This document shows positions 1-50,220 of a stretch of 50,220 nucleotides of DNA, piece by piece. Under the pieces are notes generated by a model. The model was not told the origin of the DNA, searched no databases, and worked only from the letters and a program-made list of their open reading frames with translations. Every line of letters starts with the position of its first letter. Position 1 is the stretch's first letter. Source of the DNA: Pseudobdellovibrionaceae bacterium (GTDB lineage: Bacteria > Bdellovibrionota > Bdellovibrionia > Bdellovibrionales > Bdellovibrionaceae); NCBI GenBank assembly GCA_030158485.1, contig JAOASS010000007.1:1-50220 (forward strand). Reading direction: 5' to 3'. The position numbers were made by a program, and so were the translations under genes.

Positions 1-232
1 GCAAAAGAATAAACAATGACTTATGAATAAACCGATGACGTTCGACGAAAGTCATGATGATTTATCGGCTTTTTTTGGACTTTACTTGAGCTTCTTATGT
101 TCGAATAATGGCAATCTACCACAACACGCTTCGCTTAAGTTTAGTGTCTCAAAATGACATAGTGTATGCGCGATTTTTAAAATAGTTTCTTTATTTTTGG
201 GCCCAGTGGGATGCTCTATTTCACTTCGCCGG
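1..232. other. Left-edge region without a convincing gene
   Basis: This stretch lies 3' of the leftward ATPase gene that ends at 233. A short leftward open frame (82-321) runs through it and overlaps the ATPase end, but it shows no signal, domain or Shine-Dalgarno, so I do not call it. The only structure seen is a possible rightward hairpin with a T run at 32-76. A gene entering from beyond the left edge cannot be excluded. Confidence 0.4.
32..76 (+). terminator. Possible rho-independent terminator (weak)
   Basis: The pairs ccgat (32-36) and atcgg (64-68) can form a stem, with an inner gac/gtc pairing (37-39 with 51-53), followed by a T7 run at 70-76. The stem is interrupted by an uneven bulge, so this is weak. 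It would end a rightward transcript entering from outside the window. Confidence 0.25.
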
Positions 233-1408
233 TTATTTTCGAAGACTCGTAAAAAGCTCGGCAAAACCTTGCTGCCAATGAAGACAACGCACATTTTCAT
301 TTTTTTGAGAAAGTGGATCATTTGACCACACTTGAGCTTCTGCCGGCTTATCCCAATCTTTTAAAAATTTTGAAATTGTTTTCGTGTCAGATTGTGTGAT
401 TTTTGAAGTCGATTTAATTTCGATCATTAAATCTTTTTGCGCTGGCCGCTCAATAATGAGATCAATTTCAGCATCATCTTTAGTTCGAAGATAACTTAAT
501 TTAAAATCATTTTTTTCATACTCGCACTGTTTCATAATCTCAATTACAATCCAGTGCTCAAAACACTTACCATATTCACTTGTCATTGGCGAAAGAGGAA
601 TTTTTAAAGTTCTGCTGAGAGCTCGTTGAAGTCCAGTGTCGATAAAATAAAACTTCGGCGATTCACGTTGACGCTTACGAATTGATCGATGAAAAGGCGG
701 AAGATGAAAGCCTAATAAAGTATCTTCTAGAATTTGAAAAAAACTTTTAACGGTTTGATCTGAAACACCAACGTCATGACTTATTTTTGAATAATTTAAA
801 ATTTCGCCATTCATTTGGGCAGCGACTTCAAGAAAATCTTTGAAGGGATCGATTTTTCTTAGAAGCTGTTCGACTAAAATTTCTTCTTTAATATAATTTC
901 TGACGTATCCTCTAAGAAAATCTTCTTTTTTTTCACTTTCTTTTTCATTCCAAACGATTGGCAGAGTCCCGTACTGAAGAGCCTCTTGGAGGTTAAAATC
1001 TGCACCTAATTCTTGATGAGTAAATGGAAATAAAAAATAAGTTAAAGCCCGACCACCAAGAAGATTTCCACTACTTCTTTTTAATTTTCTGGCGCTTGAT
1101 CCCGTTAGAATAAAATAGGGCTTCGAAGTCTTTTTTGTTTCGATCTCTTGATGAACGATATCTAAAATTTTAGGATGTTTTTGGACTTCATCAATCACGA
1201 CATAATCGTATTCATTTTCAGCTAAGTGCCGGGAAAGTGCGTCTGGATGATCCCCATAAATTTCTTCGTCCGATTCTGTTAAAAAATTGATCCACAAGAT
1301 TCGACTCGACCCAAAAAGCTCCGTTAAAAGCGTTGACTTACCCGTCCCGCGTGCTCCGAATAGAAATAAGTTATTGTTTTTACTTAGTTTTTGAGTTCTT
1401 CTTACCAT
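233..1408 (-). CDS. AAA-family ATPase with C-terminal DUF4143 domain
   Basis: Predicted ATPase of the AAA_14/DUF4143 group. These are widespread, often solitary proteins whose cellular role is largely unknown. Visible features are a Walker A (GARGTGKST, about residues 18-26 from this start), a Walker B (YVVIDEVQ), a sensor-like stretch ending in TGSS, a winged-helix-like middle (YSKISHDVGVSDQTVKSF), and a C-terminal DAEIDLII...MIEIKSTS block that matches the PD-(D/E)XK-type fold of DUF4143. I chose ATG at 1408 because family members usually begin just before the R-x-L-x(n)-FLFGARGTGKS block. The open frame extends to a TTG at 1474 with no ribosome site for either start. The gene follows uvrC on the same strand after about 100 nt. 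Family assignment is firm; start and function are not. Confidence 0.8.
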   Translation of the reverse strand: MVRRTQKLSKNNNLFLFGARGTGKSTLLTELFGSSRILWINFLTESDEEIYGDHPDALSRHLAENEYDYVVIDEVQKHPKILDIVHQEIETKKTSKPYFILTGSSARKLKRSSGNLLGGRALTYFLFPFTHQELGADFNLQEALQYGTLPIVWNEKESEKKEDFLRGYVRNYIKEEILVEQLLRKIDPFKDFLEVAAQMNGEILNYSKISHDVGVSDQTVKSFFQILEDTLLGFHLPPFHRSIRKRQRESPKFYFIDTGLQRALSRTLKIPLSPMTSEYGKCFEHWIVIEIMKQCEYEKNDFKLSYLRTKDDAEIDLIIERPAQKDLMIEIKSTSKITQSDTKTISKFLKDWDKPAEAQVWSNDPLSQKNENVRCLHWQQGFAELFTSLRK

Positions 1409-1444
1409 ACTTCGAAAGTGTACGCCATTTTCGAAGTATGGTAA
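1402..1444 (-). promoter_or_regulatory. 16-bp perfect inverted repeat over the ATPase start
   Basis: Arms at 1402-1417 and 1429-1444 are perfectly complementary (16 bp) with an 11-nt spacer. The leftward mRNA would fold into a stable hairpin that contains the proposed ATG at 1408. The loop holds another ATG (1428-1426) that opens an 8-codon frame, stopping at 1404-1402 and overlapping the proposed start. This could control translation of the ATPase or be a DNA operator; only the repeat itself is directly seen. Confidence 0.5.
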
Positions 1445-1572
1445 AGAACTTTCTTTAACTAAATCCAGTACCAAAATTGATTTAATGCTTTTAGCAGAAT
1501 GAGACCGATTTTCTGCACACGAAGTTTATATCCGAATTCGAATTTATGACGTCGCACAGCTGCCGGAGCTGA

Positions 1573-3453
1573 TTAAGTTGGAACCAAATTATCTTGGGAC
1601 TCATTTAACTGAAGTAGAATTCTTTCTGCAAGAACTCGGTTAAAGCCTTTTATTTGAGCAATTTCTTCTGGGTCAGCTAAACGAATATCTTCAACCGAGC
1701 CAAATCGCGCGATCAGATCACGCTTTCGTTTTTCGCCTAAACCCACGACCAGATCAAGTTCACTTTCCAGACTGATCGAATCTCTGACTTTGCGATGATA
1801 ATTAATAGCAAATCGATGGGCTTCGTCACGAATTCCCACTAAAATATGATGAGCTTCCGAATTATTTTTAAATAAAACAGGATTACTTCTTCCCGGTAGA
1901 AAGAATCTTTCTTCGCTTGATTTAACTTGGGATCCTTGAAAATCACTTTCCGTTCTTGCTTTTGCCAACCCCACAACGGGAATATCTGTCCGCTTGATAT
2001 CTTCCAAGATTTTTACAGCTTGCGACAACTGACCTTTGCCACCATCAATCACAATTAAATCAGGATCATCATATTCACTATGCTGAAATCGACGAGATAG
2101 CACTTCCTGCATTGAAGCGAAATCATTCTGCCCTAAAACTGTTTTTATTTTATATCGTCTATAGTGGTCCGGGGCGGGAACTCCATCTTCGAAAACTACT
2201 TGCGAAGCAACATTCGCAACACCTTGAAAATTAGAAATATCATAACATTCAATACGTAACGGAATTTTAGGTAACAAGAGCTTCTCTTGAATTTCCCTGA
2301 GACCCATTTTTTTCTCTTCTGCTTTTGAAACCCATTTTTCGAAATGGACTTTTGCATTTTCATGGGCCATATCAACTAACCCATGAGTTTTATGATTCAT
2401 TCCAACACGAACTCGAATTTCGTTACCAGATCTTTCCTTTAATACAGCTTCCAGCAACTTCGTTAAATCCCACCCAATATCCATTGGTAAAATAACTTCA
2501 TCAGGAATAATATTTTCGTCATAATACTGATTCAAAAATGAAATCATCCAGTCCCGAGGCTCTTCCAATGAATCAAGAGTATTGAGCATTTGCATGTAAT
2601 GCGGCCTTGTTCCCAAAACACGACCTTGCCGAATATGTAAAGTTTGAATCACAGTTCCACGCTCATCACCAAAGTAGCCAATAACGTCTTGATCTTTATC
2701 CATTGTATCATTCACAACGGCTTGTTTTTCTAATACAGCCCGAATCGCTTCGATTGAATCTCGTAATCGGGCCGCAACTTCAAATTTTTCTTCTTCTGCG
2801 ACTTTCATCATTTTTTCTTTAAGGCTTTTTAACACTTTTTTGTTTTGGCCTTTTAAAAAAAGCAAAGCCCCTTCGACTTCACTTTTATAATCATCTTGAT
2901 TGATATAATCTACACAAGGCGCTGTACATCGACCGATTTGATAGCTCAAACAAGGTCTTTTTCTAGATTTAAAAACAGCGTCTGTGCAGTCTCTGATTTT
3001 AAAAGTTCGATTTAAAAATCGAATAGTTCCATGAACAGCACCGCCGCTGGTGTAAGGACCAAAATAAAGACTGCCATCTTTTTTGACTTTTCTTGCCAAA
3101 TAAAGTCTTGGGTACTGCTCTTTCCAAGTGAGTTTGATATAAGGATAAGACTTATCATCTTTGAGTCTGATATTATATTTGGGCCGGTGCTTTTTTATCA
3201 ATGAAGCTTCCAGCAAAAACGCTTCTACTTCTGTTTTTGTTACAATATATTCAATATGAAAAATCTGTTTCACTAAAACAACTGTTTTAGGGTGCTCTAA
3301 AGAATCTTGGAAATAACTTCTGACTCGATTACGTAGACTTTTAGCTTTACCAACATAAAGAATTTTATCTGCATTTGATTTCATCAAATACACTCCACTT
3401 TGCGTGGGAAAGTCTTTAATGAGCTCTTTTAGTTCTGTCCACTTTGGATTCAT
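1573..3453 (-). CDS. uvrC: Excinuclease ABC subunit C
   Basis: Dual-incision nuclease of nucleotide excision repair; it cuts both sides of a lesion marked by UvrB. In order: an N-terminal GIY-YIG nuclease domain (GVYLMK at about 20-25, YVGKA at about 33-37, followed by the Arg-rich helix), a Cys cluster region (CLSYQIGRCTAPC), a UVR UvrB-binding motif at about 205-240, the RNase H-like C-terminal nuclease (ECYDISNFQG, VIDGGKGQL and a later DEAHRFA), and a C-terminal helix-hairpin-helix pair (VVGLGEKRKRDL, IKGFNRVLAERI). At 626 aa the length is normal. It starts 11 nt after the uvrB stop on the same strand, so the two form a uvrBC transcription unit. A small CAGCT/AGCTG hairpin lies just after the stop (1557-1571) but has no T tail. 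Confidence 0.98.
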   Translation of the reverse strand: MNPKWTELKELIKDFPTQSGVYLMKSNADKILYVGKAKSLRNRVRSYFQDSLEHPKTVVLVKQIFHIEYIVTKTEVEAFLLEASLIKKHRPKYNIRLKDDKSYPYIKLTWKEQYPRLYLARKVKKDGSLYFGPYTSGGAVHGTIRFLNRTFKIRDCTDAVFKSRKRPCLSYQIGRCTAPCVDYINQDDYKSEVEGALLFLKGQNKKVLKSLKEKMMKVAEEEKFEVAARLRDSIEAIRAVLEKQAVVNDTMDKDQDVIGYFGDERGTVIQTLHIRQGRVLGTRPHYMQMLNTLDSLEEPRDWMISFLNQYYDENIIPDEVILPMDIGWDLTKLLEAVLKERSGNEIRVRVGMNHKTHGLVDMAHENAKVHFEKWVSKAEEKKMGLREIQEKLLLPKIPLRIECYDISNFQGVANVASQVVFEDGVPAPDHYRRYKIKTVLGQNDFASMQEVLSRRFQHSEYDDPDLIVIDGGKGQLSQAVKILEDIKRTDIPVVGLAKARTESDFQGSQVKSSEERFFLPGRSNPVLFKNNSEAHHILVGIRDEAHRFAINYHRKVRDSISLESELDLVVGLGEKRKRDLIARFGSVEDIRLADPEEIAQIKGFNRVLAERILLQLNESQDNLVPT

Positions 3454-3464
3454 AAGTCTCTGCT

Positions 3465-5588
3465 TTAACTTTTACTTTCATTTTGTTGATCGTTATCTTG
3501 AGTCTGACTTTTATCAAAACCTATTTTATCCATAACCGCATGACTTTGTTTTTCAGTTTCACCACTTATTATTTGAAGCTGCAATATCTGCAAACGTTTG
3601 ATTTCATCTCGAATTTTGGCGGCCTCTTCAAATTCTAGCTGCTGCGATAACTGTCGCATTTTTGCACGAAGTTTATCAATTTCCATTTCAATCGCTTTTG
3701 GTTTCTCAGCTAATTTTTTAAACTTTAAGGGATCTCCCATTTGACTCAATCTCTGAGAACCGACGGAGCCATCAAAAAGATCACCTAAACCTTCACTTAT
3801 TTTTTTCTTGATCGTAAGAGGTGTGATTCCATGATCCGTATTGTATTGTCTTTGAATATCTCGACGTCTATCGGTTTCTGCCATTGCTTTTCGAATCGAA
3901 TCCGTGATGACATCTGCATACAAGATGACTCGACCATTGATGTTTCGAGCAGCTCTTCCAATTGTTTGAATCAAAGATCTTTCCGATCTCAAAAAACCTT
4001 CTTTATCTGCGTCCGTGATTCCAACTAAACTGACTTCTGGAATATCAAGTCCTTCTCGAAGTAAATTGATCCCAATCAAAACATCAAATACACCCAATCT
4101 AAGATCCCTTAAAATTTCGACTCTTTCCATTGTTTTAATATCTGAATGCAAATATTTAACTTTAAGCCCAAGAGACTCATAGTACTCACTTAAATCTTCG
4201 GCGCTTCTTTTTGTTAAAGTTGTAATCAGAACTCTTTCGTTTTTTGAAATTCGATCTTTAATTTCTTTTAATAGATCATCCACCTGATGGCGAACAGGCC
4301 TGATTTCAACGATTGGATCGATCAGACCTGTTGGCCTAATAATTTGTTCAATAATCACACCTTCGGATTTTTGCAATTCATATTGCCCCGGTGTGGCTGA
4401 CACATAGACAACTCGGTCCATCATTCTTTCAAACTCTTGAAAATTGAGAGGACGATTATCTAATGCCGAAGGCAGTCTAAAACCGTGCTCAACAAGAGTT
4501 GATTTTCGCGCACGATCACCCCGGTACATTCCACCAATTTGCGGAACTGTGATATGGGACTCATCAATAAACGTTAAAAATTCTTTGGGAAAATACTCAA
4601 GCAAAGTTGGAGGTGGTTCACCCGGTCCTCTTGAAGTAAAATGCCTTGAATAGTTTTCGATTCCAGGACAGAAACCCATTTGATCCATCATTTCGATATC
4701 ATAATAAGTTCTTTGTTCGAGTCTCTGAGCTTCTAAAAATTTCATATTCTGATTAAGCTCAACTATTCGTTCCCGCAATTCTTCTTGAACAGAAGCAATC
4801 GCTTTTTTTACAGTATCTTCTGGAGTCGCGTAATGAGATCCCGGGTAAATGCCAATCTGATCAAGCTCGTCCAAACGTTCACCTGTCAAAGGGTCAATCC
4901 AACTGAGACGTTCCACGAAATCACCGAAAAATTCGACTCGTATGGCTCTTTGCTCTTCATAAGGAGGAAAAATTTCAACAATATCACCACGGACTCGAAT
5001 ATTACCGCGAGCAAAATCAACATTATTTCGCTGGTACTGTATTCGAATAAGTTCTTTTAACAAGTGATCCCGCTTTAACGCCCCCCCTGAAACGACTTGA
5101 ACCATCATACCTTCATAAGCTTCAGGGCTTCCCAAACCATAAATACAAGACACTGAGCTCACAATGATCACATCTCGACGATCGAATAAAGATCTGGTTG
5201 CAGAATGTCGCATCCGATCGATTTGTTCATTAATCGCTGAATCTTTTTCGATAAAAGTATCTGAAGAGGGAATGTAAGCTTCCGGCTGATAATAATCATA
5301 GTATGAAACAAAATACTCCACCGCATTTTCAGGAAAAAGTTCTTTGAACTCTCCGTAAAGTTGAGCTGCAAGAGTTTTATTCGGCGCCATCACAAGCGCT
5401 GGCATATTCATTTGAGCAATCGCGTGAGCCATAGAAAATGTTTTACCAGAGCCCGTAACACCTAATAATGTTTGGTGTTCGAGTCCTTGCCTAAAATGAG
5501 ATACGATTTGCTCAATCGCTTTAGGTTGATCACCTGCAGGCTTAAAGTCGGAAACAAGTTTGAAGGATTTTACTGGGGACTGTCGCAT
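3465..5588 (-). CDS. uvrB: Excinuclease ABC subunit B
   Basis: DNA damage-verification helicase of nucleotide excision repair; it receives damaged DNA from UvrA and recruits UvrC. Visible are Walker A (GVTGSGKT, about 43-50), the beta-hairpin segment ([12 protein letters not shown]) that clamps DNA, motif II region FIDESH, helicase motifs ([41 protein letters not shown]), and a C-terminal UVR motif ([17 protein letters not shown]) matching the one in UvrC. At 707 aa it is slightly longer than usual, with a polar C-terminal tail. The ATG at 5588 has a GAGGG ribosome site about 8 nt upstream. It leads a two-gene operon with uvrC; uvrA is not in the window. Confidence 0.98.
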
Positions 5589-5632
5589 TCAAGAAACCCT
5601 CATTTGAATTAAATCTGAATCTCAAGCTTTAG

Positions 5633-5661
5633 ATCCTAAAGGTTTCTAAAACTCTTGTCAC
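5633..5661 (-). promoter_or_regulatory. Candidate sigma-70-type promoter of uvrBC
   Basis: On the leftward strand a GTGACA box (5661-5656) lies exactly 17 nt from a TAGGAT box (5638-5633). These match 5/6 and 4/6 of the TTGACA/TATAAT consensus. The start point would fall near 5626, giving a leader of about 38 nt before uvrB. No clear LexA-type palindrome is visible here. Confidence 0.45.
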
Positions 5662-5723
5662 GCTTATGGAAATTCTATGAAAATTTCTTGGACTTTTAAG
5701 GTTAAAAAACTTAAATATGAAGA

Positions 5724-5954
5724 ATGTCAGATATAATTCCCCCGGCATCACAAAACTCAAATCAAAATCAACTTGAATCCGTCATCAAAAACGGCCGTGA
5801 TCTCGAAATTTCGCCCACTCGATTTATGATTTATATCGGACTTGGTCTCTTAACCCTTGCACTGATTGTCGTTGGTCTTGGGGCTGTCTTGACTCAATAC
5901 TTATGGCCGACACAAGAAAAGCTCAGCCATCCTGTTCTTTATCAAGAACGTTAA
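5724..5954 (+). CDS. Small single-pass membrane protein, unknown function
   Basis: A 76-residue protein I do not recognise. The first 32 residues are polar and Asn/Gln-rich. One strong transmembrane helix follows (about 35-58, MIYIGLGLLTLALIVVGLGA), then a short C-terminal segment with TQYLWPTQEKL. There is no cleavable signal, so it is probably an inner-membrane protein. It fills the gap between the uvrB start and the cysS end and reads opposite to both, so it must have its own promoter. The ATG has only a weak purine-rich stretch (tgaag) very close upstream. The length, hydrophobic pattern and neat fit between neighbours support a real gene, but conservation was not tested. Confidence 0.6.
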   Translation: MSDIIPPASQNSNQNQLESVIKNGRDLEISPTRFMIYIGLGLLTLALIVVGLGAVLTQYLWPTQEKLSHPVLYQER

Positions 5955-6000
5955 GAAAATTTCCATTTAAAAAACACGGCTGAAAATCTACACCGAAAAT

Positions 6001-7464
6001 CTACTTTGTCACTTCCCAAAAACTTCCTTTGGGCAAATCCATGACAGAAATACCCAATGCCAATAGTTCTTGGCGAAGTTCATCTGATTTTGCAAAATCT
6101 TTCATAGCTCGAGCCTCAGCACGGGCCCGAACAAGTTGATCTACATGCGATCTCAAAATATTTTTCTTCAATAGCAAAAGATCATCGAGCTCTACCAAAA
6201 AATCCTGCGGAGACTTCTGAAAAAGACTCATCAACAAACCCAAATCACGAATCCAAATTAAAAAAACTTTCGAAAGCGCGACAATCCCAGCTGTTGCTTG
6301 AGCCCCACGCTTCACTTTCGTATTATAATTTCTCAGAACTTCGTAAAGAACAGCCCAAACTTCAGGTGTATTAAAGTCATCATTTAAAGCTTTTGCCACT
6401 GACTCTTGAGCACTTTTTAAATTTAAATCAATCTCAGCTTTTTTTAAATCAGCTTCAGTCAATTCAAGCAGACTGAAATACTCTTCAGCCAGACTCATCG
6501 AAGAGTAAATTTTTGCAAGACTTGAAATCGCCCTGAGAATCGCTTCATCACCAAAATCAAGAACGGATCGATAGTGGGACGACAAAATCATCCACTTGTA
6601 AACTTCCGGAGGATACTGCGTCGCAAATTCTCTTAAGGAAATAATATTTCCGACCGATTTACTCATTTTTTGTCCACTGAAATTAAGTAAATTCCAATGC
6701 ATCCAATATTGAACAAATTTATGACCAGTAGCGGCTTCAGCTTGAGCAATTTCATTTTCATGATGTGGAAACAACAGATCAATTCCTCCACCATGAATAT
6801 CTAAAGTTTTTTTAAAAATCTCGTTTACCATCGCAGAACACTCAATATGCCAACCCGGACGACCGGCACTCCAAGGCGATGGCCAACTGGGCTCTGAAGG
6901 TTTTGCTTTTTTCCAAAGGGCAAAATCCATTGGTGATTTTTTTCTTTCATCAACTTCAATCCGAGATCCCGACTGAAGGTCCTCTATCTTGCGCCCACTT
7001 AATTTCCCATATTCAGGAAATTGATCCACTTGAAAATAAACATCTCCGTCAACTTCATAAGCTTTTTTTGTGACAATCAATTTTTGGATTAGAGATTCAA
7101 TACTGGGTAAGTATTCTGTGACTCGAGGATTGTGCTCATGTTTTTTAAGACCTAAAATTTCAAAATCTTTTTTATACTCGGAAATATATTTTTCAGTTAT
7201 TTCAGATGCCGATTTATTTTCAACTAAAGATTTTTTAATAATTTTGTCGTCAATATCTGTAAAATTGAGTGCGTATTCAACCTGATAACTATTTCTTTCA
7301 AACCAATTTCGAACTAAGTTAAAAAAAACAGGACCTCTGAAATTACCGACATGTAAAAAATCATAGACTGTCGGACCACAAACATAGATTCGAACTTTTC
7401 CACTTTCCAAAGGTTTAAATTCTTCTTTTTGTCGAGACAAGGAATTATAAATATGAAGATTCAT
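6001..7464 (-). CDS. cysS: Cysteinyl-tRNA synthetase
   Basis: Charges tRNA-Cys with cysteine; class I synthetase. It shows the zinc-binding Cys in YVCGPTV (C29), the HIGH-type motif HVGN (38-41), further zinc ligands in HIECSAM and HHENE, and the KMSKS loop (GQKMSKSVGN). The C-terminal helical DALR-like region and anticodon part follow; 487 aa is the usual length. Its ATG overlaps the gltX stop by 4 nt (ATGA, 7461-7464), so translation is probably coupled. It is the last gene of a carD-gltX-cysS unit. A 47-nt gap separates its stop from the convergent small membrane protein, and no intrinsic terminator is evident there. Confidence 0.98.
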   Translation of the reverse strand: MNLHIYNSLSRQKEEFKPLESGKVRIYVCGPTVYDFLHVGNFRGPVFFNLVRNWFERNSYQVEYALNFTDIDDKIIKKSLVENKSASEITEKYISEYKKDFEILGLKKHEHNPRVTEYLPSIESLIQKLIVTKKAYEVDGDVYFQVDQFPEYGKLSGRKIEDLQSGSRIEVDERKKSPMDFALWKKAKPSEPSWPSPWSAGRPGWHIECSAMVNEIFKKTLDIHGGGIDLLFPHHENEIAQAEAATGHKFVQYWMHWNLLNFSGQKMSKSVGNIISLREFATQYPPEVYKWMILSSHYRSVLDFGDEAILRAISSLAKIYSSMSLAEEYFSLLELTEADLKKAEIDLNLKSAQESVAKALNDDFNTPEVWAVLYEVLRNYNTKVKRGAQATAGIVALSKVFLIWIRDLGLLMSLFQKSPQDFLVELDDLLLLKKNILRSHVDQLVRARAEARAMKDFAKSDELRQELLALGISVMDLPKGSFWEVTK

Positions 7465-8939
7465 TTTAAACTCGCAAGCACTTGACTAGCTCTTTTCAAA
7501 AGTGATGTTTTAGTCATCAGTGGAACAAGAATTTTAAGTTCTGTTCCATGTGGCTGCCCGATCACCGCCACGCGGATCGGTTGAAAAAGATTTTTACCTT
7601 TTGCTCCCGTTTTTACTTTTACAACTTCTTGAATTTTTAAAAATTCTGCTTCTGTAAAACTCTCTCCCACATGAACTTTTAATAACTCAGCCCATTCAGA
7701 TAAAACCACTTTCGTTGGCTCCCAAGCTAAAACCTCGGAAGCTTCTGGCTTAATTTCAAACTTTGAATCATCTAAAGCGGTATAGAAAGTCACACCGTCA
7801 ACTAATGTTTCCATATATGTTTTAAAAACAGCAATAGAAGAGAAAGCCCATTGTTTGTCTTCATAAGGTAGTTTTAAATTTGCAGCTTTTAAAAACGGCT
7901 CAGTTTTTTTCCAAAGGTCTTCGTTAGACAGCGCCCTTAAATACTGTGAGTTCATCCACTTTAATTTGACCCTATCAAATACAGCTCCGGATGGATGTAA
8001 TCGATTGACATTAAAAAGCTGAATTGTTTCTTCCAAAGAAAAAATTTCTTTTTGTTCAGGGTGAGACCATCCCAAAAGTGTCACGAAATTTAAAAGTGCT
8101 TCGGGTAAGTAGCCTTCTTCTTTAAACTGAAAACAAGAAGTGGCTCCTCGACGTTTACTCATTTTTTGTCGGTCTTCATCTAAGACTAATGAAATATGTC
8201 CAAATAAAGGGAACTCCCAACTCATCGCTTCATAAATCATCATTTGACGAAGCGTATTGGGCAAATGTTCTTCTGCTCGAAGGACATGACTGATTTTCAT
8301 AAGGTGGTCGTCAACAACACAACAAAAATTATACACCGGCATGCCATCAGATCTTAAAAGTACAAAATCACCTACCATATCGGAAGGAAACCTGACTTCA
8401 CCACGAACCAAGTCATTTAAAATATAATCTTTTTTTAGATGCTGAGACTTAAATCGAACAACTCCTGGTCGACCTGATTTGAGTTCTTGTTTGGCTTTTT
8501 CCAAATCCCAATTTTCATAAGGAGAACTCACATGGGGATTTTTTCCTTCAGCGATAAACTTTTGGCGCTGAATTTCAAGTTCTTCGTCCGTCATAAAACA
8601 GTAATAAGCTTTGCCTATTTTTAAAAGCTCTTCTGCTACATCTAAGTAAATATCTAAACGCTCAGATTGTTTATAAGGACCGTAGGACCCAATTTCAGTT
8701 TGACCATCAGACTGTGGACCCTCGTCCCAGTTAAGCCCTAACCATTTTAAATCACTCATCACCATCTTTAAAGACTCTTCAGTGCTACGAGCGACATCAG
8801 TATCTTCAATTCGCAGAATGAATTCGCCACCTTGGTTGCGTGCAAAAAGATAATTATAAAGGGCTGAACGGGCTCCTCCAACATGAAGGTAACCTGTCGG
8901 ACTAGGAGCGAATCGAACTCTTATTTTTTTTTGAGACAT
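7461..8939 (-). CDS. gltX: Glutamyl-tRNA synthetase
   Basis: Class I synthetase that attaches glutamate to tRNA-Glu (and possibly tRNA-Gln in organisms using GatCAB). It starts with the canonical RVRFAPSPTGYLHVGGARSA block, in which HVGG replaces HIGH, and carries KMSKR in DRQKMSKRRGA, then a helical anticodon-binding half. I chose ATG at 8939, ten codons inside an open frame that begins at a TTG (8969), because the conserved block then starts at the usual distance. Neither start has a good ribosome site. The nucleotides just upstream can form a small GGATG/CATCC hairpin (8950-8954 with 8963-8967). It lies after carD and overlaps cysS by 4 nt. Confidence 0.96.
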   Translation of the reverse strand: MSQKKIRVRFAPSPTGYLHVGGARSALYNYLFARNQGGEFILRIEDTDVARSTEESLKMVMSDLKWLGLNWDEGPQSDGQTEIGSYGPYKQSERLDIYLDVAEELLKIGKAYYCFMTDEELEIQRQKFIAEGKNPHVSSPYENWDLEKAKQELKSGRPGVVRFKSQHLKKDYILNDLVRGEVRFPSDMVGDFVLLRSDGMPVYNFCCVVDDHLMKISHVLRAEEHLPNTLRQMMIYEAMSWEFPLFGHISLVLDEDRQKMSKRRGATSCFQFKEEGYLPEALLNFVTLLGWSHPEQKEIFSLEETIQLFNVNRLHPSGAVFDRVKLKWMNSQYLRALSNEDLWKKTEPFLKAANLKLPYEDKQWAFSSIAVFKTYMETLVDGVTFYTALDDSKFEIKPEASEVLAWEPTKVVLSEWAELLKVHVGESFTEAEFLKIQEVVKVKTGAKGKNLFQPIRVAVIGQPHGTELKILVPLMTKTSLLKRASQVLASLK

Positions 8940-8987
8940 AATTTGAAAAGGATGCCCTGAGACATCCAATTTGTCACGAATCAGAAC

Positions 8988-9479
8988 TTATGAAACACCA
9001 AAAATCTGTCTGACTTCATCTTCTTGAAAAAGCTCTTCTTTGTTTGTTGCTAAAGTCAGTTCTTTTAAAAGCAAATTGCGAGCTGTGTCGAGCATCTTTC
9101 TTTCACCGAAAGAAAGCTCTTTATCCACTTTAAGAACGAAAAGGTCTCTGAGCACTTCCGCAATTTCATAAACAGAACCCGTTTTGATTTTTTCCATGTA
9201 TTCGCGGTAACGGCGATTCCAAGTTTGGTTATCAATTTTGACGTTTTTTTCTTTTAAAATACCTAAAACTTTTTGTGCTTCATCTTTTGAAATGATCGGG
9301 CGAAGTCCCACTGAAGCCACATTATGACTTGGAATCATAATCTTCATGCCAGTTTCAATAATAAGTATGGAGTAGAAAGTTTGTTTATTTCCTAAAATCT
9401 CTTTGGTTTCGATGGCCATAATTCGACCAACACCGTGACCTGGGTAAACTGCGTGATCCCCAACCTTAAATGTCATCAT
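8988..9479 (-). CDS. carD: CdnL/CarD family RNA polymerase-binding regulator
   Basis: CarD/CdnL proteins bind the beta subunit of RNA polymerase and stabilise open complexes, often at rRNA and translation-related promoters. The N-terminal RNA polymerase-interaction domain is clear (FKVGDHAVYPGHGVGRIMAIE); the rest is the helical DNA-contacting domain with the conserved WNRRYREYMEKI and LSFGERKML segments. The full frame opens at TTG 9494, but ATG 9479 has an excellent AAAGAGGT site 5-6 nt upstream and puts the conserved block at the N-terminus, giving 163 aa. It is the first gene of the unit with gltX and cysS, so the regulator and two aminoacyl-tRNA synthetases are probably co-transcribed. 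It has no zinc finger or long acidic tail, which favours CdnL-type over Myxococcus CarD. Confidence 0.93.
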   Translation of the reverse strand: MMTFKVGDHAVYPGHGVGRIMAIETKEILGNKQTFYSILIIETGMKIMIPSHNVASVGLRPIISKDEAQKVLGILKEKNVKIDNQTWNRRYREYMEKIKTGSVYEIAEVLRDLFVLKVDKELSFGERKMLDTARNLLLKELTLATNKEELFQEDEVRQIFGVS

Positions 9480-9483
9480 TGAG

Positions 9484-9491
9484 ACCTCTTT
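9484..9491 (-). promoter_or_regulatory. Ribosome-binding site deciding the carD start
   Basis: AAAGAGGT on the leftward strand, 5 nt before ATG 9479. It selects this ATG over the upstream in-frame TTG at 9494, which would place the site inside the coding region. Confidence 0.75.
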
Positions 9492-9553
9492 CAAATACGT
9501 ACAGTGCTCGAATCACTGAAGATTCCACGTGAGCCAGTTTTTGAGCCTCAACA

Positions 9554-9582
9554 GGTATATCAAAATTGACGCGAAGTCGCAA
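9554..9582 (-). promoter_or_regulatory. Candidate promoter of the carD-gltX-cysS unit
   Basis: On the leftward strand TTGCGA (9582-9577) and TATACC (9559-9554) are 17 nt apart, 4/6 matches to each sigma-70 box. It lies about 75 nt before the carD ATG, in the only sizeable gap upstream of the unit. Confidence 0.35.
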
Positions 9583-9672
9583 TGAAAGCCCTCATTTCCT
9601 CGAAAGGAATGCGTTGGGCCTAAAATCATTTCAAATTGGAGCCAAAAACGGCTTTTGCCTTTAAAAAGTAAG

Positions 9673-11742
9673 TTATTTTGTCTTAATCACAAGTGAAAAC
9701 GGTTGCTTACCTTCTTTACCGAAAGCGACTTGCCGACCCACAACCTTTACTTTGTAAAGCCCTGCACGTGCAGTTTTTTCAAAGAACTCATAATTATTCA
9801 CTGAATCATTTGAAATAAACTGAACTTGATGACCTGTCACTTCTAAATTTAAATCGTTCACTAAAGCTTTCCCAGCACTCTCTGCCGCTGGAGCATCGTT
9901 CCAAACAAGAGTTACAGTTAGTTGAGAATCACGCGCCAAAGTCACTTCAAACTCTTGAGAATCTCCTGTGGCAAGCCCTTGCTTCTGATCATACACTTGA
10001 GTGCTCAGGGAATTCGCTTCGACTTGGGCGAGCATATTCACACGGCCAAAACCTTGATCACTGTCAGGTCGAGTTTTTAAAATTTCTTGGCCGCGCGAAG
10101 CTCCCACTTCTCCAAATTGACCTGGATACAAATCTGTCGCGAAACTCATGAGAAAAGCTTTTATCAAACTTGAAGAAGGTTTTTCTTGAGCAAAGTTTTT
10201 TTGGAGTATTTCACGAGTAACAGCGGCTGCACCTGCAACAAGTGGTGTCGACATCGAAGTACCGCCTGACCAAACATAGTCTTCATTGTATTTTCCCCAA
10301 AGTAACTGAGCTTTTGGATGACGAGAAATTGTACTTAAAATATTCGTCCCAGGAGCAACGATTTCAGGTTTTGTTCTGCCATCATCAGTGGGGCCACGTG
10401 ATGAGAAAACGGCCAGCCCTTGTGGGTTATCTGATAATTTAGAGCTCCACAGAGGTTCAGCAGACCAGCTTTCTTTTGCCGGCCCAAGCTCGGAAACTTT
10501 TCTTTGAATTCCGCCCGACAATTCAAAATTTTCTGAGGCTCCGACTGTCAGTGCATTTTTTGCAGTACCAGGAGAACCAATCGAGTCTGAATCAATGCGG
10601 CCATCTTTATTCAAATCAATTCCACTATTTCCAGCAGCAAAAAGAATTAAAAGATCTGAATTATGAAAAGTAAATTCGTCAACTTGCCTAGAAAAAGAAT
10701 CGTAACCACCAAAGTTTTTGGCTTGTCCCCAAGAGTTTGTATGAACCGTTGCTCCAGAAGTTAAAGCTGCTTGGAACATATCACCTAACTTGGTTGGCAC
10801 CATGAGATTATTCAGCATTGGTGACCACAAAGAATGAACTACAAGCTGAGCTTCAAAAGCACCACCTTTGAAAGCTCCGTTTAAAGCTGTTCCACGACCT
10901 AGTACAGATCCTGCGACGTGAGTTCCATGCCCCATTGGGTCTTCCCAGGATCGCCCAAAAGGTGCGAAGTTTTTGCCACCAGAAATAGCATTCAAAAAAT
11001 CAGAGTGAATGTTCTGAATATCACCACGATCAAGCCCCGTATCACCCATGGCAACAACTTGATTCAGACCTTTAAAACCTAAAGTCCATGCTGAATCAAA
11101 ATTCATTACTTTTGTACCAGTCTCAAAACCCGTTATTTCCGTCGCTTTCACGGAGCTGGCAGAATATCCTAGATCAAAATTCATTAATTCAAAATGAGAT
11201 AAGTCTCCAAGGTAAGCAATTTCATCCATTTTTGAAATTTGAAAGAGATCTCCCAATCGAGCACGAATAACAAAATAAGAACCCTGACTGTGTAAAACAA
11301 AAACTTTGTCCATTTTCTTCAAGGCCTTTAAAGCTTTGTTTGCATCAGAAACTGAATAGCTTCTGAGCATGACAACTCTTGATACGGATTGATTCAGCAC
11401 TGAAGGCTTTTCTAAGTCTAATGACCACTTCCAGTAAGGCTGAAAAGGTAACCAAGCTTCTTGATTGGAAATTGCCGTAGGCTTTTCACCGCGAACAACT
11501 AAAGCTTGATCCGGAATAAAGGACAGAATCTCCATTCCTTTCTGAGTCAGCTCATTTTTAATTTTTTCAGTTATCGGAACAGAAAATGAAACAATCCAAG
11601 TTCGACTGACTTCCTGAAACTGTGGAACTTGAGTCTGTTGACTTGGATCAAAAGTTTTATCTTGGATTCGGACTAAGCTTCCTGCCTGAGCGACTGTCGA
11701 TACAAAAAACATCACTGTCATCACAAACGCCTTTAATTCCAT
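9673..11742 (-). CDS. Secreted subtilisin-like serine peptidase (S8)
   Basis: Exported subtilase. A signal peptide (about 1-20, ending AQA) is followed by a prodomain-like region (about 45-190) and the catalytic domain. The triad is visible: D234 in AMGDTGLD, H272 in GHGTHVAG and S496 in GGTSMSTP, with oxyanion Asn N372 in FAAGNSG. A DLNKDGRIDSD loop (376-386) just after it looks like a calcium site. The C-terminal part (about 575-689) is beta-rich, probably a P/CUB-like domain (LVNDLNLEVTG). The ATG has a strong AAAGGAGA site 4-5 nt upstream. It lies downstream of recG in the same direction with a 127-nt gap, so it may have its own promoter. It could serve nutrient release or prey degradation; the substrate is unknown. 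Confidence 0.95.
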   Translation of the reverse strand: MELKAFVMTVMFFVSTVAQAGSLVRIQDKTFDPSQQTQVPQFQEVSRTWIVSFSVPITEKIKNELTQKGMEILSFIPDQALVVRGEKPTAISNQEAWLPFQPYWKWSLDLEKPSVLNQSVSRVVMLRSYSVSDANKALKALKKMDKVFVLHSQGSYFVIRARLGDLFQISKMDEIAYLGDLSHFELMNFDLGYSASSVKATEITGFETGTKVMNFDSAWTLGFKGLNQVVAMGDTGLDRGDIQNIHSDFLNAISGGKNFAPFGRSWEDPMGHGTHVAGSVLGRGTALNGAFKGGAFEAQLVVHSLWSPMLNNLMVPTKLGDMFQAALTSGATVHTNSWGQAKNFGGYDSFSRQVDEFTFHNSDLLILFAAGNSGIDLNKDGRIDSDSIGSPGTAKNALTVGASENFELSGGIQRKVSELGPAKESWSAEPLWSSKLSDNPQGLAVFSSRGPTDDGRTKPEIVAPGTNILSTISRHPKAQLLWGKYNEDYVWSGGTSMSTPLVAGAAAVTREILQKNFAQEKPSSSLIKAFLMSFATDLYPGQFGEVGASRGQEILKTRPDSDQGFGRVNMLAQVEANSLSTQVYDQKQGLATGDSQEFEVTLARDSQLTVTLVWNDAPAAESAGKALVNDLNLEVTGHQVQFISNDSVNNYEFFEKTARAGLYKVKVVGRQVAFGKEGKQPFSLVIKTK

Positions 11743-11869
11743 GGCATTCTCCTTTTAAAAGTGTTCTCGTTTCTTTGTTTAAAAATCAGATCATGAGTTT
11801 TTACTTTACAAAAGAAATTTTGGACAAATTAGAAGGCTTTCCGCGTCAATGTTTGTTCAGACAAAGTTT

Positions 11870-13954
11870 TTAACTAATTGAAGCTAGAGCGGCGGGACCA
11901 TGAGCTTTAAATAATTCTGTCTTTAAAGCCTGATGATCAGGGAATTTAAGTTTTGGATCTTTTTTAAATATCTCAAAAGCCGCTTCACGAGCTTCTAGTA
12001 AAATAGAAAAATCCCTTACCAGATGAGCCATTTTAAAGCCCGCAAGACCCGACTGCCTTGTTCCTAGAAATTCACCAGGGCCTCGCATTTTAAGATCGAA
12101 TTCTGCAATTTTAAAACCATCTGTTGTTTTTTCCATAAATTCGACTCGTTCACGCGCTTCATCACTGACAGCATATCCTAACATCAAAATACAAAAACTT
12201 TTATGCTCACCCCGCCCGACACGACCACGCAATTGATGCAATTGAGATAAACCGAATCTTTCCGAGTGTTCTACGATCATAACTGTCGCATTCGGCACAT
12301 CCACGCCAACTTCGATTACAGTTGTACTGATGAGTACTTGAAACTCTTGATTTCGAAATTTTTCCATCACTTCATCTTTTTCAAAAGGTTTCATTCGGCC
12401 ATGAAGTAATCCAAAACGAAGATCTGGGTACTGAGTTTTCAATTTTTCAAATTCTTCCACTGCGTTCTTTAAATCAATCTTTTCACTTTCTTCAACAAGT
12501 GGATAAATCACGTAAGCTTGCCGGCCTTTTAAAATTTGATCTCGCATAAAATCAAATGCTTGATTCCTTTTAGACTGATAAGCAACACGAGTTTGAATAG
12601 GAGACCGCCCCGGAGGCAGCTCATCAATGATAGAAACTTCTAAGTCTCCGTAAACGGTCATCGCCAAGGTTCTTGGGATCGGAGTCGCCGTCATGATTAA
12701 AAAGTGGGGATTCTTACCTTTCACTTTCAACGTTCCACGCTGTTCGACACCGAAACGATGTTGTTCGTCAATAATGACAAGCCCTAAGTTTTTAAACTGC
12801 ACATCGTCTTCCAAAAGGGCATGTGTCCCAATCAAAAGATCGATTTTTCCTTCTTCTAATTTTTTTAAGAGTTCACGTCGTTCAGAAGTTTTTGTTTTAC
12901 CCGTCAATAAGGCGACTCGGATATCAGACTTTAAAAATTTTTGAGTACTTTTAAAATGCTGCTCTGCTAAAATTTCGGTTGGAACCATCAAACAAGACTG
13001 AAGACCACTTTCCGCAGCTTGAGCACATGCGAGTAAACAAACAAGTGTTTTTCCGCTTCCAACATCACCTTGCACTAAGCGATTCATCGGACTAGGGCCT
13101 TGTAAATCTTTTTCAACTTCTTTGTAAGCTTTCATCTGAGCATTCGTCAGTTTAAATGGTAAGTTCTTTAAAACTTCTTGAACCCAAATGCCCGCATTTT
13201 GAATGACAGGCCCCCGCTCCTGCTGCAAACCTGTTTTTTTAGCAGCCAAAAAAAGTTCAAGCCAAAAAAATTCTTCAAAAATAATTCTTTTTTGAGCTGG
13301 CGCTTGGAAGTTCAAAAACTCAGAACCTTGCTCCATCGCGGGATTGTGCACATCATAAAAAGCTTTTTTACGCGACATGAGTCCATATTTTTTAAGCACA
13401 AATGAAGGAAATTTTTCTTCGGGCCAAAGATCAACTTGATCCAAAGCTCCACGTATCAGTTTCATTATTTTATTGGAACTTGTTCCTTCAAGTTCAATGT
13501 AAAGCGGAATGAGTTGATCTTGAAGCTCCTCATCAGGTTCGATATCGCGAATATCAGGATGATGGAATTCAATTCTTCCCCGGTAGTCTTTAACTTCCCC
13601 TACGACTCGAACTTCTTTCAGCGGAGTAAATCTTTCGAAATAACCTTTATATGGAACTCTAAAAAATTTGCAGTGAATGATCCCCGATGAATCTTTTAAT
13701 GCGACATCATAAATACGTTTTGATGATTTTCCCAATGGTACACTGGCCACTTTAACAATCTGCGCTTTCAAACTGACTGTTTCTCCGGGTTTCAAAGAAG
13801 AAATATTTCGCGCTTGACGTTGGTCTTCATAAGACCGTGGGTAGAACTCTAAAAAGTCCTGTACAGTTTTGAGGCCCTTTCGTGAAAATAATTCTGCGAG
13901 CTTTGGCCCCACGCCTTTTATAAACTGAATGGAAGTGTCTAGACTAATGGCCAT
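11870..13954 (-). CDS. recG: ATP-dependent DNA helicase RecG
   Basis: Branched-DNA translocase that reverses stalled forks and processes Holliday and R-loop structures. It starts with the wedge-domain lead-in (IQFIKGVGPKLAELF), an OB-fold wedge, then helicase motifs: Walker A GDVGSGKT, the DEQH box (VIIDEQHRFGVEQR), TATPIPRTLA, the TRG-like IDELPPGR, and motif VI QLRGRVGRG. 694 aa is the normal length. The leftward ATG lies 65 nt from the divergent HD-GYP gene, so that short gap must hold both promoters; I did not identify convincing boxes. Nothing is truncated. Confidence 0.97.
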   Translation of the reverse strand: MAISLDTSIQFIKGVGPKLAELFSRKGLKTVQDFLEFYPRSYEDQRQARNISSLKPGETVSLKAQIVKVASVPLGKSSKRIYDVALKDSSGIIHCKFFRVPYKGYFERFTPLKEVRVVGEVKDYRGRIEFHHPDIRDIEPDEELQDQLIPLYIELEGTSSNKIMKLIRGALDQVDLWPEEKFPSFVLKKYGLMSRKKAFYDVHNPAMEQGSEFLNFQAPAQKRIIFEEFFWLELFLAAKKTGLQQERGPVIQNAGIWVQEVLKNLPFKLTNAQMKAYKEVEKDLQGPSPMNRLVQGDVGSGKTLVCLLACAQAAESGLQSCLMVPTEILAEQHFKSTQKFLKSDIRVALLTGKTKTSERRELLKKLEEGKIDLLIGTHALLEDDVQFKNLGLVIIDEQHRFGVEQRGTLKVKGKNPHFLIMTATPIPRTLAMTVYGDLEVSIIDELPPGRSPIQTRVAYQSKRNQAFDFMRDQILKGRQAYVIYPLVEESEKIDLKNAVEEFEKLKTQYPDLRFGLLHGRMKPFEKDEVMEKFRNQEFQVLISTTVIEVGVDVPNATVMIVEHSERFGLSQLHQLRGRVGRGEHKSFCILMLGYAVSDEARERVEFMEKTTDGFKIAEFDLKMRGPGEFLGTRQSGLAGFKMAHLVRDFSILLEAREAAFEIFKKDPKLKFPDHQALKTELFKAHGPAALASIS

Positions 13955-14019
13955 GTCTGGATTTTATTTTCCCCTTTTAAATGCCACGGTCAACATCCGA
14001 TATGTCAGAATAGATAGCA

Positions 14020-14964
14020 ATGGAAAAGAATACTTATTTTCGCATCAGATTAACAACGATTCGCCCGGACAAAGTCACGAGCTTTAATATTTATGTATTT
14101 ATCGATGAAAAGTACTACTTGTACTTGAAAGCGGGAGATCCCATTTCAGATGGCAAAATAGAAGCTCTGCACAACCGTGATACTGGCGCTTCATTTTTCG
14201 TCAAAACATCAGATAAAGAACTTTACCGTGCTTGGGTTAAAGAAGAAATGAACTCAGACCTCCTAACGCCTGAACAAAAAGCTAAAATTCTTCGTGAATC
14301 ATCAATCGCAATTATGGAAGATCTCTTTGAAGTTGCAGATGTCAATCAAGCTATGGATGAAGCCAAACCTATCATTAAAGAATTCATTCATTTTATGGAG
14401 TTTCACCCTGATAGCATTCATTTTATGCTTTCTCTTTCAGGTCATGATTTCTACACATACAATCACTCGCTCGATGTGAGTATTTATGCTTTAGGGTTAG
14501 GCGGCGTTCTGGGATACGATAAAAAAACTTTAGAAGAATTAGGACTCGGTTCACTTTTTCATGATGTTGGAAAAAGAAATGTCAGTCTTGATATTTTATG
14601 TAAAAAAGGACCGCTTGATGAAGCGGAATGGGCTCAAATGAAAATGCATGCCGCTTTCGGATTACAAATTTTAAACCAGCATCCCAATATTTCTGATGCC
14701 GTCAAAGCGGCTGCTTTTGAGCACCATGAATCTTGGGAAGGAAATGGTTACCCTCAACAATTAAAGGGTCAAGAAATCCACCCGTTCGCCCGAATAGTGG
14801 CCTTAACAGACACTTATGATGCGATGACAACGCAAAGATCCTATAACAAACCGATGTCTCCGCTTGATTCGCTGACGATGATGAAAGAAAAGCTCGCGGG
14901 GCGCTATGACCCTGACATGCTGAAAGCCATGCATTCTGTTTTATTTAAAATCAGAGCGGCTTAG
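14020..14964 (+). CDS. HD-GYP domain protein, probable c-di-GMP phosphodiesterase
   Basis: The N-terminal 130 residues form an unrecognised domain with a beta-rich start. The C-terminal HD-GYP domain keeps its metal-binding residues: H149 (NHSLDV), H181-D182 (FHDVGK), H210, H235-H236 and the GNGYP signature at 241-245. It should hydrolyse cyclic di-GMP (or a related cyclic dinucleotide) in the cytoplasm; no membrane segment or receiver domain is present. The ATG is preceded by a weak purine run (agatagca). The secreted small protein starts 40 nt after its stop on the same strand. Activity is inferred from intact motifs; the input signal is unknown. Confidence 0.93.
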   Translation: MEKNTYFRIRLTTIRPDKVTSFNIYVFIDEKYYLYLKAGDPISDGKIEALHNRDTGASFFVKTSDKELYRAWVKEEMNSDLLTPEQKAKILRESSIAIMEDLFEVADVNQAMDEAKPIIKEFIHFMEFHPDSIHFMLSLSGHDFYTYNHSLDVSIYALGLGGVLGYDKKTLEELGLGSLFHDVGKRNVSLDILCKKGPLDEAEWAQMKMHAAFGLQILNQHPNISDAVKAAAFEHHESWEGNGYPQQLKGQEIHPFARIVALTDTYDAMTTQRSYNKPMSPLDSLTMMKEKLAGRYDPDMLKAMHSVLFKIRAA

Positions 14965-14992
14965 ATTCGTTTAAACTTGAAAAGACTTGAAT

Positions 14993-14997
14993 AAGGA
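14993..14997 (+). promoter_or_regulatory. Ribosome-binding site deciding the small secreted protein start
   Basis: AAGGA lies 7 nt before ATG 15005 and inside the longer frame that would open at TTG 14987. It therefore supports the inner ATG, which also begins a cleaner signal peptide. Confidence 0.65.
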
Positions 14998-15004
14998 TTT
15001 TGTA

Positions 15005-15391
15005 ATGCTGATGATATCTCTTTTTCTTTTATTGAACTCTCAAACTTCTTTTGCTTTAGAAGCCATGAATCCAGTTTCGCTTTGCAGCCGAATGATTCAC
15101 GAAACTGGAAAAAAAGAATGTGACATTCAAGCTTCAAAGCTCAAATTAGATTGGTATGCCGCAACTGCTTGTAATGCCCTGAATGACGATAAAGTATTCT
15201 TAAGTTGTTGGAAAAGTATTTCGGGTGCCGAATTCAATCCGGAAGCGTTAGGTCGATGTGTAGAAAATCCGGATGATTCTGACGATGCGATCCTCGATTG
15301 CATCATGTCGTTAAAAAATAATCGTTCACCTGCAAGCTTCAAAAAACCTTATCAGAATCTTATGATTCAAAAAGATAAAGCGATTAAATAA
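15005..15391 (+). CDS. Small secreted Cys-rich protein, unknown function
   Basis: A 128-aa protein I do not recognise. A signal peptide (about 1-18, LMISLFLLLNSQTSFA) leads a mature part with six cysteines: the CSRM, ECDI, TACNA, LSCW, RCVE and LDCI contexts. Even spacing suggests three disulfides in the periplasm or outside. The repeated pattern of Cys followed by a helix (C...C...C) resembles a small helical repeat domain. It follows the HD-GYP gene by 40 nt and may be co-transcribed. The neighbouring convergent gene ends at 15444; the gap holds a weak GTCCC/GGGAC pairing (15401-15405 with 15423-15427) but no clear terminator. Confidence 0.7.
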   Translation: MLMISLFLLLNSQTSFALEAMNPVSLCSRMIHETGKKECDIQASKLKLDWYAATACNALNDDKVFLSCWKSISGAEFNPEALGRCVENPDDSDDAILDCIMSLKNNRSPASFKKPYQNLMIQKDKAIK

Positions 15392-15443
15392 TTTAAAACT
15401 GTCCCGCATAAATGAGACCCTGGGGACCCTTATTGAATTGTTT

Positions 15444-16268
15444 TTAATGAACAAGGAACAAAGATTTTGCACCGAATTTAACTAAAGCATAAGCGTGAGC
15501 TTTTTTGCGTGAGCTCGAATCCACTAAAAAAACATAGTCATACTTTTTAATGTCGAAAGAATTATTTTGGCTTATCAAGAAAGTACTGTTTAAAAGACCC
15601 TTTTCATCGAATAAGTTTTGATCTTTTAATTGAAAAAAATCAGCATAGTAAAATTGGTTTTTTAAGCTGTCGGCCGGAGCCGTTGTCACAATTAAGATCG
15701 ATTCCCGAAGTGCTTTTGCAACCGGAAAACCTTGATTAATTTCAGCTTTGGCTCGACTTGTTGGCTTGGGCCTAATCGAATTCATTTTTTTTTCAAATTC
15801 ACTTTTTGTTAATTCAGTAAAGAAAGAATGAGGTTTCCATAATGAAACATTTTTTTGCGATCCTTCTGGTCTCACGTTCATCATTCTGAAAACACTGGCT
15901 TTAAGTGTTTCAATTTGAACAACCCCCAACTTCATAAACTCCCAGGCCAGCGCTTGTTCATCACCTAATCCATCACCAATAATCACCACTGAAGTTTCAG
16001 GATTGACCCCATAAAAAGAAAGTCTTCTTGCCGCATCAAGAAGGTCTTTTGACGCTTGAAAATCGGATAGAGGTAAATTAATAGAGCGGGGAACCTTACT
16101 GATATTAAAATCAAATGGTGATCGCGTATCGAAAACCACAGATTTTTCTAAGATCACTTTTCTATAGTCTTGATCCTGAACTAACAATCCTGATTCCGTC
16201 ACACCTAATGTCGGCTTCTGTTGGCAACCCATAAGACTTAAAAGTAAAAAAAATCCAATAACTTTCAT
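15444..16268 (-). CDS. Rhodanese-fold lipoprotein lacking the catalytic Cys
   Basis: A lipoprotein with lipobox LMGC (lipidated C15), so it is attached to a membrane in the envelope. Residues about 40-130 read as a rhodanese fold (VVFDTRSPFDFNISKVPRSINLPLSDF, split by normal spacing), but the active-site loop is IGDGLGDEQA where active sulfurtransferases have Cys. A second, degenerate rhodanese-like half may follow (about 180-274). It is therefore probably a binding or structural protein rather than a sulfurtransferase. It starts directly after the lysS stop with no gap, in a fba-lysS-lipoprotein unit. Confidence 0.75.
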   Translation of the reverse strand: MKVIGFFLLLSLMGCQQKPTLGVTESGLLVQDQDYRKVILEKSVVFDTRSPFDFNISKVPRSINLPLSDFQASKDLLDAARRLSFYGVNPETSVVIIGDGLGDEQALAWEFMKLGVVQIETLKASVFRMMNVRPEGSQKNVSLWKPHSFFTELTKSEFEKKMNSIRPKPTSRAKAEINQGFPVAKALRESILIVTTAPADSLKNQFYYADFFQLKDQNLFDEKGLLNSTFLISQNNSFDIKKYDYVFLVDSSSRKKAHAYALVKFGAKSLFLVH

Positions 16269-17744
16269 TTATGACTTTTTCATCGTTGGAAAGAAAATAA
16301 TATCTCGAATACTGGGGCGATCTGTTAAAATCATGACCAGTCTTTCAATGCCGATTCCAACCCCACCCGTTGGCGGCATTCCCGTTTCAATTGCATGAAG
16401 AAAATCTTCATCCATAGGGTGGGCTTCATCGTTTATAACTCGATGGGCTTCTTGCTCTTTAAGCCGGTTCCTTTGTTCTTCTGGATCATTTAGTTCTGAG
16501 TAAGAATTCCCAATTTCCATACCTGCGGCAAAAGGCTCGAAACGTTCGACAAGTCTTGAATCTGTTCTATGAATCTTTGTCAGGGGCGAAATCTCAACTG
16601 GATGATCTAGAACAAAAATGGGATTCCAAATATGGGGTTCCACAGCTATTTCAAAAATAGCAATCTGTTTTTCACCCATCTTCATTCTTGAATAATCTTT
16701 TTTCTTTTCACCGTGTAATTTTAAGTAGTCGTTTACCGAAATTTCATTTTCGGGATCAATTTGAGCGTACTCTTGAATTCCGTCATATACGGTCAAACGC
16801 TTCCACGGAGTTGTGAAATCAATTTGTTGACCTTGATATTCAAACTTCAAAGTGCCTTTCGTTTTTTTTACAACATGGCAGACAAGATCTTCAAACTGTT
16901 TCATCTGATAATTGTAGTCTGTGTAGGCTTCGTAATATTCGAGCATTGTAAATTCAGGATTATGAGATCGATCAATTCCTTCATTTCTAAAGTTTTTACC
17001 AATTTCATAAACTTTATCAAAACCACCCACAATTAAACGCTTCAAGTAAAGCTCCGGAGAAATCTTCATAAAAAGCTTCATATCAAGAGCATTATGATGA
17101 GTGCTAAAAGGCTTCGCAGCCGCACCGCCGTAAAGTGGTTGTAAGACGGGGGTTTCGACTTCTAAGAAGCCGCGGGCATCTAAGAAGTTTCTGATTTCAC
17201 GAATAATTTGAGAACGCGTTTCAAAAACTTTTCGGGATTCTGGGTCTGAAATCAGATCTAGATGTCGATGACGATACTTAATTTCCACATCTTGAATTCC
17301 GTGGAACTTTTCAGGTAACGGTTCTAGAGTCTTTGTTAACATCGTAAGTTTTTTTGCATAAAGAGAAATTTCGCCTTTTTGAGTGCGAAACACATACCCT
17401 TCAACTCCGACGATGTCGCCCAAATCAATATGTTCAAAAGCGATTGTATCCGCTTCATTTAAATCTTCGGTTTTAATATAAATCTGCAAACGACCCTTCA
17501 TATCTTGAAGGTTAAAGAAGCTCGCTTTTCCCATCGCACGAAAAGTCATAACTCTTCCTGCTAACTTAAATACTTGATCTTCTTTTTTTTCACCGGACTG
17601 TAAATGTGCGAAATCTTTTTTGATCTGCTCTGAATCGCCATTTCGATCAAAACTATAAGGGTAAGGATTGATGCCTTTTTCTTTTAGCGCATGTAATTTT
17701 TTGCGTTTTTCGGCTTTGATCGGGTTATCATGCTGATCGCTCAT
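16269..17744 (-). CDS. lysS: Lysyl-tRNA synthetase, class II
   Basis: Class II synthetase charging tRNA-Lys. An N-terminal OB-fold anticodon domain (about 60-150, VFKLAGRVMTFRAMGKASFF) precedes the catalytic core with motif 2 (FRNEGIDRSHNPEFTMLE) and motif 3 (GIGIERLVMILTDRPSIRD). 491 aa is typical. An AAGGAC site lies 5 nt before the ATG. It follows the aldolase gene by 21 nt and abuts the rhodanese-like lipoprotein. It is the third aminoacyl-tRNA synthetase in the window, all on this strand. Confidence 0.98.
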   Translation of the reverse strand: MSDQHDNPIKAEKRKKLHALKEKGINPYPYSFDRNGDSEQIKKDFAHLQSGEKKEDQVFKLAGRVMTFRAMGKASFFNLQDMKGRLQIYIKTEDLNEADTIAFEHIDLGDIVGVEGYVFRTQKGEISLYAKKLTMLTKTLEPLPEKFHGIQDVEIKYRHRHLDLISDPESRKVFETRSQIIREIRNFLDARGFLEVETPVLQPLYGGAAAKPFSTHHNALDMKLFMKISPELYLKRLIVGGFDKVYEIGKNFRNEGIDRSHNPEFTMLEYYEAYTDYNYQMKQFEDLVCHVVKKTKGTLKFEYQGQQIDFTTPWKRLTVYDGIQEYAQIDPENEISVNDYLKLHGEKKKDYSRMKMGEKQIAIFEIAVEPHIWNPIFVLDHPVEISPLTKIHRTDSRLVERFEPFAAGMEIGNSYSELNDPEEQRNRLKEQEAHRVINDEAHPMDEDFLHAIETGMPPTGGVGIGIERLVMILTDRPSIRDIIFFPTMKKS

Positions 17745-17765
17745 TTAAAGTCCTTGTCAAAAATA

Positions 17766-18689
17766 TTAGATATTGGTACCGGAAAAAGATTCCATCACGT
17801 TATGAAGCAAAGTAATGGCTTCTTTTTTAGGTCTTTGAAATGCATTTCTTCCCATAATCGATCCAAAAGCCCCACCTTGAGCCAATTGCTTCACTTCTTG
17901 AAGTAACTCATCTGTTGTCTTCACTTCACCGCCAGAAAAAATCACGATTCGCTTTCCATTGAAACAACTTTGCACAACGTGACGAATGCGATCCGACAAT
18001 TGTGTAATTTTAATTCCTTGAGACTCATAAACTTTTCGAGCCGCATCTTGTTCGATATGCGATGTCGGAGGTTTCACTTTCACGATATGAGCTCCCAATT
18101 GACATGCAATCTGAGCCGAATAAGCAATCACGTCGATTGCGGTTTCCCCTTCTTTACTAATTTGTTCACCGCGAGCATAAGACCAAATTACTGTTGCCAG
18201 ACCCGCTTTTTTAGCTTCACGAGAAGCATGTGCGATTTCTTCATACATATTTTTTCGTTCAGAAGATCCTGGATAAATTGTAAAACCAATGGCCGAACAA
18301 CCTAGTCTAAGAGCATCATCAACACTAGAAGTAACGGCTGAAATCGGAGATTTATTTCCAAATAAAACATCGGAATTATTCACTTTTAAAATCAAAGGAA
18401 TTTCACCCGCATAATTGCGAGCCACAGCTTCAATAAATCCCAAAGGTGCAGCATAAGCATTGCATCCAGCTTCAATTGCTAATTCCACGTGGTAATGAGG
18501 GTCATAGCCATCTGGATTTTTTGCAAAGGATCGGGCTGGACCGTGCTCAAATCCCTGATCCACAGGTAAAATGACCATTTTTCCAGTCCCTTTAAGCTTA
18601 CCATGGTTTAAAAGACGAGCTAAATTAGCTAAAGTGCCGGGGTTATCAGATCCATACCAGCTTAAAATTTCACGCACACGTGGGGTCAT
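17766..18689 (-). CDS. fbaB: Class I fructose-bisphosphate aldolase (DhnA/FbaB type)
   Basis: Schiff-base aldolase of the archaeal/DhnA type, splitting fructose 1,6-bisphosphate into DHAP and glyceraldehyde 3-phosphate in central metabolism. Visible are PVDQGFEHGP near the N-terminus, the VIWSYARGEQI strand, the probable Schiff-base Lys in HIVKVKPPT, and the phosphate-binding IFSGGEVK and GSIMGRNAFQRP loops. The frame opens upstream at 18743, but ATG 18689 has a strong AAAGGAGA site and gives the usual start MTPRVREILSWYG and 307 aa. It leads the unit with lysS and lies divergent to nfu. Confidence 0.93.
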   Translation of the reverse strand: MTPRVREILSWYGSDNPGTLANLARLLNHGKLKGTGKMVILPVDQGFEHGPARSFAKNPDGYDPHYHVELAIEAGCNAYAAPLGFIEAVARNYAGEIPLILKVNNSDVLFGNKSPISAVTSSVDDALRLGCSAIGFTIYPGSSERKNMYEEIAHASREAKKAGLATVIWSYARGEQISKEGETAIDVIAYSAQIACQLGAHIVKVKPPTSHIEQDAARKVYESQGIKITQLSDRIRHVVQSCFNGKRIVIFSGGEVKTTDELLQEVKQLAQGGAFGSIMGRNAFQRPKKEAITLLHNVMESFSGTNI

Positions 18690-18694
18690 GACAT

Positions 18695-18702
18695 TCTCCT
18701 TT
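18695..18702 (-). promoter_or_regulatory. Ribosome-binding site deciding the aldolase start
   Basis: AAAGGAGA on the leftward strand, 5 nt before ATG 18689, the same spacing and sequence as before the subtilase gene. It excludes the longer frame opening at 18743. Confidence 0.8.
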
Positions 18703-18778
18703 AAGAAGCCAGCAAAATAGCTTATAAATGACGACATGTACATAATGGGCGAACGACAAGTCGTAACGCTGCGTTAGC

Positions 18779-19369
18779 ATGGTTAACTCTAAAAGAAATG
18801 GTGATTTCATGGGTAGCACAATAAAAGTCTCTTACGAATCAACTCCGAACCCTGCAACTTTAAAGTTCAATTTACCATTTGAAGTCACTGTTGTGGGCTT
18901 TGAATGCGCAACCGCTCAAGAAACTGAACGCTCACCCCTTGCTTCAAAAATATTTGGGTTTCCTTGGACTCAAAGTGTATTCGTCGGTCCTCAATATTTA
19001 ACTGTGACAAAACAAGATTGGGTTGATTGGAAAGTGCTAGCTGAACCCTTATCAGGACTTATCCAAGAGCACTTAGACCGGGGCGAACCCGTTGTTGTCG
19101 AAGTTGCAGATCATATCAATGATGAATCAGATGAAAATGACACTCCTTTGATAAAAGAAATTAAGGCCCTTTTAAATAAAGAAATCAGGCCCGTCGTGGC
19201 TCTTGATGGTGGCGATATCAGTTTTGTTAAATTTGAAAATGAAATTGTTTATTTAAAAATGAAAGGTGCCTGCGCGGGTTGTCCAAGCTCACAAGCAACT
19301 TTGAAAGATGGTATTGAAGTTCGCTTGAAAGAAGCTTTTCCTCAAGTGAAAGAAGTGTTGGCTATTTAA
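18779..19369 (+). CDS. Nfu-type iron-sulfur cluster carrier protein
   Basis: Fe-S carrier with the NFU1-like architecture: an N-terminal Nfu domain (about 15-100, YESTPNPATLKF and the SPLASKIFGFPWTQSVFVG stretch in two parts) and a C-terminal NifU/Nfu domain with the cluster-binding CxxC C165-x-x-C168 (GACAGCPSSQATL). It would hold and pass 4Fe-4S clusters to apoproteins. Two ATGs are possible: 18779, and 18809, which gives MGSTIKVSYE, close to where homologues begin; neither has a strong ribosome site. It is divergent from the aldolase gene and convergent with the DHS-like gene. The N-terminal domain is more often seen in mitochondria and some Gram-negative groups than in E. coli-type Nfu. 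Confidence 0.92.
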   Translation: MVNSKRNGDFMGSTIKVSYESTPNPATLKFNLPFEVTVVGFECATAQETERSPLASKIFGFPWTQSVFVGPQYLTVTKQDWVDWKVLAEPLSGLIQEHLDRGEPVVVEVADHINDESDENDTPLIKEIKALLNKEIRPVVALDGGDISFVKFENEIVYLKMKGACAGCPSSQATLKDGIEVRLKEAFPQVKEVLAI

Positions 19370-19390
19370 TTTTAGACAGAGTGCTGTATG

Positions 19391-19419
19391 AAACCATTGG
19401 TCACAGTGGCCAATGGTTT
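19391..19419. other. Strong hairpin between convergent genes, without a T tail
   Basis: AAACCATTGG (19391-19400) and CCAATGGTTT (19410-19419) pair perfectly over 10 bp, and the spacer can pair further (TCAC with GTGG, one wobble). It sits between the nfu stop and the DHS-like stop. On the rightward strand it is followed by an A8 run, and on the leftward strand the T run comes before the hairpin, so it does not fit an intrinsic terminator in either direction. It may be a transcript-end stabiliser or a protein-binding palindrome. Confidence 0.6.
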
Positions 19420-19440
19420 GAAAAAAAATAATTTTCTAAA

Positions 19441-20469
19441 TTACTGACCTAAAACATAGGCAAAAATAAGTGGCGCAACGATTGATGCATCCGATTCAAC
19501 CACATACTTAGGAGTATCAATCGAAAGTTTACCCCAAGTGATTTTTTCGTTTGGAATCGCACCTGAATAAGATCCATAGGAAGTTGTCGAATCAGAAATT
19601 TGAGCGAAGTAACTCCAGAGTGGAACATTATCGTACTGAAGATCTTGATCTAACATCGGAACCACACAAATTGGGAAGTCGCCTGCGATACCACCACCGA
19701 TTTGAAAAAAGCCCACAGGTTTCTTCGGGGCAACGCTCATGTACCATTCTGCAAAATATGTCATGTATTCAATTCCCGTGCGAACCGTGTGAACATTTTT
19801 GATATCACCTTTAATAATGTGACCAGCAAAAATATTCCCCACAGTTGAATCTTCCCAACCAGGCACGATCATAGGAAGATTTTTTTCTGCAGCAGCCAGC
19901 ATCCAAGAGTTCTTAGGATCAATTTGGTAAAACTCTTTTAATTTTCCGGAAAGTAAAATTTTGTACATAAATTCGTGCGGAAAATAACGTTTTCCTTCTT
20001 TTTCCGCGTTCAACCATTCTTGTAAAACTACTTTTTCGATTCGACGAATAGCTTCACCTTCAGGAATACAAGTATCCGTGACTCGGTTTAAGTGTTTTTC
20101 TAAAAGCTTTTGTTCATCTTGAGGAGTCAAGTCGCGGTAGTTTGGAATCAATTCATAATGATCATGGGCCACAAGATTAAAAATATCTTCTTCTAAGTTT
20201 GCGCCTGTGCAAGAAATGGCGTGAATTTTTCCTTGGCGAATCATTTCAGCTAAAGAAATTCCCAATTCAGCGGTGCTCATGGCACCAGCTATTGTCACGA
20301 GCATTTCACCGCCCTTTTCCATATGGGCTTTATAACCTTGGGCTGCCATTTTAAGAGCGCTGGCATTAAAGTGGCGGTAGTGATGTTCGATAAAATTTGT
20401 GATTGTCATAACGGTTACTCCCGGAGTTTTAAACGCTTCTTTTAAATCAGCAAACTTATCCAAGAGCAA
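19441..20469 (-). CDS. Deoxyhypusine synthase-family protein
   Basis: Member of the deoxyhypusine/homospermidine synthase family, which moves aminobutyl groups from spermidine-type polyamines through an enzyme-imine. The C-terminal block SYGSYSGAIPNEKITWGKL carries the Lys (about K314, in WGK) matching the catalytic Lys of deoxyhypusine synthase; NAD-site segments (TIAGAMSTAELG, SCTGANLEEDIF, QIGGGIAGDF) are also present. Bacteria lack eIF5A, so the product is more likely an unusual polyamine. The start is unclear: the frame begins at TTG 20469 just after an in-frame stop (20478-20476), another TTG follows at 20463, no ATG precedes the conserved region, and no ribosome site is visible. It lies 15 nt after the 40-aa gene, so translational coupling is possible. 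Confidence 0.9.
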   Translation of the reverse strand: MLLDKFADLKEAFKTPGVTVMTITNFIEHHYRHFNASALKMAAQGYKAHMEKGGEMLVTIAGAMSTAELGISLAEMIRQGKIHAISCTGANLEEDIFNLVAHDHYELIPNYRDLTPQDEQKLLEKHLNRVTDTCIPEGEAIRRIEKVVLQEWLNAEKEGKRYFPHEFMYKILLSGKLKEFYQIDPKNSWMLAAAEKNLPMIVPGWEDSTVGNIFAGHIIKGDIKNVHTVRTGIEYMTYFAEWYMSVAPKKPVGFFQIGGGIAGDFPICVVPMLDQDLQYDNVPLWSYFAQISDSTTSYGSYSGAIPNEKITWGKLSIDTPKYVVESDASIVAPLIFAYVLGQ

Positions 20470-20484
20470 GAAAAATTAAAACAG

Positions 20485-20607
20485 TCAGGTGGATTGATCC
20501 TTCTGATTTTTTTCTTGTTTCCAACCCCAAATGGCAACACCAACGACAATACTTCCGACTATCACAACAGCTGATGCAACCAAAACGAGTAAAGCATAAC
20601 CGATCAT
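20485..20607 (-). CDS. 40-aa single-pass membrane microprotein
   Basis: A short frame reading MIGYALLVLV, then ASAVVIVGSIVVGVAIWGW and a polar tail KQEKNQKDQST. It is almost all one transmembrane helix (about 3-28) with a charged cytoplasmic-type tail. The ATG (20607) overlaps the tcdA stop as ATGA and has a perfect GGAGG 7 nt upstream, which is stronger than most sites here. It therefore looks translated and coupled to tcdA. The size and layout recall small subunits that stabilise membrane complexes, but I cannot assign a function and it matches no family I know. Confidence 0.7.
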   Translation of the reverse strand: MIGYALLVLVASAVVIVGSIVVGVAIWGWKQEKNQKDQST

Positions 20608-21470
20608 GGGTTGCCCTCCGGTATTTCAATTTTTATTATGTCACGAATGACCCACGAAGCCATATTTAATCCAAATGCGCCCGTCACAAAACTGGCGTTG
20701 CCCCAAATAACGGGGCGATGTTCGCAAGAATGAAGGTTATTTTGTCCCTGAGGACAAACGCATTTAAAGCCTTCACCTTTATCGTATTTGAGATCAACCG
20801 AAGGCAGCGGCTCTTCATCGGAAAAAACACAGGGAATTCCAAAAAACTTTTCTGCAGGAAAATTATATTTTTGTCTTAATATTTTTCTTACTTGATGAGC
20901 CATCGGATCAACAGTGGTTTCGGCTAAATCCACAATTCGTGCTCTTGATGGATCAAGGCGTGCCCCCGAACCCGCACTGGTGATGATTTTGATTTTATTT
21001 TGTCGACAGTAATGAAGGAGATGACATTTAGCCGTTAAATTATCAATTGCATCAATGACGTAATCTGGCTTACGAGAGAAAATTTCAATGTTGTTTTCTT
21101 CATTATAAAAAAGACTTAAGCCTTCAACTTGTGATTGCGGATTGATTTTTTTCAACCGTTCAGTCATGACATGGGCTTTTTTCTGTCCCACTAAACCTTG
21201 CAGCGTGTGCAACTGGCGATTCGCATTTGTAATACAAATTTCATCAAAATCGACTAGTGTTAAACGTCCTACACCACTTCGAGCCAAACTTTCAGCAGCC
21301 CACGATCCCACTCCGCCAAGACCAATCACCATCACGTGAGTCTTGAAAAGCTTTGACATGACTTGATCACCTACTAACCGACCCATTCGATCAAAACGAC
21401 GATGAAGAACGTAATCGTCTTCTTTGATAACAAATGGCTTTTTAGAAATGGCTTGTTCATTTTCAATCAT
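20604..21470 (-). CDS. tcdA: TcdA-type tRNA t6A dehydratase (ThiF/E1-like)
   Basis: E1-like ATP-dependent enzyme that cyclises tRNA threonylcarbamoyladenosine to ct6A. Nucleotide-binding motif VIGLGGVGSWAAESL (about 48-62), DFDEICITNANRQ, and the VIDAIDNLTAK segment are standard for ThiF/TcdA. The PSRARIVDLAETTVDPMA stretch is typical of TcdA rather than ThiF or MoeB. Cys residues in FKCVCPQGQNN and SCEHR lie near the C-terminus. The ATG overlaps the tatD stop by 4 nt, and its stop overlaps the 40-aa gene, giving a coupled tatD-tcdA-microprotein chain. Confidence 0.92.
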   Translation of the reverse strand: MIENEQAISKKPFVIKEDDYVLHRRFDRMGRLVGDQVMSKLFKTHVMVIGLGGVGSWAAESLARSGVGRLTLVDFDEICITNANRQLHTLQGLVGQKKAHVMTERLKKINPQSQVEGLSLFYNEENNIEIFSRKPDYVIDAIDNLTAKCHLLHYCRQNKIKIITSAGSGARLDPSRARIVDLAETTVDPMAHQVRKILRQKYNFPAEKFFGIPCVFSDEEPLPSVDLKYDKGEGFKCVCPQGQNNLHSCEHRPVIWGNASFVTGAFGLNMASWVIRDIIKIEIPEGNP

Positions 21471-22255
21471 ATTTCAACCTGGAAAAGAGTTTTAAAGTTT
21501 TGTCTCGTGAAATGCAAGACTTCTGCAAGAGTTAGTTTTTTTAATTGAGCTATTTCTTCAGCCACACTCAAAAGGCTTTCAGGTGGATTTAATTCAGATT
21601 TCCATTGATCGCCGGGTTGATCAGGCAAATCCGTTTCAATTAAAAGTTCGGAAATTGGAATTTCCTTGACCGCTTGTCGTAGTTTTTCATTTTTTAAGCG
21701 CAAAAGGGGTCCTCCGATACTCAGTTTAAGACCTTTTTTCAGATAAGCTTCAGCTTGTGGCCATGAGCCGTTAAATGAATGAATCATACCTTTTTGAGGC
21801 GGAACTCCCCAAAAATCAAAGACTCTGATCGCTTCATCAAAAGCTCTGACGATATGAAAAACCACAGGTTTTTGAGCCACAGCTGCAATTTCAAGCTGAG
21901 CTTCAAAAGCATCCATTTGAAGAGAATACGAGTCTTCGTAGGGAGGACGTAAATCAAGACCGGTTTCACCCAAAGCCAAAGCTTGATGAATTTCTTGAGA
22001 TAAAAAATCCAGAGCTTCATTCAGTTCAAATTCATTGTGGGCTGAAACCCAATACGGATGAAGTCCAAAACAAAGTCCTACATTTTGTGGAAAATCTTTT
22101 TGAAATAACTTCTGCTTTTTCCAATCTGAAGGATCAACGCCTCCCTGCAAAGTAAAATGAAGTCCTTTGCTTAAAGCCTCAGTCATCCATTTAATTCGCA
22201 ACTTATCCAAACGACTATCAGTCCAATGCGAATGAGCATCAATCCACTTCATCAT
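21467..22255 (-). CDS. tatD: TatD-family metal-dependent DNase
   Basis: TIM-barrel metallohydrolase of the TatD family (3'-5' DNase/RNase, possibly D-aminoacyl-tRNA related). Metal ligands are visible: HSHW (H8/H10 region), Glu in LGETGLDLR, His in VVFHIVRA, His in MIHSFNG, and Asp in LIETDLPDQ. 262 aa is normal. Two ATGs are adjacent at 22255 and 22252. It is the first gene of the coupled tatD-tcdA unit, and divergent from the 351-aa gene with a 115-nt gap holding the palindrome aggact-ca-agtcct and a poor TTGAGT-16-TATTGT promoter match. Confidence 0.92.
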   Translation of the reverse strand: MMKWIDAHSHWTDSRLDKLRIKWMTEALSKGLHFTLQGGVDPSDWKKQKLFQKDFPQNVGLCFGLHPYWVSAHNEFELNEALDFLSQEIHQALALGETGLDLRPPYEDSYSLQMDAFEAQLEIAAVAQKPVVFHIVRAFDEAIRVFDFWGVPPQKGMIHSFNGSWPQAEAYLKKGLKLSIGGPLLRLKNEKLRQAVKEIPISELLIETDLPDQPGDQWKSELNPPESLLSVAEEIAQLKKLTLAEVLHFTRQNFKTLFQVEI

Positions 22256-22370
22256 GGCAGGACAATAGCACGGGAGTTTCAGGACTCAAGTCCTATACTT
22301 TTGTTAAACAAAAAAACTGACTTGAGCCAAACGACAAAGCCGCCGAGAAGGTTTATATCGGAGGCTTCGA

Positions 22371-23426
22371 ATGAAACGAGATGGAATTCGTTTGGGTTAT
22401 CATATTAATTTAGAAAAAGGTTCAACTTTTCGGCCCTTAGCTTTTCATTTTTGGAAACAAGTATCTGATTTTGAAAAAAATCCCCCTACAAAGCCAAGTT
22501 CTTTCAACTCTGATTTACTTCTAGGAGTTTCATTTTTAAGACTCAACAGTTACTGTGCTTCTCCCCTGGCCATTCCTTTTATTGATGCGGCTTTTGCAAA
22601 AACAGTTTGGAATGAGTTTGAACCTCATCGTGAACTTTTTAAAAAATCTCAAAAACGAGTTGAAGCACTTTACAATGAAGTGAAACCAGCACCTCCCGCT
22701 TTGATTCAAAATTTTGAAAAAAGATTTTGCGATGTTCTGGATCAAATTCAGCAGCCCTGGGGATTTGACTTAAGAGATTTTTCAGAATTAGTCAGTGAAA
22801 TTGAAAGATTTGAAGCTGCTTTATCCAGCTCTTTAATTTATAATTTTAACGTTAAATTTTCAAATCAATTTGAAGAAAAGTTATTAGCCTTAGATTCATT
22901 TTTATTTCACTTAAGAAGCGTTGTTGCGCTTGATCACAACGCCCATGTCAGCGAACCTGCTTTTGAAGCTGTTAAAGTCGATTCAGTACAAGACTATATT
23001 CCACGAGCCGACTACGTTGTGAATGATGCTCTGATGTACTGGAACTTTAAAAAACTTTCCACGCCTTGGTCATCAGGAACAAAAAGTGATGTGAAAGTCG
23101 ATAAACTTCTAATTGAACCAATTTTCAAATCTTTTAAAAAACATATTCATAATGCCTGTTCACTGATTGATCAATTGCCTGAAAAATTTCTGTCTCAAAT
23201 GGGACCTGAAGACCTTGAAGAAGCGCTTTATCTTGTTCAAATGGATTGGTTGATGGGATCAGGTCTGGGTTTAATTTTTAAAATACGAGAAGAAGTCTAC
23301 GGTCTTGAACATGGTTATGAAAAAGTCTTTTGGCATGAGTGGCAAGATCGTGACTGGTCACCGCCAAATGCACTTAAAATTGCCTGCGAGATGAGTCAAA
23401 CTGATTTTAGAAAAAAAGCCGCTTAA
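22371..23426 (+). CDS. Conserved-looking protein of unknown function, 351 aa
   Basis: I do not recognise this gene. There is no signal peptide, membrane segment or obvious catalytic motif. It is predicted mainly helical, rich in aromatic and acidic residues (WKQVSDFEK, FEPHRELFKKSQKR, EKVFWHEWQDRDWSP). A His/Asp-rich stretch LDHNAHVSEP lies mid-protein. The ATG has a clean GGAGG 7 nt upstream, and codon use matches the neighbours, so expression is likely. It is transcribed alone: tatD is divergent and dedA converges 10 nt after its stop. A cytoplasmic helical protein is the most I can say. Confidence 0.75.
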   Translation: MKRDGIRLGYHINLEKGSTFRPLAFHFWKQVSDFEKNPPTKPSSFNSDLLLGVSFLRLNSYCASPLAIPFIDAAFAKTVWNEFEPHRELFKKSQKRVEALYNEVKPAPPALIQNFEKRFCDVLDQIQQPWGFDLRDFSELVSEIERFEAALSSSLIYNFNVKFSNQFEEKLLALDSFLFHLRSVVALDHNAHVSEPAFEAVKVDSVQDYIPRADYVVNDALMYWNFKKLSTPWSSGTKSDVKVDKLLIEPIFKSFKKHIHNACSLIDQLPEKFLSQMGPEDLEEALYLVQMDWLMGSGLGLIFKIREEVYGLEHGYEKVFWHEWQDRDWSPPNALKIACEMSQTDFRKKAA

Positions 23427-23437
23427 AAAACGGCTTT
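23411..23437 (-). terminator. Rho-independent terminator of the dedA gene
   Basis: On the leftward strand AAAGCCG (23437-23431) pairs with CGGCTTT (23421-23415) across a 9-nt loop and is followed by TTTT (23414-23411). It begins at the dedA stop codon and lies partly inside the last codons of the convergent 351-aa gene. The same stem could also act on the rightward transcript, which has a T run at 23449-23454 after a gap. Confidence 0.75.
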
Positions 23438-24099
23438 CAAGTCAGTTGTTTTTTCCTTAAAACGAACCGACGGAAAAGATAGACACTGACGACAGTGCCA
23501 AGAGCAATAAAAATAACAACTTTCACTTCTTTTAGAAAATTAATAATGGGCTCACCGTAAATTGCAACCAAGTATATTTGCGTCGGAACACTAATTAAAG
23601 CAGCAAAACTATCAACCAATAAAAACTTCCAGTATTCAATTTTCATCGCCCCACAGGCTAAGTGCCCTGGGAATCGAACTCCTGGAGTAAATCTAAATGC
23701 AAAAACGGCGATCATGCCATAGCGCTTTGTTTGCTCTTCCACTTTATTCAAAGACTCAACTGAAACGAGCCTTCGCATTTTATCATGATAAAGAATTTTA
23801 CGGCCCCAGATTTTACCCAAACAATAAATCAAACTGTCACTTAAGATGACGGCTGTAAAAGCAATCAGTGCTGCATGATGCATATTAACTGCTTTGAGAC
23901 CCGCTTCAGGTGGTGGAAACAAATCAGGACGAGTTCCCATAAAAGCCAGCACACCAAGGCTAATTAAAGTGACTTCTTCAGGTAAGGGAAGGCCAAATCC
24001 GCTTGCGAGCATCATCCCAATAACAGCTGCATAAACCCATTCTGGCTGATAAGCGTACTGAGCAAGATACTGAAAAATCGGCTGATTGGCTATTTCCAT
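23437..24099 (-). CDS. DedA-family membrane protein (SNARE-associated/VTT domain)
   Basis: Inner-membrane protein of the DedA/VTT family; some members flip undecaprenyl phosphate or phosphatidylethanolamine and affect envelope integrity. The family core is clear: GFGLPLPEEVTL near the N-terminus, DSLIYCLGKIWGRKIL, and RFTPGVRFPGHLACG, with about five hydrophobic helices and a basic C-terminus. The frame opens at GTG 24147, but ATG 24099 (MEIANQPIF) is closer to the usual start; neither ribosome site is convincing. It is divergent from the pseudouridine synthase gene. The terminator overlapping its stop suggests a monocistronic mRNA. Confidence 0.9.
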   Translation of the reverse strand: MEIANQPIFQYLAQYAYQPEWVYAAVIGMMLASGFGLPLPEEVTLISLGVLAFMGTRPDLFPPPEAGLKAVNMHHAALIAFTAVILSDSLIYCLGKIWGRKILYHDKMRRLVSVESLNKVEEQTKRYGMIAVFAFRFTPGVRFPGHLACGAMKIEYWKFLLVDSFAALISVPTQIYLVAIYGEPIINFLKEVKVVIFIALGTVVSVYLFRRFVLRKKQLT

Positions 24100-24170
24100 T
24101 CGTTCATTATCTTGGCTTGTGCGGACCTGCTTGAACACATTCGTCACACTGTGCTATCATCGATTGTTCA

Positions 24171-25031
24171 ATGCCGTGGAAAAAAACAGACACAGGAATT
24201 GTTCACTTTGTCAGCAATAGTGCTGGACTTTGGGCGCAACTAGTCTCTGAAGAAATTCATTTTGAAGTTCCCAAACTCTTAGCACTTGCTGAATTCGGCA
24301 GCGTATACTTGAATGATTCTCGAATTTTTGAAAATATCATGATCAAAGATCAAGATTACTTAAGAATTCATACGAACCCCAGGCGATTTCCCCGAATTGA
24401 ACTTCAAAATCGAATCATCTTAGAAACAGATCATCTTTTGATAGTTAATAAGCCCGCAGGTCTTCCCTGCCACCCCACTGTTGATAACTTAAAAGAAAAC
24501 CTATGGATCGATTTGCAATTACAATTAAACAAAACATTTTTCCCAACTCATCGGCTTGACGTTCCCACATCAGGACTGATCGTTCTGACAAAAACTCCAG
24601 AAGCTCAAATCACTTTTCAAAATTTATTAAAAGAAAAAAAAGTCCGTAAAGTTTATCAAGCTCTTGTTAACAATCCCGGGCCGGAGCTGGGTTTTCACGA
24701 ACATTATATGGAAAAGACTCGGTATGCACCGAAGACAGTCATGGATCGACAAAAACCAAACACGCAAGTTTGCCAACTCAATATCTTAAAAAAAGAAAAT
24801 TTAGAAAAATACACAAGATTAGAAATTGAACTCATCACGGGAAGAACTCACCAAATCCGGGCACAGCTCTCCTATTTAGGTTTTCCAATTTTAGACGACA
24901 GTCTTTACTCTGATGCAGAATCAAGAAATCAAGACGAAGTCATCCAGCTGCGCTGCCAGTTTTTAAGTTTCCTATGGCAAAATCAACTGCTTGAGATCCA
25001 CTTAAATAAACCTTTGGATATTAAAAATTAA
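24171..25031 (+). CDS. RluA-family pseudouridine synthase
   Basis: Isomerises uridine to pseudouridine in rRNA or tRNA. An S4-like N-terminal part (about 30-65, LLALAEFGSVYLNDSRI) precedes the catalytic domain with NKPAGLPCHP, the motif II HRLDVPTSGL with catalytic D130, and the GRTHQIRAQLSYLGFPI block. 286 aa is within the RluC/RluD range. Which RNA position it modifies cannot be told from the sequence. Its 3' end overlaps the stop of the convergent barrel gene by 4 nt, so opposing mRNAs share their ends. Confidence 0.9.
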   Translation: MPWKKTDTGIVHFVSNSAGLWAQLVSEEIHFEVPKLLALAEFGSVYLNDSRIFENIMIKDQDYLRIHTNPRRFPRIELQNRIILETDHLLIVNKPAGLPCHPTVDNLKENLWIDLQLQLNKTFFPTHRLDVPTSGLIVLTKTPEAQITFQNLLKEKKVRKVYQALVNNPGPELGFHEHYMEKTRYAPKTVMDRQKPNTQVCQLNILKKENLEKYTRLEIELITGRTHQIRAQLSYLGFPILDDSLYSDAESRNQDEVIQLRCQFLSFLWQNQLLEIHLNKPLDIKN

Positions 25032-25984
25032 AATCGATAATTTGTTAAGGCAACGAGTTGATCATTTTTGTGATCAAAACGTTTATCCTTACGAATAAAA
25101 GGACGATTACCGTAGTAAGTCGTCACATTTGAATAAATCAGCAAAGTGTTAAAGTTTGATGTCGGATGCCAATCAATTCCTAAACCTGGCGCAAAGCTTG
25201 TCTTATGTGTGCTGGAAAAGCCATTGACAGGACTGCGGTGCTTCCACTCATCAAACCAGGTTAAACGAGGTTTTAAATTAAATTTGCTGGAAATTTTTTG
25301 ATTGAGTTCCAAGTAAGATTCAAGTTCATATTCTTTATTAGAAGTAAAAATTTCTTTGCCGCTTTCAGTTTTAAATTTAAAGGCTTTTTGGCTGTGAAAA
25401 TAAGCATCTCCTTTAAAGGCCATTTGAAAGCTCGTTCCACGTCTGATGCTAGTTTCAAAGTAAAGTTCGGGGTGAAATTGTGATATCATTCCATTTGCTA
25501 TTGAGTTTTCGCTGGTCGGAGCATACAGGCGCAAGTTGATTCGACTTCCAAAGGGTCCGATTTCAAACAGATCAAATTTCGAATATTGAATATACCAATC
25601 ACCCCAGTTTGCATCCCATTCAGGAACCGTATCGTTGTATTTGTTAACACCTGGGGATTCGAGAGTGAAAACAGGTCTGACAGAAAATCGAGACGAGTCA
25701 TTTATTTTATAATTAAACGAAAAATACTGATAGAAAAAAACAGCCGTTGTTTTTTTGTCATCAAACCGAGCGGGCTCTGTTGCTGCCAATTGAAAAAAAC
25801 TAATTTTCCAGTCTTCGCTCATAAATGGAAGATCTTCAGTTGCAGACCTAAAACCTCTAAACTTAAGACTTGAACTGTTTTGAATCTGTTCAGTACTCGA
25901 AGAGTTCAGTTCATTGTTTGATTGCGCCCAAACGAAAAGCGGACAAAAAACGGACAAAATGAGTAACTGAGATAAATATGACAT
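25028..25984 (-). CDS. Probable outer-membrane beta-barrel protein
   Basis: A secreted protein with a signal peptide (about 1-20, ending VWAQ), a Ser/Asn-rich linker, then many alternating amphipathic strands (FSFNYKINDSSRFSVRPVFTLES, in two pieces; RINLRLYAPTSEN; SFQMAFKGDAYF) and a C-terminal aromatic ending in NYRF, as in BAM-assembled barrels. It has a GAGGAG site 8 nt before the ATG. No specific family was recognised; a small transporter-like or structural barrel is possible. It overlaps the rluA-type gene tail-to-tail by 4 nt and is divergent from the endonuclease/exonuclease/phosphatase-fold lipoprotein. Confidence 0.75.
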   Translation of the reverse strand: MSYLSQLLILSVFCPLFVWAQSNNELNSSSTEQIQNSSSLKFRGFRSATEDLPFMSEDWKISFFQLAATEPARFDDKKTTAVFFYQYFSFNYKINDSSRFSVRPVFTLESPGVNKYNDTVPEWDANWGDWYIQYSKFDLFEIGPFGSRINLRLYAPTSENSIANGMISQFHPELYFETSIRRGTSFQMAFKGDAYFHSQKAFKFKTESGKEIFTSNKEYELESYLELNQKISSKFNLKPRLTWFDEWKHRSPVNGFSSTHKTSFAPGLGIDWHPTSNFNTLLIYSNVTTYYGNRPFIRKDKRFDHKNDQLVALTNYRF

Positions 25985-26045
25985 CTATATTCTCCTCTTC
26001 GATTCAGCCCAGAAAAGCTTTAACCTGATGCAAAGTGGCATTCAA

Positions 26046-26074
26046 GAGGACAATTTGATTTTAACCAAATCCTC
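26046..26074. other. Bulged inverted repeat between divergent genes
   Basis: GAGGA (26046-26050) pairs with TCCTC (26070-26074), and TTTG (26054-26057) with CAAA (26066-26069), leaving a CAA bulge. It is in the 139-nt gap between the barrel gene and the divergent lipoprotein gene. It could be an operator or a leader structure; pairing is directly seen and function is unknown. Confidence 0.3.
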
Positions 26075-26123
26075 ACTGTAATTCTGCTTGCGCAACGCTT
26101 TCCACAAATTTATGGTCCTTTAA

Positions 26124-27242
26124 ATGAAAAACTTACTGCTTTGCTTCACACTTTCAATCCTTGCCATATCTCTTTTTAACCTGCCTGGATGTACATCAAC
26201 TGGGGGCAAGTCATCCCCCGCTTTAATGCCGAAAAAGGCGGAAGAAGTCAGCGTGATGAGCTTCAACGTCGAAAACTTATTTGACGATCAACATGATGAC
26301 AAAAGAGAAGACTTTACCTATCTGCCCCTTTCAGAAAAAAAGAAGCCCGAAGTTCAAAAATTTTGTGCAAATCAAAAAGGTTACTACAAGCGGGACTGCT
26401 TTGAAACTGACTGGAATCAACAAATAATTGAAAAAAAATTGAAGAACGTTTCAGAAGTTATCTTAAGTGTTGATGACAAAAAAGGGGCTGATATTTTATT
26501 TTTAGTTGAAGTTGAAAATGATCGTATTCTGACTCAACTCAATCAAAACTACTTGAAAAATGCCCAGTACCAAACCCAAGTCCTCATTGAAGGACCCGAT
26601 GAGCGCGGCATTGACGTGGCTCTGCTTTCTCGGCTTCCACTCGCTGGAAAACCTTTTCTTCATAAAATTCCTTATGTGGGAAAAAATGAAAATGATCAAA
26701 AATGGATGTCTCGGTCTCGTGGTATTTTAGAAGTTCCACTTGAATTACCAAACGGCTCGAAACTAACGGCCCTCGTCGCGCATTTTCCGTCTCAAAGAAA
26801 TCCTCGCTACTGGCGAGCTCAATCAATCGCGTTTGCGCAAAAACTGATGCAAGATCGTCCTTATGAAATGATGATTTTAGGTGGTGATTTGAATATCACG
26901 GATGATGAAGACTCTGAAACTTCATTTTTCAGCCAAGATATGTCTCGTGTCGGACTGGTTTCGCACTTAGTAGGATGCCAACACTGTGACGGAACACACC
27001 ATTACCGTAATGATTGGTCTTTTCTTGATGTGTTAATTTTTTCTAAAAATTTGGAAGAAAAAGGGTCTGCATCTTATCAACTTAGACCGGAAACTATTGA
27101 TGTTGTAAAATACACACCCAACCATCTTTTTAAAGGCAATACTCCTAAAAGATTCACTGACAGCGGCGAAGGAGTTTCTGATCATTTCCCAATCTATGCA
27201 CGACTCCGTTTAAAAGAAGCCGTGGTTGAAAAATCAAAATAG
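26124..27242 (+). CDS. Endonuclease/exonuclease/phosphatase-fold lipoprotein
   Basis: Lipoprotein (lipobox LPGC, C23) carrying the EEP fold shared by DNase I, exonuclease III and phospholipid phosphatases. Motifs: SFNVENLFD (N and metal-side Glu), LVEVEN, RGIDVALLSR, LVAHFPSQR (catalytic His region), LGGDLNITDDE (Asp/Asn pair) and C-terminal SDHFPI (Asp-His). All key residues seem present, so an envelope-anchored nuclease or phosphatase is likely. An extracytoplasmic enzyme of this kind could digest extracellular DNA for uptake, but the substrate is not determinable. It has a poor ribosome site. The stop is 1 nt from the convergent chemoreceptor stop. Confidence 0.88.
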   Translation: MKNLLLCFTLSILAISLFNLPGCTSTGGKSSPALMPKKAEEVSVMSFNVENLFDDQHDDKREDFTYLPLSEKKKPEVQKFCANQKGYYKRDCFETDWNQQIIEKKLKNVSEVILSVDDKKGADILFLVEVENDRILTQLNQNYLKNAQYQTQVLIEGPDERGIDVALLSRLPLAGKPFLHKIPYVGKNENDQKWMSRSRGILEVPLELPNGSKLTALVAHFPSQRNPRYWRAQSIAFAQKLMQDRPYEMMILGGDLNITDDEDSETSFFSQDMSRVGLVSHLVGCQHCDGTHHYRNDWSFLDVLIFSKNLEEKGSASYQLRPETIDVVKYTPNHLFKGNTPKRFTDSGEGVSDHFPIYARLRLKEAVVEKSK

Positions 27243-27243
27243 C

Positions 27244-28839
27244 TTAAACAACTCGAGGCAATTCGTGATCCGAATTTTTATCATCGATAACTCTTAAAGC
27301 GCGACCAGGCGCTTTTCGATTACCTTTCGGTACTGCTGCTAAGAAGTCCGCATGATCGTTATGACTTCTTCCGCCGTAATGGGACTGACCACCACCATCA
27401 ACAAGGTGTTTCAACGAAGTCACAGTTTGATTTAATGAACTCGCTTGCGTCGAGAGTTCATTTGAAGCCCCTGAGATTTGTTGTGATGCAGCAGAATTCT
27501 GCTGCGTTGCTCGGTCTAATTGATTCATGGCTTTTGATATCTGATCCATTCCCGTGCTTTGTTCACGACTTGAATGGGCGATTTCTTGGCTCTTTTCTGC
27601 TGTTTTCTTAAGTGATTCAAACATGCTTCCCATCAACTCTTTACAATCGTTACCGATACTCACTCCGCCTTTTGTTTTTTCAACACTTTCACGGATTAAG
27701 TCACTTATTTCTTTAGCTGAAGCTGCACTTTTTTGTGCTAATGCGCGGACAGCTTCTGCGACAACTGCAAAACCTCTTCCCTGTTCACCAGCCCGAGCGG
27801 CTTCAACAGCTGCATTTAAAGCCAATAAGTTTGTTTGAAATGAAATATCATCAATTACTTGAATGATCGCTGTTACTTTTTCAGAACTACTTGAAATTTC
27901 TTTTAAAGAATGAAGTAAGTCGCCCAATTTTGTTTCGCTCATCTGCGCTTGATCTTGAGTTTGTTGAGTAATAGCAAGTGCTGCTTGGCTACTAGAATCA
28001 GTTGTTTGCACCATTGAAGTAATTTCTTCTAAAGATGAAACTGTTTCTTGGATTGCTGCAGCTGTTTCTGAAGAACTTGCTGCCACTTCTGTTGAAGACG
28101 CGGAAAGCTCTTCACTTGCGGAAGCTAATGCTTCTGCAGCTGTTGTTAAGTCTTTTGTGACCGTTCCTAAATTTGACATGATATTTCTTGAAACAAAAAA
28201 CATCACAATTAAAGTGAGCACAATCGCAACGCTCAGTTCAATTAACATCCACATAATGGCACTGTTAGAACTTTCTGTTTCCGCTTTCAATTCAGTTTCC
28301 ATTAAAATTTTTCGAGCCGCGCCCATATCTTCAATTGTCTGAATGACTTGAGCTGTCAGTGGCCGAACTTCTTTGATGTATAATGATTTTGCTTTGTCCA
28401 CTTCTTCTTTGTTGCCTGTTGCGATCATGGGTAAAATTTGACCCATTTGATTTTTTAGCTGAGGCCATACTGTTTCAACTTTTTTGAAAGTCTCTTTGGC
28501 TTTATCGGATCTGGGTAGTGCCAAGTAGGCTTTCATCATATCATCAAAATGATGAATGCTATCGTTTACATTTTTAATAGCCATTGTTCGCTCTTGAGTG
28601 TCTTCGTAATTCCACATAGCTGTGACAGCCCAGCGTGAAACAGACGTTGAAAATAACAACATTTCACCCGAGTAAGTAATGAGTGGTCCCCTCACCAAGT
28701 TCGCTTTTTTTAAGTTTTCTTGCATCCGAGTGAGCGAGCTATAACTTGCCACTGAAATTGTAATTAAAAAAACGGCTGGAATTCCTGATAATAAAATTAG
28801 TTTTCCGCGAATGCCTCTAAACCATGAACTGATTTGCAT
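27244..28839 (-). CDS. Methyl-accepting chemotaxis protein
   Basis: Chemoreceptor with two transmembrane helices (about 13-35 and 193-217) enclosing a four-helix-bundle sensor of about 155 residues. A HAMP domain is not clear; the second helix is followed directly by a Ser/Ala-rich coiled coil with methylation-type heptads. The signalling hairpin tip matches the family ([26 protein letters not shown]). The C-terminal tail is basic and lacks a CheR/CheB-binding NWETF-type pentapeptide. It would report to CheA/CheW, which are not encoded nearby in standard form. A hairpin at 28846-28869 abuts its ribosome site. Confidence 0.95.
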
Positions 28840-28845
28840 ATTGCC

Positions 28846-28869
28846 TCACAAGATTGTTGTTACTTGTGA
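28846..28869 (-). promoter_or_regulatory. Leader hairpin at the chemoreceptor ribosome site
   Basis: In the leftward mRNA TCACAAG (28869-28863) pairs perfectly with CTTGTGA (28852-28846) over a 10-nt loop. The right arm ends in GA of the GTGAGG ribosome-binding sequence, 7-8 nt before the ATG at 28839. The hairpin could partly mask the site and tune translation. Confidence 0.4.
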
Positions 28870-28910
28870 ACCTATCGGTCTAACTATTCCTCTAATTGAA
28901 TAAAAAAAAT

Positions 28911-29789
28911 TTAATAAAACAGAAATTCAAAGTTAAAAGACGACATCTTTTCACTTTTACAAGGGGGGAGTTTCTGAAACCAGCCTCTTCGTCCAGGTTC
29001 AGTGACTTGTTTTGCTTGTGATTGATTAAGTAAGATTAAAGCCGCTGGTTTACCCACTTCAACCGTTTGTAAATCGCCACTGGCTTCTGCGCATAGGTCA
29101 TAAACCCAATTCAAAGTAATTTGCGGTGATGAAATATTAAAAATTTGTCCCCGATTTAAAATATGAAGTTGATGTTCAAATTGAGTCAGATTCCAAATTT
29201 TATTCTCAATTTGAACCCCAGATAAAACTTGATGGGTTAATTCAATTTTTTCAAGATTTGACTTCATTTCACCTTTTGATTGAAGTTTAAATTGGTAGAA
29301 ACCATTTTCACTTTTATTTAAACTAAAAAATTTTTCATTGAATTGAATGGTGGCTTTTTGTCCGTTGAAAAGAATTGTTGAATTTGAATTTTCAAGATTT
29401 CCTACCGCCGATAAAACTGTGTATTTAGAATTATTCAATTCGAACTCGATTGTTATTTTCCAAGCTTCATTTATAAAAGTGTTTGAATTTAAATTACTTT
29501 CCGAAATAAACGCAGGCTTGAACTCACAAACTTTAATCAATCGACCACTTTTTAATTCAATTTCGCTTTGAGGACTCGCCACACAGAATCTAATAAGTGA
29601 TCCCGCTTGCTGCACATTTTGAACTGCCCAAATTGCTTGTCCATAAGATCCGACCCGAAAACCTTTAAAAGACTGGCTTACGTTTCCAAATTGAGGACGA
29701 TTCAGATTTTTATCTTTCGGAGCACAGCCGATGAAAGTAAAAATTAAACTTAATTGACATAAAATCAAAAATCTCAGGAAATTTTTCAT
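28911..29789 (-). CDS. Lipoprotein of unknown function, 292 aa
   Basis: I do not recognise a domain. A signal peptide ends in lipobox FIGC (C22), so the protein is lipidated. The rest is beta-rich and Asn/Ser-rich, with four further Cys (in FCVAS, KVCEF, DLCAE and PPCKS) that may form disulfides. It ends in FNFEFLFY, an aromatic end that could hint at membrane contact. It lies upstream of the chemoreceptor on the same strand with a 71-nt gap and after the methyltransferase gene by 60 nt. Codon use matches neighbours. The real role is unknown. Confidence 0.7.
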   Translation of the reverse strand: MKNFLRFLILCQLSLIFTFIGCAPKDKNLNRPQFGNVSQSFKGFRVGSYGQAIWAVQNVQQAGSLIRFCVASPQSEIELKSGRLIKVCEFKPAFISESNLNSNTFINEAWKITIEFELNNSKYTVLSAVGNLENSNSTILFNGQKATIQFNEKFFSLNKSENGFYQFKLQSKGEMKSNLEKIELTHQVLSGVQIENKIWNLTQFEHQLHILNRGQIFNISSPQITLNWVYDLCAEASGDLQTVEVGKPAALILLNQSQAKQVTEPGRRGWFQKLPPCKSEKMSSFNFEFLFY

Positions 29790-29849
29790 AACTTCTTATG
29801 TCACAAAATGATTCAAAAATCTTGTGTCCATTTTTTTGAAAAAAAAGTT

Positions 29850-30998
29850 TTAACCAAATCTTGAAAAAACAACAACTTGGACAGGAATGCCACCTTGCGA
29901 AAAACTTCTGATTTTCTTAGATTCATAGCCTGGAAATTCAAAAAATCTCCCTTCCGGCCAAACAAATAAGGCTTTGAGAGGCTTATGATACTGAAGTGCT
30001 GCACCGATCAGTTTTTCAATTGAATCCACTGCTAGTCGCTCACCGTACGGAGGATTGCAAATCATCAAAGTCTGATCTTGATTCAACTTTAAAGTCGGTT
30101 CGTGTAAAATATTTTGTTTTTTTAAACAGACGTTTCCAATTTTGAAAAATGACAGATTTTTTTGTGCTTTTAAAATCATTTCCGGATCGATGTCAAAGCC
30201 AACGTAACTTTCAAAAAGACCCACTTGAGGCAATGATAAATTAGTCCACCAATGAATTTTAAGAAGACTGGGTAATCCTTTTAAATTTTGATAAGAAAAC
30301 TTTCTTTCAAGGTTGGGGCGATTCCAAGCAAGAGCTTCCGCTAAAAATGTACCAGAACCCATCATGGGATCAAGTAAGGTCATTTGGGCCAATTCGGGCC
30401 CAGTAAAATCCACCGTTAAGTCTTGCAATAGAAGATGAGCTAGATTTTCTCGAATCGGAGCCTGCCCCTTTTCCGGAGCCCATGATCTTTTGTAAAGTGG
30501 ATCACCGCAAAGATCCCAACTTAAAGTGAATTGATCATTATACACATCAACGTATAATGCTTGATCGGCATTATCATCGATAAACTTCCATTCTTCTTCA
30601 AAAACACGCTCAATCATTTTTTCATTATTTAATCTTGATTGACGTGAGCTCACGATTACTTTTAAGGGGCCTTCATAAATTTCTGTGGAACGAAGACTGC
30701 GAATATAACTTTTAAGTTCTGCTACATGGGAAAGTTTTTTTGATTTCCAGCGCCAAAGAATTCGAACTGGAGTTTTCAGATGATGAACCAACTGAAAACC
30801 TTCCAGCTTTGGAGCTTTTAATTCCAAGCCACCTTTCCGAACTTTAACGATATCAATTCCATGACTGGTAGGTCTTGAGTCAGAACCTAATATCCAGGGC
30901 TGAAGCTTTGCTATTTCATTTTGAAAACTTTCTTCAAAGCCCAAAGGTCCGATAAGAAAAAAATCTTCTTTTATGTTTTTAGTCGTGCTGTCTTGCAA
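29850..30998 (-). CDS. RlmL-like THUMP rRNA (guanine-N2)-methyltransferase
   Basis: Probable 23S rRNA m2G methyltransferase. An N-terminal THUMP-like part (about 10-170, ending ALYVDVYNDQFTLSWDL) leads to GDPLYKRSW, the SAM site DPMMGSGTFLAEA, FDIDPEM, and the catalytic CNPPYGERL (N-P-P-Y type, for base N-methylation). The open frame reaches GTG 31025, but a GGAGAAG site 5 nt before TTG 30998 points to the TTG as start. That start lies inside the MFS gene, overlapping its last 20 nt. It is shorter than E. coli RlmL because it lacks the second (RlmK) methyltransferase domain. Confidence 0.88.
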   Translation of the reverse strand: MQDSTTKNIKEDFFLIGPLGFEESFQNEIAKLQPWILGSDSRPTSHGIDIVKVRKGGLELKAPKLEGFQLVHHLKTPVRILWRWKSKKLSHVAELKSYIRSLRSTEIYEGPLKVIVSSRQSRLNNEKMIERVFEEEWKFIDDNADQALYVDVYNDQFTLSWDLCGDPLYKRSWAPEKGQAPIRENLAHLLLQDLTVDFTGPELAQMTLLDPMMGSGTFLAEALAWNRPNLERKFSYQNLKGLPSLLKIHWWTNLSLPQVGLFESYVGFDIDPEMILKAQKNLSFFKIGNVCLKKQNILHEPTLKLNQDQTLMICNPPYGERLAVDSIEKLIGAALQYHKPLKALFVWPEGRFFEFPGYESKKIRSFSQGGIPVQVVVFSRFG

Positions 30999-32133
30999 CT
31001 TCGCTTCTCCAGATAAAAAAACCACTTAAGAGCAAAAAGATAAGACCCGTATGAAAAGCCATCTTAATCCCTGAAAAATCAGAAATGAATCCAACAATTT
31101 GATGCATAAATACAATTGAAATAGACTGAATGGCAATAGCCAAAGACATCATCACACCAATACGTTTTTGATAAATATCGGATAAATAAACCATAAAAGT
31201 AGGATAAAACATCGACATGGTAAGTCCCGTGACAGCAAACCACCAAGGGTTATGATACAAACCCGCCACCAATGTTAAAAAACTTAATACAAGCGAAACT
31301 AATAACTGAGTCGTTAAGCGTCCTGGACACTTAAAAAAAGTTCCTAAGATTCTTCCCGAGAGTAAGCTCAAGTAAAATCCTGTTACGTAACGGCTGGCTT
31401 GTTCCGTAGTCAATCCCATTTCTCTTATTGTATAAAGTGAAAGTCTTGAGCCCACTAAAATTTCTGCGATAACATAAAAAGCCAAGGCGAAGCTCATGTA
31501 AATCGAAACTTTCCCAAGACCTCTAATTGTATTTTGAGCTGGCTGTTCTACCGTCCGGTGATGACGAGCCCAATCCGGAAAAGGAAAAAAAAGAGAAATC
31601 AAAAACAACACAAGGACAACAACTGCTGAAATTGTAAAAAAATCTCTCCAGATCAGATGATGAGAAATTCCCCAACCTACGGCAAGGGGGGCTAAAAAAC
31701 TAGAAAGCCCGTACATCGAATGGAGCCCCGCAAAGACTCGAGATTGATTCTTCAAAGTGACAAGGCTGCTAATTGAAGAATTCTGCGCGACTCCCATAAA
31801 ACCCATTGAAATTCCCAATAAACCTGAGGCTAATAAAAAAAGTGCGTAATTTTTAAAGTAGCCAATACCAAAGAGGGCCACCGCCATGACAGCCAATGAT
31901 ATCGCAAGCAACTGAAGCAAATTCCATTTTTTAAGAATGAAGGCGGAACCTAAACTTGCAAAAAAACCAAGTAAAGAAGAAGCAGAATAAAACCAAGCTC
32001 CTTGTAAATCAGTCAGTTTAAAATCACGAAGAATTTCAAAAAAAAGCGGGCCTCTTAAATTATCATTGAAACCAAGAGCCAGCATGCTCAGAAAAGTGAG
32101 TGCAAGCCAAAGTCTTTGAGTGAATTTATTCAT
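30979..32133 (-). CDS. Major facilitator superfamily transporter
   Basis: Inner-membrane secondary transporter with about 12 hydrophobic helices in two halves and a polar loop near the middle (about 185-205, RHHRTVEQPAQN). It resembles the FucP-like/sugar or unknown MFS branch, with LGISMGFMGVAQNSSISSL and GFYLSLLSGRILGTFF in the usual positions. Substrate cannot be told. The frame opens at TTG 32169; ATG 32133 (MNKFTQRLW) gives a normal first helix and is preferred, although its ribosome site is poor. The gene for the methyltransferase begins within its 3' end, so the two form one unit. Confidence 0.88.
   Translation of the reverse strand: MNKFTQRLWLALTFLSMLALGFNDNLRGPLFFEILRDFKLTDLQGAWFYSASSLLGFFASLGSAFILKKWNLLQLLAISLAVMAVALFGIGYFKNYALFLLASGLLGISMGFMGVAQNSSISSLVTLKNQSRVFAGLHSMYGLSSFLAPLAVGWGISHHLIWRDFFTISAVVVLVLFLISLFFPFPDWARHHRTVEQPAQNTIRGLGKVSIYMSFALAFYVIAEILVGSRLSLYTIREMGLTTEQASRYVTGFYLSLLSGRILGTFFKCPGRLTTQLLVSLVLSFLTLVAGLYHNPWWFAVTGLTMSMFYPTFMVYLSDIYQKRIGVMMSLAIAIQSISIVFMHQIVGFISDFSGIKMAFHTGLIFLLLSGFFIWRSEVARQHD
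31004..31010 (-). promoter_or_regulatory. Ribosome-binding site inside the MFS gene for the methyltransferase
   Basis: GGAGAAG on the leftward strand, 5 nt before TTG 30998, embedded in the last codons of the upstream MFS gene. It favours the rare TTG start over the upstream GTG at 31025, which has no such site. Confidence 0.55.
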
Positions 32134-32184
32134 ATTGTTTATGTAATCGATAAGACCCGACCAATGCAAGCTCGTGATTCACAA

Positions 32185-34485
32185 TTACTTAAAAGAAGTT
32201 TTAAAAGCATTCAATGTTTTCAAAATTAAATAGCGATTTGAAAAAGGTTTGGTCAAAAAAGCATTTTTGAAAAAAGTGGCTCCACACGTTTTTACTTGAG
32301 GTAACTGACCCGTTATTACCATGCAAGCAAAAGCATTTGAAACGAAGGCCTCAATTGAACGCTCTTGAGTTTCTTTTAGGAATGGGCCCTTTGGTTTAAG
32401 CTTAAAAAGATCTTTAAAAAATGGAATAAATCGCGGCGAACCAGCAACTAATTCTGGAACAGAAAGACGGTCATCTTCATTCGCATCAATTTTAATATAC
32501 ATGCTCTCGACATAGTGAAGAATCACAACGATACCTCTTAAATCACCTGTTTCAATTTGACCCACTGTATGGGGTGAAGTTCTCGAAAAATCAACTAGCT
32601 CTTGATAGAATAAATCCCATTCTTTATCACCTAGCTGAAAAACCCATTTTTTCAGTCCCGTTAAATTTTTAAAGTAACCTCCAAAGTTTTTTCTAAGAGT
32701 TTTTTTAAAACAATTTTCATCAAGCCAAGGATTATCAAAATGATCTTTTTCTGAAAGTGCGCACCCTGAATTGGCAATATCATTTTGAATTTGGGTCAAT
32801 CCTCCCAAACCTGAGGAAAAAATAATATTCGCAAGCTCAAAAGACTCCTGTAAGCTGACAGCTTGATTACCATCACTAGAGTACAAGAAATGATCCGCTT
32901 CGAAAAATGTTCTTTTACCCGAATTTCCACTTCGCTTATCAAAAGCTTTAAGTTCAAGTCCTAATTTCCAATATTCTCTGTAAAAGCTCTTCATGGATTC
33001 TTCATTTAAAGTTTCTTTTGCCAAATCCATTGTTCTTTCAGTCCCATAACTCAGCATCATGAGACGGTTCATAAATTTCATGACATTTAATCTTGTCAGC
33101 GATTTCCAAGACCAATCTGTTGAATTCTTCGAGTCCCGAGCTAAAAGCAATTCTCCACTTTCAAGGTAAAGTAAAGGATGCCTTTGCTTTAAATGAGTAC
33201 CCCAGTCACGCCAAGACAACTTCAAAAAGTTATCGGCAATTTCGGGAAAAGCATCGACTTGAACAGAAAAGATTTGATTATAACGGTGAATCATTTCTTT
33301 GTATTCAAATCGATCTGGTAATTCGTCGTTAAAATTTTGCACGGCTTTAAATCCACGGTATTCACTTTTTAATGTGGTAATATGTTTTTTGGCTAAAGTC
33401 TTCAGGGTCACGATTTTTTGATTCGTATCTCGATCTAAAAAATTTCTGACTGTTGCTTGGTAAGCTTCAAAAAGAGCTTCGTCTGATATTCCAGTTGGTA
33501 AAAGTTTTTGATCAAAAAGTGCCTTCAAAAGTTTTTGGGTCTCGACAAAAGGAATTCCTTCCTTCTGCATCCACCATGACTGATCAAGTAATCGGATACT
33601 CGAAACCAAAATTTCATCACCCGTTTTAAAAGCTCGAGGACTGAAGCGATCCAGACCTTTAAAATGGTAATAGTAAAGACTGTACATGCGGTGAAGTTCA
33701 AGAACCATACGAATAGCTTCTTTCCATTTAGAGGATGAATTCAATTCGGCAACATCACCCAACAAATGAACTTTCGTAGCTTCGACCAATGCAATTGATT
33801 TGTTAAACTGCTTCAGTTCCTCTTCGTTTTTTAAGATTTCTGGATTCGTAAATATTTTAAGTTCTTTTAATAAAGATTTAAAATCGGAAAAACTATATTC
33901 AGATGTCACCAGATTTGTTTTCAATATTATTCGAATGATCGAATCCTGTAAAGCTTGATGACCCTTCTGAAGCCACTGCCTATCGGCACTGCTCTTTTCT
34001 TTTACAAGAAGATCATTCCAATAGAGTTTTAGATTTTGGACTTCCTGCCTTATCGTGCCAATTATATCGATCAGGGCTTGAAGTTCAGACTTCATCACAA
34101 CTTGTTCATTTCCTCCAAAAAGTCCTTTTTTAATTTTCATCATTTGAACTGACATTTCATCCGATACGCGGTCTCGGTCACCTAAGTAATTACCAAAAAA
34201 AGCGCGAATATCTTGCACTGAATAGCCCTCTGGAACGGTTCCTTTCGTTCGTTTTTTAAAATAACTCAAACTCGCTTCCAAACAGCTCAAGGATTCTTCT
34301 ATTTTTTCTGGATTCGATTCCTCTGAAAATATTTTTCGCATAGTTTCAGAAGCTTGATTCAAACAACTGAATTTCTTATTGTTGAATTTTAAAACTTCTT
34401 CTTCCTTTTTTTGACCTTTCAAAAAATCCGAACAGCCCATTGAAAACGAAATCATGATTAAAATGAAGATATAATTAAAGTTCAT
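32185..34485 (-). CDS. Large lipoprotein with a C-terminal EF-hand-like loop
   Basis: A 766-aa protein with lipobox SMGC (C18), so it is anchored in the envelope. Most of it is predicted helical with many Lys/Glu, a Cys pair near the N-terminus (FSCLNQ, LSCLEA) and another pair near the C-terminus. A DANEDDRLSVPEL segment (about 670-685) fits an EF-hand calcium loop (DxNxDDxLSxxE). No other domain is recognised. It overlaps the upstream barrel gene by 11 nt, so the two are translationally linked and probably act together at the outer membrane. The MFS gene follows it by about 50 nt. Confidence 0.78.
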   Translation of the reverse strand: MNFNYIFILIMISFSMGCSDFLKGQKKEEEVLKFNNKKFSCLNQASETMRKIFSEESNPEKIEESLSCLEASLSYFKKRTKGTVPEGYSVQDIRAFFGNYLGDRDRVSDEMSVQMMKIKKGLFGGNEQVVMKSELQALIDIIGTIRQEVQNLKLYWNDLLVKEKSSADRQWLQKGHQALQDSIIRIILKTNLVTSEYSFSDFKSLLKELKIFTNPEILKNEEELKQFNKSIALVEATKVHLLGDVAELNSSSKWKEAIRMVLELHRMYSLYYYHFKGLDRFSPRAFKTGDEILVSSIRLLDQSWWMQKEGIPFVETQKLLKALFDQKLLPTGISDEALFEAYQATVRNFLDRDTNQKIVTLKTLAKKHITTLKSEYRGFKAVQNFNDELPDRFEYKEMIHRYNQIFSVQVDAFPEIADNFLKLSWRDWGTHLKQRHPLLYLESGELLLARDSKNSTDWSWKSLTRLNVMKFMNRLMMLSYGTERTMDLAKETLNEESMKSFYREYWKLGLELKAFDKRSGNSGKRTFFEADHFLYSSDGNQAVSLQESFELANIIFSSGLGGLTQIQNDIANSGCALSEKDHFDNPWLDENCFKKTLRKNFGGYFKNLTGLKKWVFQLGDKEWDLFYQELVDFSRTSPHTVGQIETGDLRGIVVILHYVESMYIKIDANEDDRLSVPELVAGSPRFIPFFKDLFKLKPKGPFLKETQERSIEAFVSNAFACMVITGQLPQVKTCGATFFKNAFLTKPFSNRYLILKTLNAFKTSFK

Positions 34486-35827
34486 ATGACATCCCGATCA
34501 TGATTTGGTCATTATTTTCATGCGGAGAAATTTCATTCGAATTTTTGCTTGTTAAAGCTTGTGCTTTGACCAGTTGTAAGTCTGCAAAGGCATGCCATCT
34601 GGCTGAAAAATCATACTGACTTTTCATTTGAATCAAATCGAATTGATTCTGCTCGCTATGAGTCCATGAAAAATTCATTTTCATTTTTTGTTGTCGCTTA
34701 AAGTTCATTTCGAATTCATACTTTCCCTTCAAAGCTTGTCGAAATGGGTACCGAGAATTAATCGGCGCTTTTTCTGGATTTGCGAATTCCCCGACTTCCG
34801 AAACTTTACCACCTTGAATTATTAAGTATTCAAACTTAAGACTTTGCTTTTTAAAATTCATTTGAACAAATGTAGAATACATTTGGGCTTCACGAAAAAT
34901 CGGATAAGTCCACTCGGGATCAAACTGAAGTGCCTCGGGTTGATCCTGCAAATAGGAAGCTCCAAAACGAAAAGCTTTAATTGAATAAATGATGTCTGCC
35001 GATGTCACGCGGTGATATCCGACTTGCGGTAAAATTTCGACTTCACCTGTATCAGTTCCAGTGTTGTAAACACCATCATAGGCCAAAGCTAATTGATTCA
35101 TTGGTTTGTAGAAATAGGAAGATCTCCATAAAAAGTTTTCTTCGATGGTCCCTTCAACAGAGCCACCCAAGCTTGTCTGGGATATAATTTCCGATTCAGG
35201 TGGTTTGCGTACACTATACTGAATATCGGAACTTGCTTGAGAATCAGGAAAAGGTTGAAAGGTTTTGGGAGGTCTTTGAAACCACGGGTTGACTTTTGAA
35301 AATTGACCCCGACTGTCGATATCAAAATTGGGCCCCTGATCTGGTAAAAAAACAGGTGATACAAAAGCTGTCAACTGAAGCCAGGGCTGCTGTGAAATCC
35401 AAAATAATCCTGTTAAGCCATGACTGTCCCGGTTTAAAGGATTCCATTTGAAAGCGGGTTCAATCGTACCCAAGGCCCAGGACTCGTCCATTTCTGACCA
35501 AAGAATTTTCTTTCGCCCTAAAATCAGAGTTTCTCCTGATCTCGACTTTTGTGACGAATTCGAAATAACAACAGCAGCTTCTTTAAATTTGACATAATTC
35601 AAGATGGGGTTACCCACAGCAATGATCGCTTCTGAATCTAAAATAATATGCTCTGAATCTAAGCTGTTACGAAGATTAAAACCTAAAAATGAATACTGTT
35701 TTTGATTGGTTGCTTCGAACTCAGAGCTTAAAAATGACCCATTTTGCAAAAGAACCTGAGAATTAAGCTGAGCAAAGCCCAATCGAGACAAAATTAAAAT
35801 CAAAAGACTTAACTGAAGACGTACCAT
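34475..35827 (-). CDS. Probable outer-membrane beta-barrel protein, 450 aa
   Basis: A signal peptide (about 1-19, LLILILSRLGFA) precedes a long beta-strand-rich sequence with regular aromatic girdle residues (SSYFYKPMNQLALAYDG, TFVQMNFKKQSLKFEYLI) and an ending of QIMIGMSYEL. It has the look of an alginate-export/porin-like barrel of 16-18 strands, but no family is certain. The leading segment before about 190 includes WNPLNRDSHGLTGLFW, which may form a plug. Its 3' end overlaps the lipoprotein gene by 11 nt. It is divergent from the heptosyltransferase-like gene. Confidence 0.75.
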   Translation of the reverse strand: MVRLQLSLLILILSRLGFAQLNSQVLLQNGSFLSSEFEATNQKQYSFLGFNLRNSLDSEHIILDSEAIIAVGNPILNYVKFKEAAVVISNSSQKSRSGETLILGRKKILWSEMDESWALGTIEPAFKWNPLNRDSHGLTGLFWISQQPWLQLTAFVSPVFLPDQGPNFDIDSRGQFSKVNPWFQRPPKTFQPFPDSQASSDIQYSVRKPPESEIISQTSLGGSVEGTIEENFLWRSSYFYKPMNQLALAYDGVYNTGTDTGEVEILPQVGYHRVTSADIIYSIKAFRFGASYLQDQPEALQFDPEWTYPIFREAQMYSTFVQMNFKKQSLKFEYLIIQGGKVSEVGEFANPEKAPINSRYPFRQALKGKYEFEMNFKRQQKMKMNFSWTHSEQNQFDLIQMKSQYDFSARWHAFADLQLVKAQALTSKNSNEISPHENNDQIMIGMSYEL

Positions 35828-35920
35828 AAGTACTTTTTAGAGTTCCAAGTTTTATGCCAGAGAATTGATTCATTATTTGTTCATGACGCTGATCCCTAGC
35901 CCTATTCAAATGGGAGACTG

Positions 35921-35969
35921 TCCAAAGCTTGGTCACTTGCCAAATTGTGGCATTTCATGAGACTTTGGA
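35921..35969 (+). promoter_or_regulatory. Leader fold that may mask the GT9 ribosome site
   Basis: TCCAAAG (35921-35927) is complementary to CTTTGGA (35963-35969), which contains GGA of the GGAG ribosome site for the ATG at 35979. Between the arms a TGCCA-AATTG-TGGCA hairpin (35938-35952) brings them together. The predicted fold would hide the ribosome site of the LPS glycosyltransferase operon. Confidence 0.4.
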
Positions 35970-35978
35970 GCAAAATAA

Positions 35979-36986
35979 ATGGGTCAAAAAAAAATTCTTA
36001 TTCTTCGCTTTTCAAGTTTTGGTGATGTCACTCAGTGTCTGAGTGTTCCCACTCGATTAGCTGAAACATTTCCAGAAGCATCGATTCATTGGGCGATTCG
36101 GTCTGATCTGTTAAGTCTTTTAGAAAATCACCCTCATATTCATAAAGTTTGGGCTTTACCTCGTAAGTCTAGCTTTTGGGACCTTTTAAAATTAGCTCAA
36201 ACTTTAAATCAGGAAAAATTCACTCATGTTTATGATGCTCATAATAGCACCCGGTCTCTTTTCATTTCATTCTATTTAAAATGGATCAATTTTGAAATCT
36301 CAATAGTTCGTAAGTCACAAAAAAGATGGAAAAGATTTTTACTTTTTAATTTTCGAAAAAATACTTATCAAATGCCGTTTAGTGGTCAAAGAGACTTACT
36401 CGAGCCTCTGGCAAAATGGGGCATTTCAAATCAACTCCCTTCAGCTCCACAGCTTTTTTTAAGTAATGAAGAATTAGAAAACGTCAAAAGTTTTTTACCC
36501 GACAAACCTTTCGTTGCACTGGCCCCTTCCGCCGCATTTGAACTTAAAAGATGGCCACTTGAGCACTGGAAAGAATTAGTCAAAACAGCAGATCAACAAA
36601 ACTTTGTGCTCCTGGGTGGACCTGATGATCATTTTATAGATGAAATTAGAAAAATAGCACCCGATCGTATTTTGAATTTAGCTGGAAAAACTAATCTTCG
36701 GCAAACAAGTGCTGTTGTGAAACTATCTTTGGCTCTTATTGCAAACGATACCGGCGTTCTTCACACGGCAGAGCAGCAAGGCCATCCTTGCATTGCCTTA
36801 ATGGGGCCCGCACCATTTGGTTTTCCATCAAGATCGACCACCCTGATACTTGAAAGAAATTTAAAATGTCGTCCTTGTAGCAAGCACGGACAAAAACCTT
36901 GTTATAATTCCAACTTCCACGAATGTTTAACGAGTATTACACCAGAGGAAGTCCTGATGCACTTACATGCGAAAATAAAAAAATGA
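35979..36986 (+). CDS. Glycosyltransferase family 9, LPS heptosyltransferase-like
   Basis: GT9 enzyme, probably adding heptose (or a related sugar) to the LPS core from an ADP-activated donor. It starts with the GT9 signature ILRFSSFGDVTQCLSVP, has the donor-side APSAAFELKRWPLEHW and VLLGGPDD segments, and the ANDTGVLHTAEQQG block. The Cys cluster in CRPCSKHGQKPC near the C-terminus recalls WaaF-like proteins. Its stop overlaps the waaA start (ATGA, 36983-36986), so a core-sugar transferase and the Kdo transferase are translated together. The ATG has GGAG 9 nt upstream, inside a possible leader hairpin. Confidence 0.9.
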   Translation: MGQKKILILRFSSFGDVTQCLSVPTRLAETFPEASIHWAIRSDLLSLLENHPHIHKVWALPRKSSFWDLLKLAQTLNQEKFTHVYDAHNSTRSLFISFYLKWINFEISIVRKSQKRWKRFLLFNFRKNTYQMPFSGQRDLLEPLAKWGISNQLPSAPQLFLSNEELENVKSFLPDKPFVALAPSAAFELKRWPLEHWKELVKTADQQNFVLLGGPDDHFIDEIRKIAPDRILNLAGKTNLRQTSAVVKLSLALIANDTGVLHTAEQQGHPCIALMGPAPFGFPSRSTTLILERNLKCRPCSKHGQKPCYNSNFHECLTSITPEEVLMHLHAKIKK

Positions 36987-38212
36987 TTTATTTCTATCAA
37001 TTTATCTTACAAGTTATTTGGATTTTGAAACCTTTTTTTAAGTACTTGCCACACGAAAAGGTAAAATACTTTTTTAAAAATGAAGGCCAAATAAAAAAAA
37101 CAAGTCGCTTTGAATCCCATCCTATTTGGATTCATGCTTCCAGTGGTGAAATTGAGTACGCAAAACCACTGATTCGAGAAATTAAAAAACACTATCCGCA
37201 TCTGTCTTTGCTTGTGACTCACACTTCCCTTTCATCTGAAAAAAGTATCCGCGAATTAGACGTCGAAGCTTGGGGGGTTGCGCCTTTGGATTCACCTCAA
37301 GATATTAAAAAATTTCTTGAAATTTGGAAACCTAGAGCCTGTCTGATTGCTAGAACAGATCTTTGGCCACAAACTATTTTAGAGCTCCATCGCAAAAAAA
37401 TTCCGATTTACTTATTTTCAGCAACATTCAGCCAGGGCAGCAAAAAAATTTCTTTTTTTTCAAGAAAAATTTTAGAATCTGTTCTGACTTTTATAACAAA
37501 AGTTTATTTCGTTAGCTCGGCAGATCAAAAAATTTGTCAATTTTATTTCCCCAGCTTGAAGGGTGAAGTTTTAGGGGATACCCGCTACGACCAAGTGCTT
37601 TTCCGTCTGCGCGAAGCTCCGCCAATTAAGATCCCTCATGCTGATAAAATTCTGATTGCAGGGTCCACTTGGGAAGAAGATGAGCAAGTGATTATTCCGG
37701 CTTTTGAAAAGCTACAAAAAAGAAATTGGAAATTTATTTTAGTTCCGCATGAAATATCGGCTTCTCATTTGAACGGAATCCGAAACCGAATGAAAAATAC
37801 AACTTTGAAGTATCACTTTTACAGCCAAGGCCTAAAATCTTTTTCTTGGGAAACATGTGATGTTTTGATAATCGATCAGGTCGGTTTACTGGCTTCTCTT
37901 TATTCTGAAGCGCATATCGCGTTTATTGGAGGTTCCTTTAAAAGACAAGTTCATTCTGTCATGGAAGCTCTGGCTACTTTATCCCCTGTTGTTGTGGGAC
38001 CTTTTTACCTGAATAATCGGGAAGCTTTAGAATTCAAAGATTTAGGCTTTGTCAGTGTTGTTCATAGCACTTCTGATTTCGTGACAACAGTCGAAAAATG
38101 GGAAGCTCATTTAATTGAAATGAAGCCTGAGCTTCTTCGACAAATCCAGCTTCGACAAGGTACAACCGAAAAAATGATGAAGAGTTTAAAATCTGAAGGG
38201 CTTTTTGATTAA
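36983..38212 (+). CDS. waaA: 3-deoxy-D-manno-octulosonic acid transferase
   Basis: Kdo transferase (WaaA/KdtA) linking CMP-Kdo to lipid A at the inner membrane, an essential step in LPS assembly. One N-terminal membrane-anchor helix (about 1-18), HASSGEIEYAKPLI (the conserved acceptor-binding SxGE-type motif), LIARTDLWPQ, AGSTWEEDE and GGSFKRQVHSVMEALA are visible. 409 aa is close to usual. The frame opens at 36923, but ATG 36983 overlaps the GT9 stop as ATGA and gives the normal start, so I use it. Number of Kdo residues added cannot be told. Confidence 0.93.
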   Translation: MIYFYQFILQVIWILKPFFKYLPHEKVKYFFKNEGQIKKTSRFESHPIWIHASSGEIEYAKPLIREIKKHYPHLSLLVTHTSLSSEKSIRELDVEAWGVAPLDSPQDIKKFLEIWKPRACLIARTDLWPQTILELHRKKIPIYLFSATFSQGSKKISFFSRKILESVLTFITKVYFVSSADQKICQFYFPSLKGEVLGDTRYDQVLFRLREAPPIKIPHADKILIAGSTWEEDEQVIIPAFEKLQKRNWKFILVPHEISASHLNGIRNRMKNTTLKYHFYSQGLKSFSWETCDVLIIDQVGLLASLYSEAHIAFIGGSFKRQVHSVMEALATLSPVVVGPFYLNNREALEFKDLGFVSVVHSTSDFVTTVEKWEAHLIEMKPELLRQIQLRQGTTEKMMKSLKSEGLFD

Positions 38213-38304
38213 ATAACCGAAGTAAGTGAGCTTGAGGTCAATCTTTTAAAGCATCGTAAGCAATTGACATCACTGGCTTTTATAGTCAAACTGGAAACTC
38301 TACC

Positions 38305-39678
38305 ATGATGCGCGCTCTCTTGACCTCTTTTAAGAAAATTTGGAACTTAAGAAACATGCAAAAGTCATTCAAAAGCTCAGCTTCTCCTCTCAGGGAAACT
38401 CAAAGTCAAAGAAAGTCACACTCAAGCTCTTATCTTGTTTTATTTGGTGAACTCTTCTCTCGTGGATATGCAAACGGTTTAGTCGACGAAGCGACACAAC
38501 ATGGTTACAAAATTGTCAAAAGCACAGTCGGAAGAAGAGACCTTGAACAAAAACTAAGACCACTTCTTGAATCTGAAAAGCCTACTGACTGTGACGCTTT
38601 TATCAACGTCCCTCTTGAAGCCGGTTTCGATATGGAAAAAGATAGCGACGGCTTAAGTCCCGTTGATCGCCTTAAAGAATTGGGCCTTAAAGACTGGGCT
38701 GATTTTAAGTGGCCAGGTCATTCGTTAGAACAATCTCAAAAAAAAGGCCATGAACGATTTCGACAAAGTGTAAAAGATTATATTAAAGAACTCGAAAAAA
38801 TAGTTCCAACAAAAGAAACTCATCTTCTTTTCGCTCATCTCATGGCTGGCGGAGTCCCAAGAGCTAAAATTGTGATGCCACTTATGAATCGAGTTTTTAA
38901 AGGAACTGGCGATCGCTACATGCCCAGTTCTGAATTCTGGAACTCTTCTATTGGCGAACTTTGTGCACTTAACTTTAACGAAGTAACGGCTTATACTCTC
39001 GACATTTTAATCGAAGAAACGACAGACCTCAGACAAAGAATTGAAGCTTCCGGTGGTCACGTCTCTTATGTCGCCTATGGCTACCACGGAACCGAAGTTT
39101 GGATTGGAACAAATTTAGAATGGCAAAGCTATTCTCCTTATTTGCAAGGTTATGCAAAAATTGAACTCGAAAATGTTTCTCAAAAATGGTTTGATCAAGG
39201 TGTTAAAACTTGTGTTTACAACTGCCCTGAAATTTTGACTAATTCGAGCTCCATTTTTCAAGGGGTCGAAGTCGCTCTTTATTCCCTGATTCGAATTTTT
39301 CAAAAAATGTACCCGGAACATGGCCGAACTCATCGCCTCATACACGAAACGACACAATTACTTAAACAACCCCAGCTTTTAGAAAAAATCTACACGCTTG
39401 TTGATGATTTTTATCAAGATCCAGAAGTTAAAAAAACTGTTGATTATGCCCATTGGCCCTCGCACAGCACAAAATACCAGCTTGAAAAATTGCTGGGAGT
39501 ATCTCATGAAATTGTTGATTGTCATCAGAACGACAAAAAGCTAATGGTCGGACTCATGAGCGAAATTGTTTTTAATTCCTGCGGTTGGGGAATGTTTCAT
39601 GACTCCTACAAACCCGAAAAGGCGGTCCGCTGGATCGGACATGATTTCGTGGCATTTGCAGAAGTGGGAAAAAACTAG
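38305..39678 (+). CDS. Rossmann-like protein, possibly FabMG-type enoyl-ACP reductase
   Basis: A cytoplasmic 457-aa protein. After a basic, Ser-rich 40-residue start it shows a Rossmann-like beta-Gly-helix opening (YLVLFGELFSRGYANGLVDEA), then KSTVGRRDLEQ and VSYVAYGYHGTEVW. This pattern recalls a poorly studied group annotated as FabMG-type enoyl-ACP reductases, but I am not certain and the catalytic residues cannot be placed with confidence. The last third is helical and contains VDYAHWPSHSTKY. ATG 38305 has a GGAAA purine run upstream; an inner ATG 17 codons later is also possible. It follows waaA by 92 nt, so a link to envelope lipid synthesis is plausible but inferred. Confidence 0.6.
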   Translation: MMRALLTSFKKIWNLRNMQKSFKSSASPLRETQSQRKSHSSSYLVLFGELFSRGYANGLVDEATQHGYKIVKSTVGRRDLEQKLRPLLESEKPTDCDAFINVPLEAGFDMEKDSDGLSPVDRLKELGLKDWADFKWPGHSLEQSQKKGHERFRQSVKDYIKELEKIVPTKETHLLFAHLMAGGVPRAKIVMPLMNRVFKGTGDRYMPSSEFWNSSIGELCALNFNEVTAYTLDILIEETTDLRQRIEASGGHVSYVAYGYHGTEVWIGTNLEWQSYSPYLQGYAKIELENVSQKWFDQGVKTCVYNCPEILTNSSSIFQGVEVALYSLIRIFQKMYPEHGRTHRLIHETTQLLKQPQLLEKIYTLVDDFYQDPEVKKTVDYAHWPSHSTKYQLEKLLGVSHEIVDCHQNDKKLMVGLMSEIVFNSCGWGMFHDSYKPEKAVRWIGHDFVAFAEVGKN

Positions 39679-39773
39679 CCTTTTGTTGAGTCCTGCCGTT
39701 TTGTCAAAAATGACTTCATGATCGCTCATAATTCAAAGTATTATAAACATGAATCGTCATAAGGAAATAAGAA

Positions 39774-41450
39774 GTGAGCATCATAAAAAAGTTATTGATT
39801 GTGCCTTTTCTGTTTTTTTTATGGGCACCTTATTGCCTATTCGCAGCCGAAAAAAAAGGCCAGCCTCTTTTATTTCCTGCTCAACAAAATAATATAAAAG
39901 TATTGCCGCAAAAATTTGAATACAGCTTACGTGATGCTTACAGGTTTTTATTGGGTAACCGAATTATCGATACTTCCCATTTTGAATTTCAACTGAACCC
40001 AAATGACTCTTCTCTTCAAGTTGATATGAAATGGCCTGAAAACATATTTTCCAGTGGCACCCTGAGCATTCTTAATCCCTCTGGTGTTGCCACATGGACA
40101 ATAAGTCTGCAGAAAAATCAAAACTTTATCAGTATTCCCAAAGCCAATTTTCTAATTGAAAAACTTTTAGGACTTTCATTTTTTAAATTCTGTATCAGCC
40201 AATATGAACTTAATACCGGTATGGAAATCTGCTCTCCGGAATTAATTGCGAAAGGTTCTGGTCGAAAATTGCGGATCGAAAGTAAGCCTTATCCCAATAA
40301 ACCTAGGATACAAATTAATGGTCGCGCAGTCACTCCCCATGGAATCGTGTTTTTGAATGATGAAAATGAAAGTTTATCTTTCAGAGCGATTGCCGCATCA
40401 GGGGCTGAATTTAAAATGGACACCAGAAGTATCAAACTCGATTTTTTAGATATCATAAATGTTAATGAAGCCCTGATGTCGATAACGGTAAAAGGCCCAT
40501 TCCCCTTAGCCCCGGCTCAATACAAAATTATAAAAGATGACATTTGGAGCGTCAGTCTTAAAAAAGATCGGGCCCTGATTTATATTGCGGGAGAAGGAAA
40601 AGTCCCCCTGAGACAAGAATTTGTCGTTGAAGGCCCCCTTCCTTCTGAAGAAAATCGTCTTTATTTAGAAAATACTAGTCCTACAAATGCCTATGCTTCA
40701 AGCCTAGAGCTTCGGGGTTGGGCACCACAAAAAGGAGTTCCTCAAGCATCGGATCCAGCTTCAGAAGTTTCTGTTTTTGGAGATCGATTTGCGTGGTCAT
40801 TAAAAAGCTTGAGCGTGGGTAAAAGTAAAATGTCCACGATACAAGTTGCAGATGGTAAAGAAATATTCACAGCTGGGTATTCATTTTCGAGAGCTTATTC
40901 CAGACGAGTCGAACTTCTAGGGGGAATCAACACATTCAAAAGCAATCTTTACTTTGGGGCTGAAGCGCAATCCTGGCTAGAATCGTTTTCTTTATTTTCA
41001 AAACTCAGTCAGCAAAAAATAGGTATAGGGTTCATCTACAATCAAGATATAACCGGAGATACAAAAACTGCTTTGATCGAGCTTGATCTTTACTGGCGAA
41101 TAAAAAAAGGGCTACAAATGATAGACCCTTCATTTTATGCAGGACTGGGATTACAAAGTCTGACATATGAATCACAAAGTTTACAAACTTTAGCTCCTTT
41201 CGTTGGATGGTTCGGACCCTCTTTTAAAAAAATGAAATATTTTAGCTGGCAAGAAATCTATTTCAAACAATCACTTCCTGCCAAAACAACAAATCTCGAT
41301 TTAAAATCCAAAACAGAGCTCAAATGGAAACTTTATCGCCCATTGAAAGAACAACGCCAGATTCGCTATTCAGTTGGTTTTTTCAACGAAGAATCGACAG
41401 TCAAAAGATCAGGTGCGCTGCTTGAAGCGGCTTGGGTCATGGTTTTTTGA
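39774..41450 (+). CDS. Secreted, probably outer-membrane beta-barrel-ended protein
   Basis: I do not recognise a named family. A GTG start with AAGGA about 8 nt upstream gives a signal peptide (about 1-24, ending LFAAEK). The middle (about 55-330) looks like beta-sandwich repeats (GTLSILNPSGVATWTISL; LRGWAPQKGVPQ), perhaps surface or periplasmic domains. The last 200 residues alternate amphipathic strands (LYFGAEAQSWLESFSLFSKL; IGIGFIYNQDITG; YSVGFFNEESTV) and end AAWVMVF with a terminal Phe, which fits a BAM-inserted barrel. It stands alone between the Rossmann-like gene and the signalling locus, converging on the REC-DUF4388 gene 22 nt away. Confidence 0.72.
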   Translation: MSIIKKLLIVPFLFFLWAPYCLFAAEKKGQPLLFPAQQNNIKVLPQKFEYSLRDAYRFLLGNRIIDTSHFEFQLNPNDSSLQVDMKWPENIFSSGTLSILNPSGVATWTISLQKNQNFISIPKANFLIEKLLGLSFFKFCISQYELNTGMEICSPELIAKGSGRKLRIESKPYPNKPRIQINGRAVTPHGIVFLNDENESLSFRAIAASGAEFKMDTRSIKLDFLDIINVNEALMSITVKGPFPLAPAQYKIIKDDIWSVSLKKDRALIYIAGEGKVPLRQEFVVEGPLPSEENRLYLENTSPTNAYASSLELRGWAPQKGVPQASDPASEVSVFGDRFAWSLKSLSVGKSKMSTIQVADGKEIFTAGYSFSRAYSRRVELLGGINTFKSNLYFGAEAQSWLESFSLFSKLSQQKIGIGFIYNQDITGDTKTALIELDLYWRIKKGLQMIDPSFYAGLGLQSLTYESQSLQTLAPFVGWFGPSFKKMKYFSWQEIYFKQSLPAKTTNLDLKSKTELKWKLYRPLKEQRQIRYSVGFFNEESTVKRSGALLEAAWVMVF

Positions 41451-41472
41451 ACAAGCCCTTTACGAGTTATGA

Positions 41473-43458
41473 CTACCCAGCTTTTTTCTTAAAAAAACCT
41501 GCAACAACATCTTTTAAATCCATGTTAAAGACATCTTGTTTTGGAGTATTTTTAGCGCTGTCGAGCATTGATAGTTCACGCTTAGGAGCTATAAAGCTTG
41601 GGTCAATGGCTTGGGATTTTTCAAATGATTTCCTTGCATTAACAAAGTCACCTTTGGCTTTTTGATAAAGACCCATAACAAATGGATATGTTGCATCATA
41701 TCTTTCATCTGGTGGTACTTGCATCAACTCCAATTCAATTTCTTTTAGTTGAAATACTTTTTTATTGGGATCGACTAATCCTAATTGTCCCCAGGCTTTG
41801 CAAACACGCAAGCCTGCTGCAGAAGGAAAAATTTTAGCCACTTCATTTAAAATTTCCATTGCTTTGGCATAACGATTCAACTGAAGTTGAACTTTTGACT
41901 CATCCACCATTCGGATTGCTTTAATTTTACGTTCAGAATTATCTTCTTTTTTAATCGAAGTTACTTGCGTATCCGTTTCGCTCCAGTGGATTCTGAGGGC
42001 CCGATCAAATTTATCTTTTACACTTTTCCAAAGCTTTAGAACGTCTTGATCTTGCGGGGCAGGACCTATAAATTTCATTAATTCATCAAGCCATTCAGTT
42101 TCATGTTTTGAAGCTAATATTTCTTTAAAAAGCTCTAGGACTTCACTTGATTCTTTGTTGTTAATTTGATCGTGAAGTTTTTTGACGTGCTGTTTCTGAG
42201 CACTCGCATCAAGTGAAACTTTTTCCGATGAAAATATAATAAGCCCTTTGAGTAGCAATAAATGTAACGCTTTGTAAATCGAAATAGCGTCGTAGCCTTC
42301 AATTGTTAAGAGCTCATTGATATTGGCACCTTGAGTGATTTTTTCTGGAAGATTTTTTAAACGTTTTAAAAATGATGTTTTTAAAACTGCATGTTCATCT
42401 TTCCATTGTGAACTTTTTAAAATTTTTTGACCTGACCACATAAGATAAAGGGATTCAAGCCAATTCAATGGAATTTTTGAAGCCACCCAGTCATGCAAAT
42501 ATTCCGTCAACTGATCAGAGTCAATTGACGGAGATATTTCTTCCACTTCTGTTGAAACAAAATTGACTCTCACTTTACCATCAATAATGGTTCTTGTCAG
42601 ACGAACGTTCATTTGTTCATTTAAGATCATATCAAAAGCGTGGGGACTTAACTTAGAAGCTTCAATCAGCTTTTGACCAATTCGCCTAGGACTTTTATCA
42701 TTTAAAATCTCTTTTAAATCTTGCGGCGCTAAATATCCGCTTTGTATCAACATATGACCTAAAAATGTTGATTGATCTTCAACATCAACACCCACAATTG
42801 CACCTTGAAAAAAGGTAACTCCAGAAACAACTCCACCTTCAGTGAATATGTTCAAGTGTCCTGAAGTTTTTGTTTCAGCTAACAAGCTGTAGATAAAAGG
42901 CAGATCATAACCATCGACTTCTTCAAGAGACTCAATAAGTTTTCTTTTTTCTCGTGGCGAAACTTTTTCTTTTTCAAATATTTCGTAAAGATTTTTTCTT
43001 GCACTTTCCTGAAGTGAATCTGATGTTGCCGAAACCGTTTGAACTTTTACAATATATTGATCGAGCTCTTCTAGCTGAAATGGTTTTTTTAGAAAACCGA
43101 TTGCTCCTGTTTCACTTAGAGCTTCATTTTGAAAAGTTTTATCTGTATAAATACCACTCATCAAAATAAATTTTGTCGTGCTTTCATCTGGAATTTCTTG
43201 TCTGATTTTTTTGATTAAATCAATTCCTGTCATTTGCGGCAGTAAACAATCTGTTAATACGTAATTAAAAACTTGCTTTGTCATGAGCTGAAGAGCTTCC
43301 TCTGGCTTCATAACGTGAAATACGAAGTGGCCCTTGCGCGTTAAAGCTTCTCTTAAGCTTGCGCCAAGATGAGCATCATCTTCTATGACTAAGATTTTAA
43401 AACCGACTTCTGCCACGATTAAGTATCGGTTAAAGGGAACCTTTTTTAGAGTCTTCAT
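41473..43458 (-). CDS. Response regulator with REC, DUF4388 and TPR-like parts
   Basis: An N-terminal receiver domain (about 20-140) with the acidic pocket E26-D27-D28, phosphoacceptor D70 (VLTDCLLP), S101 and K125 (FLKKPF), all intact. A DUF4388-like (PATAN) region follows at about 190-310 (SGHLNIFTEGGVVSGVTFF; GRxLIQSGYL-type segment), then a helical linker and TPR-like repeats (about 535-650, GLYQKAKGDFVNARKSFEKSQAIDP). It would be phosphorylated by a histidine kinase and act by protein contact, as there is no DNA-binding domain. It is the third gene of the leftward operon, 29 nt after the STAS gene. Confidence 0.88.
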   Translation of the reverse strand: MKTLKKVPFNRYLIVAEVGFKILVIEDDAHLGASLREALTRKGHFVFHVMKPEEALQLMTKQVFNYVLTDCLLPQMTGIDLIKKIRQEIPDESTTKFILMSGIYTDKTFQNEALSETGAIGFLKKPFQLEELDQYIVKVQTVSATSDSLQESARKNLYEIFEKEKVSPREKRKLIESLEEVDGYDLPFIYSLLAETKTSGHLNIFTEGGVVSGVTFFQGAIVGVDVEDQSTFLGHMLIQSGYLAPQDLKEILNDKSPRRIGQKLIEASKLSPHAFDMILNEQMNVRLTRTIIDGKVRVNFVSTEVEEISPSIDSDQLTEYLHDWVASKIPLNWLESLYLMWSGQKILKSSQWKDEHAVLKTSFLKRLKNLPEKITQGANINELLTIEGYDAISIYKALHLLLLKGLIIFSSEKVSLDASAQKQHVKKLHDQINNKESSEVLELFKEILASKHETEWLDELMKFIGPAPQDQDVLKLWKSVKDKFDRALRIHWSETDTQVTSIKKEDNSERKIKAIRMVDESKVQLQLNRYAKAMEILNEVAKIFPSAAGLRVCKAWGQLGLVDPNKKVFQLKEIELELMQVPPDERYDATYPFVMGLYQKAKGDFVNARKSFEKSQAIDPSFIAPKRELSMLDSAKNTPKQDVFNMDLKDVVAGFFKKKAG

Positions 43459-43487
43459 GTCTCAAACTGAAACATGAATCACGACTT

Positions 43488-43964
43488 CTAGACTTTTGAC
43501 TTAATAAATTTAAAATACTTGGATTCGATAATATCCATTTCCATTGTATTACCGGTTTCGTCTTTAACTTCTGAAGGCGGCTGAACTTGGCCTTCTTTAA
43601 ATTCAACACCGTAACGGAATAAAATATTTTTTTCAGCACCTGAGTCTTCATTATAATAAGGAACGTAAAAGGACTCGACTTGCGCGAAAGCTGGAAGAAA
43701 GCCGTCAACCATATTCATTTGATCGACAATTACTTTGGGGCATTTAGCATAAATTACTTTCGCTGAGGAGTTAGCTCCAATCCATTTAATCCATTCACGA
43801 ATACCACATGAATTGATACTCTTGATGGCATCCAAATCAATTTTTACTTCATGTGCTCCATTAATTGCCAGGGGCGCAAAATCAGCATCCTCGTCAATAA
43901 TTCCACCTAGTTGAAGAGTCAGCTTAGGACCTTGTCGATCGACTTTACATTGAAACTTGCTCAT
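43488..43964 (-). CDS. Divergent STAS-domain protein (anti-sigma antagonist-like)
   Basis: A 158-aa protein whose first 110 residues fit a STAS domain. The strand-helix step KSINSCGIREWIKWI (from about 48) aligns with the phosphorylation loop of SpoIIAA-type antagonists; the acceptor would be S52, in N-S-C-G where the classic loop is D-S-S-G. The C-terminal 45 residues are polar and outside the STAS fold. It overlaps the phosphatase gene by 20 nt, starting with GAGGT 8 nt before the ATG, so the two are translated together. It is a natural substrate for that phosphatase; no anti-sigma kinase is encoded nearby. Confidence 0.75.
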   Translation of the reverse strand: MSKFQCKVDRQGPKLTLQLGGIIDEDADFAPLAINGAHEVKIDLDAIKSINSCGIREWIKWIGANSSAKVIYAKCPKVIVDQMNMVDGFLPAFAQVESFYVPYYNEDSGAEKNILFRYGVEFKEGQVQPPSEVKDETGNTMEMDIIESKYFKFIKSKV

Positions 43965-45816
43965 TGGCGCTTACCTCTTGGTTTGATTCTTCTTTATTTT
44001 TCACTATGAAAAAGGTGAGGTCATCAGCTAATGTTGTGCCTTGACGATAGACCTGAAATGATTCGCAAAAATGGGATAAAGCTTTATAACTTTGGGTTGA
44101 AGTATTAAGTGAAGCTAAAAGACCCTTAATAAATTCTCTTTCACCCCATGCTTCATTTTGAGGATTCCGAATATCTGGAACGCCGTCCGTGTAAAAGAAA
44201 ACAAGATCTCCCTTTTCCAGTTGAATTTTTGTTTCCTGATACTGAGAATCACGACTTTGACCCAGGCGAGGGTTATTATTCTGATCTAAAAGCTCGATGT
44301 CTTTCTTTTTGTAGGGACCTTCTTTTTTCCTGAATAAAAAAGGAGCTTCATGGGATGCGTTGCAATAAACTAATTCATAAGTTTTGATATTTAATTTTCC
44401 TAAGAAAAAAGTCATCATCACTTTTCCTCTTGAAACGTCAAAAATACTTTTATTTAATTCTTGCAGTGCTTGTCCTGGGCTGAATCCTAAACTTTCAATA
44501 AGACCCGCTGCCGATTTTGCAGCACTCGTGATCAAAGCCGCACCAGCTCCGTGTCCGGTGGCATCACCGATCCACAAATAAACGTGGTCATCAATTCGAG
44601 TGTAACTCCACCAATCCCCGCCCACTTCACTGGCTGGCTCGTAGAAACCTGCAATTTCGATTGTTTCAAAGTCGGCGCGCGGTGCGGGAAATAAAGTTTC
44701 TTGAACCATTCGAGCCGTTTGAAGCTCACTTTCCATTCGGGCCTTTTCTGCCGTTTGCAGCATAAGTCTTGAAACCTCAGCCGCCATCTTATTAAAATTC
44801 TGTGCTAATGCACCGACTTCATCATTCGATTCAACAACAACTTGGACGTCAAAGTGACCTTTTGTCACTTCACCCGTTGCTTCAAAAAGTTTAGTTAAAG
44901 CATGGGTCAATGTACTGGAAGCAAAAAGACTTAAAATAGTCGTGGCTGATATCAAAACAACTAAAAATAACAGAGATTTTCTTTTAAGAATTTCAACGGC
45001 ACTGAGTGCGTTAATTTCAGTGACAGTTGAAATAACATATAAATCTCCCCAGCCAACAGAAGCATAGGAAACAAGTCGATTCGCGCCTTGGTTATCTTTA
45101 ATTGTCTCAACACCACTTCCAGAAGCTTGCTTGTTCAAATCTAAAAAACGAACAGGCAAAGTATCTTTTAAATTCTGGCCTAAAGAATTTTCTGGACCTA
45201 AAAGAATTTTTCCACTTTTTTGTATGAGGTAAAAATTTTGTGCTGATTTAGTTTGAAACTGTTGGGCCAGATCACTGAGTTGAAATAAAAGCACGACAAG
45301 ATATGGCCTTCCTTCAGGTCTCTCAATTTTTTGAATAAGCGTAAATCGATCGTCTAAAAATGGATTTGTAACGACAGTCTCGTTCATAAAAAGCTGGACT
45401 AAATTAGGATTCCACTGTCCCTTCCACAACATCCAAAATTTTTCAAATCCGTAAGCTTCTTTTTCTAAAACAGGCCCCACTTTATAGCTGGATGTTTTTT
45501 CATCCCAAACCATGATGGCCATCGCCTGAAGTGAAGAATCGAATTGAAGAAACGCGCGTGATAATCGACTGAAGTCTTGGAACTGACCTAAATCTTGTAA
45601 AATAGGTTGTGTCAATTTAACTATGTTATCCAACCTGGTTTTCAATTGCCCAGCTATGGAACTTGACATCTGGCTTGTTGTGTCGAAAACGTAAGCCACT
45701 TTGTCATCTTTAAATACTTTCAAAGCTATGGCTAAGTAAACTAAAAGTGCCACTGCCGGCATCACTGTCAGAATTAAAAGAATCTTATAACGAATTGAAA
45801 GTTTTGAAAGACTCAC
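43945..45816 (-). CDS. Membrane-bound SpoIIE/PP2C-type serine phosphatase with HAMP
   Basis: Sensor phosphatase. Transmembrane helix 1 (about 12-32), a periplasmic sensor of about 240 residues (possibly CACHE-like), transmembrane helix 2 (about 280-302), a HAMP domain (about 303-355, LTKLFEATGEVTKGHFDV) and a coiled linker precede a C-terminal SpoIIE-type PP2C domain. Metal-binding Asp residues are in EVGGDWW, IGDATGHG, YTDGVPD and LADDLTFFI. It should remove phosphate from a STAS-type partner in response to an envelope signal. GTG 45816 has AGGAAA upstream. It is the first gene of the leftward operon and is divergent from the FecR-domain gene. Confidence 0.93.
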   Translation of the reverse strand: MSLSKLSIRYKILLILTVMPAVALLVYLAIALKVFKDDKVAYVFDTTSQMSSSIAGQLKTRLDNIVKLTQPILQDLGQFQDFSRLSRAFLQFDSSLQAMAIMVWDEKTSSYKVGPVLEKEAYGFEKFWMLWKGQWNPNLVQLFMNETVVTNPFLDDRFTLIQKIERPEGRPYLVVLLFQLSDLAQQFQTKSAQNFYLIQKSGKILLGPENSLGQNLKDTLPVRFLDLNKQASGSGVETIKDNQGANRLVSYASVGWGDLYVISTVTEINALSAVEILKRKSLLFLVVLISATTILSLFASSTLTHALTKLFEATGEVTKGHFDVQVVVESNDEVGALAQNFNKMAAEVSRLMLQTAEKARMESELQTARMVQETLFPAPRADFETIEIAGFYEPASEVGGDWWSYTRIDDHVYLWIGDATGHGAGAALITSAAKSAAGLIESLGFSPGQALQELNKSIFDVSRGKVMMTFFLGKLNIKTYELVYCNASHEAPFLFRKKEGPYKKKDIELLDQNNNPRLGQSRDSQYQETKIQLEKGDLVFFYTDGVPDIRNPQNEAWGEREFIKGLLASLNTSTQSYKALSHFCESFQVYRQGTTLADDLTFFIVKNKEESNQEVSANEQVSM

Positions 45817-45923
45817 GTTTTCCTAGGCTCTCATGATCTTTCGTCGAGCGGGAGAATCTCAGGACTTCTCCTGGACCTTTTAGTGTCAATATTATTCACA
45901 ATATTTCCGAAATACTAAAGTAG

Positions 45924-47648
45924 ATGAAGCTTAATAAAATTGAAAAAAGACTCTTTGTCTTCTGTAGTTTGCTGATAATCGTTTTTTCGTATTTGTTATA
46001 CGACGATTCAATTTTATTATCTAACCGGGAAAGCCTCAATGCCCCGATTGCTGAATTAATTGAAAGAAATAAAGATGTTCGACTTAAAATGAATGAAAGC
46101 TTCAACTGGGCTCCAGCCCGAACAAAAGAAAAGCTTTTCCCCTTTGACAGTCTTTTTACAGGTGAAAATTCAACTGCCGTCATTAAATTAGACGACGGCA
46201 GTATTTTAAGAATCGACGGTCAGTCGCTGATTGTTATGTCGATGTACCAGGGACAACTCGTACTTGATCTTAAGTCGGGATCTCTATCCGGAGATCTAAG
46301 CCAAAACTCGAAGCTCCTATTAAAAACAAAAGATGGATTCCAAAATTTGAATGGCACGGATGGAAAAAAATTTCGTTTCGAAAAAGATTTCGCAGGTCAA
46401 ATTCTTGAAAAACCAAGTCGAAATATCGCATCTCAAAAAAATCAGTTAATTTGGGAAAGTCCCCGGTTTTTTAAATTGAATAAACAAGATCCCCGGACTT
46501 ATCAAAACTTAAGTTGGGTTAAATCTGGAAATATTGAAGAAACAATTGTTGAGATTTCAACAAATCCAAATTTTGAAGTTATTGATCGACAAATTAAAAC
46601 TGTACGAAACGATTCCGGAATTCCCATAGAACTACCTGACGGCAAATACTATGTCAGACTTAAAGGTTATTCTAAAGATCGAAAATTAACCGCCACTTCA
46701 AACGTGAATTCTTTTGAAATGTTTGATCAAAAAAGAAGTCTCTTGCCGGCTCCTATTTTGATTACAAAAAATATTGCTCACTCGGATTCTTACAATTTTC
46801 CTCCTGTTTTAAAATGGGAAGCGGTTACTTCAGCAGAAAACTATCAAATTGAAGTTTCCGATACTCCTCGATTTGAACAAGTCAAACGCTACGAAACAGG
46901 ACAATCATTCTATCCGTGGAATGATTTTAAACCAGGAACATATTTTGTGCGACTTTTTAGTCAAAACAGCGACTCTAAAAGTGAGCCCAGTGATATTGGA
47001 ACAATTGAAGTTTCTTCTCTTGCGCCAAACCTAGAACCTATTCCTGCGTTGTTGATCAGGTCTCGAGAAAAAAATGTGGGAACTCAAGATGTGAAATTAC
47101 GCTGGCAGCATTCCGGGAAACAAGCCAAATACAGAATTGAAGTTTCGAAAGATGGAACATTCCGTGATGCACAAGTCGTTGAATCAATTCGCGGCCCCGC
47201 TTCGCTGAATGTAAAAAATCCTGGTGATTACTATGTTCGGGTTTTCGCTGCAAACGAAGACGGCTTTCCAATTAGTCCGTCTTCTAATATCGAAAGATTT
47301 AGTTATGACCTTAGAAATCCTTTAGAAACTCCACAGCTGATACGACCCTTCAGCGAAACGACTGTTTTTCTACAAAAAGAAGACAATCCTTATCTGTGGC
47401 TCGACTGGAAGCCCGTTCTAGATGCAACACTTTTCGCAATCCAAATTTCTTCAGATCCTGAATTCAACAATATTATTTGGGATGAAAAAACAGATCGAAA
47501 TCGATTTTTGGTAGAAAAAAGAATTCCCAACGGAAGATATTACTGGCGGGTTAAAGCCAAAGCCGACAAAGATGAAACTGATTCTGATTGGTCTACACCT
47601 AATCGATTTTATTTGGTTTATAAAAAGAAAGACATTTTTTTCGAATGA
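45924..47648 (+). CDS. FecR-domain membrane protein with four fibronectin-like repeats
   Basis: One N-terminal membrane anchor (about 8-25) leaves the rest in the periplasm. A FecR-type domain follows (about 46-125, AVIKLDDGSILRIDGQS; LDLKSGSLSGDL). Four repeats then occur at about 195-268, 295-364, 388-462 and 490-568. Each carries a W...Y-x-IE-(V/I)-S-x-(D/N)-x-x-F strand pair and a G-x-Y-Y-V-R-(V/L) strand with a later S(D/E)PS/SDWS turn, a fibronectin type III-like pattern. In iron signalling FecR links to a sigma factor; none is present here. Instead its stop overlaps the kinase start (ATGA, 47645-47648), which suggests it feeds that kinase. Confidence 0.85.
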   Translation: MKLNKIEKRLFVFCSLLIIVFSYLLYDDSILLSNRESLNAPIAELIERNKDVRLKMNESFNWAPARTKEKLFPFDSLFTGENSTAVIKLDDGSILRIDGQSLIVMSMYQGQLVLDLKSGSLSGDLSQNSKLLLKTKDGFQNLNGTDGKKFRFEKDFAGQILEKPSRNIASQKNQLIWESPRFFKLNKQDPRTYQNLSWVKSGNIEETIVEISTNPNFEVIDRQIKTVRNDSGIPIELPDGKYYVRLKGYSKDRKLTATSNVNSFEMFDQKRSLLPAPILITKNIAHSDSYNFPPVLKWEAVTSAENYQIEVSDTPRFEQVKRYETGQSFYPWNDFKPGTYFVRLFSQNSDSKSEPSDIGTIEVSSLAPNLEPIPALLIRSREKNVGTQDVKLRWQHSGKQAKYRIEVSKDGTFRDAQVVESIRGPASLNVKNPGDYYVRVFAANEDGFPISPSSNIERFSYDLRNPLETPQLIRPFSETTVFLQKEDNPYLWLDWKPVLDATLFAIQISSDPEFNNIIWDEKTDRNRFLVEKRIPNGRYYWRVKAKADKDETDSDWSTPNRFYLVYKKKDIFFE

Positions 47649-49588
47649 GTCTGAATTACGCTTTATTTGACCCTTTACTTGAGCCTGTTTACATTCTGAA
47701 TTCAGATTGTAAAGTTATTTATTGCAATGAAGCGGCGGCTTTATTGATTTCGTCGTCAGTCAGAAAAATTATGAGATCTCAGCCTTTATTTATTGAGCTT
47801 TTTCAATTCAGTGAAAAAATTGAAGCCTTGGAAAATTTAGTCCAAATTCAAGATCCAACTCCCTATAAGGAAGTAAACTTCACGACAACAGAAGGCCTCA
47901 GCGGAAAAATTCAAATTACAATCCAGAAATTACCAGAAGCTCTTCATTGGATTACTTTTATTCGTGATGTGACACTCGAAGAAAGGCTTCAAAACAAATA
48001 TCGTGCAGAATTGGACGCAAAAGAAGGGGTTATCGAAGAACTCAAAACAGCTCAAGCCGAACTGGAAAACTATTCTCGTAATCTTGAAAAGATGGTGGAA
48101 GATAGAACTGCAGAAATTCGGGGATTGAATCAAAAATTAAAAGCTCTACTCGATAGCTTAGATCAAGGCTTTTTGATTTTTGATGAAAATGGACTTTGTT
48201 GGGAAATAACTTCTAAAGCTTGCGAAACTGTTTTAGAGACTTCACCTGCTGGAAAAAAAATATGGGATGTTTTAAAACTTCCTGAAAATGAAGTTCGTGG
48301 TTTTTCAAGGTGGCTGACAACACTTTTTTCAGAACTTCTTCCATTCGAAGATCTTTCTTGCTTAGGTCCTGCACAATTTCCGCACAGCCAGGGTCAACAA
48401 GTCAAACTCGATTACTACCCGATTCGTAATGCTGAAAACAGAATCCAAGGGGTTGTTCTTGTTGCAACTGATATTACTTCTTTAATCAGAGCGCAAGAAG
48501 AAGCTGAAAAAGAAAAAGCCCATGCTGGGTTTATTCTAAAAATGTTCAAACAAAAAAAGTCGTTTCTATCATTTTTCGAAGAATCTCAAAAACTTATGTC
48601 GGAATTAAATCGTGTGACACTGTCTCCACCTTCTTCTTGGGACCGTGATGTTTTATTCAGAATACTGCATACAATCAAAGGCGGTGCGGCTAGTTTTTCA
48701 GTGCGTGACGTGGCTCATTATGCTCATGAATTAGAAAGTGTTATTCAAAATTGGGATCAGTTTAATGAATCGAAATGGGATCAGTTCATGGAGAATCTTC
48801 AGCTGTGTTTTACTCAGCTCAGCCATGACGTCCAGAATCTTTTAGGAAAATCTCCTACTCATCAAATTCCTGTAGTTGAAATAGCTAAGCCCGAACTTGT
48901 TCAAATACTTTCTATTATGGGAGCTTGGTCTAAAACTCGAGATTGGGCAGAACAATTAACAGCCCACTACCTAACTGAGCCTCTGACTCAAAGCTTCGAA
49001 TCCTATGATTACTTGATTCAGCAAACCGCTACCTCTCTGAATAAAAAAGTAAAGCCGCTTCATTTTATAAATCCTGAATTTCGCTGGAATTTTGAACTGT
49101 ATCAATCTTTTGCTTCAACTCTTGTGCACGTATTTCGGAACGCTGTTGACCACGGACTTGAAAGCCCCGAAGAAAGAATGGCTGCTGGAAAGTCAGAACA
49201 AGGTGAGATTTCAATTTATGCTCAACGAAATCAAAATGAAATTGAAATTCGTATCGCAGATGATGGAAAAGGAATTCCAATTGAAAAAATAAAAGCTCGA
49301 AGAAGTGAAAAGGGTCTTCAAAATGAGAACTTGAGTGATCAACAAATTTTAATGACAGTTTTTGAACCTCAATTTTCAACACGCACTGAAGTGACAGACA
49401 TTTCAGGAAGAGGCGTCGGCCTAGATGCTGTTAAAACAGAACTTGAAAAAATGGGTGGAAGTGTTCAAATTGAATCTATTATAAATAGGGGAACGACTTT
49501 CATTTTCAAATTGCCGCATCCGACTTCTGCCTTGATGCCTGCAATAACAATCAATTCACAAACTGAGCCTTTTAAGAAAGTAGCTTGA
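47645..49588 (+). CDS. PAS-PAS-HPt-CheA-type histidine kinase without a CheW domain
   Basis: A soluble 647-aa kinase. Two PAS-like domains (about 5-110 and 165-280) flank a coiled coil (about 118-166); an HPt domain (about 305-400) has the CheA-type phosphosite H342 (LHTIKGGAAS). After a linker comes a CheA-type ATPase with N box N499 (HVFRNAVDHGLE), G1 DDGKG (539-543) and G2 SGRGVGLD (587-594). The ordinary dimer H-box (HisKA) and the CheW-like P5 domain are both missing, so it would transfer phosphate like CheA but not join a chemoreceptor array through CheW. It has no transmembrane segment, so the coupled FecR-domain gene may be its sensor. The CheY-like gene ends next to its stop. Confidence 0.9.
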   Translation: MSLNYALFDPLLEPVYILNSDCKVIYCNEAAALLISSSVRKIMRSQPLFIELFQFSEKIEALENLVQIQDPTPYKEVNFTTTEGLSGKIQITIQKLPEALHWITFIRDVTLEERLQNKYRAELDAKEGVIEELKTAQAELENYSRNLEKMVEDRTAEIRGLNQKLKALLDSLDQGFLIFDENGLCWEITSKACETVLETSPAGKKIWDVLKLPENEVRGFSRWLTTLFSELLPFEDLSCLGPAQFPHSQGQQVKLDYYPIRNAENRIQGVVLVATDITSLIRAQEEAEKEKAHAGFILKMFKQKKSFLSFFEESQKLMSELNRVTLSPPSSWDRDVLFRILHTIKGGAASFSVRDVAHYAHELESVIQNWDQFNESKWDQFMENLQLCFTQLSHDVQNLLGKSPTHQIPVVEIAKPELVQILSIMGAWSKTRDWAEQLTAHYLTEPLTQSFESYDYLIQQTATSLNKKVKPLHFINPEFRWNFELYQSFASTLVHVFRNAVDHGLESPEERMAAGKSEQGEISIYAQRNQNEIEIRIADDGKGIPIEKIKARRSEKGLQNENLSDQQILMTVFEPQFSTRTEVTDISGRGVGLDAVKTELEKMGGSVQIESIINRGTTFIFKLPHPTSALMPAITINSQTEPFKKVA

Positions 49589-49993
49589 TTACTTCTTGTG
49601 CTTATCCCAAACAATTTTAAGCTTATCTTCGAAAATTTTTGCCGAGAATGGCTTCACCACATACTGTGACACACCCGAAAGAACAGCTTCCGTTACTTGT
49701 TCTCGTTCTGCTTCTGATGTCAGTAAAACAAATGGTAGATCTTTAAACTCAGCGCTTGATCTGACTTTTTTAAGAAGCTCAAGACCCTTTAGTTTTGGCA
49801 TGTTCCAATCCGATATCACAAGCTCAATGGGTTCTCCCGCTTTATGATGACGGTACAAAGCTTCAAGTCCGGCTTCACCATCTTCGGCTTCATAAATTGT
49901 TTTAAAACCCATCGTTTTAAGTTGCGACTTAACGAGGTCTCTGATGGAGGGCATATCATCTATTACTAAAATTCGTATTTCAGGTGCAAACAT
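49589..49993 (-). CDS. CheY-like single-domain response regulator
   Basis: A single receiver domain of 134 aa: acidic pocket D12-D13, phosphoacceptor D62 (ISDWNMP), T92 (LLTSEA) and K114 (VVKPF). The sequence is close to CheY of flagellar systems. Its stop is directly adjacent to the kinase stop, convergent, so the kinase is a likely phosphodonor though the two are on opposite strands. It starts 4 nt after the ChaN-like gene and may be co-transcribed with it. Output could be the flagellar switch or another protein partner. Confidence 0.93.
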   Translation of the reverse strand: MFAPEIRILVIDDMPSIRDLVKSQLKTMGFKTIYEAEDGEAGLEALYRHHKAGEPIELVISDWNMPKLKGLELLKKVRSSAEFKDLPFVLLTSEAEREQVTEAVLSGVSQYVVKPFSAKIFEDKLKIVWDKHKK

Positions 49994-49997
49994 GCGA

Positions 49998-50220
49998 TCA
50001 GTCTACGGCAGGCGCGGTCCAAATCCAATCGGCCCTTGGTCCATATTCGCGGTCTGGCTGCACTTCTTTTTTTATTTCATCAGGATTCAGATCCGAAGTG
50101 TTCACTTGAGATATAACTAAAATATCAGAAACTCCCCGTTTTTTTAGTCTTTCAGGCAGTCCTCCACCGTATTGAACATGAAACTCTCCCACAATCACAA
50201 ACATCACCGCATCGGGATAC
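49998..50220 (-). CDS. Partial ChaN-like (Tiki-superfamily) protein, 5' end beyond window
   Basis: Only the C-terminal part (about 73 residues) is in the window; the frame stays open to the right edge. The block VMFVIVGEFHVQYGGGLPERL followed later by DWIWTAP fits the C-terminal half of ChaN-type heme-binding lipoproteins of the Tiki superfamily (V-x-G-x-x-H-x-x-x-G-x-G-x-P). In those proteins the segment lies near the end, which agrees with the position of the stop. The CheY-like gene starts 4 nt downstream. Signal peptide and metal ligands cannot be checked here. Confidence 0.65.
   Translation of the reverse strand, partial: YPDAVMFVIVGEFHVQYGGGLPERLKKRGVSDILVISQVNTSDLNPDEIKKEVQPDREYGPRADWIWTAPAVD

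Follow-up and report, generated by a model that had tools for sequence, protein, structure and literature searches.

A putative Sia-like partner switch and its exchanged effectors in the Bdellovibrionota

How are a membrane phosphatase, a divergent STAS protein, a FecR-domain protein, a CheA-type kinase and two receiver proteins wired together when six adjacent genes encode them? The question is raised by positions 41473-49993 of a window of 50,220 nucleotides, the whole stretch of DNA that was analysed (Pseudobdellovibrionaceae bacterium, GCA_030158485.1, contig JAOASS010000007.1, positions 1 to 50,220, forward strand). A sequence-only reading had proposed that the kinase phosphorylates one or both receivers, that the phosphatase sets the state of the STAS protein, and that two envelope inputs are merged. 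The answer preferred here, given about an even chance of being right, is a partner switch of Sia type that feeds, in series, into a two-component output.

The six genes and their products

The features of the locus and its flank are as follows.

39774..41450, + strand: seventh neighbour, a signal-peptide protein, convergent with the REC-DUF4388 gene and linked in the Bdellovibrio family only
41473..43416, - strand: REC-DUF4388-TPR protein, start corrected from 43458, most likely to GTG 43416
43424..43449, - strand: promoter-like element CTAAA-N15-CCGATA of FliA/attack-phase type, just 5' of GTG 43416
43488..43964, - strand: divergent STAS protein, SpoIIAA/RsbV fold with a C-terminal extension, invariant Ser52
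43945..45816, - strand: membrane PP2C/SpoIIE phosphatase with two transmembrane helices, dCache-like periplasmic part, HAMP and PP2C; GTG start
45886..45912, + strand: weak FliA-like element TCAAT-N16-CCGAAA, 5' of the FecR gene
45924..47648, + strand: FecR-domain protein, periplasmic, Ig/fn3-like repeats, one N-terminal membrane helix, without a cytoplasmic domain
47645..49588, + strand: soluble CheA-type kinase (KIN), PAS-coil-PAS-Hpt(H342)-HATPase
47645..48049, + strand: N-terminal PAS domain of KIN, apparently dedicated to the locus; in different lineages it is attached to different effectors
49589..49993, - strand: CheY-like single-domain receiver; D13, D62, T92 and K114 invariant

All six reading frames are open at the coordinates and strands first assigned to them, except for the start of the REC-DUF4388 gene, and the divergent layout and both overlaps (20 nt between STAS and phosphatase, ATGA between FecR and KIN) were confirmed. 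The domains read from the translations were recovered by Pfam for five proteins and by a predicted structure for the STAS protein. The defence-system library matched a receiver domain only. Outside the locus, the window also encodes a FabMG-type enoyl-ACP reductase at 38305-39678 (PF22046, 2.9e-156).

The phosphatase comprises HAMP and SpoIIE/PP2C domains (PF07228, 9.9e-35) with two predicted membrane helices, and its metal-site residues D401, D418, D598 and D599 are kept in 63-64 of 64 relatives. Against the NCBIfam SiaA equivalog NF038263 it scores 60 bits where the cut-off is 700, which places it outside SiaA as that family is defined. The FecR protein shows FecR (2.6e-4), fn3 and other Ig-like matches in Pfam and a single N-terminal membrane helix within residues 6-33. 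The general expectation that FecR signals to sigma factors fits this protein badly: few of its residues are cytoplasmic, and Pfam and helix prediction revealed neither an anti-sigma domain nor any domain before the helix, so that it does not qualify as a FecR-type sigma regulator. The back-to-back arrangement of its gene with that of the phosphatase is deeply conserved, Bacteriovoracales included. The protein is the best candidate co-sensor of the envelope for that enzyme and by itself has no way into the cytoplasm. A search of the collection of genome contigs with the FecR protein returned no relative; a STAS profile search returned relatives. The seventh neighbour has no Pfam or NCBIfam match and usually accompanies the locus, in the Bdellovibrio family only.

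KIN contains two PAS domains, an Hpt domain (4.5e-12) and a HATPase domain (9.9e-21). It had been called soluble, which the prediction of no membrane helix confirms; the kinase being cytoplasmic, the merging of two envelope inputs finds no support. The proposed phosphorylation site H342 is real and invariant in 69 of 69 kinases, as are N499, D539 and G588 wherever the domain is present. The protein thus carries the Hpt (P1) histidine and the CheA-type ATPase (P4) by which a CheA is recognised, and no P3 dimerisation or P5 CheW-like domain was matched in Pfam. Its scores against the NCBIfam CheA models are 150-163 bits, with cut-offs of 793-950, and its ATPase is nearest to that of CheA. KIN resembles the CheA-CheY chemotaxis pair in its Hpt domain with HTIKGG, its CheA-type HATPase and its dedicated CheY-like receiver, and differs from it in having two PAS domains and in the missing dimerisation and CheW-like matches. 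A separate CheA-like protein is encoded elsewhere in the same genome.

The catalytic residues of the receivers are likewise kept. The CheY-like protein (REC 5.6e-22) has CheY as its nearest NCBIfam model, far below the equivalog cut-off; its D62, the predicted phosphoacceptor, is real and conserved in 57 of 57 relatives. The second receiver has a clear REC domain (8.5e-19), TPRs and a weak DUF4388 match (4.6e-5, 23.9 bits against a cut-off of 25). Its D70, numbered from ATG 43458 and equivalent to D56 when counted from GTG 43416, is conserved in all 53 proteins that have the REC domain. In one relative (L178, 5595-7540) the REC-DUF4388 protein is spread over three reading frames, which points to a broken gene or to assembly frameshifts.

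A partner-switch pair and its GHKL kinase

The STAS protein has no match in Pfam or NCBIfam, and a sequence search of solved structures yielded only a weak match to TM1442; the same search with a profile of the second protein discussed below, gene X, found nothing. Fold prediction was therefore used for both. The model of the STAS protein (pLDDT 91.8) has SpoIIAA, RsbV and TM1442 as its nearest solved folds (Foldseek E 3.7e-4, VIA Z 9-10), bearing out an assignment that the sequence libraries had left unsupported. Ser52 is invariant in 93 of 93 relatives, including lineages without X. It aligns, via TM1442, to the position of the phospho-serine in SpoIIAA and RsbV, and it is surrounded by NSCG in place of D-S-S/T-G. 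The window accordingly holds two of the elements of a partner switch, a PP2C/SpoIIE phosphatase and a STAS-fold antagonist with a serine at the phosphosite, the phosphorylation of Ser52 being predicted. By fold and conserved residues, the proposed phosphatase-STAS couple is a genuine pair of partner-switch type. Two STAS-family genes in tandem, near a weak match to X, occur outside the six-gene setting in L216 (8798-9929).

A partner switch also requires a kinase for the STAS protein. In many relatives a gene of about 230-310 codons, X, lies between the phosphatase and STAS genes. X has no Pfam match, and in its model (pLDDT 94) the C-terminal half resembles SpoIIAB (VIA Z 15.4, with 129 residues superposed at 2.0 A), RsbW (Z 13.5) and SiaB (Z 12.3), while most fold matches leave the N-terminal half uncovered. 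Its invariant residues are E145, N149, D191, G194, G226 and G228, the last two forming a G-rich box. Six loci of Bacteriovoracales type (L229, L233-L236, L239) encode X and the phosphatase as one fused protein, and in L214 the fusion partner of X is the STAS protein. These fusions and folds identify PP2C-X-STAS as a full partner-switch triad, in which X is, on its modelled SpoIIAB/RsbW fold, the missing switch kinase, with kinase activity predicted. The earlier reading overlooked this kinase, which is present in relatives and lost in the window lineage.

No X gene lies at the locus in the window lineage, in Bdellovibrio proper and in some other genera, so that the GHKL kinase of a partner switch is missing from the window. 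The rest of its own genome holds no close copy; the single distant relative of X is a 284-codon GHKL-type protein on contig 9, with 30% identity over about 130 residues and a profile E of 4.7e-29.

L156 2968-3822, about 58967-59821 of contig 9: X-type GHKL protein, adjoining an lgt-like gene

At the level of a guess, this protein is a candidate substitute for X in the window lineage. The contig-9-type protein of a Bdellovibrio relative (L159, 3944-5371) is longer and starts with a cyclic-nucleotide-binding domain.

The closest precedent is SiaABCD of Pseudomonas aeruginosa, in which SiaC docks on and activates SiaD (PMC7278518). Both systems combine a membrane HAMP-PP2C phosphatase, a GHKL kinase (X, with its Z of 12.3 to SiaB) and a switch protein like SpoIIAA with an effector enzyme encoded next to them, and several relatives of the window locus even have a GGDEF effector there. 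The window locus differs in that its effector is a CheA-type kinase with receivers rather than a diguanylate cyclase, in the added FecR and REC-DUF4388 proteins, and in the loss of X. Neither the STAS protein nor X matches the SiaC or SiaB families in Pfam, and the likeness of X to SiaB lies at fold level only. With the RsbU-RsbV-RsbW and SpoIIE-SpoIIAA-SpoIIAB systems the locus shares the PP2C phosphatase, the STAS protein with a conserved serine and, in relatives, the GHKL kinase fold; unlike them it has no sigma factor, reads NSCG in place of D-S-S/T-G, and its X is longer by an N-terminal half of some 100 residues.

Two further systems join histidine-kinase signalling to related parts. LvrA-LvrB-LvrC of Leptospira (PMC13269768) includes a protein whose Bergerat domain, similar to RsbW, follows an N-terminal domain, but LvrC is itself the response regulator, whereas the window locus has separate receivers and a phosphatase-STAS pair. 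RsfS-RsfR of Mycobacterium smegmatis (PMC10950880) likewise joins two-component signalling to a PP2C-STAS partner switch; there the kinase acts upstream and controls the phosphatase, whereas KIN is proposed to act downstream of the STAS protein. In searches of the freely accessible literature, no paper was found on Bdellovibrio with SpoIIE and STAS or partner switching, and none that described this gene set in connection with FecR, fibronectin and SpoIIE. The statement that no described system has this gene set agrees with these searches for the set as a whole, and SiaABCD, which the earlier reading had missed, qualifies it as a close precedent. The locus is built from known parts and would work like SiaABCD, yet it fails the Sia family tests; the swapping of its effectors is its most interesting trait.

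Conserved neighbourhood and exchanged effectors

The neighbourhood was surveyed in 80 related genomes, from which 60 regions were fetched. In the collection of named genomes, the 80 top-ranking relatives are almost all titled Bdellovibrionales, Bacteriovoracales or kin; Bdellovibrio bacteriovorus strain kdesi and Bdellovibrio sp. qaytius are among them. A record titled Streptomyces griseus MAG (L190) carries a Bdellovibrionales-type locus and is probably mislabelled. In a phylum-wide draw the STAS family was present in 131 of 192 genomes. The Bdellovibrio family keeps REC-DUF4388, STAS and phosphatase genes in one unit, FecR and KIN in a divergent one, and the CheY-like gene next to the latter. 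In a neighbouring family, a single operon runs PP2C-X-STAS-KIN-CheY-RECDUF, and the STAS and KIN reading frames abut or overlap in L118, L121 and L123. The two genes are adjacent in some lineages only, since most of the Bdellovibrio family has them on opposite strands with the FecR and phosphatase genes between. KIN and the CheY-like gene are kept or lost jointly in 34 of the 36 loci with enough flank. Because synteny extends through the Bdellovibrio family and the neighbouring family has one operon, the six genes belong together as one functional neighbourhood; the proposal would have fallen had relatives kept the genes apart, and they do not. In L119 and L224 the kinase adjoins REC-DUF4388 and the CheY-like gene is absent, a hint that REC-DUF4388 is a true partner of the kinase.

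The effector, by comparison, has been replaced several times. Pseudobdellovibrio-type genomes have lost KIN and the CheY-like gene and have a PAS-GGDEF protein encoded between FecR and the phosphatase; Bacteriovoracales-type genomes have a HisKA-HATPase-REC hybrid after the STAS gene. Generic ATPase similarity aside, what these effectors have in common with KIN is confined to its N-terminal PAS domain (residues 1 to 130), which has a characteristic C-terminal motif resembling DVTxExxLxxKYR followed by a coiled coil. A profile of this domain, run against the fetched reading frames, matched KIN, fragments of KIN and otherwise only effectors resident at the locus, while the second PAS domain of KIN matched none of these effectors in the same set. 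A whole-genome search of 12 genomes gave 18 matches to the KIN PAS domain; the best one lay within about 4.5 kb of a STAS-family gene in every genome, as did 14 of the 18 matches overall, and the attached outputs were Hpt-HATPase, HisKA-HATPase-REC or GGDEF. Proteins of the PAS-GGDEF type with a locus-type PAS also occur away from a known STAS gene (L270, 1459-2976; L271, 922-2364) and are possible extra effectors.

These patterns, drawn from sequence comparison, suggest that the PAS domain of KIN is dedicated to the STAS locus and is probably where the STAS protein docks, this part having been kept while the effector was exchanged across the phylum. Read most simply, and by analogy with SiaD and SiaC, this PAS domain would be the receiving surface for the STAS switch.

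Promoter-like elements, wiring and possible output

Attack-phase promoters of Bdellovibrio follow a FliA-type consensus, TTAAG-N16-CCGATA (PMC3627812), and FliA is essential in B. bacteriovorus (PMC5430801). This consensus was the one scored; the window genome encodes FliA and several flagellins, whose upstream regions gave no clear local FliA consensus. Before REC-DUF4388, 45 of 53 relatives have an element that ends 37-57 nt 5' of the IEDD codon; it scores at least 9 in 29 of 53, against 2.1% of random 140-mers. Upstream of FecR, a score of 9 of 11 is reached in 19 of 60 regions, whereas 2.6% of random stretches reach 9 or more. In both cases the loci counted are related and hence not independent. 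The REC-DUF4388 element is kept also in families with a different upstream gene. About 15 loci of Bdellovibrio relatives have TAAA-N16-GCCGATAA 5' of FecR, with 10-12 of 12 consensus positions. A FliA-type promoter 5' of FecR in the window itself did not rise above shuffles (8 of 12, p 0.68), which limits the claim to relatives. Upstream regions of the phosphatase, CheY-like, STAS and KIN genes showed no enrichment of the element. FliA/attack-phase promoter-like sequences thus precede REC-DUF4388 in most lineages and FecR-KIN in Bdellovibrio, a feature that the earlier reading had missed.

In the window, CTAAA-N15-CCGATA at 43449-43424 stands seven bases 5' of GTG 43416, and the mechanically assigned ATG 43458 lies 5' of it. 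With the promoter-like element so close, REC-DUF4388 probably starts at GTG 43416; the frame and domains first read for this gene stand, and its start most likely does not. The window transcript may be leaderless. In most relatives CCGATA is followed at 6-10 bases by a GTG or ATG, a spacing too short for a Shine-Dalgarno sequence, so a leaderless transcript is suggested across families.

The series model is built on domains and folds, on conserved residues and synteny, on the retention of the PAS domain when effectors are swapped, and on promoter-like elements; from these it predicts the signals, the contact between STAS and PAS, the partners in phosphotransfer, the kinase that substitutes for X and the output in physiology. 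An envelope signal would reach the periplasmic part of the phosphatase, perhaps also the FecR protein, and set phosphatase activity. The phosphatase would remove the phosphate from Ser52 of the STAS protein, and a SpoIIAB/RsbW-like GHKL kinase would restore it, namely X at the locus in many relatives and possibly the contig-9 protein in the window lineage. In one phosphorylation state the STAS protein would dock on the N-terminal PAS domain of cytoplasmic KIN and change its activity, and H342 would then pass phosphate to the CheY-like receiver, to REC-DUF4388-TPR, or to both. The output of REC-DUF4388-TPR would probably be motility or pilus control in flagellated attack-phase cells.

Some observations count against this series, among them the absence of X from the window genome and the separation of STAS and KIN in most of the Bdellovibrio family. 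One locus (L109, genome G009) keeps STAS, KIN, CheY-like and REC-DUF4388 genes without phosphatase, X or FecR, and would be a natural test of the model. Genomes G054 and G205 each have one locus-type PAS-GGDEF away from a known STAS gene, and the PAS-GGDEF gene of Pseudobdellovibrio-type genomes is not adjacent to STAS. PAS domains can bind ligands unaided, and the input linked to the PAS domain could come from FecR instead of STAS. The locus might also consist of two parallel arms, an arrangement near to that of the earlier reading, in which a PAS-sensing KIN signals to the CheY-like and REC-DUF4388 proteins and PP2C-(X)-STAS acts on an unrelated target, both being co-located for the same behaviour. 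KIN does have PAS sensors of its own, its unit diverges from the STAS unit in the Bdellovibrio family, and FliA-type elements occur only at the FecR-KIN and REC-DUF4388 units. However, independent arms do not predict that the PAS domain stays with the STAS locus while enzymes of other classes take the place of the remaining kinase, and the single operon of the neighbouring family speaks against them as well. As the PAS domain is tied to the STAS locus across quite different effectors, a link that the earlier reading overlooked, the series pathway is favoured, and parallel arms appear rather unlikely.

It is improbable that the switch serves a sigma factor, with X or its contig-9 relative as an anti-sigma factor freed by unphosphorylated STAS and with FliA or another sigma as client, looped with the FliA-type promoters of the locus. 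The SpoIIAB/RsbW fold of X agrees with this idea, as do the FliA of the genome, the elements flanking two units, and LvrC of Leptospira, a Rec-Bergerat protein proposed to be an anti-sigma factor (PMC13269768). No sigma gene lies in the locus, however, and effector swapping points to a protein-docking output like that of SiaC. FlgM, the normal anti-FliA factor, is encoded in the same genome and in 55 of 60 relatives, which makes an anti-FliA system unlikely and weakens the notion of X as a replacement for FlgM. Improbable to a similar degree is a decayed switch in the window lineage, where the STAS protein, unphosphorylated after the loss of X, would be a constitutive scaffold for the kinase. 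X is indeed missing from the locus and has no close copy in the genome, but the invariance of Ser52 extends to lineages without X, and the active-site residues of the phosphatase are kept.

Beyond the window, the series reading may be extended, tentatively and with somewhat less than an even chance, to one conserved STAS switch that would operate throughout the Bdellovibrionota and drive interchangeable effectors (CheA-type kinases, hybrid histidine kinases and diguanylate cyclases) through a dedicated PAS domain; under FliA/attack-phase control in the predators, it would act as a decision switch in prey search or prey contact. If this is true, the phospho-STAS switch would be a portable control unit, able to govern kinases as well as cyclases by way of one PAS interface. 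The control of attack-phase behaviour is so far poorly understood. Bdellovibrio bacteriovorus has this defined and genetically accessible predator pathway, by which the sensing of the envelope may be coupled to such behaviour.
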